Below, in pieces: positions 1 through 64,000 of a DNA stretch of 64,000 nucleotides; the stretch's first letter is position 1; every line of letters begins with the position of its first letter. The translations under genes were made by a program, and so were the position numbers. Source of the DNA: Baekduia soli (GTDB lineage Bacteria > Actinomycetota > Thermoleophilia > Solirubrobacterales > Solirubrobacteraceae); the NCBI RefSeq assembly GCF_007970665.1, contig NZ_CP042430.1, positions 3,410,001 to 3,474,000 on the forward strand, given 5' to 3'. Under the pieces are notes generated by a model. It searched no databases. It saw nothing but the letters and a program-made list of their open reading frames with translations, and was not told the DNA's origin.

Positions 1-64
1 CGGCGGCTTCGGCTCGGCGAAGAGCGAGCGCGGGCACCGGGACGTCGATCTGGCGTCGGCCCAT
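1..64 (-). CDS. partial gene at window edge, end of replication module
   Basis: An ATG at 64 on the minus strand overlaps the stop codon of the preceding gene (TAATG), which is the usual sign of translational coupling. Only about 21 codons are visible, beginning MGRRQIDVPVP, with no stop before the window edge. Nothing in so short a piece identifies a family. In phage and plasmid modules the gene after a helicase loader is often a helicase, nuclease or another replication protein, but that is only positional inference. Confidence 0.35.
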   Translation of the reverse strand, partial: MGRRQIDVPVPALALRRAEAA

Positions 65-567
65 TAGGCGGCTTCCTCGTCGAGCTGCTCGAGCGCGTTG
101 TCGGCCTGGCCCTGCTCGATGCCGTGGCACTTGGCGCAACGCATGACGCCGCCGGCGTTCTGGTTGAATTGGCGCGGTCCGACGCAGCCGCAGATCTGGT
201 GGCCGTCGCCGAGGAGGTCACGCACCCGGCCTAGGGTGATCGGGTGCTGATCGGGCCGCCCGACCTTGGGCGTGGCGTTGGTCTTAGCGCCCGTGCCGGT
301 CCTGGCGATAGCGGCGGCGAGCTGTGCGGGTCCGGGCCGGTACTCGGCCTGGCCGGTCTCGGCGAGGGCGGCGAGGGCGGCGGTGACCATGACGGGGTCG
401 TGGCCGCCAAGAACACGGGCATAGGCCAGGGCGTGATCTGAGGTGAGCTTGCGTGGCCAGAACGCGGCGAGGTCAGCGAAAAACGCGTGCCAGCCCAGCG
501 CGTCGATCGTGTGCCAGTCGCTGGCGTGCACGGCCTTGACGAGCTGGTCGCGACGATCGACGCTCAT
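64..567 (-). CDS. helicase-loader-like replication protein
   Basis: This 167-residue protein has an alpha-helical N-terminus (about residues 20-90) with a W-P...Y...L....V..A...L pattern ending in a proline-containing YRPGPAQLAAAI segment. That resembles the N-terminal domain of phage helicase loaders (lambda P/DnaI-type and G40P-inhibitor-like families). The C-terminus has CGC...CAKCHG cysteines around residues 125-147 that could bind zinc. Its start overlaps the stop of the upstream winged-helix gene by 4 bp, the same order as O then P in lambdoid phages. No AAA ATPase domain is present. Assignment rests on weak pattern similarity plus position. Confidence 0.45.
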   Translation of the reverse strand: MSVDRRDQLVKAVHASDWHTIDALGWHAFFADLAAFWPRKLTSDHALAYARVLGGHDPVMVTAALAALAETGQAEYRPGPAQLAAAIARTGTGAKTNATPKVGRPDQHPITLGRVRDLLGDGHQICGCVGPRQFNQNAGGVMRCAKCHGIEQGQADNALEQLDEEAA

Positions 568-1052
568 GCCGCCTGCTCCTGGTCGTTGTCTTCTGAGATG
601 AACTCGCCATCATCAGCGCGACCGGGAGGCCCGAAGGCGCTCACGTGCGTGCGTGCTGGGTTGGGTGTTTGGTTAATGCTTTTGGTTAGGGGGGCGTTTC
701 GACCACTCCCCTTACTGCCATTTCGACCACTCCCCTTACGCCCTGCCGACCACGGTGGCGAATCGCCCACCGTGGCGTTTTGACCACTGGTCAAGGCGAT
801 CGTGTAGACGCGGGTGCGGTACCGCTCGTCGATCGGGCCCGGCACGATCGCGCCCCGGCGGACCAGGCTCGCGAGGGTGCGCTTGACCGAGCGGACGTTC
901 TTGACGTTGGCGCGCCGGGCGAGCTCGGTCGGGCCGACGCAGATGCCGGTGCCGTCTGCGTGCGCGGCCTCGGCGAGGATGAGCAGCAGCAGCCGGTCGG
1001 CCCCGGTCGTCGGGCTCTCGGCGAGCACCCACTGGATCGCGGCGATGCTCAT
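564..1052 (-). CDS. winged-helix replication initiator-like protein
   Basis: The 162-residue product begins MSIAAIQWVLAE and carries a helix-turn-helix at about residues 10-75 (GICVGPTELARRANV, then SVKRTLASLVRRGAI). This is the pattern of phage replication proteins of the lambda O/DnaD N-terminal type that bind origin repeats. The C-terminal half is low complexity, with a tandem KGSGRN repeat. ATG at 1052 was chosen because it overlaps the previous stop (ATGA) and the frame upstream is arginine-rich and unlike a protein. The DNA encoding the tail contains direct repeats and T-rich repeats like an origin (see 661-790). It could instead be a plain phage regulatory HTH protein. Confidence 0.55.
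   Translation of the reverse strand: MSIAAIQWVLAESPTTGADRLLLLILAEAAHADGTGICVGPTELARRANVKNVRSVKRTLASLVRRGAIVPGPIDERYRTRVYTIALTSGQNATVGDSPPWSAGRKGSGRNGSKGSGRNAPLTKSINQTPNPARTHVSAFGPPGRADDGEFISEDNDQEQAA
661..790. repeat. candidate origin: iterons, inverted repeat and T-rich repeats inside initiator gene
   Basis: TTTCGACCACTCCCCTTAC occurs at 697-715 and again at 721-739 (period 24 bp). A third partial copy, TTTTGACCACT, lies at 778-788. Between them is an inverted repeat, CCACGGTGG at 750-758 and CCACCGTGG at 767-775. Immediately to the left are two TTTGGTTA repeats (668-675 and 681-688) in the most AT-rich stretch of the area. Iterons beside an AT-rich tract within the initiator coding sequence are the known layout of the lambda ori. 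Function here is inferred from layout only; the repeats could also simply reflect a repetitive protein tail. Confidence 0.45.
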
Positions 1053-1291
1053 GCGCGTGCCGCCTCGTGCTCGTCGCGGTCGACGAGTCGCAGGCCCAAG
1101 ACGCCGTTGGGCAGGATGGCCTTGACCACGCGGCCTTCGATCAGAGCCATCTCGACGGCCAGCGCCGCATAGCGCCGCCCGCGGTCCTGCTCGATGGCGT
1201 GGATGACCGCGGTGCGGGGTGCGGTGCCTCCAACGCGTGCGAGGACTCGCGCGACGCGGACGGACGCGGTGATGTACGGCGAGGTGCTCAT
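1049..1291 (-). CDS. small protein of the replication module, unknown
   Basis: An 80-residue protein (MSTSPYITASVRVARVL...) coupled to both neighbours by 4-bp ATGA overlaps. The central segment, APRTAVIHAIEQDRGRRYAALAVEMALIEGRVV, looks helical and may form a small winged-helix or HTH fold (helix, turn, helix, then a basic strand VVKAILPNG). I do not recognise a named family. The tight coupling to the initiator-like gene suggests a role in replication or its control. Confidence 0.55.
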   Translation of the reverse strand: MSTSPYITASVRVARVLARVGGTAPRTAVIHAIEQDRGRRYAALAVEMALIEGRVVKAILPNGVLGLRLVDRDEHEAARA

Positions 1292-1782
1292 GCGAGCACC
1301 TCGAGGTCAATGGAGTGCCGGCTACCGCCGCCGGCTAGACCTGGCTCGCCTGGCTCGCTCGAGCCGTCGTCACGGCTCGTGGCCTTGCGACGACAACGCG
1401 TCCCAGCGGGACGGCCTGCGCCGCGAGTGCGAGCGCCGCAACGGCGAGCGGTCGGGATGTTCAGCGAGGTCGCGGTGGGCGTGTTGGGCGCCGTCATGCG
1501 CGTCTTGTGCACCCGGCCGTCCAAGCCGGTGTAGGACGCGATCACCTCGCCGGAAGCACCGAGCACGGCGCGCACCGCACGCATGTTGAGCTGATCCGCC
1601 AGCGTCTGACCGGGGGGCACGTAAACAGCGCGAACCATGGCGGCCTGATCGGGGTCGTGGCGGTCGAGGTGCCGCATGTACATGCGGATCTCGATCGCTT
1701 CTCGGAGCCGCCTGACGACTCTTGGCTTGCCGGTGTCGGTGAGGTCGTAGCGACCTCTCGGGTCAGTAAACTGCGTGTTCAT
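1288..1782 (-). CDS. hypothetical protein of the mobile module
   Basis: The product from ATG at 1782 is 164 residues, beginning MNTQFTDPRGRYDLTD. Residues 1-100 look like a small folded domain (REAIEIRMYMRHLDRHDPDQ, then VYVPPGQTLADQL and an ASYTGLDGRVHKT strand pair). The last 60 residues are arginine- and glycine-rich and look disordered. A GTG start at 1812 would add ten residues and overlap the upstream gene further, so the ATG is preferred. The stop overlaps the next gene by 4 bp. No family was recognised. Confidence 0.5.
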   Translation of the reverse strand: MNTQFTDPRGRYDLTDTGKPRVVRRLREAIEIRMYMRHLDRHDPDQAAMVRAVYVPPGQTLADQLNMRAVRAVLGASGEVIASYTGLDGRVHKTRMTAPNTPTATSLNIPTARRCGARTRGAGRPAGTRCRRKATSRDDGSSEPGEPGLAGGGSRHSIDLEVLA

Positions 1783-1999
1783 TGCGGGGCACCATCCCGT
1801 ATGTAGTGACACCAGACGCCGGCCCGGGCGTCTGGTTGTCGTTTGACGCCAGGTAAAACTTCAGGGCGCGCAGAATCTCTTTGCTTGTGGACCGGTCGGC
1901 TGCGCGGGCACGCGACCGGATCTCTTCAGCAAGCGGCCGTGGCACGCATGCTGACAAGGTGGCGTCGCACACCATCGGTTCGGTGTCAGCAGCGGGCAT
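1763..1999 (-). CDS. ribbon-helix-helix-like protein
   Basis: This 78-residue protein has a short strand followed by two helices: a SACVPRPLAEEIRSRARAADRSTSKEILRAL-like layout spanning residues 16-47. That is typical of CopG/Arc/MetJ ribbon-helix-helix DNA binders. Such proteins control copy number, mobilisation or toxin-antitoxin modules on plasmids and phages. It is the first gene of the minus-strand module, and a perfect 20-bp palindrome lies about 100 bp upstream (2101-2120), so autoregulation is plausible. A -10 element sits 6 bp before the ATG. Fold assignment is by pattern only. Confidence 0.5.
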   Translation of the reverse strand: MPAADTEPMVCDATLSACVPRPLAEEIRSRARAADRSTSKEILRALKFYLASNDNQTPGPASGVTTYGMVPRNEHAVY

Positions 2000-2005
2000 G
2001 AGAAA

Positions 2006-2011
2006 ACTATA
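2006..2011 (-). promoter_or_regulatory. TATAGT -10 element, probable leaderless start
   Basis: On the minus strand TATAGT (2011 to 2006) is followed by six bases and then the ATG at 1999, which puts transcription start at or next to the A of the ATG. No Shine-Dalgarno sequence is present. Leaderless mRNAs are common in actinobacteria. The TATAGT sequence and its spacing are what the sequence shows; transcription start is inferred. Confidence 0.45.
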
Positions 2012-2100
2012 GGTAAGTGCCCGGACAGCATCACCTTTTCGGGATTTGCGTTAAAGGCGACCCGGCCGTCCGGTTACTTCATGTCGCCGCCCGCAGCGGT

Positions 2101-2120
2101 GTGTCTGCAATTGCAGACAC
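2101..2120. promoter_or_regulatory. perfect 20-bp palindrome, candidate operator
   Basis: GTGTCTGCAATTGCAGACAC is an exact inverted repeat with no spacer. It lies in the gap between the zinc-finger gene (ends 2158) and the start of the ribbon-helix-helix gene (1999). It lacks a T-run, so it is a poor intrinsic terminator. An operator for the neighbouring RHH protein or for an element repressor is the likeliest reading. A recombination or resolution site is the alternative. Confidence 0.5.
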
Positions 2121-2157
2121 CGACTCCACGACCTGAGTGTCCGCGCCGACCCACCCG

Positions 2158-2535
2158 CTAGGCGGCGATCCGGCGGCCGTGCGCGGCGGCGACGCCGGAG
2201 CGCAGGACGTGCGCGTCGCGTCTGCATCGAGCTGTGCAGTAGCGCCGCCGTGGGCCGCGCACCGCCGGGGCCGGCAGCGGTCTCCCGCAGTGCTCGCACT
2301 CTCCGTCGACCGGCTGGGACCGGTCGGGGTCTTCGCCGATCGATCGCAGCGCCAGCAGCCGGCAGTTTGGCGGCCGGTTTTCAAAGGCCGCACGCCATTC
2401 GTCGGCGGTGTCCTCGAGCACCGGGCCCCAGGCGGCGTCGACGCCGTGCAGGGCGATCGGCCATGCCACCTCGAACGGCAAGCCGGCGGTACGGGACTCG
2501 GCGAGGCGGGTTCGGACGAGCTCGAGGGCGGTCAC
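2158..2535 (-). CDS. small protein with C-terminal zinc finger
   Basis: A 125-residue protein beginning MTALELVRTRLAES. The N-terminal 70 residues are helical and contain FEVAWPIALHGVDAAWGPVLEDTADEW-type spacing. The C-terminus has CEHCGRPLP (about residue 80) and YCTARCRRDAH (about residue 98), a CxxC...CxxxC arrangement like the treble-clef ends seen in mobile-element proteins of actinobacteria. Function is unknown. It lies 6 bp downstream of the damaged lgt on the same strand and upstream of the palindrome. Confidence 0.55.
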   Translation of the reverse strand: MTALELVRTRLAESRTAGLPFEVAWPIALHGVDAAWGPVLEDTADEWRAAFENRPPNCRLLALRSIGEDPDRSQPVDGECEHCGRPLPAPAVRGPRRRYCTARCRRDAHVLRSGVAAAHGRRIAA

Positions 2536-2541
2536 GCAACC

Positions 2542-3472
2542 CTATGGTTGCACGGTTGGTTGGCTCACGGGGCGTGGCTCGGGCGCCCGCACTGGTTTTG
2601 CGTGATGGGCGCCGCAAGCGGCGAGTGAGCATGCTGCCCAACCGACCGCGACGAGAGCGCCGGTGCGTCCTGCGAGCTTCGCTGCGCGTGAGCGCTGGGT
2701 CCAAGCGAACCAGCACATACCGGTGATGCAGAGCGCGGTCGAGACGAAGAAGTTCAGCCGCAGCCCGAGGATGTGGTGGGAAGGGTCGATCCGCAGGGTC
2801 TCCTCAAAGATGCGAAAGCCCGAGTAACCGGCGACATACAGCGCGAACACGCCGGGCGGGTTGACGCGCCGTGCGCGGAGGACGAGGACCAGAGCGGCGG
2901 CGAGCGCGAGGTCAAACAGCAGCTCGTAGAGGAACGTTGGATGGAACGTGGCAAACCGGGCGTAGCCGTCGGGACGATGGGCCGGGTCGATTCGGAGGGC
3001 CCAGGGCAGTGTTGTGGGGCCGCCGAATAGCTCCTGGTTGAAGTAGTTGCCGACGCGCCCGATGGCTTGGGCGACGAGCAAGCCTGGCGCCGCGCAGTCC
3101 ATGAACGACTTCACCGGCACGTGCGCGCGACGTAGGCGCCAGATCCCCATGGCGGTCCCGCCGGCGATGCCGCCCCAGATGCCTAGACCGCCGTGCCAGA
3201 TCGCCAGTGGTCCCCACCAGTGGTGGGGCACTTCGTTCCAGCTTGTGGCCAAGAAGTACAGTCGGCCGCCGACCAGGCCCGCGGGGAAGGCGAACAGCGC
3301 GACGTCCAGGACCACGTCGCGCCGCCCACCGCGGCCTTGCCACAGCCAAGAGGTGAGCCGTACGGCGGCCAACACGCCGACGACGTACGCCCAGCCCGTA
3401 CGCATGCAAAAACAGCGGCCCGATGTGGACGCCGTTATCGCTTGGGCTAGGGAGAAACGCGAGTGTCGGCAT
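2542..3472 (-). pseudogene. lgt: prolipoprotein diacylglyceryl transferase, frameshifted
   Basis: Lgt transfers diacylglycerol from phosphatidylglycerol to the lipobox cysteine of prelipoproteins at the membrane. The first 27 residues, MPTLAFLPSPSDNG then HIGPLFLHAYGL, are read from ATG 3472 (with an upstream GGAG). The remainder (YVVGVLAAV, GGRLYFLATSW, HGGLGIWGG, AIGRVGNYFNQE, FHPTFLYE) is read in another frame to the stop at 2542. The frames meet at about 3386-3394, where one extra G in a GGGC run explains the shift. All catalytic-region motifs after that are intact. The C-terminus carries an unusual proline-rich tail after LAACGAHH. Either this is an inactivated accessory copy or a one-base sequence error. 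Confidence 0.85.
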
Positions 3473-3588
3473 CGCTCCGATCCTCGCACCACCACCGCGT
3501 CAGCGCGCTGGCTCCACTCCTTCTTCGGGGATACGGACGAGTCCGAAGTGGCACGTCGGCAGTCTGCGGGAGTCAAGTCCCAGGGCGT

Positions 3589-3602
3589 GGTGTAGGAGTC
3601 GG
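3589..3602 (+). repeat. IS left terminal inverted repeat
   Basis: GGTGTAGGAGTCGG, matching the right end (4957-4970, reverse complement) with one mismatch. It lies 33 bp beyond the transposase stop codon. Confidence 0.85.
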
Positions 3603-3634
3603 AGCTCGTTCTTGTCGTTGCTGCGGTCGGCGGC

Positions 3635-4870
3635 TCAGGCCGCGAGGAGCTCTTCGACCTCCTCCTGATTGTTGGTGGTGATGGTCGTCTGATCCTGGGA
3701 TTGGAAGAGAGGGGTCATCGACTTCTGGCTGATGTAGCTTCGCCCGACGAGCCATTCGTCGTTGGCTTCGATCGCGAGCATCGAGACCAGTCGGATCACC
3801 GAAGCGTCGTCGGGGAAGATGCCGACGACGTCGGTGCGGCGGCCGATCTCGCGGTTGAACCGTTCCAGCGGATTGGTCGAGCGGATCTTGGGCCAGTGCT
3901 CCTTCGGGCAGCTGTAGAAGGCCAGGACGTCGTCCTCGGCCTGTTCGAGTAGCCGGGCGACCTTGCCCAGCCTGGGCTCGAGCTGAGAAACGGCGTCGGC
4001 CAGCCGCTTGCGAGCTTCGGTGCCGTCGGGCGCGGTGAAGATCGAGCGGATCAAGGCGCCCAAGGCGTCGTGCTGTTCGCGGTGGGCGTGGCCGCGGAGG
4101 TCTCTGAGGAAGTGCACGGTGCAGCGCTGCCAGGGCGCCCCTAACACCTTGGCCAGCGCGTTCTTGAGGCCTTCGTGGGCGTCGGAGATCGCGAGCTGGA
4201 CTCCGAGCAGCCCGCGGGCGACCAGGGACCTGAGGAACTCGGTCCAGAACGCTTCGGTCTCCGCGGCGCCGATGTCTAGGCCGATGATCTCGCGGCGGCC
4301 TGTCTCGTGGACGGCATGCGCGACAACAACGGCCTTGCGCTGCACCCGTCCGCCGTCGCGGACCTTCTCGATCTTGGCGTCGACGAACAAGTACGGGTAG
4401 CGGCCTTCGAGCGGCCGCTGGCGGAACGCCTGGACCTGCTCGTCGAGCAGGCCGGCGATCCGCGAGACCTCCGACTTGCTGATTCGCAGCCCGAGGCTCT
4501 CGACGAGCTGGTCGACGCGCCGGGTGCTCACGCCGCAGACATAGGCCTGCTGGACGACCGCGACCAGCGCCTGCTCGCTGCGCTTGCGCGGCTGCAAGAA
4601 CGACGGGAAGTAGCTGCCCTGACGGATCTTGGGGATCTGCAACTCGATCTCCCCAGCCCTCGTGTCCCAACGCCGCGGCCGGTAGCCGTTGCGATGCGTC
4701 GCGCGATCCTCGGTCCGCTCGCCGCGCTGAGCGCCGATGAGCTCGGAGACCTCGGCCTCCATCAACTCCTGAGCGACGGCCTTGACCGACTCGCGGATCA
4801 CGTCTGCGTGCTCATCACGAAGCACCTGCCTGACGACCTCCACGATCGTCATCCTGTCCTGACCGGCCAT
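3635..4870 (-). CDS. IS256-family (mutator type) transposase
   Basis: This 411-residue DDE transposase is of the usual family length. Catalytic residues fit D164 (FVDAKIEK), D230 (AISDAHEGL) and E336 (STNPLERFNREI). The family CxxH motif is at C250-H253 (QRCTVHFLRDL). The N-terminal zinc/HTH region (RNGYRPRRWDT) is also typical. The start ATG at 4870 has a strong GGAAGGGAGG ribosome site upstream. The reading frame is uninterrupted, so the enzyme could be active. It lies wholly inside the terminal repeats. Confidence 0.95.
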   Translation of the reverse strand: MAGQDRMTIVEVVRQVLRDEHADVIRESVKAVAQELMEAEVSELIGAQRGERTEDRATHRNGYRPRRWDTRAGEIELQIPKIRQGSYFPSFLQPRKRSEQALVAVVQQAYVCGVSTRRVDQLVESLGLRISKSEVSRIAGLLDEQVQAFRQRPLEGRYPYLFVDAKIEKVRDGGRVQRKAVVVAHAVHETGRREIIGLDIGAAETEAFWTEFLRSLVARGLLGVQLAISDAHEGLKNALAKVLGAPWQRCTVHFLRDLRGHAHREQHDALGALIRSIFTAPDGTEARKRLADAVSQLEPRLGKVARLLEQAEDDVLAFYSCPKEHWPKIRSTNPLERFNREIGRRTDVVGIFPDDASVIRLVSMLAIEANDEWLVGRSYISQKSMTPLFQSQDQTTITTNNQEEVEELLAA

Positions 4871-4956
4871 CGCCGGCCTCCCTTCCTCGTCGTTGCGTGA
4901 GAACTCCGACGAAGAATGAGCGCCGCGGTGGCCGGACCTACGTCCGTTCCGTCCGA

Positions 4957-4970
4957 CCGGCTCCTACACC
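4957..4970 (-). repeat. IS right terminal inverted repeat
   Basis: CCGGCTCCTACACC on the plus strand, the inverted partner of 3589-3602. It sits about 87 bp upstream of the transposase ATG, leaving room for a transposase promoter. Confidence 0.85.
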
Positions 4971-5001
4971 AACACTAGGGACGTGACCCCTGGAGGGTGC
5001 A

Positions 5002-5205
5002 ATGTCGACAGCGTCATGGACGGCGAAGCAGTCCAGCGGAGCAACGCGTCTAGCGTGCGCGGTGTGCGGTGCGCACACGCTCATCCCGCCGCACGAGCGG
5101 TCCGTGTGCAACTGCTGCTGGTCCACATGCCTGCACACGGTCGTCTCGGTCGACGCCTACCACCAGCGCCGTCGCGAAGCCAGCCAGTGGCTCGCTCAGA
5201 ATTAG
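5002..5205 (+). CDS. small cysteine-rich zinc-binding-like protein
   Basis: A 67-residue protein, MSTASWTAKQSSG... The ATG is preceded by GGAGGGTGCA, a good ribosome site. Residues 19-43 contain CAVCGAH and VCNCCWSTC, giving six cysteines in 25 residues, consistent with one zinc ribbon or knuckle. No family was recognised. It begins 32 bp beyond the right end of the insertion sequence, and codon use is like its neighbours. Confidence 0.5.
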   Translation: MSTASWTAKQSSGATRLACAVCGAHTLIPPHERSVCNCCWSTCLHTVVSVDAYHQRRREASQWLAQN

Positions 5206-5441
5206 CGCCTGCCGCATCGGTGTAAGTGGCCGTTGACCTCAATCCGCCGAGCCCCCAGTCGCCCCGCGGCCCGTGGGGAAGTCGTGGGGAAGTGCCCACA
5301 GATCTAGCGTTCCTGAGCGTTCCCTAGCGTCCCCGCTTTGGCTTGCTAGAGCCAAGAACGGCTCTGTAGAGCGATGGCAGTTAGGAGGCGCTGTTCTGAC
5401 GTCGGCCGGGTGGTCGCCGTCGCCAACGGCCCGTGGCGATC

Positions 5442-5625
5442 CATGGGGAAGTACGACTCCGATCGGCCGCAGGATCTCGGTCCCGCGAGCCGCCTCTGCG
5501 GGCTCTGCGATCGGCTGCTGCCGATGGACGCGCTCAAGCCCGGGTGGGAGATCGTCCAGCACCGCGACGGCCTCGTCTGGGCATGCCCGGACTGCTCGCG
5601 ACGGCTTGCCACCCTGGGCTGGTAA
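5442..5625 (+). CDS. small zinc-ribbon-like protein
   Basis: From ATG 5442 the product is 60 residues, MGKYDSDRPQDLG. It has CGLCDRLLP and, after a WEIVQHRDGLVWA stretch, CPDCSRRL: two CxxC knuckles about 30 residues apart with a beta-hairpin between them. That is a zinc-ribbon arrangement. An upstream in-frame ATG at 5374 would add 23 residues. Neither start has a clear ribosome site. Function is unknown. Confidence 0.45.
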
Positions 5626-5656
5626 CACCGGCCCCAGCGGGGCGTCGGGTGCCGAC

Positions 5657-5824
5657 ATGGGCTCCGTGGACGAGAGCCAGGGCGGTGGGCTCCTCCCACG
5701 TATCTCCAACGAGATGGTGGGCGCCCCGAAGCGCTACTTCGGCAAGGGCCCGATCCACGAGAAGTCCTACATGTTCGATGACATGCTGTTCATCGTCATG
5801 TGGGGAGGGGCTGAGCCCGCCGCG
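5657..5824 (+). pseudogene. DUF2294 N-terminal remnant
   Basis: The reading frame from ATG 5657 contains ISNEMVGAPKRYFGKGP followed by a FDDMLFIVMWGG strand. This matches the start of the DUF2294 domain (typically ISxxMVxLxKExxGxGP... then a VVxLxGGLT-like strand). The family is about 110-120 residues, but similarity stops after about 56 residues (GGAEPAA) and none of the second half is recognisable in any frame before mscS. A decayed fragment is the best reading. Confidence 0.5.
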
Positions 5825-5924
5825 GGGCGCACCCGGCATGTGTGCGCAGCGACACACAGACGTTCAGGACCGATGGCACGGTGGAAGGGCCAACAGGAGC
5901 CGACCCCGACCCGATCCGGAGCCG

Positions 5925-6818
5925 ATGAAGAAGCTGCTGCACACCCGAAGCCACTCGTGGCGCGAGGCGGGCCTGGCCCGCCAGCTCAGCGCCCGCGCCG
6001 TCAAGCGCGCCCGCATCCAGTCGCTCGTGCTGCTGCCGATGATCGCCGGCGTGCTGGTCCTGTACTCCTACCGGCGCGGCATCTTCGGCGTCGACGAGCC
6101 CGTCCGGATCGGCACCGTCCTGGCGCTCGTCGCGCTCGGCTGGCAGTTCGCACGCGACCTCGGCCGCGCCGCCGGCCCCACGCTCTTCCGGCGCCTGGAC
6201 CCCGGCACCGCCGGCACGGTCGGCTTCATCGTCCGCTTCTTCACCGTCGTCGCCTCCGTCGTCGTGGCGCTCCGCGTCGCCGGCCTGGACCCGCGCACGC
6301 TGGCCGTCGGCGGGGCGTTCACCGCGGTCATCCTCGGCCTCGCAGCGCAGCAGACGTTCGGCAACCTGTTCGCCGGGCTCGTCCTGCTCAGCGCCCGGCC
6401 CTTCCGCGTCGGGGACCGGGTGCGGCTGCAGGGAGGCGGCCTGGCGGGCAACATCGAGGGCGTCGTCAGCTCGCTCGGGTTGTTGTACACCATCTTCTCC
6501 AACGGCGAGGACCAGATCATGGTCCCCAACAACGTCGTGCTCAACGTCGCGGTCATCCCGCTCAACGAGCCCTCGGGCGTCGACCTGCGCGCACGGCTGC
6601 GGCCCGGGGTCACGCCGGTCGACATCCAGGCGCTGCTGGAGGAGACCGTGGAGACCCCGATGCGCGACCGGCCCCGGGTCGCGTTGGAGGAGATCGACGG
6701 CGACGAGACCGTCGTGCGGATCGGCGTCTCGCCGGAGAACCCGACGGCGGGCGCCCGGCTGTCCTCCGAGGTGCTGCGCGCCCTGGCGAGCGAGACCCGC
6801 CGCGCCGAGGCCGCCTGA
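5925..6818 (+). CDS. mscS: small-conductance mechanosensitive channel
   Basis: A 297-residue MscS-family channel that releases solutes on hypo-osmotic shock. Three hydrophobic segments occupy the first half. The pore helix carries the family glycine/alanine pattern, VGGAFTAVILGLAAQQTFGN then LFAGLVLL. The cytoplasmic beta domain follows (RPFRVGDRVRLQGG, IEGVVSSLGLLYTIF, IMVPNNVVLN). The start MKKLLHTRSHSWREAG follows GGAG at five bases. It stands alone, downstream of the DUF2294 remnant. Confidence 0.9.
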   Translation: MKKLLHTRSHSWREAGLARQLSARAVKRARIQSLVLLPMIAGVLVLYSYRRGIFGVDEPVRIGTVLALVALGWQFARDLGRAAGPTLFRRLDPGTAGTVGFIVRFFTVVASVVVALRVAGLDPRTLAVGGAFTAVILGLAAQQTFGNLFAGLVLLSARPFRVGDRVRLQGGGLAGNIEGVVSSLGLLYTIFSNGEDQIMVPNNVVLNVAVIPLNEPSGVDLRARLRPGVTPVDIQALLEETVETPMRDRPRVALEEIDGDETVVRIGVSPENPTAGARLSSEVLRALASETRRAEAA

Positions 6819-6863
6819 GCGGCGCCGCACCGCGCGGAGCCGCACGGCCGGCGGGGCCGCCGG

Positions 6864-7655
6864 TCAGCGCTTGTCGGCCTGGCCCCGGACCATCTGGGCG
6901 GCGATCTCCTCGCCGCCCAGGCGCTTGGCCACCCGGGCCGAGAGCTCGGGGGCGATGCCGGCGAACGTCGAGCCCAGGCGCATCGCGATGGGCGCGACGT
7001 CGATCTCGCCCTTGTCGGCCGTGATGGCCCGCACCACCGCGGCGGCGACCTGCTCCGGGGTGCTCGTGCCCACGCCCCTGGGCAGCTTGGCGCCCGACTC
7101 GTGGAACATGCCGGCGTCGCGGATGAAGCCCGGGAACACGACGCTGACGCCCACGCCGCGCGGGGCCAGGTCGCCGCGCAGCCCTTGGCCGAAGCCGCGC
7201 AGCCCGAACTTCGTGGCGCTGTAGATCGCGCTGCCGGGCTGGCTGCTCTTGCCCGACAGGGAGGAGATGAGCACGATGTGGCCGCGCCCGCGCCCCGCCA
7301 TCCGCTCCCCGAGCACGCGCGACAGGATCATCGGCGCGCGCAGGTTGACCTCCAGCGCGGCGTCGATCTGGTCGGTGCGGAAGTCCAGGACGTTGCCCGA
7401 CGCCGGCAGGGCCGCGTTGGCGACGAGCACGTCGACGTCGCCGGCCTCCTCGAGCAGGCGGTCGACCGCGTCGCGCTGCCCGAGGTCCACGGCGGTGGCG
7501 CGGCCGCCGACCTCGGCGGCCAGCGGCTCGAGGACGTCGGCGCGCCGGCCCGTGAGCAGCAGCGCCGCGCCCTCGGCGCCCAACCGCCGGGCGATCGCGT
7601 GGCCGATGCCGCCCGTGGCGCCCGTGAGCAGGACCGATGAACCGCGCAGTTCCAT
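6864..7655 (-). CDS. short-chain dehydrogenase/reductase
   Basis: A 263-residue SDR with a Rossmann fold. The cofactor motif TGATGGIG is near residue 11, NAA near 82, the catalytic Ser in ISSLSG near 140, and YSATK near 153. The ARG-rich loop after beta 2 (TGRRADV) favours NADP(H). The C-terminal tail (ELSARVAKRLGGEEIAA) is of the DltE/short-chain type. Substrate cannot be told from sequence. It is divergent from miaA with about 60 bp between start codons. Confidence 0.9.
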   Translation of the reverse strand: MELRGSSVLLTGATGGIGHAIARRLGAEGAALLLTGRRADVLEPLAAEVGGRATAVDLGQRDAVDRLLEEAGDVDVLVANAALPASGNVLDFRTDQIDAALEVNLRAPMILSRVLGERMAGRGRGHIVLISSLSGKSSQPGSAIYSATKFGLRGFGQGLRGDLAPRGVGVSVVFPGFIRDAGMFHESGAKLPRGVGTSTPEQVAAAVVRAITADKGEIDVAPIAMRLGSTFAGIAPELSARVAKRLGGEEIAAQMVRGQADKR

Positions 7656-7717
7656 GCCGCAACCCTCTCACGCGCGGGGGTCGGCGGGCCCCGACCCCGG
7701 CTGGCATCCTGCGCGGC

Positions 7718-8605
7718 GTGCCCGTGCTCGCCCTCTTCGGCCCCACCGGGATCGGCAAGACCGCCCTGGCCCTGGAGGTCGCCGACCGCCTGCGGGCCCG
7801 CGGCGAGCGCCCCGTCGCCGTCTCGGCCGACGCGCTGCAGGTCTACCGCGGCCTGGAGACGCTGACCGGTGTCGCCTCGCCGGCCGAGCAGGAGCGCCTG
7901 GAGCACCGCCTCGTCGCGTTCGTCGACGTGCGGGAGACGTTCTCGGTCGCCCGCTACGCCGCGCTGGCCCACGCCGAGATCGACGCGCTGCTGGACGCGG
8001 GCGCCACCCCGATCGTCGTCGGCGGCACCGGGCTGTACCTGCGCGCCGCACTGGCCGAGCTCGAGCTGCGCCCGCCGCCGGCGCCCGGCGTGCGCGAGCG
8101 GCTCATGGCCGACGCCGCCGCGCGCGGCACCGAGGTGCTGCACGCCGAGCTGGCGGCCCGCGCGCCGGCCGCGGCGGCCGGCATCGACCCTCGCGACCGC
8201 CACCGGGTCGTCCGCGCCCTGGAGCTCGAGGCCCAGGGCGCGCTGGCCTCGCCGCCGGAGGACAACCGCCTGTGGACCGCCGACACGCGCCGCCCGACGC
8301 GCCTGGTCGCGCTGACGATGCAGCGGGCCGAGCTGCACGCGCGCATCGACGCTCGCGTGGAGGCCATGGTCGCGGCGGGCGCCGCCCGCGAGGTGGCAGC
8401 CGCCGACGCGGCCGGCGCATCGCCCACCGCCCGCAAGGCGCTGGGCTTCGACGAGCTGCTGGCGGGCGACGTCGAGGCGATGAAGACGCGCACCCGCCGC
8501 TACGCCCGCCGCCAGCTGACGTGGCTGCGCAAGCTGCCCGGCGTCGAGCACGTCGACCTGACCGGGCGCCGCGCCGCCGACGTGGCCGCCGAGCTGGTCG
8601 GATAG
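7718..8605 (+). CDS. miaA: tRNA dimethylallyltransferase
   Basis: MiaA adds dimethylallyl to A37 of tRNAs reading UNN codons. The product is 295 residues from GTG 7718 (VPVLALFGPTGIGKTALAL), chosen because the P-loop normally lies within ten residues of the start. Family motifs are SADALQVYRGLETLTG, VGGTGLYLRA, RHRVVRALE-type (DRHRVVRALE) and the C-terminal TRRYARRQLTW. The usual DSxQ is replaced by DALQ. It is followed 12 bp later by dapF, an arrangement of miaA with dapF seen in several actinobacteria. Confidence 0.93.
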   Translation: MPVLALFGPTGIGKTALALEVADRLRARGERPVAVSADALQVYRGLETLTGVASPAEQERLEHRLVAFVDVRETFSVARYAALAHAEIDALLDAGATPIVVGGTGLYLRAALAELELRPPPAPGVRERLMADAAARGTEVLHAELAARAPAAAAGIDPRDRHRVVRALELEAQGALASPPEDNRLWTADTRRPTRLVALTMQRAELHARIDARVEAMVAAGAAREVAAADAAGASPTARKALGFDELLAGDVEAMKTRTRRYARRQLTWLRKLPGVEHVDLTGRRAADVAAELVG

Positions 8606-8617
8606 CCTCGCGGCCGC

Positions 8618-9475
8618 ATGCGCTTCGAGAAGTGGCAGGCCCTCGGCAACGACTACATCATCCTCGAGCGGGCGCAGCTGCCGTTCGCGCTGACGGCGGC
8701 GCGCGTGCGGCGCCTGTGCGACGCGCACCTGGGCATCGGCTCCGACGGCGTGCTCGAGCTGTCGGAGGCCGACGCGGACGGCTTCGTCGCCCGGCTGCGG
8801 ATCTTCAACCCGGACGGCTCGGAGGCCGAGCTCTCGGGCAACGGCGCCCGCGAGGCCGTCATGTACCTTCGCCGCCGCGGCTGGACCGACCGCGCCCAGT
8901 TCTCCATCCAGACCGCGGCGGGCGAGATCCGCCCGACGATCCACGACGACCGAACCTGCGCGCTGGCGATGGGGCGCGCGCGCCTGCAGTCCGCCGACTT
9001 CCCGTCCGGCGGCGCCGACGGCACCGGGACGCTGGAGGCCACGGGCCAGACGTGGCACTTCCAGCACGTGCAGGTCGGCAACCCGCAGTGCGCGATCCAC
9101 GTGCCCGACGGCGACGCGCTGCAGGCGCTGGACCTGCCGCGGATCGGCCCCGGGATCGAGCGCCACCCGCTGTTCCCCAACCGCACCAACGTGTCGTTCT
9201 TCCGCGCCGAGGCCGCCGACCGCATCCGGGCGCGCATCTTCGAGCGCGGGGTGGGGGAGACCAGCGCCTCGGGCACCGGCGCGTGCGGCGCCGCGATCGC
9301 CCACGTGCTGCGCGGCGGCGACAGCCCGGTGACCGTGCGGCTCGACGGCGGCGAGCTCGCCGTCGACGTCGACGAGAGCCTCCTGTTCACGCTCACCGGC
9401 TGGGCGGTGCCGGTCTACACGGGCGAACTCGCGCCCGAGCTGCTGGCCGACCTGGCCGGCGACGAGCCGGCCTGA
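8618..9475 (+). CDS. dapF: diaminopimelate epimerase, Ser/Ser variant
   Basis: DapF interconverts LL- and meso-diaminopimelate for lysine and peptidoglycan. The 285-residue length, GNDYIILE start, FNPDGSEAE, VGNPQCAIHV and GVGET motifs define the family. Canonical enzymes use two cysteines, in CGNGAR and ACG[ST]GAC. Here both positions are serine: ELSGNGAR (about residue 74) and SASGTGAC (about 225). The remaining GTGAC cysteine is not at the catalytic position. Location beside dapD, dapC and dapE still argues for a role in the DAP pathway. Whether a Ser/Ser protein epimerises is open. Confidence 0.85.
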   Translation: MRFEKWQALGNDYIILERAQLPFALTAARVRRLCDAHLGIGSDGVLELSEADADGFVARLRIFNPDGSEAELSGNGAREAVMYLRRRGWTDRAQFSIQTAAGEIRPTIHDDRTCALAMGRARLQSADFPSGGADGTGTLEATGQTWHFQHVQVGNPQCAIHVPDGDALQALDLPRIGPGIERHPLFPNRTNVSFFRAEAADRIRARIFERGVGETSASGTGACGAAIAHVLRGGDSPVTVRLDGGELAVDVDESLLFTLTGWAVPVYTGELAPELLADLAGDEPA

Positions 9476-9522
9476 CCACCGCCGGCCGACGGCGCGGCCC
9501 CGGACACTAGGGTTCCGGGAAC

Positions 9523-10521
9523 ATGAGCGAGCAGCAGCAGATCACGGGCGGCGCCTGGGCCGTCGGCCTGGCCACCGCGACCCCGGACGGGCGCATCCTG
9601 GACGCCTACTACGTGGCGCCGCGCCTGGGCACCGGCGGCGCGCCCGACGGCGCGACGGCCGGCACGCACCCGCTGCACATCACCCGCGCGACCGACCTGG
9701 GCGGCGGCGCCTTCGCCGCGGCCGCCCGCCCCGACGCGCTGCGCGACGTCACGGTCACCGCGGTGCTCACGGTCGTCGAGGACCTGCAGGCCGCGCCGGC
9801 CGACGTCCACGACGCCTACCTGCGGCTGCACCTGCTCAGCCACCGGCTCGTCGCGCCCAACACCATCAACCTGACCGGCGTCTTCGCGGTGCTGCCCAAC
9901 GTCGCCTGGACCAACCGCGGCCCCGTGGACCTCGAGGCGCTCGACGCGGTGCGGCTGCGCGCCCGGGCGCTGGACCGGCCGCTGTCGGTCACCTCCGTGG
10001 ACAAGTTCCCGCGGATGACCGACTACGTCGTGCCCGCCGGCGTGCGGATCGCCGACGCCGACCGCGTGCGCCTCGGCGCCCACCTCGCCGCCGGCACGAC
10101 CGTCATGCACGAGGGGTTCGTCAACTACAACGCGGGGACGCTCGGCGCCTCGATGGTCGAGGGCCGCATCAGCCAGGGCGTGGTCGTCGGCGACGGCACC
10201 GACATCGGCGGCGGCGCGTCGATCATGGGCACGCTGTCGGGCGGGGGCACGGAGACGATCACCATCGGCGAGCGCTGCCTCATCGGCGCCGAGGGCGGCC
10301 TGGGCATCTCGCTCGGCGACGACTGCGTCATCGAGGCCGGTCTCTACGTCACCGCGGGCACGCGCGTGACCACCCCCGACGGCGAGGTCGTCAAGGCCCA
10401 GGAGCTGTCGGGTGCGCCGAACCTGCTCTACCGCCGCAACAGCATGACCGGCACGGTCGAGGTGCTGCCGCGCACAGGCGGCTGGGGCGGGCTGAACGCC
10501 GCGCTGCACGCCAACGACTGA
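9523..10521 (+). CDS. dapD: tetrahydrodipicolinate N-succinyltransferase
   Basis: A 332-residue enzyme of the actinobacterial (Mycobacterium-type) DapD family. It succinylates tetrahydrodipicolinate with succinyl-CoA. The N-terminal domain starts [14 protein letters not shown]. The C-terminal left-handed beta-helix has hexapeptide repeats ([17 protein letters not shown], then [15 protein letters not shown]). [17 protein letters not shown] is the substrate/CoA region. It follows dapF in the same direction, 47 bp away, and runs convergently into dapC. Confidence 0.94.
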
Positions 10522-10536
10522 CCCCAGCGCCCGGCG

Positions 10537-11664
10537 TCAGCCCAGCCGCGCCGCGGCGCGCGCGCAGGCCTCGGGCGTGGGGACGAGCGCGAAGCGCACG
10601 TGCCCGGCGCCCCCGGCGCCGAAGAACGAGCCCGGGGCGCAGACGATGCCCGACTCCAGCAGCCGCATCGCGCACGCCTCCTCGTCCTCGCCGCCCGGCG
10701 TGCGCAGCCACAGGAAGAAGGACGCGGGGCCCCCGACGCTCGTGAAGCCCGCGGCCTGCAGCGCGGGCAGCAGCGCGTCGCGCTTGGCCCGGTAGCGCTC
10801 GCGCACCTCCTCGACGTGGGCGTCGTCGTCCCAGGCGGCGATCGACGCCCGCTGCACGAAGTCCTGGGGTGCGACGCCGACGTTGGGGCGGTAGCGGCGC
10901 AGCGCGGCGATGAGCTCGGGGTCACCGGCCATGAAGCCCGAGCGGTAGCCCGGCATGGACGAGCGCTTGGACAGCGTGTTGAGCACCACGACGTTCGTGC
11001 GGTCGGCGAGCTGCAGCGCCGAGGCGGGCGGCGGGCCCTCGAACCACAGCTCGGAGTAGGCCTCGTCGCAGGCCAGGACGAAGTCGTGGCGGCGCGCCAG
11101 CGCCGCGGCGCGCTCGAGGTCGTCGAGGCCGATCGTCGCGCCGGTGGGGTTGTTGGGGTAGTTGAGCCAGAGGACGGCGAGGCGGTCCAGGCGAGCCGGG
11201 TCCAACGCGCCCAGGTCGGGCAGGTGGCCGCGCGCCGGGTCCAGCGCGAGCTCCAGGACGTCCATCCCCGCGAAGCGCGCGCCCCGCGCGGCGACGGGGT
11301 AGCCCGGGGTCGTGACGGCCACGGCGTCGCCGCCCGCGACCTGGGCGAGGTGGAAGATCGCCTCCTTGGACCCCAGCGTCGGCACGACCTCGCGGTCGGG
11401 GTCCAGGACGACGCCGAAGCGGCGCTCGATCCAGCGTGCGATGGCCGCCCGCAGCTCGGGCATCCCGACGGCCTTCGGGTAGGTCGAGACCGGCTCGATC
11501 GCCGCGGCCAGCGCACGGCGGATGAACTCCGGCGTGACCTCGCGCGGCTCGCCCATCCCGAAGTCGATGAGCTCGATCCCGCGGGCCAGGGCGCCGGCGC
11601 GGGCCTCGTCGAGGCGGACGAAGGGGTAGGTCCCCAGGTCCGCGAGCACCGGGTTCAGGCGCAC
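10537..11664 (-). CDS. dapC: succinyldiaminopimelate transaminase
   Basis: A 375-residue class I/II PLP aminotransferase that transaminates N-succinyl-2-amino-6-ketopimelate with glutamate. Motifs include IDFGMGEPRE, NYPNNPTGAT, CDEAYSELWFE and the PLP lysine in NTLSKRSSMPGYRSG. MPGYRSG(F) is typical of the DapC branch. It overlaps the upstream dapE by 10 bp and is co-transcribed with it. The neighbours dapD and dapF supply the other steps of the succinylase route. Confidence 0.93.
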   Translation of the reverse strand: MRLNPVLADLGTYPFVRLDEARAGALARGIELIDFGMGEPREVTPEFIRRALAAAIEPVSTYPKAVGMPELRAAIARWIERRFGVVLDPDREVVPTLGSKEAIFHLAQVAGGDAVAVTTPGYPVAARGARFAGMDVLELALDPARGHLPDLGALDPARLDRLAVLWLNYPNNPTGATIGLDDLERAAALARRHDFVLACDEAYSELWFEGPPPASALQLADRTNVVVLNTLSKRSSMPGYRSGFMAGDPELIAALRRYRPNVGVAPQDFVQRASIAAWDDDAHVEEVRERYRAKRDALLPALQAAGFTSVGGPASFFLWLRTPGGEDEEACAMRLLESGIVCAPGSFFGAGGAGHVRFALVPTPEACARAAARLG

Positions 11665-12722
11665 AGGAACCGCTGCAGGATCGCGTGGGAGCGCACGAGC
11701 GAGGCCTCGGCCACGCGCTCGTCACGGCGGTGGGCGAAGCGCGGCGCGCCGGGGCCGAAGTTCACCGCGTCCACGCCGGCGGCGGCGAACTCGGCCACGG
11801 GCGTCCACGCCTGCTTGGGGGCGGTCTCCAGGTCGCCGGCGGCCACGAGGCGGTCGACCAGCGGGTTGGCCTCGGGGACCGCGCCGGAGGGCGCGTTGCC
11901 GTCGATGACCAGCTCGCCGTGGGGCTCGCAGAGCGCGCGCAGCCGCGCCTCGGCATCGGCCGCCGACGTGCCCGGCGCGTAGCGCATGTTGATCTCCGCC
12001 ACGCAGGTGTCGGGCACGACGTTGCGGGCCACGCCGCCGGAGACGGTCACGACGGAGACGACCTCGCGGAACGTCAGCCCGGCGAAGACGTGGTCGACCG
12101 GCTCGAGCACGGCGAGCTCGGCGATGCCGGCGGCGGCCCGGTGGATGGCGTTGTCGGCCAGCCACGGGCGTGCGCTGTGGCCCGCGGTGCCCCGGAACGT
12201 CCACGTGGCGTTGATGTTGCCGACGCAGCCGGCGTGCAGCGCGTTGTCGGTGGGCTCCATGACCACGACGAGGTCGGCGGTGCGCAGGCCGGGCTCGCGG
12301 TCCAGCAGCGGCGTCAGCGCGCTGTCGCCGAACGGCAGCTCCTCGCGGCCGAAGAACACGTAGCCGACGTCGACGGTCGCGGCGGGCGGCGGGTCCAGCG
12401 CCAGCTCGATCATCACGCCCAGCGCGGCCTTCATGTCGGCGGCGCCCAGGCCGGTGACCCAGCCGTCGTCGCGGGCCCCGGGCAGGTTGCCCTGGGCGGG
12501 GACCGTGTCGAGATGGCCGGCCAGGAGGACCAGCGGCCGGTCGCGGCGCTCGGTGACGCCCGCCAGGACGCACGTGTCTCCCGCGTCGCGCCCCCGGTCG
12601 CCCAGCATGGCGAGCACGCGGGCGGCCAGCGCGGCCTCCTCGCGGGACTCCGACGGCACGTCGACGAGCTCCAGGACACGGTCGGCGAGGCGGTCGGCGA
12701 GGCCGTCGGTCATGGGGCCCAC
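11655..12722 (-). CDS. dapE: succinyl-diaminopimelate desuccinylase
   Basis: A 355-residue M20 metallohydrolase that removes succinate to give LL-DAP. Metal and catalytic motifs are visible: LLAGHLDTVP (His), GLGAADMKAALG (bridging Asp), FFGREELPFG (general base Glu), and EPTDNALHAGCVGN. The dimerisation domain contains the HSARP loop. It is the first gene of the dapE-dapC pair. The start at 12722 lies 32 bp from the divergent DUF429 gene, so both promoters must share a very short gap. Confidence 0.93.
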   Translation of the reverse strand: MGPMTDGLADRLADRVLELVDVPSESREEAALAARVLAMLGDRGRDAGDTCVLAGVTERRDRPLVLLAGHLDTVPAQGNLPGARDDGWVTGLGAADMKAALGVMIELALDPPPAATVDVGYVFFGREELPFGDSALTPLLDREPGLRTADLVVVMEPTDNALHAGCVGNINATWTFRGTAGHSARPWLADNAIHRAAAGIAELAVLEPVDHVFAGLTFREVVSVVTVSGGVARNVVPDTCVAEINMRYAPGTSAADAEARLRALCEPHGELVIDGNAPSGAVPEANPLVDRLVAAGDLETAPKQAWTPVAEFAAAGVDAVNFGPGAPRFAHRRDERVAEASLVRSHAILQRFLCA

Positions 12723-12754
12723 GCTATCGCCCGACTAGCCTTCTGGGCCGTCCC

Positions 12755-13576
12755 ATGCGCTACTGCGGCATCGACGTCTCGGCCAAGCCCGCCAACCAGC
12801 AGCTCGTCACGCTCCACGAGCGCCGCGGCGCCGACGCCCAGGAGCTCGTCGCGACGTTCTACGAGCCCGGCGACGTCGATGCCGTCGCCCGGACCGTGCT
12901 GGGCTTCGGGGGTGAGGCCGTCGCGGCGATCGACGCGCCGTCGGGCCCGCGGCTGGACCTGCTGGCGGCCGGGCTGCCGCTGCGCATGGAGCTCGGGCTG
13001 CCGCACGGGCGCTACGAGCGCATGCGGGTGTGCGACGCGCTGCTGTTCCGCCGGCGTCTGCCGCTGTACCCGGTCCCCAGCGCCGACCAGGCGCTCTCGC
13101 GGTGGGAGACCTGGATGGCCGTCGGCTTCGAGCTCTTCGCCGCGCTCGACGGCCTCGAGCTGTTCCGCCCGCCGGCGGCCGGCGTCCACGAGGCGCCCGT
13201 CGGCGACGGCGCCCTGCGGTTGGGGCGCCTGTGCGAGACCTACCCCGACGCGGTCTTCTGCACGCTGCTGGGCCACCGGCCGTCCCCGAAGCGCACGCCG
13301 TGGGGCCTGCAGCAGCGCATCGCGGCGCTGCGCCTGCGCGGTGTCGTCGACGACGACGGTGGCCTCTGGCACCGCACGCTCGACGAGCTCGACGCCTGCG
13401 CCGCCGCCTACGCGGCCTATGCCCTGGCCGCCGGGCAGGGCTGCTGGGTGGGTGACGCGCGGGAGGGCGTCATCGTGCTGCCGACCCTCGGCCTGGCCGA
13501 GCGCTACGACCGGCTGCCGCCGCCGGCGCGCTCGGCGCTCAGCGCGCCTCGACGACCACCGCCGTCGACGCGATGA
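12755..13576 (+). CDS. DUF429 protein (predicted RNase H-fold nuclease)
   Basis: A 273-residue protein of the DUF429 family, predicted to have an RNase H-like fold. It starts YCGIDVSAKPANQQ, the first acidic strand. A second acidic strand is AAIDAPSG near residue 70, and a third acidic region is in ETYPDAVFCTLLG and YAAYALA. Biochemical role is unknown. Its 3' end overlaps the convergent MerR/TOBE gene by 38 bp. Confidence 0.82.
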   Translation: MRYCGIDVSAKPANQQLVTLHERRGADAQELVATFYEPGDVDAVARTVLGFGGEAVAAIDAPSGPRLDLLAAGLPLRMELGLPHGRYERMRVCDALLFRRRLPLYPVPSADQALSRWETWMAVGFELFAALDGLELFRPPAAGVHEAPVGDGALRLGRLCETYPDAVFCTLLGHRPSPKRTPWGLQQRIAALRLRGVVDDDGGLWHRTLDELDACAAAYAAYALAAGQGCWVGDAREGVIVLPTLGLAERYDRLPPPARSALSAPRRPPPSTR

Positions 13577-13967
13577 CCGCGACGGCCGGGTCGCCGGGCT
13601 TGAGGCCGAGGTCGTCGGTGGCCGCGCCGGCCATGAGCGACGTGACCCGGTAGGGCCCGCAGGCCAGCTCGACCTGGGCCATGACGCCGTCACGCTGCAC
13701 GCTGAGGACCACGCCGGCCAGCCGGGTGTGGCCTGAGGCGGCGTGGTCGCGGTGGCGGTCGCGCATGAGCTCGGCCAGCGTGGCGGCGGGCAGGTAGCGC
13801 TGGCGCCCGCGGCGCTGGAACCGGACGCGGCCGTCGCGCTCCCAGCGGCGCAGCGTGTCGACGCTGACCCCCAGCGCCGACGCGGCCGCGCCGATGCGGA
13901 TCCAGTCGTCGGGGCGTGGGTCGTCGGTCACGGTCGGGGCTCCCGGGGCCCGACCGTACTCCGACAT
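13539..13967 (-). CDS. MerR-like HTH plus TOBE domain regulator
   Basis: From ATG 13967 the protein is 142 residues. A MerR/excisionase-type helix-turn-helix (IGAAASALGVSVDTLRRWERDG) is followed by a TOBE/Mop domain (LAGVVLSVQRDGVMAQVEL... TSLMAGAATDDLGLKPGD), the fold that binds molybdate in ModE and Mop proteins. A molybdate- or anion-sensing regulator is likely. ATG at 13988 is the alternative start, but the inner start leaves the palindrome 13972-13989 upstream as an operator. Molybdoenzyme genes in this window (23.2 kb) are possible but unproven targets. Confidence 0.8.
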   Translation of the reverse strand: MSEYGRAPGAPTVTDDPRPDDWIRIGAAASALGVSVDTLRRWERDGRVRFQRRGRQRYLPAATLAELMRDRHRDHAASGHTRLAGVVLSVQRDGVMAQVELACGPYRVTSLMAGAATDDLGLKPGDPAVAVIASTAVVVEAR

Positions 13968-13971
13968 GTCC

Positions 13972-13989
13972 GATGACCCATCGGTCATC
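13972..13989. promoter_or_regulatory. inverted repeat between regulator and hflX
   Basis: GATGACC-CATC-GGTCATC is a perfect 7-bp inverted repeat with a 4-bp spacer in the divergent region between the MerR/TOBE gene and hflX. Its position suggests an operator for the adjacent regulator. It overlaps the codons that would follow if the longer regulator start were used. Confidence 0.4.
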
Positions 13990-14038
13990 CGTCCAGGTCA
14001 CGCCCCAGAAGTGGGGATGGGCGGTGGCGCCTACACTC

Positions 14039-15361
14039 ATGGGGCAGATGCAACGCAGTCGCAACGGGCGCACGGCGCCGAATCGGGTGGGGACCGCTCC
14101 GCAGCAGCAGGCGCGCGCCAAGCAGCGCGCGTACTGCATCGCGGCGCTCGAGGACGGTGACGACCTCTCCGAGCTGCAGGAGCTCCTGCGCACCGCCGGG
14201 GTGGCCGTCGTCGGCCAGGCCGTCCAGCACCGCGACCGCCCGCACCCGAACACCTACCTCGGGCCGGGCAAGCTCCTGGAGGTCAAGGAGGCCGCCCTGG
14301 CCGCCGACGCCAACGTCGTCGCCGTCGACGACGAGCTGAGCCCCCGCCAGGAGCGCAACCTGGAGAAGGAGCTCGGGATCCCCGTCGTGGACCGCACGAC
14401 GGTCATCCTCGACATCTTCGCCGGGCACGCCAACACGGCCGAGGGCAAGCTGCAGGTCGAGCTGGCCCAGCTCGAGTACAACCTGGCGCGCATGCGCGGC
14501 CTGTGGACGCACCTCGAGCGCCTGGGCGGCGGCATCGGCACCCGCGGACCCGGCGAGTCGCAGATCGAGACCGACCGCCGCCTGGCGCGCGACCGCATCT
14601 CCGCCCTCAAGCGGCGCCTGGAGCACGTCAAGGGCACGCGCGCCGTCCAGCGCGCCGAGCGCGAGCGGGCCCACCTGCCCCAGGTGGCGCTGGCCGGCTA
14701 CACCAACGCGGGCAAGTCGACGCTGCTCAACGCGCTGACCGGCAGCGAGGTCGGCGTGCGCGACCGCCTGTTCCACACGCTGGACCCCACGACGCGCCAG
14801 CTGCAGATCGACGGGCGCCCGTACCTCATGACCGACACGGTCGGGTTCATCCGCAAGCTGCCCCACCAGCTCGTGGACGCCTTCGGCGCCACGCTGGAGG
14901 AGACCACGCGGGCCGACCTCATCCTGCACGTGCTCGACGCCTCGGCCCCCGAGGAGGAGGGCCTGGCGATGCTGCGCTCCGTCGAGGACACCCTGGAGGA
15001 GATCGGCGCCGGCGAGCGGCCGCGGCTGCTCGTGCTCAACAAGATCGACGCGCTCGACGAGGCCGGGCGGGCCGCCCTGCCGCACCGCCACCCGCGCGGG
15101 ATCCCGGTCAGCGCCAAGACGGGCGAGGGGCTGGAGGCGCTGCGCGACGCGATCGAGCTGGCGTTCGCGCGGACCCTGACCTCCGTCGAGCTGCTGCTGC
15201 CCTACTCCGAGGGCGGCCGCCTGGCCGAGCTGCACGAGGTCGCCGGCGACCTGCACCGCGAGGACACCGCCGAGGGCGTCCGCGTCGTGGCCCGGCTGCC
15301 CGCCGCGGTCGCCGAGCGCTTCGCGCGCTTCGCGGTCGACGGCCGGCCGCTGGCGTCCTGA
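14039..15361 (+). CDS. hflX: ribosome-splitting GTPase HflX
   Basis: A 440-residue Obg/HflX-class GTPase that rescues and splits stalled or inactive ribosomes. The N-terminal HflX domain includes TYLGPGKLLEVKE, ELSPRQERNLE and the IGTRGPGESQIETDRR linker. G motifs are GYTNAGKSTL, DTVGFIRKLPH, NKID and SAKTGEG. The start MGQMQRSRNG at 14039 is preferred, with ATG 14048 also possible. It is divergent from a MerR/TOBE gene. Two hairpins follow the stop. Confidence 0.94.
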   Translation: MGQMQRSRNGRTAPNRVGTAPQQQARAKQRAYCIAALEDGDDLSELQELLRTAGVAVVGQAVQHRDRPHPNTYLGPGKLLEVKEAALAADANVVAVDDELSPRQERNLEKELGIPVVDRTTVILDIFAGHANTAEGKLQVELAQLEYNLARMRGLWTHLERLGGGIGTRGPGESQIETDRRLARDRISALKRRLEHVKGTRAVQRAERERAHLPQVALAGYTNAGKSTLLNALTGSEVGVRDRLFHTLDPTTRQLQIDGRPYLMTDTVGFIRKLPHQLVDAFGATLEETTRADLILHVLDASAPEEEGLAMLRSVEDTLEEIGAGERPRLLVLNKIDALDEAGRAALPHRHPRGIPVSAKTGEGLEALRDAIELAFARTLTSVELLLPYSEGGRLAELHEVAGDLHREDTAEGVRVVARLPAAVAERFARFAVDGRPLAS

Positions 15362-15368
15362 CGCGGGT

Positions 15369-15417
15369 TTCGCCCTCTGGGCGAACACCCGCCACGGCAA
15401 CCTCGCCCCCTGGGCGA
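15369..15417. terminator. paired hairpins between convergent hflX and dut
   Basis: TTCGCCC-TCT-GGGCGAA (15369-15385) and TCGCCC-CCT-GGGCGA (15403-15417) are two strong hairpins in the 63-bp gap between convergent genes. There is no clear T-run on either side. A bidirectional terminator is the likely role. The core CCCTCTGGG recurs at 28041. Confidence 0.55.
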
Positions 15418-15424
15418 ACGTTGC

Positions 15425-15874
15425 TCAGCGCCCGGAGGAGCCCCACCCGTCGGCGCCGCGGTCGTCGGGCGACGGCGGCAGCTCGTCGACGACGGTCAGC
15501 GCCGGGGCCCAGAACGGGACGAGCAGGAGCTGGGCGATCCGGTCGCCCGCCTGCGCGGCGAACGGCTCCTCGCCGGTGTTCATCAGCGTGACGCAGAGCT
15601 CGCCGCGGAAGTTGGGGTCGATGAGGCCCAGGGCGGGCACGACGCCGTGGCGCGCGGCGAGCCCGGAGCGGGGCACGACGAGGCCGCACACGCCGTCGGG
15701 CAGCGCGATGGCGACGCCCGTGGGCACCTTGGCGCGCGCGCCCGGGGACAGGGCGACGGGCTCGACGCAGGCGAGGTCGTGGCCGGCGTCGCCGGGGCGC
15801 GAGCGGGCGGGCGCGCGGGCGCCGTCGCGCAGCAGCCGGACCTCGAGCTCGTCGACGGCGATGGAGGGCAGCAT
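15425..15874 (-). CDS. dut: dUTP diphosphatase
   Basis: A 149-residue trimeric dUTPase that hydrolyses dUTP to dUMP. All five motifs are present: DAGHDLACVE, PRSGLA, LIDPNFRGELCVTLMN, GDRIAQLLLVP, and the flexible C-terminal RGADGWGSSGR. The start MLPSIAVDELEVRLLRDGA was chosen for normal length, since upstream sequence in frame lacks homology. It converges on hflX and is divergent from the DUF4097 gene. Confidence 0.94.
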   Translation of the reverse strand: MLPSIAVDELEVRLLRDGARAPARSRPGDAGHDLACVEPVALSPGARAKVPTGVAIALPDGVCGLVVPRSGLAARHGVVPALGLIDPNFRGELCVTLMNTGEEPFAAQAGDRIAQLLLVPFWAPALTVVDELPPSPDDRGADGWGSSGR

Positions 15875-15994
15875 CGCCCCCAGCGTAGACGCCGGCGCGG
15901 CAGATCTCCCACGAGGGGTTACCGGGAGCTGGGGATGGCCGAAAGGGTGGCAGCCGTACCTCCCGCCCGGGCACGCGGCTCTACCGTCCTGCCC

Positions 15995-16693
15995 GTGTCG
16001 ACCGCGAGGATCGTCCTGCTGGCCGCGCTGGGCCTGCTCGTGCTGAGCGGGTCCGTGTTCGCGCTGTCGGAGGCCCTGCGCCGCGACCGCCGCAGCCGTG
16101 ACGCCATCGCCCAGCCCGTGCACCGCATCGTCGTGCGCGCCGACGCCGGGGACGTCGACATCCGTGCCGGCCTGACCGGCGGCGTGGTCATCGCCCGCCA
16201 CGACACCTGGCTGCTGGACCGGCCGACGGTCCGCGAGAGCGTGGCCGGCGGCACGCTGACCGTCGACACGCGCTGCGGGGGGCTTCGCTCGCTGCTGCGC
16301 TGCCGCACCGACCTCGTCATCGACGCGCCGCCCGAGGTCGACGTGACGGTCCGCACCGACACCGGCGACGTCGACCTGCGCGGCCTGAGCGGCAAGGCCG
16401 ACGTGCAGACCGGCTCGGGCGACATCCGCACCCATCGCCTGAACCCGGTCACCGTGCGGGCCATGACCGACGCCGGCAACGTGTCGCTGGACCTCTTCGG
16501 CGAGCCCACCCGCACCGAGGCGCGGTCCGACGCCGGCAACGTGCGGGTGACGGTGCCCTACGGGCCCTACCGCGTCGACGCCACCACCGACGCGGGCAAC
16601 GTGAAGGTCGAGGGCGTCATCCGCGACGACCTCGCGCCGCAGGCCATCGAGGCCCTCACGGCGGCGGGCGACATCACCGTCCGGGCCCGCTGA
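15995..16693 (+). CDS. DUF4097 surface adhesin-like protein
   Basis: A 232-residue protein from GTG 15995 with an N-terminal membrane segment (STARIVLLAALGLLVLSGSV). A repetitive beta-helix of the DUF4097/DUF4098 type follows: RADAGDVDIR, RTDTGDVDLRG, QTGSGDIRTH, MTDAGNVSLD, RSDAGNVRVT, TTDAGNVKVEG and AAGDITVR. These are short turns with a GDV/GNV motif about every 20-25 residues. The family is membrane-anchored and often linked to envelope sensing, but its function is unknown. It converges on the osmoprotectant transporter genes. Confidence 0.82.
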   Translation: MSTARIVLLAALGLLVLSGSVFALSEALRRDRRSRDAIAQPVHRIVVRADAGDVDIRAGLTGGVVIARHDTWLLDRPTVRESVAGGTLTVDTRCGGLRSLLRCRTDLVIDAPPEVDVTVRTDTGDVDLRGLSGKADVQTGSGDIRTHRLNPVTVRAMTDAGNVSLDLFGEPTRTEARSDAGNVRVTVPYGPYRVDATTDAGNVKVEGVIRDDLAPQAIEALTAAGDITVRAR

Positions 16694-16717
16694 GCCCGGA
16701 CGGCGCTCGCACCGCGG

Positions 16718-17722
16718 CTACTTGAGGTAGCCCGCCTCCTTGAGGTATTCGCCGGCCACCGCGGCCGGGGTCTGCTTGTCGAGGTCCACGCGGGAGTTGA
16801 GCTCCTGCATGACCGGCGTCGTCAGGCCCTCGTTGACCGAGGAGACGACCTTGGCGAAGTCCGGCCCCGCCGCGTCGGCGACCTTCGTCGAGGCCAGCAG
16901 CGTCACGTTGTAGGGGGGGAAGAGCTGCTTGTCGTCCTGGAGGAGGACCAGGTTGTCGGCCTTGATCTGACCATCGGTCGTGAAGACCTCGCCCACGTCG
17001 GACTGGCCGTTCTTGATCACCTCGTGGCGCTTGGCCAGGTCGATGGACAGGAACTTCTTGAACTTCAGCCCGTAGACGCTCTCCAGGCCCAGCAGGCAGT
17101 CCGTGCGCTGCTGGCACTCCGGCGGGCCGGAGACCGTCAGCGTCGAGGCCTTGGCCTTGAGGTCGGAGAGCTTCGTGATCCCGCCGAGCTTCTGGGCGGT
17201 CGCCTGGGTCACGGCGAAGCCGTTGGAGTCGGTGAACGGCGTGTGGGGCAGCGCGGTGATGCCCTCCTTGGCCATGCACGCCTTGGCCTGGTCGTAGGCC
17301 GCGGTCTCGTCGTGAGGGACGGCCTTGTCCTTGACCTTGCAGAAGCTGGTGAGGACGGTGCCGGTGTACTCGGGGTAGGCGTCGACGCGGCCGGCCTTCA
17401 GCGCCTTGAGCGCGATCTGCTCCGAGCCCAGGTTGAGCTGCTTCTTGACCTTGTAGCCCGCGGCCTGGAGCGCCTGAGCGTAGATCTCGCCGAGGATGAA
17501 CTCCTCCGTGAAGTTCTTGGAGCCGATCGTGATGGTCGGCTTGGAGCCGTTCTCGGGGTTGCTCTGGATGAGCTTGCCGTTGTCGGTGGACGTCGTGGTG
17601 GCCGGCGTGCTGGTGCCGGACCCGCTGTCGTTGCTGCTGCTGTTGTCGCTGCTGCCGCAGGCGGCCAGGCCGAAGGCCAGGACCACCGTCGCGACCGCTG
17701 CGAGCACACTGCGGGATCGCAT
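16718..17722 (-). CDS. osmoprotectant-binding lipoprotein (internal start)
   Basis: From ATG 17722, preceded by GAGGAGGAACCGGCAC (a strong ribosome site), the product is 334 residues. It has a lipoprotein signal (MRSRSVLAAVATVVL... GLAACGSS). The mature part is an OpuAC/ProX-type ligand domain for glycine betaine or choline-like solutes: TITIGSKNFTEEFILGEIYA, AGRVDAYPEYTGTVL, and VFTTDGQIKADNL. The same frame is open upstream into the permease, so this may also exist as the C-terminal half of a fusion. It is the last gene of the transporter operon. Confidence 0.85.
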   Translation of the reverse strand: MRSRSVLAAVATVVLAFGLAACGSSDNSSSNDSGSGTSTPATTTSTDNGKLIQSNPENGSKPTITIGSKNFTEEFILGEIYAQALQAAGYKVKKQLNLGSEQIALKALKAGRVDAYPEYTGTVLTSFCKVKDKAVPHDETAAYDQAKACMAKEGITALPHTPFTDSNGFAVTQATAQKLGGITKLSDLKAKASTLTVSGPPECQQRTDCLLGLESVYGLKFKKFLSIDLAKRHEVIKNGQSDVGEVFTTDGQIKADNLVLLQDDKQLFPPYNVTLLASTKVADAAGPDFAKVVSSVNEGLTTPVMQELNSRVDLDKQTPAAVAGEYLKEAGYLK

Positions 17723-18424
17723 GTGCCGGTTCCTCCTCGTGGGGGTGGGCTGCTGGGAGAGCTTCAGGCCGCGCGGCGTGACGGCACGCTGCAGGGCGGC
17801 GAAGATGAGCTCGGCGGCGATGGCCAGCAGCGCGATGAGGATCGCGGTGCCCAGCCGGCCGGCGTCGCCGTGGACGTTGGCGTTGACGATCGGCACGCCG
17901 AGCGTGTCCACGCCGACGTAGGGGCCGAGCGTGGCGGTGGCCAGCACGTTGACCACCGACGTGCGGATGCCGCCGAAGACGAGCGGCAGCGAGAGCGGCA
18001 GCTCGACCTTCGTGGCCAGCTGGCGCTCGGTCAGGCCCATGCCGCGGGCGGCGTCGACGACGTCGCGGTCGACCTGGCGGATGCCGACGTAGGTGTTCGT
18101 GAAGATGGGCGGGATCGCCAGGAGCACCATGGCGAAGACGAGGTTGCCGACGTTGAGCCCGAGGTAGGTGCTGAAGAAGACGAGCACCGCGAAGCTCGGG
18201 ACGGCGCGGCCGACGTTGGCCGCCGTGCTCGCGGCGAGCTGGGCACGGCCCTTGTGCCCCAGCCACGTCGCCAGCGGCAGCGTGACCAGGCAGGCGATGA
18301 GGATCGCCTCGAACGTGACGCGCAGGTGCGTCCACAGGAGCGGGAGCAGGTGGCTGCCGCCGATCTGCACCCCGCCGCCGACGGACTCGCGGGCGTGCAG
18401 CAGGTAGTCGATCGCGTCCTTCAC
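16718..18424 (-). CDS. osmoprotectant ABC permease read through into binding protein
   Basis: The frame runs unbroken for 568 residues from GTG 18424, which overlaps the previous permease stop (GTGA). Residues 1-230 form a BPD_transp_1 permease (KDAIDYLLHARESVGG, six hydrophobic segments, EAA loop DVVDAARGMGLTERQLATKV). With no stop codon, the frame continues through GLKLSQQPTPTRRNRH into a complete OpuAC-like binding protein. Permease-binding protein fusions exist in OpuA/BusAB of Firmicutes. Here, however, the binding domain retains its own start, ribosome site and lipobox, so both fused and separate products are possible. Confidence 0.75.
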   Translation of the reverse strand: MKDAIDYLLHARESVGGGVQIGGSHLLPLLWTHLRVTFEAILIACLVTLPLATWLGHKGRAQLAASTAANVGRAVPSFAVLVFFSTYLGLNVGNLVFAMVLLAIPPIFTNTYVGIRQVDRDVVDAARGMGLTERQLATKVELPLSLPLVFGGIRTSVVNVLATATLGPYVGVDTLGVPIVNANVHGDAGRLGTAILIALLAIAAELIFAALQRAVTPRGLKLSQQPTPTRRNRHMRSRSVLAAVATVVLAFGLAACGSSDNSSSNDSGSGTSTPATTTSTDNGKLIQSNPENGSKPTITIGSKNFTEEFILGEIYAQALQAAGYKVKKQLNLGSEQIALKALKAGRVDAYPEYTGTVLTSFCKVKDKAVPHDETAAYDQAKACMAKEGITALPHTPFTDSNGFAVTQATAQKLGGITKLSDLKAKASTLTVSGPPECQQRTDCLLGLESVYGLKFKKFLSIDLAKRHEVIKNGQSDVGEVFTTDGQIKADNLVLLQDDKQLFPPYNVTLLASTKVADAAGPDFAKVVSSVNEGLTTPVMQELNSRVDLDKQTPAAVAGEYLKEAGYLK

Positions 18425-19112
18425 GTCGCCCTCGCCCGCTGCCAGGGCAGCAGCAGCCGCTGGGCGCCGAGCAGCCCGAGGTCGAGCACGAAGGCCAGCA
18501 GCACGCAGAGCAGGCCGGCCACCGCGACGTTGGACTTGAACGCGATGTCGCTGAGGATCTGCTGGCCCAGGCCGCCGCCGCCGGCGTAGAAGGCCAGCGC
18601 GGCGAGCCCGACGGTCGTGGTGGTCGCCACGCGCAGCCCGGCGAAGATCTCGGGCAGCGCGAGCGGCAGCTCGACGCGCCACAGCAGCTGGCGCGGCGTG
18701 AAGCCCATGCCCAGCGCGGCGTCGCGCGCCTCGGCCGGCACGTTGTCCAGGCCCGTGACGATGTTGCGGAACAGGATGAGCAGCGTGTAGGCCGTCAGGG
18801 GGATGAGCGCGGTGACGAAGCCGAAGCCGGTGAGAGGCAGCAGCAGCGCGAAGAACGCCAGCGACGGGATCGTGTAGAGGATCCCGGTGACGCCGACGAT
18901 CGGGCCGGTGAGCCAGCGCCGCCGGCGGGCGACGATCGCCAGGACCAGCGCGATGGCCATGCCGAGCGCCACGGAGGCCATCGTGAGCTCCACGTGGCGC
19001 CACAGCGGGGCCGTGTACTCCCCGAGGTGGTGGACGATCCAGTCCGGGCAGAAGCCGTTGTCCTGCACGCAGGAGTGCTGGTCCCGGCGGTGGATCGTGA
19101 CCTGGGCGAGCA

Positions 19113-19113
<1 letters not shown>
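18421..19113 (-). CDS. osmoprotectant ABC transporter permease
   Basis: A 230-residue BPD_transp_1 permease with five or six membrane segments and the EAA loop AEARDAALGMGFTPRQLLW. An unusual N-terminal hydrophilic stretch (RRDQHSCVQDNGFCPDW, two cysteines) precedes the first helix. Its ATG shares one base with the stop of the ATPase gene (TGATG), and its stop overlaps the start of the next permease. It pairs with the downstream permease as the heterodimeric channel of an OpuB/OpuC-type importer. Confidence 0.9.
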
Positions 19114-19916
<803 letters not shown>

Positions 19917-19923
19917 CTAATCT

Positions 19924-19938
19924 CCATAGACTCTATGG
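19924..19938. promoter_or_regulatory. palindromic operator-like site before the osmoprotectant operon
   Basis: CCATAGA-C-TCTATGG is a perfect 7+1+7 inverted repeat, unusually AT-rich for this genome. It lies 8-22 bp upstream of the ATPase start codon. On the minus strand its right half runs into GGAGATTAG-ATG, so it overlaps the ribosome-binding region. A repressor bound here would block the transporter operon. The regulator is not encoded next to it. Confidence 0.5.
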
Positions 19939-20031
19939 GAAATGCCGCGGGCCATCGCTCGGCCCTCGGGCCGGGACGGCGGGGAGGAGCCGGCGGGGAG
20001 GGCGCATGGGGCGGCCGGCAGCCCCTCGATC

Positions 20032-21099
20032 CTAGCCACCGCCGACGGCGGGCAAACGCAGCGGGGCGTGGGCGAACTCGGCCATGCCCTCCTCCAGGCC
20101 CACACGCGCGCGGAACCCGAGGACCTCGGCGGCGCGCTGCGGGGAGGCGAAGACGTGGCGCACGTCGCCCCGGCGGTAGGCCCCCGTGACCACCGGTTCC
20201 GGCGCGCCGGGCAGGGCCGCCGCGAGCGCCCGGGCCATGTCGCCGACGGTGCGCGGGACGCCCGAGGCGATGTTGTAGGCGCCGGGGGCCGGCTCCTCGC
20301 ACCCGAGGGCCAGGACGTTGGCCCGGGCGACGTCGCCCACGTGCACGAAGTCCCGGATCTGGGCCCCGTCCTCGAACACGGAGGGCGCCTCACCGCGCTC
20401 GAGCGCCGAGCGGAAGATGCTCGCCACACCGGCATACGGAGTATCGCGTGGCATCCGGGGTCCGTAGACGTTGTGGTAGCGCAGGGCGGTGACGTCGACG
20501 CCGTCCTGCTCGCGCGCGAACGCGGCCAGGAGGTGCTCCTGGTGCAGCTTGGTCGCGGCGTACACGTTGCGCGGGTCGGCGGGCGCGTCCTCGGGAACCG
20601 CCTGGGGCACCAGCGGCCGGCCACACCGATGGCACGGCGGCTCGAAGCGCCCCGCGTCGAGGTCGGCGGTGGCGCGCGGCCCGGGGGCCACGAGCCCGTG
20701 CTCCGGGCAGGCGTAGCGGCCCTCGCCGTAGACCACCATGCTGGACGCCAGGACGATGCGCCCGGCGAACGAGCGGCGCGCCAGCGCGCGCAGCAGCACC
20801 GCGGTGGCGAGGTCGTTGTGGGCGACGTAGTCGGCGATGTCCATGATGTCCGCGCCCAAACCAACCATCGACGCCTGGTGGCACACGGCGCCGACGCCCG
20901 CGACCGCCGCCGCGGCGACCTCGGGATCGCGCAGGTCGGCCGTGACCACCTCGGCGCCGGCCGGCAGCCAGGGCGGCCCACCGTCGTGCGCGGTCGGCAG
21001 CAGCGCGTCGACGATCCGCACCTCGTGGCCGGCCTCCAGCAGCTGGTCGGCGATGTGCGAGCCGACGAAGCCGGCGCCGCCGGTGACCAGGATCCGCAT
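20032..21099 (-). CDS. NAD-dependent epimerase/dehydratase (extended SDR)
   Basis: A 355-residue sugar-nucleotide epimerase-type SDR. It starts MRILVTGGAGFVGSHIADQL, with VCHQAS, the catalytic SSMVVYGEG, YAATK, and a YHNVYGPRMPRDTPYAG substrate region. An insert of about 30 residues (CPEHG... PPCHRCGRPLVPQ) between the Ser and Tyr motifs has four cysteines that could bind zinc. This insert occurs in a subset of actinobacterial epimerases. It is divergent from the GT2 gene, with 47 bp between starts, and is likely part of the same glycosylation locus. Confidence 0.88.
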   Translation of the reverse strand: MRILVTGGAGFVGSHIADQLLEAGHEVRIVDALLPTAHDGGPPWLPAGAEVVTADLRDPEVAAAAVAGVGAVCHQASMVGLGADIMDIADYVAHNDLATAVLLRALARRSFAGRIVLASSMVVYGEGRYACPEHGLVAPGPRATADLDAGRFEPPCHRCGRPLVPQAVPEDAPADPRNVYAATKLHQEHLLAAFAREQDGVDVTALRYHNVYGPRMPRDTPYAGVASIFRSALERGEAPSVFEDGAQIRDFVHVGDVARANVLALGCEEPAPGAYNIASGVPRTVGDMARALAAALPGAPEPVVTGAYRRGDVRHVFASPQRAAEVLGFRARVGLEEGMAEFAHAPLRLPAVGGG

Positions 21100-21146
21100 G
21101 GCCCGACCGTAACGGTCGGTGATCCGGCGAGGACCCTTGGCGCGCA

Positions 21147-21800
21147 ATGCTCCATGTGGACGTCGACGTCATCCTCCCCGTGCTCGACGAGGCTCGGGCG
21201 CTGCCCTGGGTCCTCGGGCGGCTGCCCGCGGGCTACCGCGCCGTCGTGGCCGACAACGGGTCCACGGACGGCTCCGACGCGATCGCCCGGGGCCTGGGCG
21301 CCGCGGTGGTCGGCGAGCCGCGCCGCGGGTTCGGGGCGGCCTGCCACGCCGGGCTGCGGGCGGCGCGCGCCGACGTCGTCTGCTTCATGGACTGCGACGG
21401 CTCGCTGGACCCGGCCGACCTGCCGGCGATCGCCGGGCCCGTCCTGCGCGGCGAGGCCGACCTCGTCCTCGGGGCGCGCCGCGCCGACCGCGGGGCCTGG
21501 CCGCCGCACGCACGCCTGGCCAACCGCGTCCTGGTCTGGGAGCTGGCCCGCCGCGGCGGCCCGCGGCTGGAGGACCTCGGCCCGATGCGCGCCGCGCGGC
21601 GCGAGGCCCTGCTGGACCTCGGGATCCAGGACCGCCGGTTCGGCTACCCGCTGGAGATGGTCGTCCGGGCCCACCGCCGGGGCTGGCGGATCGCCGAGGC
21701 CGGCGTGCCCTACCGCGCCCGCGAGGGGCGCTCCAAGGTGACCGGGACCGTCCGCGGCACCGTGCGCACCGTGCGCGACATGGCCGCGGTGCTCGCCTGA
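21147..21800 (+). CDS. family 2 glycosyltransferase (dolichol-phosphate-mannose-synthase-like)
   Basis: A 217-residue GT-A glycosyltransferase. It opens VDVILPVLDEA, followed by VVADNGSTDGSDAIA, the GEPRRGFGAACHAGL helix, and the metal-binding FMDCDGSLDP. Short GT2 enzymes of this form usually transfer a sugar to a lipid phosphate. No membrane helices are seen. It overlaps the next gene by one base (TGATG). The four-gene run that follows shares the same overlaps and is surely one operon. Confidence 0.88.
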   Translation: MLHVDVDVILPVLDEARALPWVLGRLPAGYRAVVADNGSTDGSDAIARGLGAAVVGEPRRGFGAACHAGLRAARADVVCFMDCDGSLDPADLPAIAGPVLRGEADLVLGARRADRGAWPPHARLANRVLVWELARRGGPRLEDLGPMRAARREALLDLGIQDRRFGYPLEMVVRAHRRGWRIAEAGVPYRAREGRSKVTGTVRGTVRTVRDMAAVLA

Positions 21801-22456
21801 TGCCCGGCCCCGCCCGCCCGGCGGCGACGACCGTCGCCGTCATCGCCAAGGCGCCGGTGCCCGGTCGCGTCAAGACGCGGCTGTGCCCGCCCTGCACGCC
21901 CCGGCAGGCCGCCGCGCTCGCCGAGGCCTCGCTGCGCGACACCCTCGCCGCGATGGACGGCCTGGACGCCGCCGTGGGGCGTGCGATCGTCCTCGACGGC
22001 GCCGCGGGGCCGTGGCACGGCACCGAGCGCCTGTTGGCCCAGCGCGGCGGCGGGCTGGACGAGCGCCTGGCCGCGGCGTTCACCGACCTCGGCGGCCCCG
22101 CGCTCATCGTGGGCATGGACACCCCGCAGCTGCGCACGGGACACCTGCTCCGCGCGCTGGGCGCTCTGGAGGACCACGAAGCGGTGCTTGGGCCGGCGCG
22201 CGACGGCGGCTACTGGGCCATCGGGCTGCGCGACCCGTCCCGGGCGGCCGAAGTGCTGCACGGCGTGCCGATGAGCGTCGGCGGGACCCTGGCGGCCCAG
22301 CGGCGCCGGCTGGCCGGTGCCGCCCTGCGCTGGGACGAGGTCGACGAGCTGCACGACGTCGACACGATCGCCGACGCCGCCCACGTCGCGGCGCTGGCCC
22401 CGGCGTCGCGCTTCGCCGCCGTCCTGCAGTCCCTCGACCTGCGGCGTGCGGCGTGA
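21800..22456 (+). CDS. DUF2064 / TIGR04282-type nucleotidyl or glycosyl transferase
   Basis: A 218-residue protein of the DUF2064 family (TIGR04282, named for association with radical-SAM/arsenosugar clusters, CofC-like fold). Motifs are VAVIAKAPVPGRVKTRL at the N-terminus, DERLAAAF, ALIVGMDTPQL, GPARDGGYWAIGLR and a terminal DVDTIAD. The fold is a nucleotide-diphospho-sugar transferase. Substrate is unknown. It lies between a GT2 and a methyltransferase with overlapping start and stop codons. Confidence 0.85.
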   Translation: MPGPARPAATTVAVIAKAPVPGRVKTRLCPPCTPRQAAALAEASLRDTLAAMDGLDAAVGRAIVLDGAAGPWHGTERLLAQRGGGLDERLAAAFTDLGGPALIVGMDTPQLRTGHLLRALGALEDHEAVLGPARDGGYWAIGLRDPSRAAEVLHGVPMSVGGTLAAQRRRLAGAALRWDEVDELHDVDTIADAAHVAALAPASRFAAVLQSLDLRRAA

Positions 22457-23103
22457 GCGCCGAGCCGCGGTCCGGGCCGCGCGGCGCGACCGCCGGCGCG
22501 CTCTACGAGCGGGCGCTGAGCGAGGGGGCGCTGGTCGTCCGCTACGACGACGAGGAGCGCGTCGCGCTCGACGTCGCGCGCTGGCTGGGTCCCGTCACCG
22601 CCGCCGACGAGACCGTGCTGCAGCGCGCCGTCGGACCGGTCCTGGACATCGGCTGCGGTCCCGGCCGCCACGTCCACGCGCTCGCGCGCCGCGGCGTGCT
22701 CGCGCTCGGCGTCGACGTCTCGCCCGACGCCGTGCGCCTGGCGCGGTCGCGCGGGGCCCCCGTCGTGGAGGGCTCGGTGTTCGACGTCGTGCCCGGCCCG
22801 CACCGCTGGGGCTCAGCGCTGCTGCTGGACGGCTCGGTCGGCATCGGCGGGGCTCCGCGCCGGCTCCTGGGCCGGGTCCGCGAGCTGCTCGTGCCCGGGG
22901 GCCGGCTGCTCGTGGAGACCGAGGCGCCGGGTGTCGCGACGCGCACGGTGCGCGCGCGGCTGGAGGGCACCGGCGCCCGCAGCGCGGCGTTCCCCTGGGC
23001 GCTGGTCGGCGCCGACGGCATCGGCGCGCTGGGCGCCGCGACGGGCTTCGCGACCGTCGAGCGGTGGTGCGACGACGGCCGCTGGTTCGCGGAGCTCCGA
23101 TGA
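22453..23103 (+). CDS. class I SAM-dependent methyltransferase
   Basis: A 216-residue methyltransferase from GTG 22453, which overlaps the previous stop (GTGA). Motif I is VLDIGCGPGRHVHAL, motif II is ALGVDVSPDAV, and the post-I acidic loop VVEGSVFDVVP is present. The HRWGSALLLDGSVGIGG region replaces the usual motif IV. The substrate is unknown. Context places it in the epimerase/GT2/DUF2064/molybdoenzyme operon. Confidence 0.85.
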   Translation: MSAEPRSGPRGATAGALYERALSEGALVVRYDDEERVALDVARWLGPVTAADETVLQRAVGPVLDIGCGPGRHVHALARRGVLALGVDVSPDAVRLARSRGAPVVEGSVFDVVPGPHRWGSALLLDGSVGIGGAPRRLLGRVRELLVPGGRLLVETEAPGVATRTVRARLEGTGARSAAFPWALVGADGIGALGAATGFATVERWCDDGRWFAELR

Positions 23104-23185
23104 GCGCGGAAGTCCTCGCCGAGGGGGCTCGGCCTCCGGACGCGAACTCGCCCAGGGGCCCGCTCGCGTGGCCGCGGAGATCCGG

Positions 23186-24466
23186 ATGCGGGTGACCGAG
23201 CTCCTGCGCGACCCGCCGGCGCCGCCCGGCCCGTTCCGCCCGGGCTTCTGGCGCTCGCCGCTGCGCGGGCCGTGGATGACGACCGTCCTGGGCTCGCTGC
23301 TGCTCCTCGGCGTGACGGTCGTCGCCGTCACCGGCCTGCTCTCGCACGCCGCCTACGAGCCGGGCCTGGGCGCCAACGCGATCGTGCCGGCCGGCCGCGA
23401 CCTGCCGCTGACGTTCACGTGGCCGACCTCGCCGGCCTGGCTCTACGCGCTCGACCAGGGGCTGCACGTCAACGTCGGTCTGGTCACGATCCCGCTCCTG
23501 CTGGCCAAGCTGTGGTCGGTCATCCCGCGGCTGTTCGCGTGGCCGCCGGTCGCGTCGGCGGCCGAGGGCCTCGAGCGCCTCGGGATCGCGCTGCTGGTCG
23601 GCAGCGCGCTGTTCGAGTTCGCCACCGGCGTGGTCAACATGCAGAACTGGTACCCGTTCAGCTTCAACTTCGTGGTCGCCCACTACTACGGCGCGATTGT
23701 GTTCATCGCGTCGATCCTGCTGCACGTGGCGATCAAGCTCCCCGTGATGCGCCGCGCGTGGCGCGAGCGCGACGGGCTGGCGCCGCTGCGCGCATCGCTG
23801 GCCCAGACCGTGCCCGAGCCACCCGACGAGCACGGCCTCGTCGCCGCGCAGCCGGCGGCCCCGACGATCTCGCGGCGCGGCCTGCTCGGCCTCGTCGGCG
23901 TGGGCTCGGCGACGCTGCTGGTGTCCAACGTCGGCGAGTCGATCGGCGGGCCGCTGCGCGGCACCGCGCTGCTGGCCCCGCGGCGCACGAGCGGGCCGGG
24001 CCCCAACGGCTTCCCCGTCAACAAGACCGCGCGCGCCGCGCGCATCACGCCGGCGATGACCGGCGACGCCTGGCGCCTGCGGCTCGCGGCCGGCTCACGC
24101 TCGGTGGTGCTCAGCCGCGCGGACCTCCTCGCCCTGGAGCTCCGAACGGAGGAGCTGCCGATCGCCTGCGTCGAGGGCTGGTCGACCTCCCAGCACTGGG
24201 AGGGCGTGCCGCTCATCGCGCTGGCGCGGATGGTGGGCGGCGACCGGACATCGCATGTGCTCGTGCGCTCCCTGCAGAAGAGCGGCGTGCTGCGCCGGGC
24301 GACGCTGACCCGCAACCAGTACGCCGACGACCGGGCGCTGCTGGCGTTGCGCGTCAACGGCGCCGACCTGTCGCCCGACCACGGCTACCCGGCCCGGATC
24401 ATCGTCCCGGCGCTGCCCGGCGTCCACACCACGAAGTGGGTCTCCGACCTGCGGTTCGGCGCATGA
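23186..24466 (+). CDS. membrane-anchored sulfite-oxidase-family molybdoenzyme
   Basis: From ATG 23186 (GGAG upstream) the product is 426 residues. Residues 1-200 hold four or five membrane helices with histidines placed like a cytochrome-b-type domain (QGLHVNVGL, VAHYYGAIVF, SILLHVAIKL). An ISRRGLLGLVGVG twin-arginine-like motif sits before the next hydrophobic stretch. The C-terminal 170 residues are an oxidoreductase molybdopterin-binding domain. The molybdenum-ligating cysteine is in PIACVEGWS, followed by HWEGVPL and VHTTKWVSDLRF. GTG 23168 is an alternative start. Electron donor and substrate are unknown. Confidence 0.85.
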   Translation: MRVTELLRDPPAPPGPFRPGFWRSPLRGPWMTTVLGSLLLLGVTVVAVTGLLSHAAYEPGLGANAIVPAGRDLPLTFTWPTSPAWLYALDQGLHVNVGLVTIPLLLAKLWSVIPRLFAWPPVASAAEGLERLGIALLVGSALFEFATGVVNMQNWYPFSFNFVVAHYYGAIVFIASILLHVAIKLPVMRRAWRERDGLAPLRASLAQTVPEPPDEHGLVAAQPAAPTISRRGLLGLVGVGSATLLVSNVGESIGGPLRGTALLAPRRTSGPGPNGFPVNKTARAARITPAMTGDAWRLRLAAGSRSVVLSRADLLALELRTEELPIACVEGWSTSQHWEGVPLIALARMVGGDRTSHVLVRSLQKSGVLRRATLTRNQYADDRALLALRVNGADLSPDHGYPARIIVPALPGVHTTKWVSDLRFGA

Positions 24467-24951
24467 CCGCGCTGCGTCGCCACTACGGCGCCACGTCCGT
24501 GCACCTGCTGGCGCACCTGGTCGCGCTGCCCCTCGCCGCGTGGGCGATCCTCCAGGTCGTCGACTTCCGCGGCGCCCGCGACGTCGTGGTCTGGTTCGTC
24601 GCCGCGCTGGTCCTGCACGACCTCGTCGCGCTGCCCGCCTACACCGCGCTGGACCGCGTCGCCCAGCGCGCGCGGGTCCGGGGCGTCGCGGTGGTCAACC
24701 ACCTGCGCGTGCCCGCGGTCATGAGCGGCGTGACGCTGCTCGTCTTCTTCCCGCTCATCCTGGGCCGCTCGACCGGGAGCCTGCATTACCTCTCCGGCGT
24801 GACGCCCACGGGCTACCTCGGGCGCTGGCTGCTCGTCGTCGCCGCGGCCTGGGGCGGCTCAGCGGCCGTGCTGGGGGTACGCCTGCTGCGCGCCGATGAC
24901 CTGCACGACGCCGGCGGCGCGCCCGGCGACCACGACGGTGCCCAGGGCTGA
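24463..24951 (+). CDS. four-helix integral membrane protein
   Basis: A 162-residue protein whose ATG overlaps the molybdoenzyme stop by 4 bp. Four hydrophobic segments are visible, near residues 13-32, 42-60, 88-105 and 125-145, with an HDLVALPAYTALDR loop. It may be a membrane partner of the molybdoenzyme, for instance carrying electrons or quinone; this is inferred from coupling alone. Its last 93 bp lie opposite the 3' end of the lipoprotein gene. Confidence 0.7.
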   Translation: MTALRRHYGATSVHLLAHLVALPLAAWAILQVVDFRGARDVVVWFVAALVLHDLVALPAYTALDRVAQRARVRGVAVVNHLRVPAVMSGVTLLVFFPLILGRSTGSLHYLSGVTPTGYLGRWLLVVAAAWGGSAAVLGVRLLRADDLHDAGGAPGDHDGAQG

Positions 24952-25881
24952 GTCGACGGCGACGCTGTCGGGCTGGCGCACGGTCGGCAGGCGCCTCACC
25001 TCCCGCGGGCGGCCGTCGGCGGTGAGCGAGACGACCTCGTTGCGCGCGGTCAGCGTGACCCACAGGCGATGGCGGACGGGGTCGATCGCCAGCCCGTACG
25101 GGCCGCCGGGCAGGAAGACCCGCCGCAGCAGCGCCAGCCGCGGGCGGGTGCCGAAGACCAGCAGCGCGCCGCCCCGGGTGTCGGCCACGTACAGGCGGTC
25201 GGCCTCGGCGACGACGTGGGTGGGCCCGACGCCCGCGCCGGCGCTGCCGACCCGCCGCCGCGTGTGCGGGTCGTAGAGCTCCAGCACGCGGCGGCGGACG
25301 GAGACGACCGCCAGCAGGTGCCCGCCGTCGGCGGCCGCCAGGCCGCCGGGCTGGGTGGCGACCGCGAACGTGCGCCGGGTGCGCCCGGCGACCACGACCG
25401 ACACGGTGTTGCCGCGCTCGTCGCCGACGAAGATCGAGCCGGCCAGCGCGGCGGCGTCGTGGGGCTGGGCGCCCACGGCGGCCGCCTGCGCCGCGCCCGC
25501 GGGCGTGACCTGGACGAGGCGGTCGTCGCCCTCCGTCGGGACCAGGAAGCGCTCGGTGGCCGCGTCGTAGGCCAGATGGCGCGGCGGGGAGCCCAGCGCG
25601 ACGACGCGCCGCGGCGTGGCGGCGCCTGGGCGCAGCAGGATGAGCGCCGCGGGCGCGCGCACGCCGACGGCGATCGTGTGGGTGACGGGGTCGACGGCGA
25701 TGCCCTCGGCACCCGGCCCGGCGGGCAGGACCTCGCCGGCGGGCGTCGTGGCGGGGACGGGCGAGCGGGCCGGCTCCGCCGCGGGCGGCAGCTCGTGCAC
25801 GGTCTCCGAGCCGCAGCCCGCCGCCGCGAGCACCACGGCCGCCAGGACGCCGGCCGTGACGGGGGGCAGGGCGCGGCGCAC
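24859..25881 (-). CDS. beta-propeller lipoprotein (YncE-like)
   Basis: A 340-residue secreted lipoprotein from GTG 25881, with signal RRALPPVTAGVLAAVVL and lipobox AAAGC. The body is made of repeating blades with GIAVDPVTHTIAV, LAYDAATERFLV, HVVAEADRLYVADTR, YGLAIDPVRHRLWV and SVAVDSALGTVVV. This is the YVTN/NHL-like seven-bladed propeller pattern. It lies opposite the end of the four-helix gene. Such proteins bind sugars, proteins or cofactors outside the cell; the ligand here is unknown. Confidence 0.8.
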   Translation of the reverse strand: MRRALPPVTAGVLAAVVLAAAGCGSETVHELPPAAEPARSPVPATTPAGEVLPAGPGAEGIAVDPVTHTIAVGVRAPAALILLRPGAATPRRVVALGSPPRHLAYDAATERFLVPTEGDDRLVQVTPAGAAQAAAVGAQPHDAAALAGSIFVGDERGNTVSVVVAGRTRRTFAVATQPGGLAAADGGHLLAVVSVRRRVLELYDPHTRRRVGSAGAGVGPTHVVAEADRLYVADTRGGALLVFGTRPRLALLRRVFLPGGPYGLAIDPVRHRLWVTLTARNEVVSLTADGRPREVRRLPTVRQPDSVAVDSALGTVVVAGRAAGVVQVIGAQQAYPQHGR

Positions 25882-25909
25882 CCGGCCAGGGTGCCATAGC
25901 GTGGCCCGC

Positions 25910-27199
25910 GTGACCCGGGTCACCGACCGGTGGATGCTGCTCGGCGCCTTGGTGCTCGCCGCCGTCTGGACCGTGCTCGGGCTCGGGATCGAGCACGGGG
26001 GCGGGGTGCTGGGCACGGCGTCGCCGCCGTTCGTCATGGGCTGGGTCCCGCGGATCGACGTGTGGGCGCTGGCCGCGGTGGCCGTGCTCGGCGCGCTGGT
26101 GGCCGCCGGCCCCGCGCTGCTGGTCGTCCGGCTGCCCGCCTTCCTGGCCGCCACGACGGCGCTCGCGCTCGGCGCGGCGCTGGCCCTGAACGCGGCGCGC
26201 TCGGGCACACACGGCTGGTGGGCGATCTTCGACACGAGGCCGGGCGGCTCGTTCGAGGCCAAGAACGAGTACCTGCCCGGCCTGCCCGCGCTGTCCTACG
26301 GGCCGCGCTTCTTCCTCGACCGCTTCGCCGAGCTCGTGCCCGCGATGCCGGTCAACGTGGCCGGCCACCCGCCGGGGCTGCTGCTGGGGGTCGATGCGCT
26401 GGGCCTGTCCACGCCGCGGCGCCTGGCGGCCTTGTGCATCGCGGCCGCGGCGGCCACCGCGCCGCTGACGTGGGCGCTGGCCCGCGGGCTGGGCGCGGGG
26501 GCCGCGCGCGCCCGCGTCGCCGGGCTGCTGGCGGCCGCCTCGCCGGGCCTGCTGCTGTTCGGCGCCACGTCGGCCGACGCGGTCTACGCCGCCCTGGGCA
26601 CCGCGACCGCGGCGCTGCTCGTGCGCCGCGGGCGCGCGGCGCCGGCGGCCGGCACGCTCCTGCTCGCCGTCGCGGCGTTCTGCTCGTGGGCGCTGCTGGC
26701 GCTCGGCGCGTTCGCCGTGCTCGTCGTCGCGAGGCGCGACGGCCTGCGACGGGCGGCCGTGCTGGCCGTGGCGTGCGCCGTCCCGTTCCTGGTGCTCAAC
26801 GGCGCGCTGGCGGCCGCGGTCGGCTACGACCCGGTGGGGACGCTGCGTGCGACGGAGGGCGTGTACCGGCGCTCGGTCGCCGAGGTGCGGCCGTGGTGGT
26901 TCTGGTCGCTGGGCTCGCCCGTGGCGTGGGGCGTCAGCGGCGGCCTGGCCGTGACCGGCGCCTGGCTGGTGGCCGTGCGCCGCCGCGACACCGCGGCGCT
27001 CGCGCTCGCGGCGATCGTCGTCATCGCCTCCGCCGCGGGGTTCACGAAGGCCGAGACCGAGCGGATCTGGCTCATCTTCGCCGCCCCGGCCTGCGCGGCC
27101 GCCGCCGCGGTCCTGCCGCCGCGCGCGCTGCGGATCGTCCTGCTGGCCCTGGCCGTGCAGGCGCTGGCCACGCAGCTGCTGTTCGAGACGGTGTGGTGA
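25910..27199 (+). CDS. polytopic membrane protein, possible GT-C-type
   Basis: A protein of about 429 residues from GTG 25910 (GTG 25901 is equally possible), with roughly ten to twelve hydrophobic helices. A long first extracellular loop contains KNEYLPGLPAL and a conserved-looking NVAGHPPGLLLGVDAL. This resembles the GHPPG region of actinobacterial GT39/GT-C-like membrane proteins. No catalytic DE or ED pair could be assigned with confidence. It starts 28 bp from the divergent propeller lipoprotein and probably belongs to the envelope locus. Confidence 0.65.
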   Translation: MTRVTDRWMLLGALVLAAVWTVLGLGIEHGGGVLGTASPPFVMGWVPRIDVWALAAVAVLGALVAAGPALLVVRLPAFLAATTALALGAALALNAARSGTHGWWAIFDTRPGGSFEAKNEYLPGLPALSYGPRFFLDRFAELVPAMPVNVAGHPPGLLLGVDALGLSTPRRLAALCIAAAAATAPLTWALARGLGAGAARARVAGLLAAASPGLLLFGATSADAVYAALGTATAALLVRRGRAAPAAGTLLLAVAAFCSWALLALGAFAVLVVARRDGLRRAAVLAVACAVPFLVLNGALAAAVGYDPVGTLRATEGVYRRSVAEVRPWWFWSLGSPVAWGVSGGLAVTGAWLVAVRRRDTAALALAAIVVIASAAGFTKAETERIWLIFAAPACAAAAAVLPPRALRIVLLALAVQALATQLLFETVW

Positions 27200-27216
27200 C
27201 GTGGCATGCTGGCGGC

Positions 27217-27633
27217 ATGTCCGAGCCTGCCCTGACCGGCGGCTGCCTGTGCGGCGCCGTGCGCTTCGAGATCTCCGAGCCGCTGTCCGAGGCCGGCCAC
27301 TGCCACTGCACGCGCTGCCAGCGGCGGACCGGCACCGCATCCTCGGCCGCGGGGCTCACGGTGCCCGGCTCCTTCCGGATCACCCAGGGCGCCGAGCACG
27401 TCCGTGCCTGGCACCCCGACCGCGGCTTCGACAAGGGGTTCTGCAGCGCCTGCGGCGGCCACCTCTTCGCCCGCGACCCCGGCGACGACACGGTCGTCGC
27501 CGTCCGCCTGGGGGCCATCGACGGCGACCCGGGCGTGCGGCCGAGCTACCACCAGTTCACGGCGTTCGCCGCGCCGTGGCAGCCGCTGCCCGACGACGGG
27601 CTGCCGCGCCACCCTGAGCGGCGCCCGCGCTGA
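27217..27633 (+). CDS. GFA-family zinc protein
   Basis: A 138-residue protein of the glutathione-dependent-formaldehyde-activating (Gfa/CENP-V) fold. Zinc ligands are GGCLCGAVRFE, CHCTRCQRRTG and FCSACGGHLF, giving the family's two zinc sites. Most members have unknown substrates, and activity on S-hydroxymethylglutathione is not assured in an organism unlikely to make glutathione. It is followed 7 bp later by a small hypothetical gene. Confidence 0.88.
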   Translation: MSEPALTGGCLCGAVRFEISEPLSEAGHCHCTRCQRRTGTASSAAGLTVPGSFRITQGAEHVRAWHPDRGFDKGFCSACGGHLFARDPGDDTVVAVRLGAIDGDPGVRPSYHQFTAFAAPWQPLPDDGLPRHPERRPR

Positions 27634-27640
27634 GCCCCCC

Positions 27641-27979
27641 GTGCAGCTCGACTTCGACGGCGTCTGCCGCTTCCTGGAGGAGCATCTCGGCCACCAGGTC
27701 TTCGCGGCCACCCAGGATGGGGGCGCCGAGGGCGGCAACACCTGCCTGAGCGTGCAGGGCACACTGGCGCGCGCCGAGGGCGACATCACGCTCGTGGACC
27801 CGCGGCCGGGGCGCATCGAGGCCTTCACGGTGGCCGGCGCGTCGACGCTCGTGCTTCTGGAGGGCGACTTCAGCGGCGCCGTGCTCGGCGCGATGGGCGA
27901 GGGTCTGCCGACGATGGTGCAGGCGACGTTCCGCGACCTGCTCGTCGTGGTCGGCGCGCTGCCCGCACCGGCGCCATAG
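27641..27979 (+). CDS. hypothetical small alpha/beta protein
   Basis: A 112-residue protein from GTG 27641, VQLDFDGVCRFLEEHLG. Predicted strands and helices alternate (GNTCLSVQGTL, GRIEAFTVAG, STLVLLEGDF) without a signal peptide or catalytic motif that I recognise. It immediately follows the GFA gene and may be co-transcribed. A strong hairpin follows. Confidence 0.55.
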   Translation: MQLDFDGVCRFLEEHLGHQVFAATQDGGAEGGNTCLSVQGTLARAEGDITLVDPRPGRIEAFTVAGASTLVLLEGDFSGAVLGAMGEGLPTMVQATFRDLLVVVGALPAPAP

Positions 27980-28031
27980 GCGTCGGTCCCATCCCGGGCG
28001 CGTCGGGCGCCCCGGGGCCGGCACCTGCAGC

Positions 28032-28057
28032 GAACCCGGCCCTCTGGGCCGGCGTTC
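28032..28057. terminator. bidirectional hairpin between convergent genes
   Basis: GAAC-CCGGCCC-TCT-GGGCCGG-C-GTTC forms an 11-bp stem with one bulge. It lies exactly between the stop of the plus-strand gene (27979) and the stop of gatD (28059). Loop and core match those of the hairpin at 15369. No T-run follows, so termination could be Rho-assisted. Confidence 0.55.
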
Positions 28058-28058
28058 G

Positions 28059-28802
28059 TCAGACGCCCGCCGCGCGGCGCGCCGCGGCGTGCGCGGCGTC
28101 CTCGAGGCGGTCGTCCAGCGGGGCCAGGGCCGCGGGGTCCAGGCCCAGCGCGGTGGCCAGCAGCCAGTCGGCGAACCAGGCGTTCTTGGGCAGCAGCGGG
28201 CCGTGCAGGTAGGTGCCGATCACGGTCCCGGCCAGGACGCCCTCGGCGCCGGAGCGCCCGTCGTTGCCGTGGCCGCGCAGCACGCGGCCCAGCGGGTGGA
28301 CGCCGGTCCCGAGCATCGTCCGGCCCCCGTGGTTCTCGAAGCCCGCGAGCACGCGCGGGCCGTCCAGGCCGGGCAGCCGGACCTCGATGGCCACGTTGCC
28401 GATCAGGCGCGAGCCGTCGGCTGCGCGCACGGTGTGCAGGTCGACGAGCCCGATGCCGGGCACCCGCTCGTCGCCGAGCTCGTAGTGGTGGCCCAGCAGC
28501 TGGATGCCGCCGCAGATCCCCAGGACGAGCGCACCGCGCGCGGCCGCGGCGTGCAGGGCGTCGCACTTGGTGTCGACGAGGTCCTGCGCGCACAGGCGCT
28601 GGTCGCGGTCCTGGCCGCCGCCGAGGTAGAAGAGGTCGTGGGCGTCGGGGTCCACGGCGTCGCCGAGGCCGGCGGCGGTGAGCGTGAAGCCCAGCCCGCG
28701 CCAGGCGCAGCGGCGCTCGAGCATGAGCATGTTGCCGCGGTCGGCGTAGATGTTCATCAGGTCGGGGTACAGCGCGCAGACGCGCAGCGTGCGCTCAGCC
28801 AC
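28059..28802 (-). CDS. gatD: lipid II isoglutaminyl synthase, glutaminase subunit
   Basis: A 247-residue class I glutamine amidotransferase-like protein that frees ammonia from glutamine for MurT to amidate the D-Glu of lipid II. The nucleophile is in LGICGGIQLLGHHYE and the catalytic histidine in IGTYLHGPLLPKN, the GatD/CobB-CobQ type arrangement. NIYADRGN at the N-terminus is also typical. It overlaps the upstream methyltransferase by 8 bp. The partner murT lies one gene further upstream. Confidence 0.93.
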   Translation of the reverse strand: MAERTLRVCALYPDLMNIYADRGNMLMLERRCAWRGLGFTLTAAGLGDAVDPDAHDLFYLGGGQDRDQRLCAQDLVDTKCDALHAAAARGALVLGICGGIQLLGHHYELGDERVPGIGLVDLHTVRAADGSRLIGNVAIEVRLPGLDGPRVLAGFENHGGRTMLGTGVHPLGRVLRGHGNDGRSGAEGVLAGTVIGTYLHGPLLPKNAWFADWLLATALGLDPAALAPLDDRLEDAAHAAARRAAGV

Positions 28803-29535
28803 CGAGGATCACCACCGTCGAGCCGACATAGGCGGCGGTGGCGGGGATGCGCCGCGCGGGGCGCGGGTGCCAGCCCAGCGCGGCGGCCTCGCGCTGGACC
28901 TCGGCGGGGGTCACGCGGTCCAGGCGGATGACGTCGAGGGTCTCGCTGCGCGCCCCGCCGGGCGCGAGGATCTCGCGCAGGCGGTGGATCGCCGCGCGGT
29001 CGCCCTCGTCGACGACGGCCAGCGGCAGGCTGGAGTACGTGGCGCCCCCGGCCTCCAGGACGTCGGGCTCGGGCAGGCCGTCGGTCTCGCCGTCGAAGCT
29101 GTCCAGGGCGTCGGCCAGCGCGGCGGCCAGCGTGCCGCCCGGGGCGAGGTGCTCCCGCGCGCAGCGCAGGAACGCCGCTCGGCCCTCGGGGCCGCCGAGC
29201 AGCTGCAGGGTCTGCATCGGCACGATGATGAGCCCGAACGTCCGGCCCAGCGCGAAGTCCCGGGCGTCGGCGCACACGGTGGGCACGGGCGGCAGGCCGG
29301 CCTCCGCGGCGCGGGCGGCCAGGGCCTCGAGCAGCCGGGGCTCGGCGTCGAGGGCCACCACGCCGGCGCCGCGGGCGGCGAGGTCCAGCGCGACGCGCCC
29401 CGTGCCCGCGCCCACGTCGAGGACCGTGCCGCCCGGCGCCGCAGCGGCCAGCTCGCGCCAAAGCTCGGCGTCCTCGGCGTAGCCGCCGCATTCCACGTCG
29501 TGCCAGATGACCTCCAGCGGGACGGCGCCGGTCAT
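28795..29535 (-). CDS. SAM-dependent methyltransferase inserted between murT and gatD
   Basis: A 246-residue class I methyltransferase with motif I VLDVGAGTGRVALDLA, acidic loop VVALDAEPRLLE, and CADARDFALG. It starts at ATG 29535, overlapping the murT stop by 4 bp, and ends 8 bp inside gatD. Canonical murT-gatD operons have the two genes adjacent. Its target is unknown; a cell-wall or lipid-intermediate substrate is suggested only by position. The sequence also resembles generic Methyltransf_25 proteins. Confidence 0.87.
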   Translation of the reverse strand: MTGAVPLEVIWHDVECGGYAEDAELWRELAAAAPGGTVLDVGAGTGRVALDLAARGAGVVALDAEPRLLEALAARAAEAGLPPVPTVCADARDFALGRTFGLIIVPMQTLQLLGGPEGRAAFLRCAREHLAPGGTLAAALADALDSFDGETDGLPEPDVLEAGGATYSSLPLAVVDEGDRAAIHRLREILAPGGARSETLDVIRLDRVTPAEVQREAAALGWHPRPARRIPATAAYVGSTVVILGG

Positions 29536-30917
29536 CCGAAGCTGCTTCCCGCGGCGCCGCGGGCGACGATGAGGCGGCGCAGCTCGAGCATCGCCGTGTA
29601 GGTCGGGATGGCGATGAGGCGGCCCGGCCCCGGCGGCGTGCCGGCCAGCGCGGCGTCCAGCGCGCGGTCCAGGTCGGGCTGCACGACGAGCCGGTCCTCC
29701 GGCACGCCGGCGTACTTCAGCCGCAGGGCCATCTCGGCCGCGCGCGTGCCGCTGCACGTCACGCGCCGCAGCCGGCCGGCGAGCGTCTCGAAGTCCGCGT
29801 CCCACACCCAGCTGATGTCGCGCCCGTCGGCGGTGTTGTCGTTGAGCACGGCCAGGACGTCGTGGTCGCCGTCCTCGAGCGCGAGCGTGCGCAGCACCTC
29901 GTTGGCGCCGGCCGGGTTCTTGACGAGCAGCATGAGCAGGTCGCACCCGCCCAGGCGGACGGACTCGGCACGGCCGAAGGCGGGGGAGACGGTCTGCAGG
30001 CCGGCCACGACGTCGTCGATCGGCGCGCCGAGCGAGAGCGCCAGCGCGGCGGCCCCGAGCATGTTGTAGACGTTGTAGAGGCCGGGCAGCGGCAGGCGCA
30101 CCTCGACGGTGCCCGCGGGCGTGGCCATCGTGACCTGTGCGCCGCGCAGCCCGTCGAGCACGACGCGCTGCGCCGAGACCTGGGGGGCCGGGCGCGTGGC
30201 TCCGCAGGCGTCGCAGTGGTAGTGGCCCAGGTGGCCGAGGAAGACCAGGTCATAGCGGTAGGGCGCCCCGCAGCGGCGGCAGTGCTTGGAGTCCGCGGCG
30301 TGCGCCATGCCGCTCAGCGCCACCGCCGGGTCCTCGATGCCGAAGTAGACGACGCCGTCGGTGCCGGTCCGCGAGCGGCCGAGGTCGGCGATGAGCGGGT
30401 CGTCGGCGTTGAGCACGAGCGTGGTGCCGGGCGCGGCGGCGACGACCTGCGCCCAGCGGTCGGCGATCGTCTCGAGCTCGCCGAAGCGGTCGAGCTGGTC
30501 GCGGAACAGGTTGCCCAGCAGCAGCGCTCGCGGGTGCAGCTGCGGGACCAGGCGGTCGAGCCAGAACTCGTCGACCTCGAACAGCCCCGTGTCGCCGGCG
30601 ATCGCCCCGCCGCGCCCGGCGGCCTCCAGCAGCGCGCCGGCCACCCCGCCGGCCATGTTGGCCCCGGCGCGGTTGTGGACCAGGGTGCGCCCGCCGTGCT
30701 CGAGGATCGCCGCGGCCATCGCCGCGCTCGTCGTCTTGCCGTTGGTGGCCGAGATGACGGCGCTGCCCCGCGGCAGCCGCGCGCCGAGCGCCGCGACGGC
30801 CTGGGGCTCCAGGCGCAGCAGCAGCTTGCCCGGCAGCGACGTGCCGCCGCGGCCGGCGCGGCGGGACACGGCCCCGGCGGCGCGCGCCGCGGCCAGCTTG
30901 GCCCCCAGCAGCGTCAC
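29532..30917 (-). CDS. murT: lipid II isoglutaminyl synthase, Mur-ligase subunit
   Basis: A 461-residue Mur-ligase homologue. ATP-binding ISATNGKTTSAAM is near residue 55. The MurT-specific Cys4 zinc ribbon is HCRRCGAPYRYD and YHCDACGATR. DTGLFEVDEFW and LLGNLFRDQLDRFGE follow the family closely. The C-terminal domain contains VLNDNTADGRDISW, with the aspartate that joins the GatD catalytic site. It starts at GTG 30917, overlapping the previous gene by 4 bp. With gatD it amidates lipid II. Confidence 0.94.
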   Translation of the reverse strand: MTLLGAKLAAARAAGAVSRRAGRGGTSLPGKLLLRLEPQAVAALGARLPRGSAVISATNGKTTSAAMAAAILEHGGRTLVHNRAGANMAGGVAGALLEAAGRGGAIAGDTGLFEVDEFWLDRLVPQLHPRALLLGNLFRDQLDRFGELETIADRWAQVVAAAPGTTLVLNADDPLIADLGRSRTGTDGVVYFGIEDPAVALSGMAHAADSKHCRRCGAPYRYDLVFLGHLGHYHCDACGATRPAPQVSAQRVVLDGLRGAQVTMATPAGTVEVRLPLPGLYNVYNMLGAAALALSLGAPIDDVVAGLQTVSPAFGRAESVRLGGCDLLMLLVKNPAGANEVLRTLALEDGDHDVLAVLNDNTADGRDISWVWDADFETLAGRLRRVTCSGTRAAEMALRLKYAGVPEDRLVVQPDLDRALDAALAGTPPGPGRLIAIPTYTAMLELRRLIVARGAAGSSFG

Positions 30918-31792
30918 GCGGGCAGCAGGACGTGGATCGCGCCGGGCACGGCGCGTACGGTGACGGGCAGCTCGCCGATCGGGTCGCCGTCGGCGTAGAC
31001 GGTGAACGGGCGGTCCGCGGCGATCCGCACCTCGGGCCCACGCAGCACGGTCACGCTGTCCAGCTCGACATGGGTGCCCTTGAAGACCCTGGGCAGGCTG
31101 CGGACGAAGTCCCGCCGCGACCGCGGCGCGACGAGCACGACGTCCAGCCGGCCGTCGTCCAGGCGCGCGTCGGGGGCGAGGAGCATCCCTCCACCGTAGG
31201 CCCTGCTGTTGGCCGCGGCGACCGTCCAGCCGCGGAACGTCCGGTGGTCGTGGCCGACGGCGACGTCGAAGGTCGCCGGGCGCCACCGGGCGAGGGCCCG
31301 GAGGGCGGCGTAGGCGTACACCATGGGCCCCATCCACGACGGGGCCTCGTTGGCGATGCGGTTGGCCTCGGAGTCGAAGCCCAGGGAGGCGATGCCGACG
31401 AACGTGCGCCCGTCGACGTCGCCGACGTCCAGCGCCCGCGGGACGCCCGTGACCAGCACGCCGCAGGCCGCCACGGCGTCGCACGGGATGCCGTTGGCCC
31501 GGGCGAAGTCGTTGCCGCGGCCGCCCGGGAGGATGGCCATGAGCGCCGCGGGCCGGCCGCGCAGCGCCCCGGCCACGGCGCCGATGAGCCCGTCGCCCGA
31601 CAGCGTGGCCACGACGCGCCCGGCGTCGTCGGCCTCGCGCGCGAGCGCCTGGGCGTGCACGAGGGACGTCGTGCGCGTCGTGCGGTGCTCGAGGCCCAGG
31701 CGCGTGAGCTCGGCCTCCACGGCGGGCAGCGCCCGCAGCGCCCGCCCGCCGCCGGCCGAGGGGTTGACGAGCAGGGCGACCGACCGCGGCAT
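30914..31792 (-). CDS. diacylglycerol/lipid kinase family protein
   Basis: A 292-residue protein of the DAGK catalytic family. ALLVNPSAGGGRAL is at the N-terminus and ILPGGRGNDFARANG at about 100. The usual GGDGTxNE is SGDGLIGAV, a departure at the nucleotide-binding loop. The C-terminal beta domain ends ADRPFTVYADGDPIGELPV, typical of YegS/DgkB. Likely substrate is a lipid or sphingoid-like alcohol. ATG 31813 is an alternative start. It overlaps murT by 4 bp. Confidence 0.88.
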   Translation of the reverse strand: MPRSVALLVNPSAGGGRALRALPAVEAELTRLGLEHRTTRTTSLVHAQALAREADDAGRVVATLSGDGLIGAVAGALRGRPAALMAILPGGRGNDFARANGIPCDAVAACGVLVTGVPRALDVGDVDGRTFVGIASLGFDSEANRIANEAPSWMGPMVYAYAALRALARWRPATFDVAVGHDHRTFRGWTVAAANSRAYGGGMLLAPDARLDDGRLDVVLVAPRSRRDFVRSLPRVFKGTHVELDSVTVLRGPEVRIAADRPFTVYADGDPIGELPVTVRAVPGAIHVLLPA

Positions 31793-31824
31793 GGCGCCCG
31801 CATCCTCGCGCATCGCGTCGACGG

Positions 31825-32634
31825 TCACCGGGCCAGCAGGAGGTCGGCCAGGCTCGCCGCGATCGCCACCGGCGCCGGCTCGGCCGCGCGGGCCTCGGCC
31901 TCCGACGTCGCGCCCGTCAGCACGATCGCCCCGTCCAGGCCCGCGGCGCGGGCGCCCTCGGCGTCGCTGTCGAGCCGGTCGCCGACGACGAGCGCGCGCG
32001 GGTCGGCGGGGTCGGCCCCCAGCCGGTCCAGCGCGGTCAGGAACGGCTGGGCGGCGGGCTTGCCGGCGTTGACGGCGCGCACGCCGGTGGCCGCCTCGAC
32101 CGCGGCGACCACGGCGCCCGTGCCCGGCCACGGACCGCCGGGCATGGGGAAGACCGCGTCGCGCCCCGCGCAGACCAGCTCGGCGCCGGCGAGCACGGCC
32201 TGCACCGCGTCGCGCAGCTCGCCGTAGTCGAAGTCGTCGTGGGCGGCGACGACGACGACGTCGGGCGCGGGGACGTCGCGGCCGTTGACGATGTGCAGGC
32301 CGGCGTCGGCGACGTGACGGTGCATGGAGGCCGCGCCGACGACGTGGGCGCTGCGCCAGCGGCCGGTCTCGGCGAGCAGGTACTGGATCGCGCCGCCGAC
32401 GGTGACGACCTCCTCCACGGAGGCGCGGAAGCCCAGGCGCCACAGCTTCTGCACGTAGTCCTCGCCGGCGTGGCGCCCGTCGTTGGTCACGAACGCCACG
32501 CCCATGCCCGCCTCGCGCAGCGCGAGGATCGTCTCGACCGCGCCGGGCGTCGGCTCGTCGCCGACCCACACGCAGCCGTCGAGGTCCAGCAGCACGTGGT
32601 CGTAGCGCCGCGCCAGCGCCGTGAGCGTGCTCAC
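31825..32634 (-). CDS. HAD-superfamily phosphatase (NagD-like)
   Basis: A 269-residue type IIA HAD hydrolase. The nucleophile motif is LLDLDGCVWVGD, motif II VTNDGR, motif III in NAGKPAAQPFL, and motif IV VVGDRLDSDAEGA. These match NagD/p-nitrophenylphosphatase-type enzymes acting on small sugar or nucleotide phosphates. It starts at GTG 32634, which overlaps the GNAT stop, and belongs to the long murT operon. Confidence 0.9.
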   Translation of the reverse strand: MSTLTALARRYDHVLLDLDGCVWVGDEPTPGAVETILALREAGMGVAFVTNDGRHAGEDYVQKLWRLGFRASVEEVVTVGGAIQYLLAETGRWRSAHVVGAASMHRHVADAGLHIVNGRDVPAPDVVVVAAHDDFDYGELRDAVQAVLAGAELVCAGRDAVFPMPGGPWPGTGAVVAAVEAATGVRAVNAGKPAAQPFLTALDRLGADPADPRALVVGDRLDSDAEGARAAGLDGAIVLTGATSEAEARAAEPAPVAIAASLADLLLAR

Positions 32635-33125
32635 GAGGCCTGGATCTCGTAGAGCTTGCGGTCGCCCTCGGCGGCGGCCAGGCGCATGCCGGCCGACACG
32701 AGGACCCGCTGGGAGTCGAGGTGCACGAGGTCGGTGTCGGCGCACACCGCGCGCACCTCGGGCCGGCCCAGCGCCCAGTCCAGCACCGTGCGCAACGCCT
32801 CGGCGGCGTACCCCCGGTGGCGCGCCGCCGGGACGATCCCGAAGCCGATGCTCACGATCCCCAGCTCGTCGGGCGCTCCGTGGAAGCCGATGTCGCCGAC
32901 GACGAGGTCGCCGGCCTCGCGGACGAGGATATGGAACAGGCCGAACGGCCCGCGGTCGGCGCCTGCGTCGAGCCGCTCGAGCTGCATCGCCGCCGCGACG
33001 AGCGAGCCGTCGAGCGGATAGCCCCGCGCCCAGCGCGCGCCGGGGGCGGCGACGCCGCCGAGCAGCGCCCGCAGCCCGGCGGGCTCCAGGGCGCACAGGC
33101 GCAGTCGGGGGGTCGCCAGCTCCAC
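32631..33125 (-). CDS. GNAT-family acetyltransferase
   Basis: A 164-residue RimJ/RimL-type N-acetyltransferase from GTG 33125 (VELATPRLRLCALEP). ATG 33158 would add 11 residues. The beta-4/5 region LVVGDIGFHGAPDELG is followed by the CoA loop GIVPAARHRGYAAEAL and the NS-like SQRVLVSAGM segment. The acceptor is unknown. It overlaps the HAD gene by 4 bp. Confidence 0.85.
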   Translation of the reverse strand: MELATPRLRLCALEPAGLRALLGGVAAPGARWARGYPLDGSLVAAAMQLERLDAGADRGPFGLFHILVREAGDLVVGDIGFHGAPDELGIVSIGFGIVPAARHRGYAAEALRTVLDWALGRPEVRAVCADTDLVHLDSQRVLVSAGMRLAAAEGDRKLYEIQAS

Positions 33126-33161
33126 TGCGCCGACCCTAGCCGGTTGTCCCGCGGCCACGGC

Positions 33162-33866
33162 TCAGAACAGGCTCGGCGCGGGCTCGCCGCCGGCCGGCGC
33201 GTCGTCGAGGCAGTCGGGCTCGTCGTGGCGCGCGTCGTTGACCGCGGGGCCCACGGCGCGACGGCCCGTGAGCTCGTCGGGCAGGGGGCGCAGCAGCTCC
33301 AGCGCGACGGGGACCGGGGTCGCGTGGTCCAGCCAGGCCTCCTCCTCGCCCTGGTCGCGCAGGATGACCGGCATCCGGTCGTGGACGTCGGCCAGGCGCG
33401 CGTTGGCCTGCGTCGTGATGATCGTGCAGGTGCGCAGGACCTGCTCGGCCGGCCCGTGCCAGATCGCCCACAGGCCGGCGAACGCGAACGGCGCCCCGTC
33501 GGCGCGCGTGACGTGCCAGGGCAGCTTGGGCGCACCCTCGCGCCGCTGCCACTCGTAGAAGCCGTCGGCGACGATGAGGCAGCGCCGCGTCGCCAGCGCC
33601 CCGCGGTAGGCCGGCTTCTCGTCGACGGTCTCGGCGCGCGCGTTGATCATCTTGAAGCCCGTCCGGGCGTCCTTGGCCCAGTGGGGCACCAGGCCCCAGC
33701 GCAGCAGCTCGCCGCGCGCCACGCCCTCCTTGGAGGTCGTCACAGCGACGACGTCGTCGCCGGGCGCGACGTTGAACCGCCGGCGGATCTCCAGTGACTC
33801 GCCCAGCGCGAAGCGGGCCCGCAGGTCGTTCTGGGCGGGGGTGGCCAGCGAGTAGCGCCCGCACAT
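33162..33866 (-). CDS. SRAP/HMCES abasic-site protein (YedK-like)
   Basis: A 234-residue SOS response-associated peptidase-fold protein. It begins MCGRYSL, with Cys2 the residue that cross-links to abasic sites after removal of Met1. NVAPGDDVVAV, NARAETVDEKP, DGFYEWQRR and the active histidine in DVHDRMPVIL are all present. The family protects ssDNA abasic sites during replication. It is 36 bp upstream of the GNAT gene on the same strand. Confidence 0.93.
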   Translation of the reverse strand: MCGRYSLATPAQNDLRARFALGESLEIRRRFNVAPGDDVVAVTTSKEGVARGELLRWGLVPHWAKDARTGFKMINARAETVDEKPAYRGALATRRCLIVADGFYEWQRREGAPKLPWHVTRADGAPFAFAGLWAIWHGPAEQVLRTCTIITTQANARLADVHDRMPVILRDQGEEEAWLDHATPVPVALELLRPLPDELTGRRAVGPAVNDARHDEPDCLDDAPAGGEPAPSLF

Positions 33867-33876
33867 GGCGCGCGGG

Positions 33877-34491
33877 CTAGGAGCCGGGCCCGGCCGCGCG
33901 GGCGGCCTTGGCCTTGGCCTGGCGCCGGCGGCCCAGGAGCGCGAGGACCCCGAGCGCGACGAGCAGGACGAGCAGGCCGACCCACACGGAGGTCAGGGTG
34001 CTCACGCCGCCGAAGGCCAGGCCGACGAGCTTGACGAGCGCGGTGGCGATCACGACGAGCGCGACGACCAGGCCGATGAGCACGGCCATGCCGCGCACGC
34101 GGGCCGGCGTGCCGGCGCTGGCCGGCGGGGCGACGAGACCCATGAACCGCAGCAGCATGAGCTGGCGGTTGGACGGCGGGGCCTGGCCGAGCTTCTCCAC
34201 GGCGGCCTTGAGGTCGTCCGGGCGGCGCTCGGCGAGGGCCAGCGAGGCGTCGGCCATCCGCCGCAGCGCCATGCGCTCCTGGGGCCGCGCGGCGGCCAGG
34301 GCACGGCGGAAGTGCTCGCGCGACGCCTTGGCGTCGTAGCGCTCCGCGGCGCGCGCGCCGAGGATCGCCTGCGCGGCGGCCTTGAACTTCTGCTCGCGCT
34401 CGAGCTCCTCGTCGGAGCGGGTCTCGAGCTGCTGCATCGCAGCCAGGCCACTCGTCTGCTGCATCCGGATCTGGCGCTGCTTGGGAGCCAT
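33877..34491 (-). CDS. hypothetical membrane protein, helical N-terminus
   Basis: A 204-residue protein. Residues 15-110 are charged and helical (DEELEREQKFKAAAQAILGARAAERY, then a TPR-like SREHFRRALAAARPQERM repeat). Two hydrophobic helices follow at about 130-155 and 165-188, with a basic Arg/Lys-rich tail. No family was recognised. It ends 10 bp before the SRAP gene and probably heads the long minus-strand operon. Confidence 0.6.
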   Translation of the reverse strand: MAPKQRQIRMQQTSGLAAMQQLETRSDEELEREQKFKAAAQAILGARAAERYDAKASREHFRRALAAARPQERMALRRMADASLALAERRPDDLKAAVEKLGQAPPSNRQLMLLRFMGLVAPPASAGTPARVRGMAVLIGLVVALVVIATALVKLVGLAFGGVSTLTSVWVGLLVLLVALGVLALLGRRRQAKAKAARAAGPGS

Positions 34492-34560
34492 GGGTCCCCC
34501 AGACTACCCGGCGCGCGGCGACGACCCGCGCCGCGTCGCGGGCGTGGCAGGATCCCCGTC

Positions 34561-34953
34561 ATGCTCCGCCGGGTCGCGCCCCTGCTGCTCTGCCTGATCG
34601 CCCTTGTCGTCCCCGCGGCGGCCGGCGCGCAGAGCAGCCCGTTCGCGCCGCTGCCCCAGCCCCAGGCGACGCCGGCGCCGGCCGACACGACGAGCTCGTC
34701 GTCGGCCTCGAGCACCGACGGCGGCGGGCTGAAGGGCTGGCAGGAGGCGCTGATCTTCGTGGCCGGCGCCGTGCTGCTGCTCGGCATCGCCTGGGCCATC
34801 GTCGGCGACGCCCGCTCCGTCGCGCCGTCCGAGCCCGAGACGGACGGGCGCACGCAGTCCAAGGCCGCCCGCGAGGCCGAGCACAAGCGCCGCAAGGCGC
34901 AGGCGCGTGCCGCCAACCGCCGGGCGCGCAGCGCCCGCAAGCGCAATCGCTGA
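34561..34953 (+). CDS. small exported membrane protein with basic tail
   Basis: A 130-residue protein. A signal peptide (MLRRVAPLLLCLIALVVPAAAGAQ) is followed by a Pro/Ser/Thr-rich linker, one membrane helix (ALIFVAGAVLLLGIAWAI) and a cytoplasmic tail rich in Lys and Arg ending SARKRNR. This topology (cleaved signal, short outside loop, one helix, basic inside tail) recurs in actinobacterial hypothetical proteins. Role unknown. It is divergent from the gene at 34491 and converges on a zinc-ribbon membrane protein. Confidence 0.6.
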   Translation: MLRRVAPLLLCLIALVVPAAAGAQSSPFAPLPQPQATPAPADTTSSSSASSTDGGGLKGWQEALIFVAGAVLLLGIAWAIVGDARSVAPSEPETDGRTQSKAAREAEHKRRKAQARAANRRARSARKRNR

Positions 34954-34960
34954 GGGCCCG

Positions 34961-35740
34961 CTAGGAGGCGGGCCGGTCGGGCACGTCGGCGTAGCCCGTG
35001 CCCATCGCGCGGCCCCTGGCGGCCAGGCACGCGCGCTGGAGGCGGACGAACACGAGCGGCACGCCGGCCTCGCTCTGGGCGGGCGTGTTGCGACACCACG
35101 TGTAGGTGAACGTGTCGAAGTCCAGCGCGGCCACGAACGGGTGGCCGATGTCGGCGACGTGCGCGCCGCGCCCGTCCTGGACGGCGCCCTTGATCGCGAT
35201 GCAGTCGTAGCGACCGATGTGCCGGCGCAGGTCGCGGTCGTCGGGCACCGCCTCCTTGGAGCGCAGGAACGGGCCGCACTCCGTCGACGCGATCGGGCCG
35301 TCGAGCTCGCCCGCCCGCGCGCGGGCCCGGGCGTCGGCGGTGATGCGGTCCTGGACGGCGACGACCAGCGCGCGCCGCGCGGCCAGGCGCTGGGCGGGCG
35401 TGGCATCGGCGGCCGGCAGCAGCGAGCGCGCCGAGCCGCGGTGGGGGGCCTGGATCCGCACGAGCCGGGCGCGCAGCGCGGCGACGCGCTCGGCCGTCCT
35501 CGCGCGCTCCTGGACGGTCGCGCGGGTGTGGGAGCGCAGCAGGAGCACCGCGAGGACCGCGACAGCGGCCACGACCACGACGGCCGCCGAGGCCAGGACG
35601 ACGCGCCGGCGGCGCACCGTCGCGCGCGGGGTCTCGAAGTAGGAGCGCCCGCAGGACGGGCAGCGCTCGTAGGGCGTCCGCGCCTGGCGCCCGCACGTCG
35701 GGCAGGTGCGCAGCGGCGGCGGCTCGGCGGGCGCGGACAC
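34961..35740 (-). CDS. zinc-ribbon membrane protein of unknown function
   Basis: A 259-residue protein from GTG 35740. An N-terminal zinc ribbon (CPTCGRQA... CPSCGRSYFE) is followed by a basic patch (RRRRVV), one membrane helix (LASAAVVVVAAVAVLAVLLL) and a coiled-coil-like segment. The extracellular domain has cysteines (STECGPFL, RYDCIAI, TWCRN, RACLAAR). Zinc ribbon inside and Cys-rich domain outside suggests signalling across the membrane, but no family was recognised. Confidence 0.6.
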   Translation of the reverse strand: MSAPAEPPPLRTCPTCGRQARTPYERCPSCGRSYFETPRATVRRRRVVLASAAVVVVAAVAVLAVLLLRSHTRATVQERARTAERVAALRARLVRIQAPHRGSARSLLPAADATPAQRLAARRALVVAVQDRITADARARARAGELDGPIASTECGPFLRSKEAVPDDRDLRRHIGRYDCIAIKGAVQDGRGAHVADIGHPFVAALDFDTFTYTWCRNTPAQSEAGVPLVFVRLQRACLAARGRAMGTGYADVPDRPAS

Positions 35741-35955
35741 GACCCGACCAGCGTAGACATCATGGGTGGGTGTGGGCCGGGCGTTCCGCGCCCGGCGCCG
35801 CGACGCGACCGCAGCGCCTCCGCGGAGCACCTAGTCGCAAGGAGGGCGCGGGACGTCGGCCCCGAACCTCATCATCCCGCCCCTCGGTGGCCGTCCGGGG
35901 TCACCGGCCCTTAACGACCACCACCGCTCCGTTGAGTCATCCTCTGCACCGCGCC
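35741..35955. other. intergenic region with hairpin
   Basis: A 215-bp gap. It contains a perfect hairpin GCCGGGCG-TTCCG-CGCCCGGC (35776-35796) and a relatively AT-rich CCCTTAACGACC stretch about 50 bp before the next start. Nothing that codes convincingly was seen. Confidence 0.4.
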
Positions 35956-36738
35956 ATGGCCCCACGCGCCCGTCTGAACCCGCTGCGGCCGGCCCTGGCG
36001 CCGCGCCCGCGCCACCTGCGCCGCGAGCGGCTGCGCCTGCGCGACGGTGCGCGGACCACGCTCTACGTCGCCCGCTACGACCTGCGCCGCACCGACGTGC
36101 GCGTCGTGCGGCTGGCGCGCCCGGCCCCGCTGGAGGCCTACTGCCGCGACGGCGGCTGGAACGAGGCGATCGGCGGCGGCTTCTACGAGCGCCCGTCGCT
36201 GACGCCGCTCGGGGAGCTCGTCACGGGCGGGGTCACGCGCCCCCACGTGCCCTTCGCCGCCCCCTACGGCGACCTGCGGGCCTGCCTGCACGTCGCGGGC
36301 GGCGGGGTGGCCATCGACCGCCGCGACCGGCTGCCCGCCGACCCGGTCGGCGACCTGCTGCAGGCCGGCCCGCTGCTCGTCCACGGCGGCGCGCCGCTGG
36401 CCGGCGACGCCGAGGGCTTCTCGGCGGGGTCGCACCAGTTCGACTCCGACATCACCGCGGGGCGCCACCCGCGCGCCGCGATCGGCCTCACGCGCCGCGG
36501 CGAGCTGCTGGCCGTCGCCTGTGACGGCCGCGCCGACGACGAGGCCGGACTGACGATGCGCGAGCTGGCCGAGGCGATGGCCGCGCTGGGCGCCACGCAG
36601 GCCATGAACCTCGACGGCGGCGGCTCGACGTCGCTGGTGTGCGCCGGGCGCCTGCGCAACGTGCCCCGCGAGGCCCACGGGATCGGGCTGCCCGGCGGGC
36701 GCGTGGTGCCGACGGCGATCGTGTTCCGCCCGCGCTAG
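35956..36738 (+). CDS. phosphodiester glycosidase family (NAGPA-like) protein
   Basis: A 260-residue protein of the DUF2233/NAGPA domain family, whose members cleave phosphodiester-linked sugars in wall polymers. IGGGFYERPS, QAGPLLVHGG, HPRAAIGLTRRGELLAVACDGR and the conserved AMNLDGGGSTSLV loop are characteristic. No signal peptide is obvious from ATG 35956; the first 40 residues are Arg-rich. It stands alone upstream of a glycosyltransferase. Confidence 0.87.
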   Translation: MAPRARLNPLRPALAPRPRHLRRERLRLRDGARTTLYVARYDLRRTDVRVVRLARPAPLEAYCRDGGWNEAIGGGFYERPSLTPLGELVTGGVTRPHVPFAAPYGDLRACLHVAGGGVAIDRRDRLPADPVGDLLQAGPLLVHGGAPLAGDAEGFSAGSHQFDSDITAGRHPRAAIGLTRRGELLAVACDGRADDEAGLTMRELAEAMAALGATQAMNLDGGGSTSLVCAGRLRNVPREAHGIGLPGGRVVPTAIVFRPR

Positions 36739-36790
36739 GGGCCGCGTCCCGGAATCCCGGGATCCATGCGCCATCGGGTACAACAGGGGG

Positions 36791-38128
36791 GTGCATGTGC
36801 TCTCCGCCCTGATGTTCTTCCCCCGTGGTGGATCCGCCCATGTCGCCCGTGCCCTGGCCTGCGAGCTGCCCGAGCACGGCTGGGACGTCACGCTGGTCAG
36901 CGGATCACACGGCGGCCACGGCGACGCACACGCCTTCTACGACGGCCTCGACGTGCACCCGGTCGACTTCGACGCCGGCGACGCGCCGATGCACCCGTCC
37001 TTCGAGGACCGGCCCGGCGCGCCCGACCCGATCTTCGCCGCTGTCGACGACGCGGCCTTCGGGGAGCACGTGCAGGCCTGGGCACGGGCCCTGGAGGAGG
37101 CGCGCGCCGCCGAGCACGACGTCCTGCACCTGCACCACCTCACGCCGATCCACGAGGCCGCGCGCCGCGTCGCGCCCGGCGTGCCCGTCATCACCCACCT
37201 GCACGGCACCGAGCTGCTCATGCTCGAGGAGATCGCCGACGGCGCCCCGTGGCCGCACGCCCAGGCCTGGGCGCGGCGCATGCGGTCCTGGGCACAGGCC
37301 AGCGAGCGCCTGCTCGTGCTCTCCCCGGGCCAGGTGGAGCGCGCGGTGGCGCTGCTCGGCGTCGCGGCCGAGCGCTGCGTGCTGAGCCCCAACGGCTTCG
37401 ACCCCGACCTCTTCGACCGCGTGCCCGTGCAGCGCGCCGCGCTGTGGGAGCACCACCTCGTCCGTCATCCGCGCGGCTGGCCCGCGGGCGGGCAGGAGGG
37501 CGACCTGGCCTACACCGAGCGCGACACCGCCCCGCTGGCGCACGGCCCCGTCGCGATCTGCGTCAGCCGCTTCACGGCCGTCAAGCGCCTCGGGCTGCTC
37601 GTCCGCGCCTGGTCGCGCGCCGCGCCGCGGCTGGGCCCCGACGCCTCGCTCGTGCTCCTGGGCGGCTACCCCGGCGAATGGGAGGGCGAGCACCCCTACG
37701 ACGCCGTCCAGGCCACCGGCGCGCCGAACGTCTTCTTCGCGGGCTGGCACGGCCACGCCGAGCTGCCCGGGTTCCTCAACGCGTCCGACGCGATCGTCCT
37801 GGCGTCGGTGCGCGAGCAGTTCGGCTCGGTCCTGGTGGAGGGCATGGCCTGCGGGCTGCCCGCCGTGGCCGTCGACCGCTTCGGGCCGGCCGACATCGTC
37901 GACGACGGCGTCACGGGCTGGCTCGTGGAGCCCGACGACGAGGCGGCGCTGGCCGACGCGCTGGTGGCCTGCCTGAGCGACGGCGCCGAGCGCCGCCGGC
38001 GCGGCGACGAGGCCTACGCGGCCTCCCACGAGCGCTTCTCGTGGCCGGCGCTGGCCGCCGACCTGGCCGGCGTGCTCGACGAGGTGGCCGACGTCGCCGA
38101 CGGCCGCCTGGCCGCCCCGACCGCATGA
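36791..38128 (+). CDS. GT4 glycosyltransferase
   Basis: A 445-residue GT-B enzyme from GTG 36791. The N-terminal domain begins HVLSALMFFPRGGSAHVARAL, with LHLHHLTPIHEAA and ITHLHGTEL. The C-terminal nucleotide-sugar domain has CVSRFTAVKRLGLLV, VLLGGYPGEW and the EX7E element EQFGSVLVEGMACGLP. The sugar acceptor is unknown. It overlaps the ABC exporter start by 4 bp, suggesting that a glycan or glycolipid is made and moved together. Confidence 0.92.
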   Translation: MHVLSALMFFPRGGSAHVARALACELPEHGWDVTLVSGSHGGHGDAHAFYDGLDVHPVDFDAGDAPMHPSFEDRPGAPDPIFAAVDDAAFGEHVQAWARALEEARAAEHDVLHLHHLTPIHEAARRVAPGVPVITHLHGTELLMLEEIADGAPWPHAQAWARRMRSWAQASERLLVLSPGQVERAVALLGVAAERCVLSPNGFDPDLFDRVPVQRAALWEHHLVRHPRGWPAGGQEGDLAYTERDTAPLAHGPVAICVSRFTAVKRLGLLVRAWSRAAPRLGPDASLVLLGGYPGEWEGEHPYDAVQATGAPNVFFAGWHGHAELPGFLNASDAIVLASVREQFGSVLVEGMACGLPAVAVDRFGPADIVDDGVTGWLVEPDDEAALADALVACLSDGAERRRRGDEAYAASHERFSWPALAADLAGVLDEVADVADGRLAAPTA

Positions 38129-39879
38129 GGGACCGCTCCGAGCTCCGGCGCATCGGCGCCCTGTTCGGGCCCTACCGCGCGCGCCTGCTCAGCGTGCTGG
38201 CGCTCATCGCGCTCAGCGCCGGGCTGAGCATGATCTCGCCGTTCCTGCTGCGCGAGATCCTCGACCATGCGATCCCGAGGCGCGACACGACCGAGCTGAC
38301 GTGGCTCGTGCTCGGGATGATCGCCATCGCGATCATCACCGGCGGCCTCGGCGTCGCGCAGACGCTGCTGAGCAACATGGTCGGCCAGCGGGTCATGCAC
38401 GACCTGCGCACCGCGGTCTACCGCCACCTGCAGCGCCTGTCGCTGGCCTTCTTCACCCGCACGCGCACCGGTGAGGTGCAGGCCAGGATCGCCAGCGACA
38501 TCGGCGGCATCCAGAGCGTCGTGACGAGCACCGCCACGTCGATCGTCTCGAACATCACGACGGTCCTGGCGACGATCTTCGCGATGTTCGCCCTGGACTG
38601 GCGGCTGGCGGCGTTCTCGCTGGGGGTGCTGCCGTTCTTCGTGTGGATGACGCGGCGCGTGGGCGGCGAACGGCGCCGGATCACCGCCCAGCGCCAGGGC
38701 CGCGTTGCCGACATGAGCTCGCTCGTGGAGGAGTCGCTGTCGGTCAGCGGCATCCTGCTCGGGCGCACGATGGGTCGCGGCGGCGAGCTGGCCGAGCGCT
38801 TCACCGCCGAGTCCGAGGAGCTCGCCGACCTCGAGGTGCGCTCGCGGATGGCCGGGCGCTGGCGGATGGCCTCGGTGCAGATGAGCTTCGCGATCATGCC
38901 CGCGCTCGTCTATTGGTTCGCCGGGCAGACCTCGGCGATCAGCGTCGGCACCCTGGTGGCCTTCACGACGCTGCAGACCCGCCTGCTGTTCCCGATCGGC
39001 TCGCTGCTGTCGGTGTCCGTGGACCTGCAGAGCTCGCTGGCGCTGTTCCACCGGATCTTCGAGTACCTCGACCTGCCCGTCGACCTCGCCGAGCGCGCCG
39101 ACCCCGTCGAGCTGGCCGACGTGCGCGGCGAGGTCCGCTTCGAGGGCGTGACGTTCGGCTACGACGCCGACGTCGCCCCGACGCTGGACGGCGTCGACCT
39201 CGACGTGCCCGCCGGCTCCTACACGGCGATCGTGGGGGAGACGGGCAGCGGCAAGACGACGCTGGGCTACCTGGCCGCGCGCCTGTACGACGTGCAGGCC
39301 GGGCGCGTGACGATCGACGGCGTCGACGTGCGCGACGCGAGCTTCGCCTCGCTGGCGCGCACGGTCGGGCTGGTCTCCCAGGACACCTACCTGTTCCACG
39401 CCAGCGTCCGCGAGAACCTCGCGTTCGCCAAGCCCGATGCCACCGACGCCGAGATCGAGGCCGCCGCCCGGGCCGCCCAGATCCACGAACTCATCGCGTC
39501 GCTGCCCGAGGGCTACGCCACCGTCGTCGGCGAGCGCGGCTACCGCTTCTCGGGCGGTGAGAAGCAGCGCATCGCGATCGCGCGCGTCGTGCTGCGCAAC
39601 CCGCCCGTGCTCCTGCTCGACGAGGCCACGAGCGCGCTGGACACCGAGACCGAGCGCGCGGTGCAGGACGCCCTGGACCGCCTGGCGGCCGGCCGCACGA
39701 CCATCGCGATCGCCCACCGGCTCTCCACGGTCCGCGACGCCGACCAGATCGTCGTGCTGGACCGCGGGCGCATCGTCGAGCGCGGGACCCACGAGGAGCT
39801 GCTCGAGCGCAGCGGCCGCTACGCAGCGCTGGCCGCGCAGGGCGACGGCGGTGAGTCGCGCAGCACCGCGTCGGCATGA
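38125..39879 (+). CDS. ABC exporter, fused membrane and ATPase domains
   Basis: A 584-residue half-transporter of the MsbA/lipid exporter type. Six membrane helices occupy residues 15-310 ([16 protein letters not shown] onward). The ATPase domain has [10 protein letters not shown]-loop [17 protein letters not shown], signature FSGGEKQRI (Leu of LSGGQ replaced by Phe, Q by E), Walker [12 protein letters not shown] and the H-switch AHRLS. It would work as a homodimer. It overlaps genes on both sides by 4 bp. Confidence 0.93.
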
Positions 39880-40514
39880 CCGTCCGGCCCCGCCTGGCCG
39901 CCGTGCAGCTGGCGTGCGACCCCGCCGCCTGGGCGAGGGCGGGCTTCGCCGTCGACGCCCGCGGCCGCTGCCGGATCGGGGCCACCGAGCTGGTGCTGGC
40001 CGGCGGCGACGGCGGCATCACGGGCTGGGCGCTGCACGGCGCGATCCCGGCCGACGACGGCATCGACGGCCTGGCCACCACGGTCGCGGCCATCCCGCCG
40101 GGCGACGCGCCGCCGGAGCACCCCAACGGCGTCGTGGCCATCGACCACCTCGTCGTGCGCACGCCGGACACGGCCCGCACGCTCGAGGCGCTGGAGGCCG
40201 CGGGGTTCGAGCTGCGCCGCGTGCGCGATGCCGGGACGCCCGCGCGCCCGCTGCGCCAGGGCTTCCTGCTGACCGACGAGGCCATCGTCGAGGTCGTCGG
40301 ACCGCCCGAGCCCGAGGGGTCCGGGCCGGCGACGTTCTGGGGGCTGGCGCTCGTCGCCGCCGACCTGGACGTCACGGTGGCCCGCATGGATGGTGCCGCC
40401 GGCGTGCCGCGGCCGGCGGTCCAGGCCGGCCGGCGGATCGCGACGGTGGCGGCGTCGGCGGGGCTCGGGGTGCCGGTGGCGCTCATGTCGCCCCGCGAGC
40501 GCGGGCGCCCGTGA
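39876..40514 (+). CDS. VOC (glyoxalase-like) superfamily protein
   Basis: A 212-residue protein with a glyoxalase-like domain: [28 protein letters not shown], then [15 protein letters not shown] and [15 protein letters not shown]. The metal ligands His and Glu fit HLVV and IVEVVG. Substrate unknown. It overlaps the ABC exporter stop by 4 bp and ends that operon. Confidence 0.82.
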
Positions 40515-40717
40515 GACCAGTCCGACGCTGACAGCGGGCCGGCCGGCGCCTGGCGTGCCCGGCGGCTCCCCGATGGGCATCCTGACGGACATCCGAGACC
40601 TGCAGCGCCGGCCACGCCTCCGCGGAGCCTCTGCGCTCCGCGTTGTGGATCGGACACCTGTCCAGGTTCTTCAAGTTGCGCTCCGCGCTGATCGTCCCGC
40701 CGACGACGGGGGATCAG
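40515..40717. other. intergenic region upstream of CAP gene
   Basis: A 203-bp gap with short repeats of CTCCGCG (around 40618, 40636 and 40681) and a GGACA-CC-TGTCC inverted repeat near 40651. It was checked for c-di-AMP riboswitch motifs because CAP and hydrolase genes can carry one; none was found. Confidence 0.35.
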
Positions 40718-41317
40718 GTGACCGCCGCCATCTCCCGACTCCTGCCGCTCGCCGCCGCCGTCGCGGCCCTGGCGGCCGTCCCGGCCCAGGCCATGGCCTC
40801 GTGCAAGGGCGCCAACGGCTCGCCGACGGGCCCGCGCGCCGCGACCGCCACGCTCTGCCTCATCAACGCCCAGCGCACCGCTCATGGCCTGCGCAAGGTC
40901 AAGGCCGAGCCGCACCTGGCGGCCGCCGCCGGCGCCTTCGCCCAGGACATGGTCGCCCGCCAGTTCTTCGACCACACCTCGCCGGACGGCGGGACGATGC
41001 TCGACCGCCTGCGCAGCGCCGGGTGGCTGCCCGGCTCGGGCTCGTGGAGCGCGGGGGAGAACATCGCCTGGGGTACGGGCTCCCACGCCACCCCGGCCTC
41101 GATCGTCTCGGGCTGGATGGCCAGCCCCGGCCACCGCGCCAACATCCTGCAGCCGGCGTTCCGCCAGATCGGCGTCGGCATCGCCGCCGGGGTCCCGGTC
41201 GACGGCACGGGACCGGGCGGCGCGACGTTCGTCGCGGACTTCGGTGCGCGGTCGGCGACGTCCGGCTCGGCGGCGCGCAGCACGGCGCCCGTCTTCCAGC
41301 TGCGCACCCGCGGGTAG
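40718..41317 (+). CDS. secreted CAP-domain (SCP/PR1-like) protein
   Basis: A 199-residue protein from GTG 40718. A signal peptide (AAISRLLPLAAAVAALAAVPAQA) precedes a CAP domain: INAQRTAHGL, ARQFFDHTSPDG, SAGENIAWG, SGWMASPGHRANILQPAFRQIG and VADFG. These are the four CAP signature boxes of the YkwD-like bacterial branch. Function is unknown. An upstream in-frame start exists at 40643 but would bury the signal peptide. Confidence 0.9.
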   Translation: MTAAISRLLPLAAAVAALAAVPAQAMASCKGANGSPTGPRAATATLCLINAQRTAHGLRKVKAEPHLAAAAGAFAQDMVARQFFDHTSPDGGTMLDRLRSAGWLPGSGSWSAGENIAWGTGSHATPASIVSGWMASPGHRANILQPAFRQIGVGIAAGVPVDGTGPGGATFVADFGARSATSGSAARSTAPVFQLRTRG

Positions 41318-41340
41318 GCCCAGGGGCCTATGATCTTCTT
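41315..41340 (+). terminator. intrinsic terminator after CAP gene
   Basis: TAGGCC-CAGG-GGCCTA, overlapping the stop codon, is followed by TGATCTTCTT. A second hairpin, TGAGGCC-N8-GGCCTCA, lies at 41366-41387, just before the receiver gene. Confidence 0.5.
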
Positions 41341-41428
41341 CTCCCGTCGCCGTCTGATCCCGGACTGAGGCCTTGGAGACGGCCTCAATCCATGCCCCCG
41401 GCGCGGCGATCCCCCGAGTGTGCCGACG

Positions 41429-41800
41429 ATGACCAGCCGATCGCCCCTGCGCGTCCTGTTGGTCGACGACGCGGCCGAGATGCGGGCGCTGCTGCGCGCG
41501 CTGTTCGAGGGCCGCGGCGACATCGCCATCTCCGAGGCCGGCTCGGGGGAGGAGGCGCTGGAGATCGCGGCGTCCTCGCCCCAGCCCGACCTCGTGATCA
41601 TGGACCATCACATGCCCGGCATGGACGGGGTGACCGCCACGCGCGAGCTCAAGTCGGTCAGCCCCAGCATCGAGATCGTGGCCTTCACGGCCGTGCCGGG
41701 CAACGAGCGCGACTTCGCGCTGGCCGGCGCCACGCACCACTTCCGCAAGGACATGTTCAACGCCCTGGTGGCGTACGTGTGCGAGCGGGCGGCCGCCTGA
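41429..41800 (+). CDS. stand-alone response-regulator receiver protein
   Basis: A 123-residue CheY-like receiver domain with no output domain. The acidic pair is LLVDDAAEM, the phosphoacceptor aspartate is in DLVIMDHHMPGMDG, the Thr in AFTAVPG and the Lys in FRKDMF. Single-domain regulators act by protein contact or phosphorelay. No kinase is encoded nearby. GTG 41420 is an alternative start three codons upstream. Confidence 0.9.
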   Translation: MTSRSPLRVLLVDDAAEMRALLRALFEGRGDIAISEAGSGEEALEIAASSPQPDLVIMDHHMPGMDGVTATRELKSVSPSIEIVAFTAVPGNERDFALAGATHHFRKDMFNALVAYVCERAAA

Positions 41801-41865
41801 CCGCCCCGCGGGATTAAGGGACCGCTCAGGTGACCTTGGGCCGCCCTTCAGGAACGCGCGCCAGC

Positions 41866-41970
41866 ATGCGGTCCATGCTCGAGGTGCTCCACGACATCCT
41901 GATCGCGGCCGCGGCCGTCGGTGCCGCGGCCGTCTTCGCGCTCATGGGCTGGGCCGGCCACCAGCGCTGA
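41866..41970 (+). CDS. 34-residue single-pass membrane microprotein
   Basis: ATG 41866 opens a 34-codon frame, MRSMLEVLHDILIAAAAVG... ending GWAGHQR and TGA. It has one alanine-rich hydrophobic helix flanked by charges. AGGAACG lies about ten bases upstream. It is too short to assign and could be chance, but start, ribosome site and topology are coherent. Confidence 0.4.
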   Translation: MRSMLEVLHDILIAAAAVGAAAVFALMGWAGHQR

Positions 41971-41996
41971 CGCGAGGCGCCGCCCCGCGGCCGCGC

Positions 41997-42893
41997 TCAG
42001 AGACCCGCGGGATGGCGGGCGACGTAGCCCGCGGTCGACCGCGCGTCGGCCTGCCAGCGCGAGCCGTCGGCCGAGCGCCCGCTCGTGTCGTAGCGCCGCC
42101 CGTTGATCACCATGAACGCGTGGCCCGGGTTGGCGTAGATCGTCACGAAGCGCCCGCGGCCCGGCGAGCCGTAGTGCATGAGCTCGCCGGAGTCCATGGG
42201 GCGGTCCAGGCGGCCCATGCCGTGCAGGACGTAGGAGACCGAGCCCGAGCAGTCATAGCCCGCGGCGTGGAAGCTGCCGTGGCCGCCGCCGTAGATGTAG
42301 GGCAGGTGGGCGATGCGGTCGCCCGCGGCGATCGCCCGGCGCAGGAGCAGGACGTGGCGCGGGACGCCGCCGGCGGCGCCGCTGCCCAGCCGGGCGCGCT
42401 TGAGGACCGGATGCGCGCCGCCGACCCCCAGGGCGCTCCAGGTGCCGGGCCCGACGATGCCGTCGGCCGTCAGGCCGTGGGCGCGCTGGAAGGTGCGGAC
42501 CGCGCGGGCGGTGCCGGGGCCGAAGACGCCGTCGGCGGCGACGCCGAGCCGGCGCTGCAGCAGCGCCACGGCCGAGCCGCGCGTGCGCACCCGGCCGCCA
42601 TCGGCCGCCGAGCCGCTGCTCGCCCGGCGCGAGCGGCGGATCATGCTCCAGGTCTGCGCGCCGACGACGCCGTCGGCGTGCAGGTGGTGGCGGCGCTGGA
42701 AGCGCCGCACCACGCGAGCGGTGCCCGGGCCGAAGACGCCGTCGGGCGTCAGGTGCAGCGCGCGCTGCAGGCGCTTGACGGCCGTGCCGTGGCTGCCGCG
42801 CTTGAGCGAGCGGGCATCGGCCGCGGCGGCGGGCAGGGCCAGGAGCAGCACCGCGAGCAGGGCGAGGAGGAGGCGGGGACGAACGGGGGGCAT
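41997..42893 (-). CDS. peptidoglycan-binding NlpC/P60-like hydrolase
   Basis: A 298-residue secreted protein. A signal peptide ([20 protein letters not shown]) is followed by two PG_binding_1 repeats ([20 protein letters not shown] and [19 protein letters not shown], each ending in [12 protein letters not shown]). A C-terminal NlpC/P60-like domain has catalytic Cys in [15 protein letters not shown] and His in [10 protein letters not shown]. It probably cleaves peptide stems of peptidoglycan. Expression is likely controlled by the c-di-AMP riboswitch directly upstream, as for other actinobacterial wall hydrolases. Confidence 0.9.
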
Positions 42894-42900
42894 GGTCCAG

Positions 42901-43040
42901 GTCGCCTGCGGGGTCAGCTGACGGGCTCGCGCTGCACAGGCAGCGCTACCGCGTCATCCAGACGCGGATTCGCCCCGGCGACCGGTCTGCGGTCGCGATG
43001 GGTCCCCCGTCCGTTCGGTCAGAACGGTTCGGCGCGCCGT
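42901..43040 (-). promoter_or_regulatory. cyclic di-AMP (ydaO/yuaA) riboswitch
   Basis: Read on the minus strand, the leader of the hydrolase gene has the conserved blocks of the c-di-AMP aptamer in order: GCCGAACCG, ACGGGGGACCCA (43010 to 42999), GGGGCGAATCC (42976 to 42966), GCGGTAGCGCTG, and CCCGTCAGCTGACCCCGCAG with GGC (42925 to 42904). These match the family pattern (GGGGTGAATCC; GACAGCTAAC...AGGC). The 3' closing strand AGGCGACC lies 8-15 bases before the ATG and overlaps the likely ribosome site, so ligand binding could block translation. Recognition is by eye. Confidence 0.88.
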
Positions 43041-43183
43041 CGTTGTACCAGCCGAAATCCCTGCTCAGCGCAAGATCTGTTGCAGACCGGCCGGCTGCAG
43101 GCGGCCGTTCGCGCCTCGCGGCGCCGCATCCTGCGGCGAGGCCGGGGCGCATCGTCCCCGCCGTGCTGGGTATCGCAGTGGTG

Positions 43184-44242
43184 ATGGAGCCCGACCAGGC
43201 GACGCTCGCCGCGATCACGGCCCTGCTCGATGAGGCCGAGGACGAGGGGTGCCTGCACCTGGCCGACGTCGCGACGCTCGTGGCGCGCCTCGAGCTCGAT
43301 GAGGACGGCCAGGCGCTCGTGGAGGACGAGGCGCGCGTCCGCGGCGTCCGGGTCACCGACGACTGCGGCCGGCGGGCCGTGCCCGCCACGAACTACGTCA
43401 ACGGGGAGCTGGCCGCCGCCACGACCGACGCGCTGTCGCTGTTCCTGCGGGAGATCCACCGCCACCCGCTGCTGACCGCCGCCGAGGAGATCGCGCTGGC
43501 CAAGCGCATCGAGCAGGGCGATGACGCCGCCAAGGAGCGGATGATCACCGCCAACCTGGCCCTGGTGGTCTCCATCGCCAAGCGCTACCCGACCGACGGG
43601 CTCACGCTGCTCGACCTCATCCAGGAGGGCATCTTCGGCCTCATCCGGGCTGCGGAGAAGTTCGACTGGCGGCGCGGGTTCAAGTTCTCCACCTACGCGA
43701 CGTACTGGATCCGCCAGGCCATCCAGCGCGGCATGGAGAACAAGGAGCGCACGATCCGCATTCCCACCAACGTGCTCCAGCGCGAGCGCCGGCTGCGCCG
43801 CGCCGACAAGGAGCTCTCGGCCGAGCTCGGGCGGGCCCCGACCGACGAGGAGCTCGCCGCGCGCGCCCAGCTCAGCGTCGGCGACGTCGAGGCGCTGCGC
43901 GACATGGCCCGGACGGTCACGAGCCTGGACCGGCCCGTGGGGGAGGGCGGCGACGCCGCGTTCGGCGACCTGCTGCCCAGCGACGCGGCGCCGCTGGAGG
44001 AGGAGGTCCACGTCAGCCTGCGCGAGGGCGCCGTGCGCCGCGCGCTGCACGAGCTCTCCGATCGCGAGCGCGAGGTCGTCATCCTGCGCTACGGCCTGGG
44101 AGGCGCCGATGCGCCGGTGGCCGTCGCCGAGATCGGGCGCAGGCTCGGCCTCCGCCACGCCGAGGTCCGCGCGCTGGAGCGCCGGGCGCTGGAGCGCCTG
44201 TCGACCGTCCGCGAGATCGAGGCGCTGCGCGAGGCCGCCTAG
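43184..44242 (+). CDS. RNA polymerase sigma-70 factor, group 2-like
   Basis: A 352-residue sigma factor. Region 1.2 is [19 protein letters not shown]. Region 2 has [33 protein letters not shown] and the -10-binding [15 protein letters not shown]. Region 3 is [24 protein letters not shown]. Region 4 is [20 protein letters not shown] followed by a diverged HTH ([22 protein letters not shown]). The N-terminus is short, as in group 2/3 factors rather than the housekeeping one. It is divergent from the riboswitch-controlled hydrolase. Confidence 0.92.
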
Positions 44243-44979
44243 CCGGTCCGGGCCGCGTCCGACGGGCCGTCACGCGCCGTCGATCCGCGGAACGCCGGCC
44301 GACCGCCGGCGCGCCTTCGCCGCCCGGGCCGGAGCCGTCGTGGACTCGACGCCGGCCATCACCCGTTCCTGTCGCGGCCGGCGGAGGTCTGCGACCTGGT
44401 CCGGGGGTGGGACGCCCGGTCCCCTGGCCGTCGCCTGCCGGATGTGCCAGACCCGCCGGGTCCGGTCGGGCGTCCCGCAGAGGAAGCGCGAGCCGTCGGG
44501 AGAAGGCGCGTCACGACGGTCGCCGGCGAGGCGCCGGCCGACCGGACCAGGAGGCGCACCAGGCCACCGCGTCCCTCCGGGTCCGGAGCGTCGACGCGGA
44601 AAGCGCCGCCCGGACCACGTGGGTCCGGACGGCTCCGCACCGGTCAGAGGCCACCACTATTTACTAACGTCCCAGGACTTGTGTCTGGATGCCTGGGCGG
44701 CGTGACACTCCCGACCCCGGGACAGGCCGCCGGCCCGAGGGCCGGCGCGTTGCCGCGGTGGGTCCAGGCCGAAGCCGTGACCCCGGTCGAGTGGGTGGCC
44801 CGCCGGTCATCACAGCCTACCCGCTCGGACTTTCGGTCATCGCGCGTCCGACGGCCTGCTAACCTGCGTTGCGAACAGGTCGAGCGAACCCGCTCGGCAA
44901 AGCAGTGCCCGTGTGTCCGCAGTCGTTGCCACGAAGCATCCTCCGCGTAGCACCAGAGCACCAAGTAGGAGGACCAGAC
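44243..44979. other. 737-bp gene-free region before the cold-shock gene
   Basis: No convincing coding sequence on either strand. GGTCCGG/CCGGACC elements recur (near 44399, 44459, 44540, 44580), ending in a hairpin CCGGACC-ACGTG-GGTCCGG (44610-44628). A second hairpin is CGCCGGCC-CGAG-GGCCGGCG (44728-44747). An AT-rich CTATTTACTAAC lies near 44660. A promoter-like TAACCT lies at 44860-44865, giving the cold-shock gene a leader of about 108 nt. An unannotated small RNA is possible. Confidence 0.4.
44858..44870 (+). promoter_or_regulatory. candidate promoter of the cold-shock gene
   Basis: GCTAACCTGCGTT contains TAACCT, which fits the actinobacterial TANNNT -10 consensus. Almost the same 13-mer (GCTAATCTGCGTT) occurs at 56049-56061. 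A clear -35 was not found. Confidence 0.4.
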
Positions 44980-45183
44980 ATGGCCACCGGAACCGTCAAG
45001 TGGTTCAGCGACGAGAAGGGCTTCGGCTTCATCACCCCCGACGACGGGGGCAAGGACCTCTTCGTCCATCACTCGGCGATCAACAGCGACGGCTTCCGTT
45101 CGCTGCCCGAGGGAGCGAAGGTCAGCTATGAGGCTGAGAGCGGGCCCAAGGGCCCCAACGCGGTGAACGTCCAGCAGCTCTAA
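44980..45183 (+). CDS. cspA: cold-shock protein
   Basis: A 67-residue single-domain RNA chaperone of the usual length. RNP1 is KGFGFITP and RNP2 is DLFVHHSAI, in the order [17 protein letters not shown]. The ribosome site AGGAGG is six bases upstream. A leader of about 108 nt from the putative promoter at 44860 is long enough for the thermosensitive folding known for csp mRNAs, but no specific element was recognised. Confidence 0.96.
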
Positions 45184-45228
45184 GCAGCCGCTGCGGCGCG
45201 GCACCGCGCCAACGAGAGGATCATCACC

Positions 45229-45333
45229 ATGATCCGCATGATCTGCGGCAGCTGCCTGCGTCTCTTCGACGCGCAGCTCCACGGCCATCGCAGCAGCTGT
45301 CCCCATTGCGGGGGCGCGCTGCGGTCGCACTGA
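45229..45333 (+). CDS. 34-residue zinc-ribbon microprotein after cspA
   Basis: ATG 45229 (GAGAGG 11 bases upstream) opens a 34-codon frame, MIRMICGSCLRLFDAQ... ending SCPHCGGALRSH. It has two CxxC knuckles about 20 residues apart, a minimal zinc ribbon, plus two histidines (LHGHR). It lies 45 bp after cspA and ends 7 bp before a strong terminator, so it should be on the cspA transcript. Compact zinc ribbons of this size often bind RNA or act as partners; no function is assigned. Confidence 0.6.
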   Translation: MIRMICGSCLRLFDAQLHGHRSSCPHCGGALRSH

Positions 45334-45340
45334 GATCCGG

Positions 45341-45369
45341 GCCCGGGGCGCACGACGCCCCGGGCCTTT
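45341..45369 (+). terminator. intrinsic terminator of the cspA transcript
   Basis: GCCCGGGGCG-CACGA-CGCCCCGGGC is a perfect 10-bp stem followed by CTTT. It begins 7 bp after the microprotein stop. Confidence 0.75.
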
Positions 45370-45373
45370 GCTC

Positions 45374-45678
45374 GTCCAGGGCCGGATCGGGCGCCGGGCA
45401 GCGAGCCGGCCGGTGGGGCTCGGGGACGTGCTCCCGGCGTGCCGCGACAGGACTCGGCCGGTGACGTCGTCGCCTGCGCGACCGAGCGCCGCGGCGCGCG
45501 GCCACCGGGTCCACGGGGTGGATGACCCACGCTCGGCGCCATCGGCCCGCGCGCCGACCATGAGGATCACGGAGGGACCGTCGGCCGCCCCGACGAACGC
45601 GTGGTGCGCCCACGCTCATGGGGCAGGCCTCGCAGGCCGCGCGGCACCGTCCTGCCCGCCCCCTACGATCCCCGGCCG
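45374..45678. other. gene-free stretch between cspA terminator and rnhA
   Basis: About 305 bp. Open frames here are high-GC artefacts rich in Arg, Ala and Pro with no ribosome sites. I see no hairpin, repeat or RNA gene. Confidence 0.4.
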
Positions 45679-46220
45679 ATGCCGCCCGCCTCCACCGCCC
45701 GTCGCCGCCGCCCGCGTCCCGCCCCGCGTCCCGAGGTCCCCGTGGAGGCTCGTGCGGGCGAGGCCCTCGTGTGGACCGACGGCGCGTGCAGCGGCAACCC
45801 GGGGCCCGGGGATGGGCGGCGATCGTGGTGGGGCCCGGCGACGGCGCGGCCGTCGAGCTGTCCGGCGGCGAGCGTCACACGACGAACAACCGCATGGAGT
45901 ACACCGCGGCGCTGGAGGGCCTGCGCTCGCTGCCCGCCGGCAGCCTGGCCTGCGTGGTGACCGACTCGACGCTCATGCTCGACTCCATGACGAAGTGGAT
46001 CCACGGCTGGAAGCGCAAGGGCTGGAAGACCGCCTCGGGCGCGCCGGTCAAGAACCAGGACCTGGTCTGCGCGCTGGAGGCCGAGATCGCCCGCCACGCC
46101 GAGATCCGCTGGCACTGGGTGCGCGGGCACGAGACGGGCTCCGAGCACGCGCACAAGGCGCTCAATGACCGCGCCGACCGCCTCGCCGTCGCCGCGGCGC
46201 AGGCCGCCGCGGCCGTCTGA
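45679..46220 (+). pseudogene. rnhA: ribonuclease HI with one-base frameshift
   Basis: RNase HI cuts the RNA strand of RNA-DNA hybrids. From ATG 45679 the first frame gives an N-terminal Arg/Pro tail and WTDGACSGNPGPG, with the first catalytic Asp. The second frame gives GWAAIVVGPGDG, NNRMEYTAALEGL (Glu), VVTDSTLMLDSMTKWIHGW (Asp), WHWVRGHETGSEHAHKALNDRADRLA (last Asp). The frames join at the GGGG run at 45808-45811, where one additional G would restore PGGWAAIVV. All four carboxylates are present. A homopolymer sequencing error is at least as likely as true inactivation. Confidence 0.85.
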
Positions 46221-46275
46221 CCGTCGCTCGGGTCCTCGCGCATGGGCCACCGAGGCCTGCGGGTAGCGATCCGGT

Positions 46276-46542
46276 ATGCCCGCTGCGAAGAACCCCGGAC
46301 CGAGCGTCAAGGACGACAAGCTCTACGAGGCGCTGCGCGACGACGGCGCCAGCAAGGAGAAGGCGGCCCGCATCGCCAACGCGAAGGCCGCCGGCACCGA
46401 CGTCAGCGCCAAGGGCGGCCACGCCGGTTCCTACGAGGACCGCACGGTCGACGAGCTGCGCCACCGCGCCGCCGAGCTCGGCATCGAGGGCCGTTCGGGT
46501 ATGACCAAGGACGAGCTGGTCGACGCGCTGCGCCATCACTGA
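46276..46542 (+). CDS. small protein with Rho-N/SAP-like C-terminus
   Basis: An 88-residue protein. Residues 1-45 match a common actinobacterial leader ([20 protein letters not shown]... [13 protein letters not shown]). The C-terminal 35 residues ([34 protein letters not shown]) form a Rho N-terminal/SAP-like helix-extended-loop-helix, a nucleic-acid-binding fold. The family is widespread and uncharacterised. Confidence 0.8.
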
Positions 46543-46607
46543 GCGGACCGCGGCCATGACCTCCGAGGTCATGGCCGTGCCGCCGCGCACCGTCTAGCGT
46601 CGTGGGC

Positions 46608-47432
46608 ATGTCGGCCGTCACGACCCTCGACCCGCCCGGCCCGACCGTGGGCCAGCTCCTGCGCGGCTGGCGCGACCGGCGACGGCTGAGCCAGATGGAG
46701 CTCGCCCTGGAGGCCGACGTCTCCACGCGGCACCTGAGCTTCCTGGAGACCGGCCGGGCGCGGCCGAGCCGCGCGATGATCATCCGCCTGGCCGAGCACC
46801 TCGAGGTTCCGCTGCGCGAGCGCAACGACCTCCTGCTGGCCGCGGGCTTCGCGCCGGCCTATCCGCAGACCGAGCTCGACGACGGGCGGATGGCGCTCGT
46901 GCGCGATGCGGTGCGTCGCGTGCTGGCCGGTCACGACCCCTACCCGGCGCTGGTCGTCGACCGCCGCTGGGAGCTGCTGGAGGCCAACGCCGGGCTGGCG
47001 CTGCTGCTCGAGGGCATCGACCCCGCCCAGCTGCAGCCGCCGGTCAACGCGCTGCGCCTGAGCCTGCACCCCGACGGCCTGGCCCCGCGGATCGCCAACC
47101 TCGCCCAGTGGCGCGCCCACATCCTGGACCGCCTGGCCCGCCAGGTCGTCGCCACGTCGGACCCGCAGGTGGCCTCGCTGCTGGCCGAGCTGCGCGCCTA
47201 CCCGGGCGACGAGCCGGCTCCGGCCGCGCACGAGCTGCCGGGGCCCGAGGACGTCATCGTCCCGCTGCGCCTGCGCCATCCGTCGGGCGAGCTGAGCCTC
47301 ATGAGCATCGTGTCGACGTTCGGCACGCCGCTGGACATCACCGTGCAGGAGCTGTCGATCGAGGCGTTCTTCCCCGCCGACGAGCACACGGCGGGGGTGC
47401 TGCGCGCGGCGGCCGGCGCGCCCGGCGCCTAG
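46608..47432 (+). CDS. XRE-family regulator with MmyB-like ligand domain
   Basis: A 274-residue transcription factor. The N-terminal HTH_XRE (LLRGWRDRRRLSQMELALEADVSTRHLSFLETGRARPSR) is of the subtype joined to a PAS-like MmyB ligand domain. That domain occupies residues 100-270 (PALVVDRRWELLEANAGLALLL, NALRLSLHPDGLAPRIANL, LDITVQELSIEAFFPAD). Such regulators often control a neighbouring oxidoreductase. Its 3' end overlaps the convergent small gene by 4 bp. Confidence 0.9.
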   Translation: MSAVTTLDPPGPTVGQLLRGWRDRRRLSQMELALEADVSTRHLSFLETGRARPSRAMIIRLAEHLEVPLRERNDLLLAAGFAPAYPQTELDDGRMALVRDAVRRVLAGHDPYPALVVDRRWELLEANAGLALLLEGIDPAQLQPPVNALRLSLHPDGLAPRIANLAQWRAHILDRLARQVVATSDPQVASLLAELRAYPGDEPAPAAHELPGPEDVIVPLRLRHPSGELSLMSIVSTFGTPLDITVQELSIEAFFPADEHTAGVLRAAAGAPGA

Positions 47433-47623
47433 GGGCGGGGGCCGCCGGGGCGGTCGCCGCCGGCGCCCTGGCCCTCGCACACGGCGGCGTCGTCGACGGC
47501 CCACGCCAGGCGCTCGGCGAGCTGGGCGCGGAAGTGCTCGGTCTCGAAGTCGTCGCGCGACACCCACTCGGTGTGCGTCACGACGTCGTCGGGGTGGTCG
47601 GCTCGGACGATGATGTGGGGCAT
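47429..47623 (-). CDS. hypothetical small protein
   Basis: A 64-residue protein, MPHIIVRADHPDDVVTHTEWVSRDDFETEHF... The ATG has GGAGAG nine bases upstream. The first 45 residues look like a beta-hairpin plus helix; the last 15 are Gly/Pro-rich. Two candidate domains of small conserved actinobacterial proteins begin similarly, but no name can be given. It converges on the XRE gene. Confidence 0.5.
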   Translation of the reverse strand: MPHIIVRADHPDDVVTHTEWVSRDDFETEHFRAQLAERLAWAVDDAAVCEGQGAGGDRPGGPRP

Positions 47624-47716
47624 GCTCGCTCTCCGGGGTGGGGTGCGCCCCCCACGCTGGCGGGTGCGGCTAAGGCGCGGGTGAAGATCCTGTTCGGGAT
47701 CGCGCGCCGGGCGCCG

Positions 47717-49144
47717 TCAGCTGTCGAAGCCCAGCCCGAGCCGGTCCAGCGTCCCGAGCCACAGGCCGCGACGACCCTGCCGGGCGTCGGCGGCGGCGAG
47801 CCGGTTCTGGGTGAGGCGGATGACGCCGGTGCGCAGCGGCTCGGGCGGGAACGGCACGGGCCGGCGGCGGACGTAGCGCAGCCGCGTGGCCTCCGTGTCG
47901 CGGCCGTCGAGCAGGTCGAGCGCCACCCGGGCGCCGAACCGGGTCGCCGCCACGCCCAGCCCCGTGTACCCGGTCGCGTGGGCGACGCGGCCGCCGTGGG
48001 CGGTGCCGAAGAACACCGAGAACCGGCTGCACGTGTCGATCGCGCCGCCCCAGCGGTGCGTGAAGCGCAGGCCGTCGAGCTGCGGAAAGGTCACGAAGAA
48101 GTTCTGGGCCAGGCGGGCGAACGTGGGGTCGTGGGTGTCGAACTGCGGGCCGACCGGGCCTCCGCGGCGGTACACGGCGTCGAAGCCGCCCCACAGGATG
48201 CGGTCGTCGCGGGTCATCCGGTAGTAGTGGAAGTCGTTGCCGCCGTCGCCGATGCCCTGCCGGTGGCGCCAGCCGATCGCGTCCAGCCGCGCGGCGTCCA
48301 GCGGCTCGCTGACCAACACGTAGTCGTAGACCGGCACGACGTAGCGGCGCAGCGCCCGCAGCAGGGGCGGGTAGGCGCTCGTGGCCAGCAGGACGCGCCG
48401 GGCGGTCAGCGTCGCGCCCGGGGTGGCGACCACGACGCCGGCGCCGGCCTCGCGCAGGCCGGTCGCGGGGGAGTGCTCGTGCAGCCGCACGCCGGCGGCC
48501 CGGCAGGCGTAGCGCAGCCCGTCCGCGAGCCGCCCGGGGTCCAGGATGCCGGCGCCCGTGCGGTCCCAGAGGCCGCCGAGATAGGTCGGCGAGTCGAGCT
48601 CGGCGCGCATGGCGTCGCGGTCCAGGACCTCGACGTTGTGACCGAACCGGCGTAGCAGGCCGGCCTCGTGCTCGGCGCGGGCGACCTCGTGGGGCTCCAG
48701 CAGCGCGGTGAGCTCGCCGGTCTCGTCGAGGTGGGCGTCGATCCCGTGACGGTCCAGGTCGGCGCGCAGCCCGTCGTAGTTCTCGGCGGCCAGGCGCTCC
48801 AGGACGTCCAACTCGTCGGCGAAGCGCGCCAGGCCGTTGACCAGGCCGTGCGTCAGCGACGCCACGACGAAGCCCCCGTTGCGGCCGCTGGCGCCCGCGC
48901 CGATGCGGTCGGCCTCAAGGAGGACCACCTCGCGCGCCGGGTCGGCGGCCTTGGCGTGCAGCGCGGCCCACAGCCCGGTGAAGCCGCCGCCGACGATGCA
49001 CAGGTCGGTCTCGGCGGGGGCCTCCAACGGCGCGTCCGGTGCTCGCGGGGCGGCGGTGTCGAGCCAGAACGGGACGGGCGCCGCGTCGGCGTAGGCCGCG
49101 CGGTCGCGCCGCGACGGCGGGGTTTTGGGCCAGGGGCGCGGCAT
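47717..49144 (-). CDS. FAD-dependent oxidoreductase (DAO family)
   Basis: A 475-residue flavoprotein of the D-amino-acid-oxidase/PuuB type. The FAD dinucleotide motif is LCIVGGGFTGLWAAL, followed by LEADRIGAGASGRNGGFV (typical of gamma-glutamylputrescine oxidoreductase-like enzymes), ATSAYPPLL and the C-terminal HATGYTGLGVAATRFGA. Likely substrates are amines or N-methyl amino acids. Start MPRPWPKTPPSRRD at 49144. It is divergent from a small membrane protein. Confidence 0.9.
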   Translation of the reverse strand: MPRPWPKTPPSRRDRAAYADAAPVPFWLDTAAPRAPDAPLEAPAETDLCIVGGGFTGLWAALHAKAADPAREVVLLEADRIGAGASGRNGGFVVASLTHGLVNGLARFADELDVLERLAAENYDGLRADLDRHGIDAHLDETGELTALLEPHEVARAEHEAGLLRRFGHNVEVLDRDAMRAELDSPTYLGGLWDRTGAGILDPGRLADGLRYACRAAGVRLHEHSPATGLREAGAGVVVATPGATLTARRVLLATSAYPPLLRALRRYVVPVYDYVLVSEPLDAARLDAIGWRHRQGIGDGGNDFHYYRMTRDDRILWGGFDAVYRRGGPVGPQFDTHDPTFARLAQNFFVTFPQLDGLRFTHRWGGAIDTCSRFSVFFGTAHGGRVAHATGYTGLGVAATRFGARVALDLLDGRDTEATRLRYVRRRPVPFPPEPLRTGVIRLTQNRLAAADARQGRRGLWLGTLDRLGLGFDS

Positions 49145-49203
49145 CCGCGGCCAGACCGTAGCCGGGCCGCGCCGCGGGCGCGACGCGACTACCGTGGCGG
49201 GCC

Positions 49204-49581
49204 ATGGGCCGCTCCCGTCGCCGCCGGCCGCAGGCCGATCGCTCCGCCGCACGCGCCTCGTCGCGCGCCGCGCCGCCCGTGCCGGCCGCGCCGCCGATGC
49301 GCGAGGTCCGGCGCGTCCTGGCCGCCCATCTGGTCGGTGCCGCGCTGGTCGCCGCCATCGTGCTCGGCGGGACGATCCTGCTCGGCGGCGCGCTGGCGCC
49401 GTGGGTCGTCCTGGCGTTCGCCGTCGGCGCCGGCGTGGCCCTGCACGCCTGGGCCGCCGGCCGCCGGGGTGGGGCGGTGCTGACCGACGAGGACCGGGTC
49501 CTGCAGACGATGGCCGAGGGCCTCGTCGTGCTCGCCGCGCTGTTCGCGCTGGTGGCGGCGATCCTGCTCAGCGTGACCTGA
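49204..49581 (+). CDS. hypothetical membrane protein, three helices
   Basis: A 125-residue protein. A basic N-terminus (GRSRRRRPQADRSAARASSR) is followed by three hydrophobic helices (about residues 40-62, 66-85, 103-124). A DEDRVLQTMAEG loop separates the last two. No family was recognised; small proteins of this form are common in actinobacteria. Confidence 0.6.
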   Translation: MGRSRRRRPQADRSAARASSRAAPPVPAAPPMREVRRVLAAHLVGAALVAAIVLGGTILLGGALAPWVVLAFAVGAGVALHAWAAGRRGGAVLTDEDRVLQTMAEGLVVLAALFALVAAILLSVT

Positions 49582-49665
49582 GCCATCGGACCGCTCAGGC
49601 CTCCTGCGCGCCCGGGTCGATCGCCGCGCGGCAAGCACCCGGCCGCGGCCCGGCGCGCCCGCGTC

Positions 49666-50808
49666 TCAGCGCAGGGTGCGGAAGAACGCGCGGATGTCGC
49701 CGACGAGCGCCTCGGGCTCCTCCATCGCGGCGAAGTGGCCGCCGGAGGGGAACTCGGTCCAGCGGGCGATCGCGTTGTCGCGCTCGGCGAACGCGCGGAC
49801 CGGCAGGGCGATGTCGTGGGGGAAGACGGCGACGGCCGTCGGCGTGCTCGACGGGGCCAGCGCGCGCGTGCCGCCGCCGTGCACGAACTCGTAGTACAGC
49901 TGGGCCGAGGAGCCCGCGGTGCGCGTGAGCCAGTAGAGCATGACGTTGGTCAGCATCGCGTCGCGGTCGACGGCGTCCTCGGGCACGGCCGGCGCGTCGG
50001 TCCACTCGCGGAACTTCTCCACGATCCACGCCAGCAGCCCGACGGGCGAGTCCTCCAGCCCGTAGGCCAGGGTCTGGGGCCGGGTGGCCTGGATCTTGAA
50101 GTACCCCGACAGCTCGCGGTTGTAGTGGCGCCCGCGGTCCATGCGCCGGCGGTCCTCGGCGGTCAGGCGCTCGGCCTCCTCGGGGTCGCCCGACGGGAAG
50201 GTGAACAGCGTGTTGAGGTGGACGCCGAGCACGTGGCCGGCGTCGTCGACGCCGAGCTGGCGGGTGACGATGCCGCCCCAGTCGCCGCCCTGGGCGCCGT
50301 AGCGGTCGTAGCCGAGCTCGCGCATGAGCTGCGCCCAGGCCGCGGCGATCCGGCGGGTATCCCAGCCCGTGTCGGGCGTCGGCCCCGACAGGACGTAGCC
50401 CGGGAGGGAGGGGACGACGACGTCGAACGCGTCGGCGGGGTCGCCGCCGTGCGCCCGCGGGTCGCTGAGCGGCCCGATGATCTCCAGGAACTCGACGATG
50501 GAGCCCGGCCAGCCGTGGGTGATGATGAGCGGCAGGGCCCCGGGCTCGGGCGAGCGGACGTGGGCGAAGTGGATCGTCGTGCCGGAGATGGTGGTGGTGA
50601 ACTGGGGCAGCGCGTTGATGCGCGCCTCCTGGCGGCGCCAGTCGTAGGCCGTGCGCCAGTAGTCGGCCAGCTCGCGCAGGTAGCCGGCGGGGACGCCGCG
50701 CTCCCACGGCTCGCCGGGCAGCGGGGCGGCCCAGCGGGTGCGGCGCAGGCGGTCGTGCAGGTCGTCGAGCTCGGCGTCGGCGACCTCGAGCCGGAAGGGC
50801 GTGGGCAT
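49666..50808 (-). CDS. epoxide hydrolase (EHN + alpha/beta hydrolase)
   Basis: A 380-residue enzyme resembling microsomal/juvenile-hormone epoxide hydrolases. The N-terminal EHN domain is DLHDRLRRTRWAAPLPGEPWERGVPAGYL. The alpha/beta-hydrolase core has the oxyanion HGWPGS, nucleophile Asp in GAQGGDWGG and catalytic His in PSGGHFAAMEEPE. It hydrolyses epoxides to diols; physiological substrate is unknown. It is divergent from a small membrane protein. Confidence 0.93.
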   Translation of the reverse strand: MPTPFRLEVADAELDDLHDRLRRTRWAAPLPGEPWERGVPAGYLRELADYWRTAYDWRRQEARINALPQFTTTISGTTIHFAHVRSPEPGALPLIITHGWPGSIVEFLEIIGPLSDPRAHGGDPADAFDVVVPSLPGYVLSGPTPDTGWDTRRIAAAWAQLMRELGYDRYGAQGGDWGGIVTRQLGVDDAGHVLGVHLNTLFTFPSGDPEEAERLTAEDRRRMDRGRHYNRELSGYFKIQATRPQTLAYGLEDSPVGLLAWIVEKFREWTDAPAVPEDAVDRDAMLTNVMLYWLTRTAGSSAQLYYEFVHGGGTRALAPSSTPTAVAVFPHDIALPVRAFAERDNAIARWTEFPSGGHFAAMEEPEALVGDIRAFFRTLR

Positions 50809-50859
50809 GGCGGCACGCTACCGGCCGCGCTGCGGGGGCCGGGGTGTCATCCTGCGGCG

Positions 50860-51081
50860 ATGAGCGATCTGACCCGCCGCCCCGGATCGGGCGTGTCGCG
50901 CGCCGCCCGCGAGCGCCGCGCCTACCAGCTGGTCCTGCTCGGAGGCGGCGCGAGCGTCGTGGCGCTCGTGACGTTCGTGCTGGCCATCGTCGGCGTCCTG
51001 GGCTTCGGGATCCCCGTCCTGGCGCTCGTCGTCGCGCTGGTCTGCCTGGCCATGCTGCGGCGCATGGTCGGCCGCCGCTGA
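50860..51081 (+). CDS. small two-helix membrane protein
   Basis: A 73-residue protein from ATG 50860, MSDLTRRPGSGVSRAARERRAYQ. Two hydrophobic helices are separated by a glycine turn (LVTFVLAIVGVLGFGIPVLAL), with a basic C-terminus (MLRRMVGRR). It is too small to assign. Confidence 0.55.
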   Translation: MSDLTRRPGSGVSRAARERRAYQLVLLGGGASVVALVTFVLAIVGVLGFGIPVLALVVALVCLAMLRRMVGRR

Positions 51082-51091
51082 GGCCGCGGGC

Positions 51092-51490
51092 TCAGCAGGC
51101 GCGGTAGCGGTCGGGCAGCCGGCCGGCCCACGTCGTCGCCTGCCAGACGGCGACCCGGTCGGCGGCCTCCAGGCGCGGCCCGTCGTCGAGCACGGTGCGC
51201 AGGCCGTCGCAGGCTCGCCCGGACAGGTGCGTCTCGTCGGCCGGTCGCCCGTCGGCCGAGAAGCGCACGACGCCCTCGTTGATCTCGTACAACAGCCGGC
51301 GGCGGATGGGTCCCGGGCAGCGCACGGCCGTGCGGCGCCCGGCGATCGCGCCTGCCACCGCCGCGGCGCGGTGCTCGACCTCCAGGCGCCGGCCGCGGGC
51401 GTGCAGCCACAGGCCGCCGAGCAGCACCGCGAGCAGCGCGACGATCCCCAGCGTCCGGGGCGCGGGCGGGCGGAGCGGGGCACGGTCCAC
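51092..51490 (-). CDS. exported hypothetical protein, single N-terminal helix
   Basis: A 132-residue protein from GTG 51490. One membrane helix (TLGIVALLAVLLGGLWLHARG) anchors a mostly extracellular domain with RRTAVRCPGPIRRRLLYEINEGVVRF. Two cysteines (VRCPG, RACDGL) and a final Cys are present. No homologous family was recognised. It lies 49 bp after the stop of ogt's frame on the same strand. Confidence 0.55.
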   Translation of the reverse strand: MDRAPLRPPAPRTLGIVALLAVLLGGLWLHARGRRLEVEHRAAAVAGAIAGRRTAVRCPGPIRRRLLYEINEGVVRFSADGRPADETHLSGRACDGLRTVLDDGPRLEAADRVAVWQATTWAGRLPDRYRAC

Positions 51491-51539
51491 ATCCCCGGGA
51501 TCGGCCGCCGGGCCACCCGGTTGAACCGCGGCCCCGGGC

Positions 51540-52076
51540 TCAGAAGAGCGTGGCGCCCGCCGCGTGCACGCGCTCGATGTCGAGCATCGCGAGCTTCGTC
51601 GCCCGGCCGCCCGGCGCCGAGAAGCCGCCCGCGCGCCCGCCCGCCGCAACGACGCGATGGCAGGGCACCACGATCGGGAACGGGTTGCGCCCCAGCGCGC
51701 CGCCGACCGCGCGGGCAGCACCCGGGTCGCCGAGCCGCGCGGCGATCTCGCCGTAGGTGCACGTCTGCCCGGGCACGATGTCGCGGGCCGCGGCGTAGAC
51801 GTCGCGGTCGAAGGGCGACAGGCCGCCGACGTCGAGCACGACCTCGCGCAGGTCGCGCGGCTCCCCGTCCAGGAGCGCCCGGATCGCGTCGATCGCGGCT
51901 CGCACCGCCTCCGGCGCGGGCCCCGGGACCGCCTCCGGGCTGCGGCGCCGCAGCCACGCGCGGGTCGCCGCGGGCGCCGCGGCGGGCAGCGCGACAGCGG
52001 TCACGCCCTGCGGGCCCCACGCGATCCCGCAGGCGCCGATGGCGGTGTCGAAGAGGGTGCTGCCCGCGTCCGTCAC
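51540..52076 (-). CDS. ogt: methylated-DNA-[protein]-cysteine S-methyltransferase
   Basis: A 178-residue O6-alkylguanine repair protein. The acceptor is in IVVPCHRVV, preceded by GNPFP, and the DNA-binding helix is TYGEIAARLGDPGAARAVGGAL. It starts at GTG 52076 (TDAGSTLFDTAIGACG); the in-frame ATG at 52142 would overlap the divergent gene's promoter. It acts once and is consumed. It is divergent from a methyltransferase gene. Confidence 0.93.
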   Translation of the reverse strand: MTDAGSTLFDTAIGACGIAWGPQGVTAVALPAAAPAATRAWLRRRSPEAVPGPAPEAVRAAIDAIRALLDGEPRDLREVVLDVGGLSPFDRDVYAAARDIVPGQTCTYGEIAARLGDPGAARAVGGALGRNPFPIVVPCHRVVAAGGRAGGFSAPGGRATKLAMLDIERVHAAGATLF

Positions 52077-52150
52077 GTCCCGTCGACGGTAGCGCGCGTG
52101 GCCGACGGGGCCGGCGGTCGAGCCGGCGGTCGGCGGTACCATGGGACGCC

Positions 52151-52936
52151 GTGATCGACGCGTTCCGCCTCTCCGAGCTCAACGCCGGCGTCTGGCGTCG
52201 CGGCGACTGGGTGTCGGTCTACGAGGACCGCAGGCTGTCGCCGGCCGAGATCCTCCTGCTGCTGCGCCACCGCGAGCCGCTGTCGGGCCGCGTGCTCGAG
52301 CTGGGTCCCGGCGCGGGCCGCGTCACGGCCTACCTGGCCGAACTGGCCTCCGAGCTGACCGCGCTGGAGATCTCGCCCGACATGGCCGAGGCGTGCCGTC
52401 GGCGCGTGCCGTCGGCCACCGTCGAGGTCCGTGACATGCAGGACCTCGGCGGCATCGCCGGCGGATCGCTCGAGGCGGTCGTCGGCACCTGCAACGTCAT
52501 CGACGTCCTCGACGACGGCGAGCGCCGCGCCCTGCTGGCCGAGCTGCACCGGATCCTGGTGCCGGGCGGCGTGCTGCTGTTCTCCTCCCACAACCGCGAC
52601 CATCGCGCGCGCCGCCCGTGGGAGCCGCGCGACTGGCGCAACCCCAAGGCGCTGGCCGGCGACGTGGTCCGCCTGCGCGACGGCGTGCGCAACCACCGGC
52701 GGCTGCACCGCTTCGAGCGCGATTCCGACGACTACACCCTGCGCAACGACGAGGCGCACAGCTTCAGCATGATCCTGTACGCGATCGGCGCCGCCGCCCA
52801 GCAGCGCCAGCTCACCGAGGCGGGCTTCACGCTCGAGCTGTGCCTGACCGACGACGGCGAGCCCGTCGATCCCGGTGGGGCGCCGGACCGCTCGCCCTAC
52901 CTGCACTACGCCGCGCGCTGCAGCTCGGCCTCGTAG
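52151..52936 (+). CDS. class I SAM-dependent methyltransferase
   Basis: A 261-residue methyltransferase from GTG 52151. Motif I is VLELGPGAGRVTAYLAEL, followed by LTALEISPDMAEAC and VEVRDMQDLGG. Motif IV is TCNVIDVLDDGERRALLAELHRILVPGGVLLFSSHNRD. The HNRDHRARRPWEPRDWRNP segment after it is distinctive. Substrate unknown. Its 3' end lies opposite the end of the DUF5069 gene. Confidence 0.87.
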   Translation: MIDAFRLSELNAGVWRRGDWVSVYEDRRLSPAEILLLLRHREPLSGRVLELGPGAGRVTAYLAELASELTALEISPDMAEACRRRVPSATVEVRDMQDLGGIAGGSLEAVVGTCNVIDVLDDGERRALLAELHRILVPGGVLLFSSHNRDHRARRPWEPRDWRNPKALAGDVVRLRDGVRNHRRLHRFERDSDDYTLRNDEAHSFSMILYAIGAAAQQRQLTEAGFTLELCLTDDGEPVDPGGAPDRSPYLHYAARCSSAS

Positions 52937-53168
52937 GCGACGGGTGGGCGGCCACGAGGTCGCCGAACGTCTGCACGTCGATGCCCAGCAGGCCCAGGCA
53001 GCGGCGGTCGACCGGGCACGGGTGGACGACGCCGCCCAGGCGCCCGGCGCGCGCGGCGCGGGACTTGTCGATGAGCCTGGGCAGCCATGGGTAGCCGCCC
53101 AGCGTGGCGTCCATGGGACGCAGGGCGCCGGGGTTGCCGGCGGGCGCGGGGGAGGAGGGGGTCGGCAT
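52827..53168 (-). CDS. DUF5069 domain protein, possible C-terminal frameshift
   Basis: Residues 20-75 (ATLGGYPWLPRLIDKSRAARAGRLGG, CPVDRRCLGLLGIDVQTFGDLVAAHP) match DUF5069, a short domain of unknown function. The C-terminal 40 residues after AAHP are Arg/Ser/Ala-rich and unlike the family, and overlap the convergent methyltransferase by 110 bp. In the next frame the sequence reads VAYEAELQRAA then stop at 52906, a more protein-like end with only 31 bp of overlap. A one-base error or mutation near 52940 is therefore possible. Confidence 0.65.
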   Translation of the reverse strand: MPTPSSPAPAGNPGALRPMDATLGGYPWLPRLIDKSRAARAGRLGGVVHPCPVDRRCLGLLGIDVQTFGDLVAAHPSPTRPSCSARRSAGRASGPAPHRDRRARRRRSGTARA

Positions 53169-53284
53169 GGTCATCGACCCAAGGCTACGTCGGGTCCGGT
53201 CCGCTCGACAGGGCCGCTGGGCGGCCGCCGGACAGGACCGGTCGCGACGGGTGGCGCGGCCTCCCGGCGGGGTAGCGTCCCCGC

Positions 53285-53812
53285 ATGCACGAGGCGAAGA
53301 TCATCGAGACCGACACCGGCCTGCAGCCCTCCGGGGACGGCTGGTTCATCCTCAACCTGAAGGACATCGGGTGGGCCACGGTGCCCGGCGGGGGCACGTG
53401 GTGCGTGTTCGAGGCGCCCGACGCGCCGTCGGCGACCCTGGGGATCGGCGTGCACATCCTCGACCCCGGCGACACGCCGGGCTTCTACCACCTCGAGAGC
53501 GACCAGGAGGGCTTCCTCGTGCTCTCCGGCGAGTGCCTCGCGATCGTCGAGGGCCAGGAGCGGCGGATGGGCCCGTGGGACTACCTGCACAGCCCGCCCG
53601 GGACCGCGCACATCACCGTCGGAGCGGGCGAGGGGCCCTGCGCCCTGCTCATGGTGGGCACCCGGACGCCGGGCGGAACGACCCACTACCCGGCCGACCC
53701 GGTGGCCGCCGCCCACGGCGCCGCGGTGGCCGAGGCCACCGACTCGCCGCGGGAGGCCTACGCCGACCGGCCGACCATCACGCCTGCGCGCTCACCCTGG
53801 CCGGTGGCCTGA
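53285..53812 (+). CDS. cupin-domain protein
   Basis: A 175-residue protein with a conserved beta-barrel cupin: LDPGDTPGFYHLESDQEGFLVLSGECLAIVEGQERRMGPWDYLHSPPGTAHI. Metal ligands fit His (YHLE), Glu (QEGF) and His (TAHI). The family spans isomerases, dioxygenases and binding proteins, so function cannot be fixed. It is monocistronic, with GGTAGCGTCCCCGC before the ATG and no strong ribosome site. Confidence 0.82.
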   Translation: MHEAKIIETDTGLQPSGDGWFILNLKDIGWATVPGGGTWCVFEAPDAPSATLGIGVHILDPGDTPGFYHLESDQEGFLVLSGECLAIVEGQERRMGPWDYLHSPPGTAHITVGAGEGPCALLMVGTRTPGGTTHYPADPVAAAHGAAVAEATDSPREAYADRPTITPARSPWPVA

Positions 53813-53927
53813 CCGGGACGTGTCGACCGGGCGCTCCAGGACCACGCCCGGCCCGCGGTCGATGCTCCATGGGACAAAGGTCCCGGTGGGGCCCGCGCCG
53901 GGCGCCTGCAGGGCACCATGTGGGCCG

Positions 53928-54263
53928 ATGCTGCTCCAGGACTCCAGCGCGGGCACCGGCCCGGACCCGGTGGCCGCCGCCCCGCCGCGCGCCGTCTCGG
54001 CCATCGCCCGCTTCATGCTCAGGTCGCTGGCGGCGATCGCGGTCGTGGTCGTCGGCGGCTTCTTCGCGCTGCGATCGGTCACCGTGCGCGAGGCCGAGCG
54101 CGACAGCCGCTCCCGTGTCGAGCTGCAGGGCGCGCTCGTCGAGTCCGTGGGCCTGCAGGACGGGCTGCTGCGCCGCGACTTCCGCACGCTCGGCGTGACC
54201 GACCGCACGCAGGCCGCGCTGTGGGCCGAGCGCGAGGGCTTCACCGCCCGTCGCGGCGGCTGA
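53928..54263 (+). pseudogene. two-component deletion scar: kinase N-terminus joined to LuxR C-terminus
   Basis: The 111-residue frame reads MLLQDSSAGTG..., then a membrane helix (AAIAVVVVGGFFALRSVTV) and a helical segment (VELQGALVESVGLQDGLLRRD) typical of the sensor region of actinobacterial histidine kinases. After residue 84 (about 54180) it switches to FRTLGVTDRTQAALWAEREG, the last helix and tail of a NarL/LuxR-type response regulator. The kinase core, receiver and recognition helix are missing. An in-frame deletion from kinase into its cognate regulator explains this. The remnant should have no signalling activity. Confidence 0.6.
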
Positions 54264-54319
54264 CTGCGACGGAAGTCCCATTGCGCCACGCCCGCGCTGA
54301 CGCCACCCTCCGGCCCCCG

Positions 54320-54718
54320 ATGACCCGCCGCGTGCTCACCTCCCTGCTGCTGTCCTGCGCCCTGCTCGGCGCGCCCGCCTCGGCCGTGGGCCGCCACGGG
54401 GGCGACCAGGGCGTCGTGCGCGTCACGGGGACCTGCGGCGGCGGGGCCCGCTCCGAGCTCAAGCTCAAGGCCGACGACCGCGGGATCGAGGTCGAGCTCG
54501 AGGTCCACCGCGCGCGGCGGGGATCGGCCTGGCACGTCGTCATCGTCCAGGAGGGGCGGGTGGCGCTGCGCACCACGGTCCGCGCCGGGCGCTCCAGCGG
54601 CGCGTTCAGCATGAGCCGGCAGATCCGCGACCTGGCCGGCGCCGACCGCATCAGCGTGCGGGCCGCGGGGCCGCAGGGCGTCACGTGCCGCGCCTTGGGG
54701 ACCCTGCCCGGTGCCTGA
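54320..54718 (+). CDS. small secreted protein
   Basis: A 132-residue protein from ATG 54320. A signal peptide (RRVLTSLLLSCALLGAPASA) is followed by a beta-rich domain (VVRVTGTCGGGARSELKLKADD, IEVELEVHRARRGSAWHVVI, GAFSMSRQIRDLAGADRISVRA). Two cysteines could pair. The pattern resembles small actinobacterial exported proteins of unknown role. Confidence 0.65.
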   Translation: MTRRVLTSLLLSCALLGAPASAVGRHGGDQGVVRVTGTCGGGARSELKLKADDRGIEVELEVHRARRGSAWHVVIVQEGRVALRTTVRAGRSSGAFSMSRQIRDLAGADRISVRAAGPQGVTCRALGTLPGA

Positions 54719-54788
54719 GCCCCGGTGGCGCGCCCAGGCGGGCGCGGTGGGCGCGCCGCACCAGCGCCGAGCAGTCCCGAAGGCCGTA

Positions 54789-55709
54789 TCAGCGGCGGCC
54801 GGGAGCCAGCTCGCGGCGGACCGCGGCGGCGAAGCGCTCGGCCGCGCCCGGCGCCTGCCCGAGGTACAGGCACGGCTCGACGGCCTCGAGCTCGAGCAGG
54901 ACGGGACGGCCGTCCTGGCCGCGCAGCAGGTCGACGCGGGCGTACAGCGGCGGCCGGCCGAAGCGCTGCGTGACCTCTTCGATCACGCGCTCGGCGAGCG
55001 CGATCTCGTCGGGCTGGGCGGTGCCGCCGGCGACGAGGTCGGGCTCGAGCATCGCGGCCGCCACCTGGACGGGGCTGCCGGGAGCCAACGCCGTACGCGG
55101 CGCGATCGCGTCGCGGCCCAGCACGGCGCGCTTGGCCAGCACGTGGGAGAGGTGGCCGGCGAAGAAGACCAGGGCCGTCTCGCCGTGGACGTCGACGGCG
55201 TCGAGGTAGGGCTGCACCAGCGCGGTGCGGCCCGAGGCGGTGATCGCGCCGATGAGCGCACGCGCATCGTCGTGGGCCCGGGGCGAGAAGCGCCCGGTGT
55301 CCACGGCGCCCGCCGACACGCTGGGCTTGACGACGACCTCGCCGCGCAGCGCCGGGAGCGGATCGCCGGGCGCCACGAGCGCGGTCGGCACCGTCGGCGC
55401 GTCCAGCGCGGCGAGGTAGGACTTGTCGGCGTTGAACGCGATGAGCTCGGGCGCGTTGCGCAGGCGCTCAGGCCCGACGGCGCGACACCACGCCAGGAAC
55501 GCGCCGAGGTCTTCCGTGTAGTCCCACGCCGAGCGCACGATGACCAGGTCGTAGGACGACCAGTCGACGCCGGCGTCGTCCCAGACCGCGACGTCGGCGC
55601 CGAGCGCGACGGCCGCCGGCCGGTCGTCGTCGGCGCCGCCGGGCAGCGCCGAGCACGTCGCGAACGCGATCCGCGGCGCCGGCGCGCCCTCGCCGAGGAC
55701 CAGCGTCAT
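54789..55709 (-). CDS. ATP-grasp ligase, glutathione-synthetase-like
   Basis: From ATG 55709 the product is 306 residues. It starts with the domain opening RIAFATCSALPG, VIVRSAWDYTEDLGAFLAW and FNADKSYLAAL. The ATP-grasp core follows (VVVKPSVSAGAVDTGRF, ALVQPYLDAVDVHGETALVFF, YARVDLLRGQDGRPVLLELEAVEPCLY). The metal ligands fit the D and E of ARVDLL and LELEAVEP. This family forms peptide-like C-N bonds; substrates are unknown. The same frame is open upstream into a GNAT remnant, so the true start is uncertain. Confidence 0.85.
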   Translation of the reverse strand: MTLVLGEGAPAPRIAFATCSALPGGADDDRPAAVALGADVAVWDDAGVDWSSYDLVIVRSAWDYTEDLGAFLAWCRAVGPERLRNAPELIAFNADKSYLAALDAPTVPTALVAPGDPLPALRGEVVVKPSVSAGAVDTGRFSPRAHDDARALIGAITASGRTALVQPYLDAVDVHGETALVFFAGHLSHVLAKRAVLGRDAIAPRTALAPGSPVQVAAAMLEPDLVAGGTAQPDEIALAERVIEEVTQRFGRPPLYARVDLLRGQDGRPVLLELEAVEPCLYLGQAPGAAERFAAAVRRELAPGRR

Positions 55710-55972
55710 GCAGGTGCTGTTCGGGCTCGGGCCGTGGTCGCCGAACGGCGGGCACGGGGTGAAGCCCGCCCGGGCGTACATCGCGCGGGCCGGGGCGAAG
55801 GCGGCCATCGACCCGGTCTCCAGGTGAGCGACGGGTGCACCAGCGCGTCGACGTCGAGGGCGTGGACGTCCTCCGGCGGGCTGTGGCGGTCGGCGAACGC
55901 CAGGTGGCGCGCGAGCAGCGCGCGGACGTCGTCGGCCCGCGGGTCGTCGGGGGCGATCACGCGGGCGGGCAC
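55706..55972 (-). pseudogene. GNAT acetyltransferase with internal deletion
   Basis: The first 48 codons (MPARVIAPDDPRADDVRALLARHLAFA... HSPPEDVHALDVDALVHPS) are the start of a GNAT protein. At about 55829 the reading continues, in another frame, as HLETGSMAAFAPARAMYARAGFTPCPPFGDHGPSPNS then TCMTLVL, the usual GNAT C-terminus. About 65 residues with the acetyl-CoA loop are missing. The C-terminal piece has no stop and runs in frame into the ATP-grasp gene. Confidence 0.75.
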
Positions 55973-56048
55973 GCTCGAGGACGGTAGAGGCTCGTCAGGC
56001 GACGTCGGCCTGGAGCGTCGTCATCCCCTCCGGCCTCAGTCAATGCCC

Positions 56049-56061
56049 GCTAATCTGCGTT
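56049..56061 (+). promoter_or_regulatory. promoter-like motif shared with the cold-shock gene
   Basis: GCTAATCTGCGTT differs by one base from 44858-44870. TAATCT fits a TANNNT -10. It lies about 165 bp before the acetyltransferase start, and the ATG at 56062 just after it opens a frame with no recognisable protein. Confidence 0.4.
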
Positions 56062-56224
56062 ATGTCAACACCCACGGAAGATGGCGGCCCGGACGGTGCG
56101 TGCCCGGGCCACCCAGGTCGATCCGGCCGCCTCGCCAGACTCCCGGCCCGTGCCCGGACCCGACCGCGAGCCACCGTCGCAGGACCGGACCGTGACGTGC
56201 GCGGGCACGCCGGAGTCCCGCGCG

Positions 56225-56719
56225 ATGTCCGCGGACGTCGCGCGTGCGTGGAAGATCCTCGGGCGGCTCAACGCGCTGACCCCGGGTGACTTCGACGCCA
56301 TGCGCACCCTGCTCGGCGAGCTGACCGGCCAGGAGCCCGACGCGTCGGTCCGCGTGCTCCCGCCGTTCCACGTCGACGGCGGCCGCAACCTCCGCTTCGG
56401 CCGCAACGTGTTCGTCAACCACGGCTGCACCGCGATGGACCTCGGCGGGATCGACATCGGCGACGACGTGATGATCGGGCCCAACGTGCACCTGATCAGC
56501 TCGGGCCATCCGCTCGACCCGGCGACCCGGCGCACGCAGATCACGACGGCCCCGGTCCGCATCGGCCGCGGCGTGTGGATCGCGGCGGGCGCGATGGTCC
56601 TGCAGGGCGTCACGGTCGGCGACGACGCGGTCGTGGCCGCCGGCGCGGTCGTGACGAAGGACGTCCCGCCGCGCACGCTGGTCGCCGGCGTCCCGGCGCA
56701 GGTCGTCCGCCCGCTCTGA
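56225..56719 (+). CDS. sugar O-acetyltransferase (LbH, maltose acetyltransferase-like)
   Basis: A 164-residue hexapeptide-repeat acetyltransferase. A short N-terminal helical region (LGRLNALTPGDFDAM) leads into the left-handed beta-helix: GRNVFVNHGCTAMDLGGIDIGDDVMIGPNVHL, with the catalytic His in ISSGHPLDP. WIAAGAMVLQGVTVGDDAVVAAGAVVTKDVP follows and GVPAQVVRPL ends it. ATG 56225 was chosen because the sequence before it in frame is low-complexity. Acceptor sugar unknown. Confidence 0.9.
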   Translation: MSADVARAWKILGRLNALTPGDFDAMRTLLGELTGQEPDASVRVLPPFHVDGGRNLRFGRNVFVNHGCTAMDLGGIDIGDDVMIGPNVHLISSGHPLDPATRRTQITTAPVRIGRGVWIAAGAMVLQGVTVGDDAVVAAGAVVTKDVPPRTLVAGVPAQVVRPL

Positions 56720-56801
56720 CGGCCGCGAGCCTACGCCGAGCACTCGAGATGTCGCCGGGCGGGTCAGGGTGCTCCGGCGCCCACCGGGTACGGTTCTCGC
56801 C

Positions 56802-57200
56802 GTGATCGACCCCGTCTTCCGCCTCGTCGCCCCCGCGTCGGCGCTCCAGGGCGCCCCCGCGGGCTGGGCGAAGGAGCTGCTGTCCCAGGGCGAGATGGCG
56901 CTCGCCGTCGACGCCGGCGGCCTGGACGGCATCGACGCCGTCGCGCGGGCCCTGGAGCGCCCGGCCGTCGCGGTGCTGCGGCGCGAGCCGACGGGCGCGG
57001 CCACCGAGGCCACGGTGCGCGAGTTCGCCGGCGGTCTCGCGCTGGTCTGGATCGCGCCGGCCTTCGGCGACACCGCCCGCACCTGGGCCCGCGACCGCGC
57101 CCCGATGACCCTGCTCGTCGAGCACGACGGCGCGCTGCCCGACGAGGAGCGCCGCCGCATCGAGCGCTTCGTCGCGATCCTCGGTCGCCAGGCGGAGTGA
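56802..57200 (+). CDS. hypothetical soluble protein
   Basis: A 132-residue protein from GTG 56802, VIDPVFRLVAPASALQG. Alternating helices and strands (AGWAKELLSQGEMALAVDAGG, RPAVAVLRREPTG, ALVWIAPAFGDTARTW, PMTLLVEHDGALPD) suggest an alpha/beta domain, possibly nucleotide- or CoA-related. I recognise no family motif. Confidence 0.5.
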   Translation: MIDPVFRLVAPASALQGAPAGWAKELLSQGEMALAVDAGGLDGIDAVARALERPAVAVLRREPTGAATEATVREFAGGLALVWIAPAFGDTARTWARDRAPMTLLVEHDGALPDEERRRIERFVAILGRQAE

Positions 57201-57283
57201 TCGCGGGCGGCGCCTCCGGGTGGGTCTCCGGGATGCGGCCGGGACGATCGCGGCGGCCGTCGCGCGCCGACCCGCCGCCCGCG

Positions 57284-57709
57284 TCAGCGCTCCGTGATGT
57301 CCTCGACGAGCGTCGCGCCGCCGGCCTCGCCGGCATCGTCGACCGGCTCGAGGTAGAGCCGTGCCGACGCGATCCGGTCGTCGCGCACGCGCAGCACCAT
57401 GACGCCGGCGACGTCCATCCGCCCGCCGTCGGCCCGCGTGCCCGGCCAGCGCCACTCCGTCCACGCGGTGTCACCGGCGACGTCGGCCGCGACGAGCTCG
57501 GCCCGGAAGTCCGGCACGTCGGCGAAGATCGCCGACCAGTTGGCGCGGACCTGCGCGGACCCGCGGAACGCGCGCTCGGGATGGACGGGCTGCGCGCTGT
57601 CGTAGTCCTCGGCGAAGCACGCGACGAACGCCCCGAGGTCGTGGGCGTTCATCGCGGCGTGCAGGCGCCGCACGAGGTCCTCGGCTCCCCCACCCTGGTC
57701 GTCGCGCAT
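57284..57709 (-). CDS. SnoaL-like (nuclear transport factor 2 fold) protein
   Basis: A 141-residue NTF2-fold protein. VRRLHAAMNAHDLGAFVACFAEDYD is the family opening. It ends in a beta-sheet with TAWTEWRWPGTRADGGRMDVAGVMVLRVRDDRIASARLYLEPV. SnoaL-like domains act as isomerases, cyclases or binding proteins, so the role is unknown. It follows the beta-lactamase-fold gene by 20 bp on the same strand. Confidence 0.87.
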   Translation of the reverse strand: MRDDQGGGAEDLVRRLHAAMNAHDLGAFVACFAEDYDSAQPVHPERAFRGSAQVRANWSAIFADVPDFRAELVAADVAGDTAWTEWRWPGTRADGGRMDVAGVMVLRVRDDRIASARLYLEPVDDAGEAGGATLVEDITER

Positions 57710-57729
57710 GCCCGGCAGTCTGGAGACGT

Positions 57730-58839
57730 TCACCCGAGCGCGTCGTACGTCGCGTCGACGAGCGCCAGCGTCCGCGGGTTCTGCCACCGGCGGCCGCCGC
57801 GGTTGGGCGCGTAGCCGAACGCCAGGCGCGCGTCGGGGTCGGCGAAGCCCAGGGCGCCCCCGGCGCCGAAGTGCCCGTAGGCGTGCGGGCTGCGGCCCAG
57901 CGGGCGCTCGGGCAGCGGCAGCTGGAAGCCCAGGCCGAAGCGCTGCGTGCGCTCCAGCACGAGGTCGGGTCCGTGGGCGTGCTCGGTGGTCGCCGCCGCG
58001 AGCATCACCGGGTCCAGGATCCCGCCGGTCAGGAGGTCCGCGTAGACGCCGGCGATCCCGCGCGCGGTGCCGTGGGCATTGGTCGACGGGATCACCGCGG
58101 CGCGCCACGCCGCCGTGTTGACCGTCCCGAGCCCCGAGATCCCCGGTGGGTTGAGGTAGGCACAGCGCTGCAGCTCGGACATGCCGGTGCCGTCGCCCTC
58201 CTGCATCGCGGTCATGTCCGCGGTGAAGTGGAAGTCCGAGACCGGGCGCCCGTCGCGCGGCGCGCCGAACCACAGCTCCGTCCCCGGGCCGATCGCCTCG
58301 AGCAGCAGCTCGCCGGCGCCGCGGCCGGTGATGCGCCGCGCGACCTCCCCCAACAGGAACCCATAGGTGTTGGTGTGGTACCCCAGCGCGGTGCCCGGCT
58401 CCCACCACGGCTCCTGGGCGGCGAGGGCCGCGCACATCGCCGTCCAGTCATAGGCCGTCCCGGCGGCCAGCGGCGCCGCGACGGCCGGCAGCCCCGCCCG
58501 GTGCGTGAGCAGGTGCTCCATCGTCACGTCGCCCTTGCCGGCGGCCCCGAACCCGGGCCAGGCCGACGCGACGCGGTCGGGGAGCGCGAGCGCCCCGGCG
58601 GCGACGAGGCGCAGGACGAGGATCGCCGCCAGCGGCTTGCCGATGCTGAAGACGTTGACCGCGGTCTCCCGGGTCCAGGGCCGCGTGCGCGCCTCGTCCC
58701 GCCAGCCGGCCCACGCGTCGACGACCGTGCGACCGTCGACGACGACGCTCACCGCGGCGCCGAGCTCGCCCCGCGTGAAGTTGTCGCGCAACGCGTCGGC
58801 CACGCCCGCCCAGCGCGGGTCCCAGGTGCCGTCGACCAT
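57730..58839 (-). CDS. serine hydrolase, class C beta-lactamase fold
   Basis: A 369-residue EstB/beta-lactamase-family protein without a signal peptide. The nucleophile motif SxxK is FSIGKPLAAIL, the YxN motif is YHTNTYGFLLGE, and the third box is HFGAGGALGFADP. Cytoplasmic members are usually esterases rather than antibiotic-resistance enzymes. Start MVDGTWDPRW at 58839. It is divergent from korA. Confidence 0.92.
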   Translation of the reverse strand: MVDGTWDPRWAGVADALRDNFTRGELGAAVSVVVDGRTVVDAWAGWRDEARTRPWTRETAVNVFSIGKPLAAILVLRLVAAGALALPDRVASAWPGFGAAGKGDVTMEHLLTHRAGLPAVAAPLAAGTAYDWTAMCAALAAQEPWWEPGTALGYHTNTYGFLLGEVARRITGRGAGELLLEAIGPGTELWFGAPRDGRPVSDFHFTADMTAMQEGDGTGMSELQRCAYLNPPGISGLGTVNTAAWRAAVIPSTNAHGTARGIAGVYADLLTGGILDPVMLAAATTEHAHGPDLVLERTQRFGLGFQLPLPERPLGRSPHAYGHFGAGGALGFADPDARLAFGYAPNRGGRRWQNPRTLALVDATYDALG

Positions 58840-58999
58840 GGCGCAGCCTACGGCACGGGCCGACGGACCACATAGCGGTTCCGATGGTCCGCAACGGCGG
58901 CGCCGCCCCCACCGATACAGTCGGATCGACATCGAGGCTTTTGCAACGCACGACCCGTGCCCGCCGCCTCGGCGCCGGGCCAGGGCCGGGACTGACGGG

Positions 59000-60852
<1,853 letters not shown>

Positions 60853-60856
<4 letters not shown>

Positions 60857-61863
60857 CCACCACGCTGACCAAGGCCGACTTCCAGTCCTCCCAGGAGACG
60901 CGCTGGTGCCCGGGCTGCGGCGACTACTCGATCCTGGCGGCCGTCCAGAGCTTCATGCCCGAGCTCGGCATCCCGCCCGAGCGCATCGTGTTCGTGACCG
61001 GCATCGGCTGCGCCGGCCGGTTCTCCTACTACATGAACACCTACGGCGTGCACGCGATCCACGGGCGCGCGCCGGCGATCGCCACGGGTCTGGCGGCCGC
61101 GCGCGACGACCTGTCGGTGTGGATCGTCAGCGGCGACGGCGACGCGCTGTCCATCGGCGGCAACCACCTCATCCACGCGCTGCGCCGCAACGTCCCGATC
61201 AAGATCCTGCTCTTCAACAACCGCATCTACGGGCTGACCAAGGGCCAGGCCTCCCCCACCAGCGAGCTCGGCAAGATCACCAGGAGCACGCCGCGCGGCA
61301 ACCAGGACCCGCCCGTCGACGTCGTCTCGCTGGCCATCGGCGCCGGGGCGACGTTCGTGGCCCGCACCGTGGACCGCGACAAGCAGCACCTGCCCGCGAT
61401 GCTGCGCGCGGCCGCCGAGCACCGCGGCACGGCGCTCGTGGAGATCCTGCAGAACTGCCCCGTGTTCAACGACGGTGCCTTCGACCACGTCGCCGACAAG
61501 CAGCAGGCCGCCGAGCACCGCATCCCGCTGCAGCACGGCAAGCCGGTGGTCTTCGGCGCCGAGGGCGAGCGCTGCGTGGTCCGCGCCCCCGACGGCCGCC
61601 TGGCCCTGGGTGAGACGGCGACCGCCGACCCCGCGTCGATCGTCGTCCACGACGCCCGGGGCGAGGACCCCAGCGTGGCGTTCGCGCTCAGCCGCCTGGG
61701 CGACATCGGCGCCGGGCCGGTGCCCCTGGGGATCTTTCGCTCCGTCGACGCCGCCCCGTGGGGTGACGGCCTCGTCGCGGCGTCGCGGGAGGCCCACCAG
61801 GGCGTCGGCACGGCCGAGCTCGACGCGCTGTTCCGCGCGGGCGACACCTGGAACGTGGCCTGA
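60853..61863 (+). CDS. korB: 2-oxoacid:ferredoxin oxidoreductase, beta subunit
   Basis: A 336-residue TPP-binding subunit. WCPGCGDYSILAAVQ carries the family cysteines that bind the FeS cluster. GIGCAGRFSYYMN is followed by the TPP/Mg motif GDGDALSIGGNHLIH and NRIYGLTKGQ. The length and CPxCG motif match KorB partners of fused KorA. It acts with korA as the anaplerotic or TCA-cycle 2-oxoglutarate step in bacteria that often lack the 2-oxoglutarate dehydrogenase complex; that replacement is inference. Confidence 0.94.
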
Positions 61864-61875
61864 GCTCCCCGCCGC

Positions 61876-62394
61876 TCAGGCCGTGACGGCGCACGCCGCG
61901 GTGATCTGCGGCGGACGACGCAGCGTCTGCAGGACCACGCAGTAGCGCTCGGTGAGCCCGAGCAGCGTCTCGAGCTGCTCGGGCGTGGCGTCGCCCTGCA
62001 GGTCGAAGCGCAGGCGGATCGCGCCGAAGCCGACGGGCGCGTCGCGGTCGACGCCGAGCGTGCCGCGGAAGTCGAGGTCGCCCTCCGCCGTCACGGTCCC
62101 GCCGGTGACCGGGATCGCCAGCGAGGTGGCCACGGCCTGCAGCGTCACCCCGGCGCAGGCCACGAGCGCCTCGAGCAGCATGTCGCCCGAGCACAGCAGC
62201 GTGCCGTCGCCGCCCGACGCCGGATGCAGGCCGGCCGAGGCGAGCGCCGTGGCGGTCCGCACGGAGCAGCTGATGCCCTCCCCCAGCTCGCCGGCGGCGC
62301 TGAGCGTGACGACGGCCGCCCCGGGGTCATCGCGGTAGCGCTGCTTGATCGGCGCCTGCAGGGCCCGGAGCTCGTCGGACTTCATGGGGTCCAT
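61876..62394 (-). CDS. OsmC/Ohr-family thiol peroxidase-like protein
   Basis: A 172-residue OsmC-like protein. The two catalytic-type cysteines are in SGDMLLEALVACAGVTLQ and LLGLTERYCVVLQTLRRPP. HPASGGDGTLLCSGD precedes the first. The family reduces organic hydroperoxides. Start ATG 62394 (MDPMKSDEL); ATG 62385 is equally possible. It converges on korB. Confidence 0.9.
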   Translation of the reverse strand: MDPMKSDELRALQAPIKQRYRDDPGAAVVTLSAAGELGEGISCSVRTATALASAGLHPASGGDGTLLCSGDMLLEALVACAGVTLQAVATSLAIPVTGGTVTAEGDLDFRGTLGVDRDAPVGFGAIRLRFDLQGDATPEQLETLLGLTERYCVVLQTLRRPPQITAACAVTA

Positions 62395-62623
62395 GGTCGC
62401 ACGCCGGACCATGGAGGCGGTCCGCGCCGCAATGCTGGTCTGGTGGCCAGGTCCGGCGCCCGGGGCGCGGCGTACCTTCACCTCACGGCCGGCCACGCGG
62501 CTCTCCCAACGGGTCGGGGCCCTGGGGACGGATTCCCAGGGCCCTGCACCCGGCCGCGCGTCAGGGGCGACGGGATCGGACCCGTCGTCCAGTCCGCCGG
62601 AGCCGGCCGGCCGGCCCCGGCGC
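62395..62623. other. intergenic region, mostly terminator
   Basis: A gap of 229 bp. It contains the strong hairpin at 62517-62544 and no convincing gene. Frames crossing it are Arg-rich artefacts. Confidence 0.4.
62517..62544 (-). terminator. intrinsic-type hairpin after ferric-reductase-like gene
   Basis: GGGCCCTGGG-GACGGATT-CCCAGGGCCC is a perfect 10-bp stem about 80 bp downstream of the stop codon of the minus-strand gene. No T-run was seen. Confidence 0.55.
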
Positions 62624-63967
62624 TCAGCGCCAGTCGAAGTACTCGCGGTGGATGCGGCGCGCCGGGACGCCGGCCGCCCGCAGCCCCGTCTGGAACGTGC
62701 GCAGCATGCCCTGCGGGCCGCACATGAACACCGACAGCTCCGCCGGCCTGCCGCCCGCGACGGCCAGCACGCGCTCGGTGGTCAGCCGCCCCTCGACGCC
62801 CGTGTCGACGAGGTGGGCCTCCAGCGACGGGAAGCGCGCCGCGATGGCGCGGATCTCGTCGGCGAAGGGCGCCTCGCCGTCGGCGGTGTAGAAGAAGTCC
62901 ACGCGCCGGGCCGGCTCGCCGTCCAGCGCCCGCAGCCAGCTCAGGAACGGCGCGACGCCGACGCCGCCGGCGATCCAGAGCTGGCGGTCGGTGCCGCGCT
63001 CGTGGTTGAAGCGCCCGTGCGGCCCGCCGATGACCGCGGGCATCCCGGGCTCCAGGACCTCGCCCAGCCGCGCCGTGTAGTCGCCCAGCGCCTTGACCGT
63101 CACGCGCACCACGCCCTCGTGGGGCGCGCTGGTGATCGTGAACGGGTGGCGGTGCCAGCCGTCCTTGCCCTCGAGGTAGACCATCGCGAACTGCCCGGGG
63201 ACGTAGTCGACGTGCCGTCCGAGTGGGCGCAGGACGATCTCGGTGAGGTCGGCGTCCAGGCGACGCACCGAGTCGACCTCGTAGTCGTGCAGCGAGAGGA
63301 AGAACCGCGCGAGCAGCTCGCGGTAGACGTAGAAGCCCAGGCCCACCGCGCCGATCGCCACGTAGCTCCAGCGCAGCACGGGCGCACCCTCCCACGGGGT
63401 GCCGTCGAGCACGCCGTGCGCGAAGCCCGCCGCGACGAACACTCCGGTGGTGCGGTGCAGCGCGCGCCAGCGTTCGTAGCCGCCCAAGATCCGCCGCGCC
63501 TCCCGGATGCCGGGCGCGTCGCGCGCGGCGAGCACGAGCCCGCGCAGCGGCCGCGGCACGACGGACTGCCAGCGCGGCAGGATCGCCCACAGCGCCAGGC
63601 CGAGCATGCCGAGCGCGCCGAGCACGCCGAGCGGTCCGCCCAGCGCGGTGCCGTCCGGGTTGGACGACAGCAGGATGTGCGGCGCCAGGAGCACGAGCCC
63701 GGTGATCGCCGCCCGCCGGTGCCAGACCGCCGCGCGGTCGATCCCGTCGAACCACTCCTCGACCCAGGGCAGCGTGCTGATGAGCACCAGGGCCACCGAC
63801 AGCAGGAGCACGGACTCCGCCCCCAGCAGCTGACCGACGTGGCGCCCCGCCGGCTCGCCGGCCGGTCGCGCGATGAGCCAGAGCACGGCCACCGCGACGA
63901 CGAGCAGCACGATCGTCGCCGGGCCGACCTCCCGCGCGGCCAGGCGTGGCGGCCGCCGCGTCAGCAC
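62624..63967 (-). CDS. ferric-reductase-like transmembrane flavoprotein
   Basis: A 447-residue protein from GTG 63967. Six to seven membrane helices include the ferric-reductase-type segment with histidines WHRRAAITGLVLLAPHILL and LHRTTGVFVAAGFAHGVL (heme b ligands likely). An FAD/NAD(P)-binding reductase domain of the FNR/NADPH-oxidase type follows: VDYVPGQFAMVYL, HRHPFTITSAPHEG, WIAGGVGVAPFLSWLRAL and MCGPQGMLRTFQ. It should move electrons from NAD(P)H across the membrane. The frame is open toward the edge, so the start could lie upstream. Confidence 0.88.
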   Translation of the reverse strand: MLTRRPPRLAAREVGPATIVLLVVAVAVLWLIARPAGEPAGRHVGQLLGAESVLLLSVALVLISTLPWVEEWFDGIDRAAVWHRRAAITGLVLLAPHILLSSNPDGTALGGPLGVLGALGMLGLALWAILPRWQSVVPRPLRGLVLAARDAPGIREARRILGGYERWRALHRTTGVFVAAGFAHGVLDGTPWEGAPVLRWSYVAIGAVGLGFYVYRELLARFFLSLHDYEVDSVRRLDADLTEIVLRPLGRHVDYVPGQFAMVYLEGKDGWHRHPFTITSAPHEGVVRVTVKALGDYTARLGEVLEPGMPAVIGGPHGRFNHERGTDRQLWIAGGVGVAPFLSWLRALDGEPARRVDFFYTADGEAPFADEIRAIAARFPSLEAHLVDTGVEGRLTTERVLAVAGGRPAELSVFMCGPQGMLRTFQTGLRAAGVPARRIHREYFDWR

Positions 63968-64000
63968 GGCGCCGGCGGCCCGCTGCTGCCCAGCGCGACG

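What the first reader, a model, noticed from the sequence alone, without database searches (positions are those of the whole stretch)
20032..27199. Uncharacterised glycosylation locus built around a membrane molybdoenzyme
Epimerase, GT2, DUF2064/TIGR04282 transferase, methyltransferase, a sulfite-oxidase-fold molybdoenzyme with a cytochrome-like membrane domain, and a four-helix protein lie together; the last five are joined by overlaps or very short gaps. A propeller lipoprotein and a GT-C-like membrane protein follow. TIGR04282 proteins are linked to arsenosugar-like pathways. A product such as a methylated sugar-lipid with a redox step is suggested, but none is known to me.
Basis: partly seen in the sequence, partly recalled or inferred. 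Interest (0 to 1): 0.7.

Follow-up and report, generated by a model that had tools for sequence, protein, structure and literature searches.

The report
Methylthio-sugar locus with membrane molybdoenzyme
A soil-type bacterium carries a gene set that most likely makes a rare sulfur-containing sugar, known so far as a cap on tuberculosis-type cell walls, together with a membrane molybdenum enzyme that probably switches that sugar's sulfur between reduced and oxidised forms.

Summary
In detail: epimerase, GT2, DUF2064/TIGR04282, methyltransferase (MT), cytochrome b-molybdopterin enzyme (MO), 4-helix protein (4H), propeller lipoprotein and GT-C-like protein lie at 20032-27199. The set is conserved: of 103 MO loci, 46 hold GT2 or DUF2064, and these carry epimerase in 40, MT in 38 and 4H in 44. 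Epimerase, GT2, DUF2064 and GT-C have counterparts in a mycobacterial locus that matches Rv0535-Rv0541c (gene order recalled), where MtxS and MtxT make the methylthioxylose cap of lipoarabinomannan. A methylthioadenosine phosphorylase homologue lies in 8 of the 46 and 0 of the other 57. So this is best read as a methylthio-pentose locus. MO is Sco3746-like with an MsrP-like loop (102 of 103). Of 149 Actinomycetota genomes MO was found in 16, 15 of them with the GT-C. Best reading: MO-4H redox-switches the sugar's sulfur at the cell surface, more likely by reducing its sulfoxide. Locus identity is well supported; MO's substrate and direction are inferred, and MO-4H also stands in loci without sugar genes.

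The parts
20032..21099 (-). NAD-dependent epimerase, GalE-like subfamily with a Cys/His insertion (YxCxxHG...FEPxCxxCG); counterpart of the mycobacterial epimerase GalE3/Rv0536 (name recalled)
   Evidence: PF01370 144 bits (run on 20032-21084); TIGR01179 GalE below cut-off, 117.7 versus 262.3; 55% identical to the epimerase of the mycobacterial-type locus L151; CxxC in 36 of 39 family members over 300 residues
21147..21800 (+). GT2, predicted polyprenyl-phosphate methylthiopentose synthase (MtxS-like)
   Evidence: PF00535; best match in both directions with the GT2 of locus L151: 190.2 versus 48.9 bits next best in G200, 188.5 versus 76.4 in the window genome
21800..22456 (+). DUF2064/TIGR04282, predicted nucleotidyltransferase on methylthioribose-1-phosphate (inferred)
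   Evidence: PF09837 and TIGR04282 over cut-off; the only solved relative found at E 0.001 is 3cgx, 'putative nucleotide-diphospho-sugar transferase'; TIGR04282 homologues adjacent to MTAP homologues in L142, L143, L144
22453..23103 (+). class I SAM methyltransferase, substrate unknown; also travels with MO outside sugar loci
   Evidence: AlphaFold2 mean pLDDT 94.9; best PDB match 9klx XhnM1, TMq 0.80; in 38 of 46 sugar loci and 19 of 57 other MO loci
23186..24466 (+). Sco3746-like membrane molybdoenzyme (MO): cytochrome b-like membrane domain, internal twin-arginine motif, molybdopterin domain with MsrP-like loop; predicted redox enzyme for the methylthio sulfur
   Evidence: PF00174; invariant H94, H166, H180, R230, R231, C328 in 20 of 20; CVEGW loop like E. 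coli MsrP CVEAW; topology and Tat dependence shown for Sco3746 (PMC5449189, passages)
24463..24951 (+). 4H: small helical membrane protein, partner of MO, no known family
   Evidence: no Pfam or NCBIfam hit; labelled in 99 of 103 MO loci (44 of 46 plus 55 of 57); 99 same-strand pairs with 4H directly downstream of MO, gaps -37 to +64 bases; AlphaFold2 mean pLDDT 82.7, four long helices; no PDB match at E 0.001
24859..25881 (-). propeller lipoprotein (NHL/YncE-like), role unknown
   Evidence: PF01436 over cut-off, TIGR03866 below cut-off; lipobox read directly from the sequence; in 17 of 46 sugar loci and 5 of 57 others
25910..27199 (+). GT-C-like membrane protein, predicted methylthiopentosyltransferase (MtxT-like)
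   Evidence: no family over cut-off; 33% identity over 342 columns to the protein at the Rv0541c-like position in L151, E 3e-13; HPP invariant and ERIWL nearly invariant in 23 family members

Best explanation
[quoted passage not shown] Proposed steps: (1) an MTAP homologue, encoded elsewhere in this genome, turns methylthioadenosine into methylthioribose-1-phosphate (inferred from homology); (2) DUF2064/TIGR04282 joins it to a nucleotide (inferred from family and gene neighbours); (3) the epimerase converts ribo to xylo configuration (inferred); (4) GT2 moves the sugar to polyprenyl phosphate (reported for MtxS/Rv0539 in mycobacteria; transferred here by homology); (5) after flipping, the GT-C protein puts it on an extracytoplasmic acceptor (MtxT/Rv0541c uses the mannose caps of lipoarabinomannan; the acceptor here is unknown); (6) MO, its molybdenum domain outside and predicted b hemes in the membrane, with 4H, exchanges electrons with the membrane quinone pool and converts the sugar's sulfur, more likely from methyl sulfoxide back to methyl thioether, as MsrP does for methionine sulfoxide (inferred). 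MT's role is open. The stated confidence covers MO acting on the sulfur in either direction; the oxidising variant (rival 2) is contained in it.
For: Gene set conserved: of 46 MO loci with GT2 or DUF2064 (GT2 in 44, DUF2064 in 38), epimerase is in 40, MT 38, 4H 44, this GT-C or a GT87-type protein 39; in the 57 other MO loci epimerase 1, MT 19, 4H 55, GT-C or GT87-type 7. Mycobacterial-type loci L107, L151, L152 carry MTAP, epimerase, GT2, DUF2064 and GT-C beside AMP-ligase and phosphate-permease genes and, where the stretch reaches it, a UbiA-type gene (maps; Pfam on L151 and L152 genes; L107 flanks read by eye), as recalled for Rv0534c-Rv0545c. In L107 the MO-4H-MT trio sits inside this locus; in genome G200 it is a separate trio beside WS/DGAT and esterase genes (L153). 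GT2 is best match in both directions; epimerase, DUF2064, GT-C 55%, 41%, 33% identity. MtxS and MtxT roles: PMC8780516 figure legend. MTX and its sulfoxide both occur on lipoarabinomannan: PMC8531672 passages. MTAP homologue in 8 of 46 sugar loci, 0 of 57 others (Fisher 0.001); the window genome's homologue is 73% identical to the in-cluster one of L046. MO depends on the pathway: of 149 genomes MO (E 1e-60) in 16, GT-C (E 1e-20) in 15 of those and in 9 of the other 133 (Fisher 1e-13); of 61 relatives MO (E below 1e-60) in 20, GT-C (E below 1e-40) in 18 of those and 0 of 41. MsrP-like CVE-x-W loop, CVEGW in 102 of 103 MO. A methionine sulfoxide reductase is reported to take a natural carbohydrate of this bacterium as substrate (Stalford 2009, title in reference lists).
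Against: MO-4H also occurs without sugar genes nearby (57 of 103 loci; 31 of the 66 with over 5 kb on both sides), and on the MO tree the sugar label is scattered (28 changes, shuffled mean 33.9, 9 of 500 shuffles as low), so a general repair role is possible. SoxC and vertebrate or plant sulfite oxidases score better against MO than MsrP does. GT-C occurs without MO in 9 of 24 genomes, so MO is not needed to make the sugar. The window genome's MTAP homologue is below the MTAP equivalog cut-off (143 versus 274.85 bits) and lies about 1.7 Mb away. The genome also has MtnA, so methylthioribose-1-phosphate has another outlet. Strong MTAP homologues are in 18 of 20 MO-positive relatives (one split by a stop) but also in 18 of 41 MO-negative ones. 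MT has no place in the scheme. The main MTX paper (Angala 2017) is not held. Counts are not corrected for kinship, and the whole-genome searches scored only a capped number of candidates per genome.
Confidence: 0.6

Rival explanations
1. The locus makes an MTX-type sugar, but MO-4H is a general extracytoplasmic methionine sulfoxide repair system (MsrP/MsrQ-like in one chain) that merely sits beside it.
For: MO-4H without sugar genes in 57 of 103 loci and a scattered MO tree; MsrP-like loop; the Sco3746 paper calls MsrP/MsrQ distant homologues.
Against: A general repair enzyme should not depend on the sugar pathway, yet 15 of 16 MO genomes and 18 of 20 carry the GT-C, also where the two are far apart or on different contigs (G137, G152, G200).
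Confidence: 0.2
2. Same locus, opposite direction: MO oxidises the methylthio sugar to its sulfoxide and feeds electrons to quinone, making the sulfoxide form on purpose. (This confidence is part of the 0.6 of the best explanation.)
For: Best profile scores are to SoxC and sulfite oxidases; both forms occur on mycobacterial lipoarabinomannan.
Against: The loop around the molybdenum cysteine is of the MsrP type, CVEGW in 102 of 103.
Confidence: 0.15
3. The sugar is another 5-substituted 5-deoxypentose (5-deoxy, arsenical), made by the same route.
For: NCBIfam names TIGR04282 and TIGR04283 after arsenosugars; phosphorylases of this family might accept 5'-deoxyadenosine (general knowledge).
Against: The mycobacterial counterpart of this gene set makes methylthioxylose; an enzyme of a sulfur-oxygen family is part of the set.
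Confidence: 0.05

Closest known systems
Methylthioxylose capping of mannosylated lipoarabinomannan in mycobacteria (MtxS Rv0539, MtxT Rv0541c)
   Same: GT2, DUF2064, GT-C and epimerase families at the corresponding mycobacterial-type locus; MTAP in that locus
   Different: Here the locus adds MT, MO, 4H and a propeller lipoprotein; the MTAP homologue lies elsewhere; the acceptor is unknown. Sugar-type MO loci were also found in Solirubrobacterales, Streptosporangiaceae, Streptomycetaceae, Micromonosporaceae, Brevibacterium and others
Sco3746 family of dual Sec-Tat membrane molybdoproteins (PMC5449189)
   Same: Membrane domain with conserved histidines, twin-arginine motif before the last membrane stretch, C-terminal molybdopterin domain
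   Different: In the passages read the paper gives no substrate and no gene neighbourhood; a sugar sulfur is proposed here. The Sco3746 sequence itself was not fetched
MsrP/MsrQ methionine sulfoxide reductase (E. coli)
   Same: CVE-x-W-S active-site loop, and the Tat signal aligns with MO's internal motif; heme b membrane partner
   Different: MO carries its membrane domain in the same chain, ahead of the molybdenum domain; it has the extra partner 4H; the proposed substrate is a sugar; far below the NCBIfam MsrP cut-off
TIGR04282/TIGR04283 'arsenosugar biosynthesis glycosyltransferase' pair
   Same: DUF2064 is just over the TIGR04282 cut-off
   Different: GT2 is far below the TIGR04283 cut-off (36.8 versus 182)

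Membership tests
MTX (methylthioxylose) biosynthesis locus | MtxS-type GT2 | tested here: met
   Best match in both directions with the GT2 at the corresponding position of a mycobacterial-type genome; the H37Rv protein itself was not fetched
MTX (methylthioxylose) biosynthesis locus | MtxT-type GT-C membrane transferase | tested here: met
   33% identity, E 3e-13; the family profile finds one match in the window genome and one in G200 among the candidates scored
MTX (methylthioxylose) biosynthesis locus | Epimerase and DUF2064 of the same subfamilies | tested here: met
   55% and 41% identity to the proteins of L151
MTX (methylthioxylose) biosynthesis locus | A methylthioadenosine phosphorylase to supply the sugar | tested here: inconclusive
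   Homologue in the genome, 73% identical to an in-cluster one, but below the MTAP equivalog cut-off
MTX (methylthioxylose) biosynthesis locus | Methylthioxylose found on a cell-surface glycan | not testable with these tools
   Needs chemistry
Sco3746-type membrane molybdoenzyme | Membrane helices with heme histidines, internal twin-arginine motif, molybdopterin domain with cysteine ligand | tested here: met
   Invariant H94, H166, H180, R230, R231, C328 in 20 of 20; PF00174; membrane helices read by eye from the sequence, not predicted by a tool; not compared directly with the Sco3746 sequence
MsrP methionine sulfoxide reductase | NCBIfam MsrP model over cut-off | tested here: not met
   26 versus 207 bits; the loop is shared, so 'works like', not 'is a'
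Sulfite oxidase/dehydrogenase (SoxC, SorA, SorT) | NCBIfam models over cut-off | tested here: not met
   SoxC 39 versus 420, SorA 23.9 versus 600, SorT 27.4 versus 570 bits
TIGR04283 arsenosugar glycosyltransferase | Over cut-off | tested here: not met
   36.8 versus 182 bits

The most novel reading that the evidence does not exclude
Actinomycetota widely carry a redox-switchable surface sugar: a methylthio-pentose whose sulfur is set to thioether or sulfoxide by a dedicated membrane molybdenum-heme enzyme (Sco3746/Rv0218 type with partner 4H), and TIGR04282 proteins are nucleotidyltransferases for 5-substituted 5-deoxyribose-1-phosphates in both methylthio- and arseno-sugar pathways.
Probability: 0.4. 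Interest if true: 0.85.

Novelty: new variant of a known kind. Interest (0 to 1): 0.74.

Why it matters
Methylthioxylose is called the hallmark of M. tuberculosis lipoarabinomannan (PMC8531672, abstract passage). Finding its gene set in several actinobacterial orders that, to general knowledge, lack that lipoglycan means the sugar may be older and wider than its known setting, with other acceptors to be found. It also offers a first testable substrate for the orphan Sco3746/Rv0218 molybdoenzymes, a function for DUF2064/TIGR04282, and a possible control of the sulfoxide form seen on lipoarabinomannan. In the held library no paper has both 'methylthioadenosine' and 'methylthioxylose'; a search for methylthio-pentose names with molybdenum or sulfoxide reductase gave 309 papers, and in the 15 listed the only such tie that I saw was the cited title on methionine sulfoxide reductase A. 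The key MTX paper is not held, so prior mention cannot be ruled out.

Tried and rejected
Considered and rejected: (a) ordinary exopolysaccharide locus - rejected because four of its genes match the Mtx-type locus one by one; (b) arsenosugar locus - rejected as main reading because GT2 is far below the TIGR04283 cut-off; (c) MO as sulfite oxidase - no such model over cut-off.

Led nowhere: fold of 4H (3 PDB matches at E 10, none at 0.001; best Z 4.8 among 7 chains); fold of MT (859 PDB chains at E 0.001 or better, too generic to name a substrate); MtnA survey (present in the window genome and, over the cut-off, in 19 of 61 genomes, so it does not mark the sugar route as the only outlet); MO tree (does not separate sugar from other loci); literature on TIGR04282 (2 papers and 2, one of them the same; by title and abstract start none is a study of the protein). 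An older review (PMC3229680, passages) had named Rv0541c as a candidate mannosyltransferase for phosphatidylinositol mannosides.

3 of 106 loci were dropped as the same places as others (L057, L058, L066). Gene calling was by my own codon-score script. 'Sugar locus' means GT2 or DUF2064 present, and some loci are cut by contig ends (for instance L032), so 46 is a lower bound. The two genome samples (61 and 149) overlap in at least five genomes (G000, G005, G018, G023, G038). Whole-genome searches scored a capped number of first-look candidates per genome. At weaker scores the GT-C profile also touches G004, G029, G044 (MO-negative) and G012 (MO-positive), E 4.5e-8 to 2e-5. Fisher tests ignore kinship. 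DUF2064 counts at E 1e-30 include weaker-scoring TIGR04282 copies outside the cluster in G005, G008, G032.
Full report
What is there. Eight genes lie at 20032-27199: epimerase (-), then GT2, DUF2064, MT, MO and 4H on the + strand as a tight run with overlaps of 1, 4 and 4 bases and one gap of 82 (MO taken from the ATG at 23186), then a propeller lipoprotein (-) and a GT-C-like protein (+). The genome is one contig of 5.2 Mb; its near relatives carry Solirubrobacterales titles, so it is placed there by inference.

Relatives. After dropping 3 duplicates, 103 MO loci (window included) were mapped. 4H is labelled in 99 of 103, and 99 same-strand pairs have 4H directly downstream of MO (gaps -37 to +64). 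GT2 or DUF2064 is present in 46 loci. In those 46: epimerase 40, GT2 44, DUF2064 38, MT 38, 4H 44, this GT-C 28, this GT-C or a GT87-type protein 39, propeller 17, MTAP homologue 8. In the other 57: 1, 0, 0, 19, 55, 5, 7, 5, 0 (GT2 and DUF2064 are 0 by definition). Of the families outside this set, the most frequent were a response regulator and a kinase (22 and 20 loci), then a short-chain dehydrogenase (13), so the core set stands above the background of common families.

What the sugar is. The clue was a methylthioadenosine phosphorylase family in 8 sugar loci, for example Brevibacterium antiquum L086 (GT2-DUF2064-MT-MO-4H-MTAP-epimerase in one run) and L046, from the window's own family. 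The MTAP of L151 is over two curated MTAP cut-offs. [quoted passage not shown] The primary paper is not held. GT2 is best match in both directions; epimerase, DUF2064 and GT-C align at 55%, 41% and 33% identity. The window genome's MTAP homologue is 73% identical to L046's in-cluster one but scores below the MTAP equivalog cut-off. It keeps the TD pair at the base-binding position, as the mycobacterial-type MTAPs do, where the genome's PNP-like paralogue has TN (that Asp means adenine and Asn 6-oxopurine is recalled).

DUF2064. The only solved relative at E 0.001 is 3cgx, a putative nucleotide-diphospho-sugar transferase, and it is weakly similar to CofC. In L142, L143 and L144 a TIGR04282 homologue (over the curated cut-off in L142 and L143, below it in L144) lies next to an MTAP homologue; in L143 the TIGR04283 partner follows, also over its cut-off. 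In G008 (78% complete), whose sugar cluster L054 lacks DUF2064, the only match in the genome is the one beside MTAP. This supports a role directly after MTAP: a nucleotidyltransferase for methylthioribose-1-phosphate (inferred).

MO. The family is known: Sco3746 has five membrane helices, is Tat-dependent and is predicted to bind two b hemes and molybdopterin (PMC5449189, passages), and the authors call MsrP/MsrQ distant homologues. Against E. coli MsrP the loop CVEGWS..W.GV aligns with CVEAWS..W.GF, and MsrP's Tat signal with MO's internal SRR motif. CVEGW is in 102 of 103. By profile score, however, SoxC and vertebrate or plant sulfite oxidases come before MsrP (that 1xdq is E. coli MsrP is recalled). 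Rv0218 is described as multi-spanning with a C-terminal molybdopterin domain (PMC5800017, passages); MO of G200 (L153), 55% identical to the window's, has the neighbours that I recall for Rv0218.

Tie between MO and the sugar pathway. Among 61 relatives MO (E below 1e-60) is in 20 genomes; the GT-C (E below 1e-40) is in 18 of those and in 0 of 41 others; DUF2064 (E below 1e-30) in 17 and 1. Among 149 Actinomycetota MO (E 1e-60) is in 16, GT-C (E 1e-20) in 15 of those and in 9 of 133 others. In 12 of the 15 the two are within about 6 kb; in G137, G152 and G200 they are apart. Fisher p about 1e-13 for MO with GT-C in both samples, kinship not corrected. The one exception, G142, has a DUF2064 homologue about 11 kb from MO. 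So MO was rarely found without the pathway, while the pathway does occur without MO: what one expects of an enzyme that acts on the product. [quoted passage not shown] Hence the proposal that MO-4H works on the sugar's sulfur, more likely reducing its sulfoxide.

Against. MO-4H also stands in loci without sugar genes, and its tree does not split by locus type (28 changes against a shuffled mean of 33.9), so moves and general repair roles are possible; direction and substrate are inferred. Strong MTAP homologues are in 18 of 20 MO-positive but also 18 of 41 MO-negative relatives, and MtnA offers another outlet. MT occurs with MO in 19 of 57 non-sugar loci and is unexplained; its fold is a generic class I methyltransferase.

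Verdict. The locus is real, conserved and best explained as an MTX-type methylthio-pentose glycosylation locus (about 0.8 on its own); MO acting on the sugar's sulfur is likely but unproven (about 0.6, of which 0.15 is the oxidising direction); reduction is favoured by the active-site loop.

Noticed in passing
L143:2016-4136: MTAP homologue, TIGR04282 and TIGR04283 (the last two over their cut-offs) overlap as one operon: the so-called arsenosugar transferase pair beside a methylthioadenosine phosphorylase homologue.
   Followed up: partly
window 20032-21099 and 38 further epimerases: The epimerase subfamily has a Cys/His insertion (YxCxxHG...FEPxCxxCG), CxxC in 36 of 39, like a small zinc site; to general knowledge not a feature of ordinary GalE.
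   Followed up: partly
L107:13753-15464 and other loci: A response regulator and a histidine kinase family each occur in 15 of 46 sugar loci; E. coli msrPQ also has a two-component pair nearby, hprRS.
   Followed up: no
L072, L085, L088, L097, L101, L105: A lipoprotein-like family of about 225 residues lies within 2.5 kb of MO in six loci.
   Followed up: no
L066 (CAMCUD010000001.1): Record titled Bifidobacterium breve MAG is the same place as L041 of genome G015, which is in the window's own family: the title is probably wrong.
   Followed up: partly
window 28059-30917: By eye, a glutamine-amidotransferase-like and a Mur-ligase-like protein (GatD/MurT type) with a methyltransferase-like gene between them; not searched.
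   Followed up: no
window 16718-19916: By eye, an osmoprotectant-type ABC transporter whose permease and substrate-binding parts are fused in one 568-residue protein (gene model); not searched.
   Followed up: no
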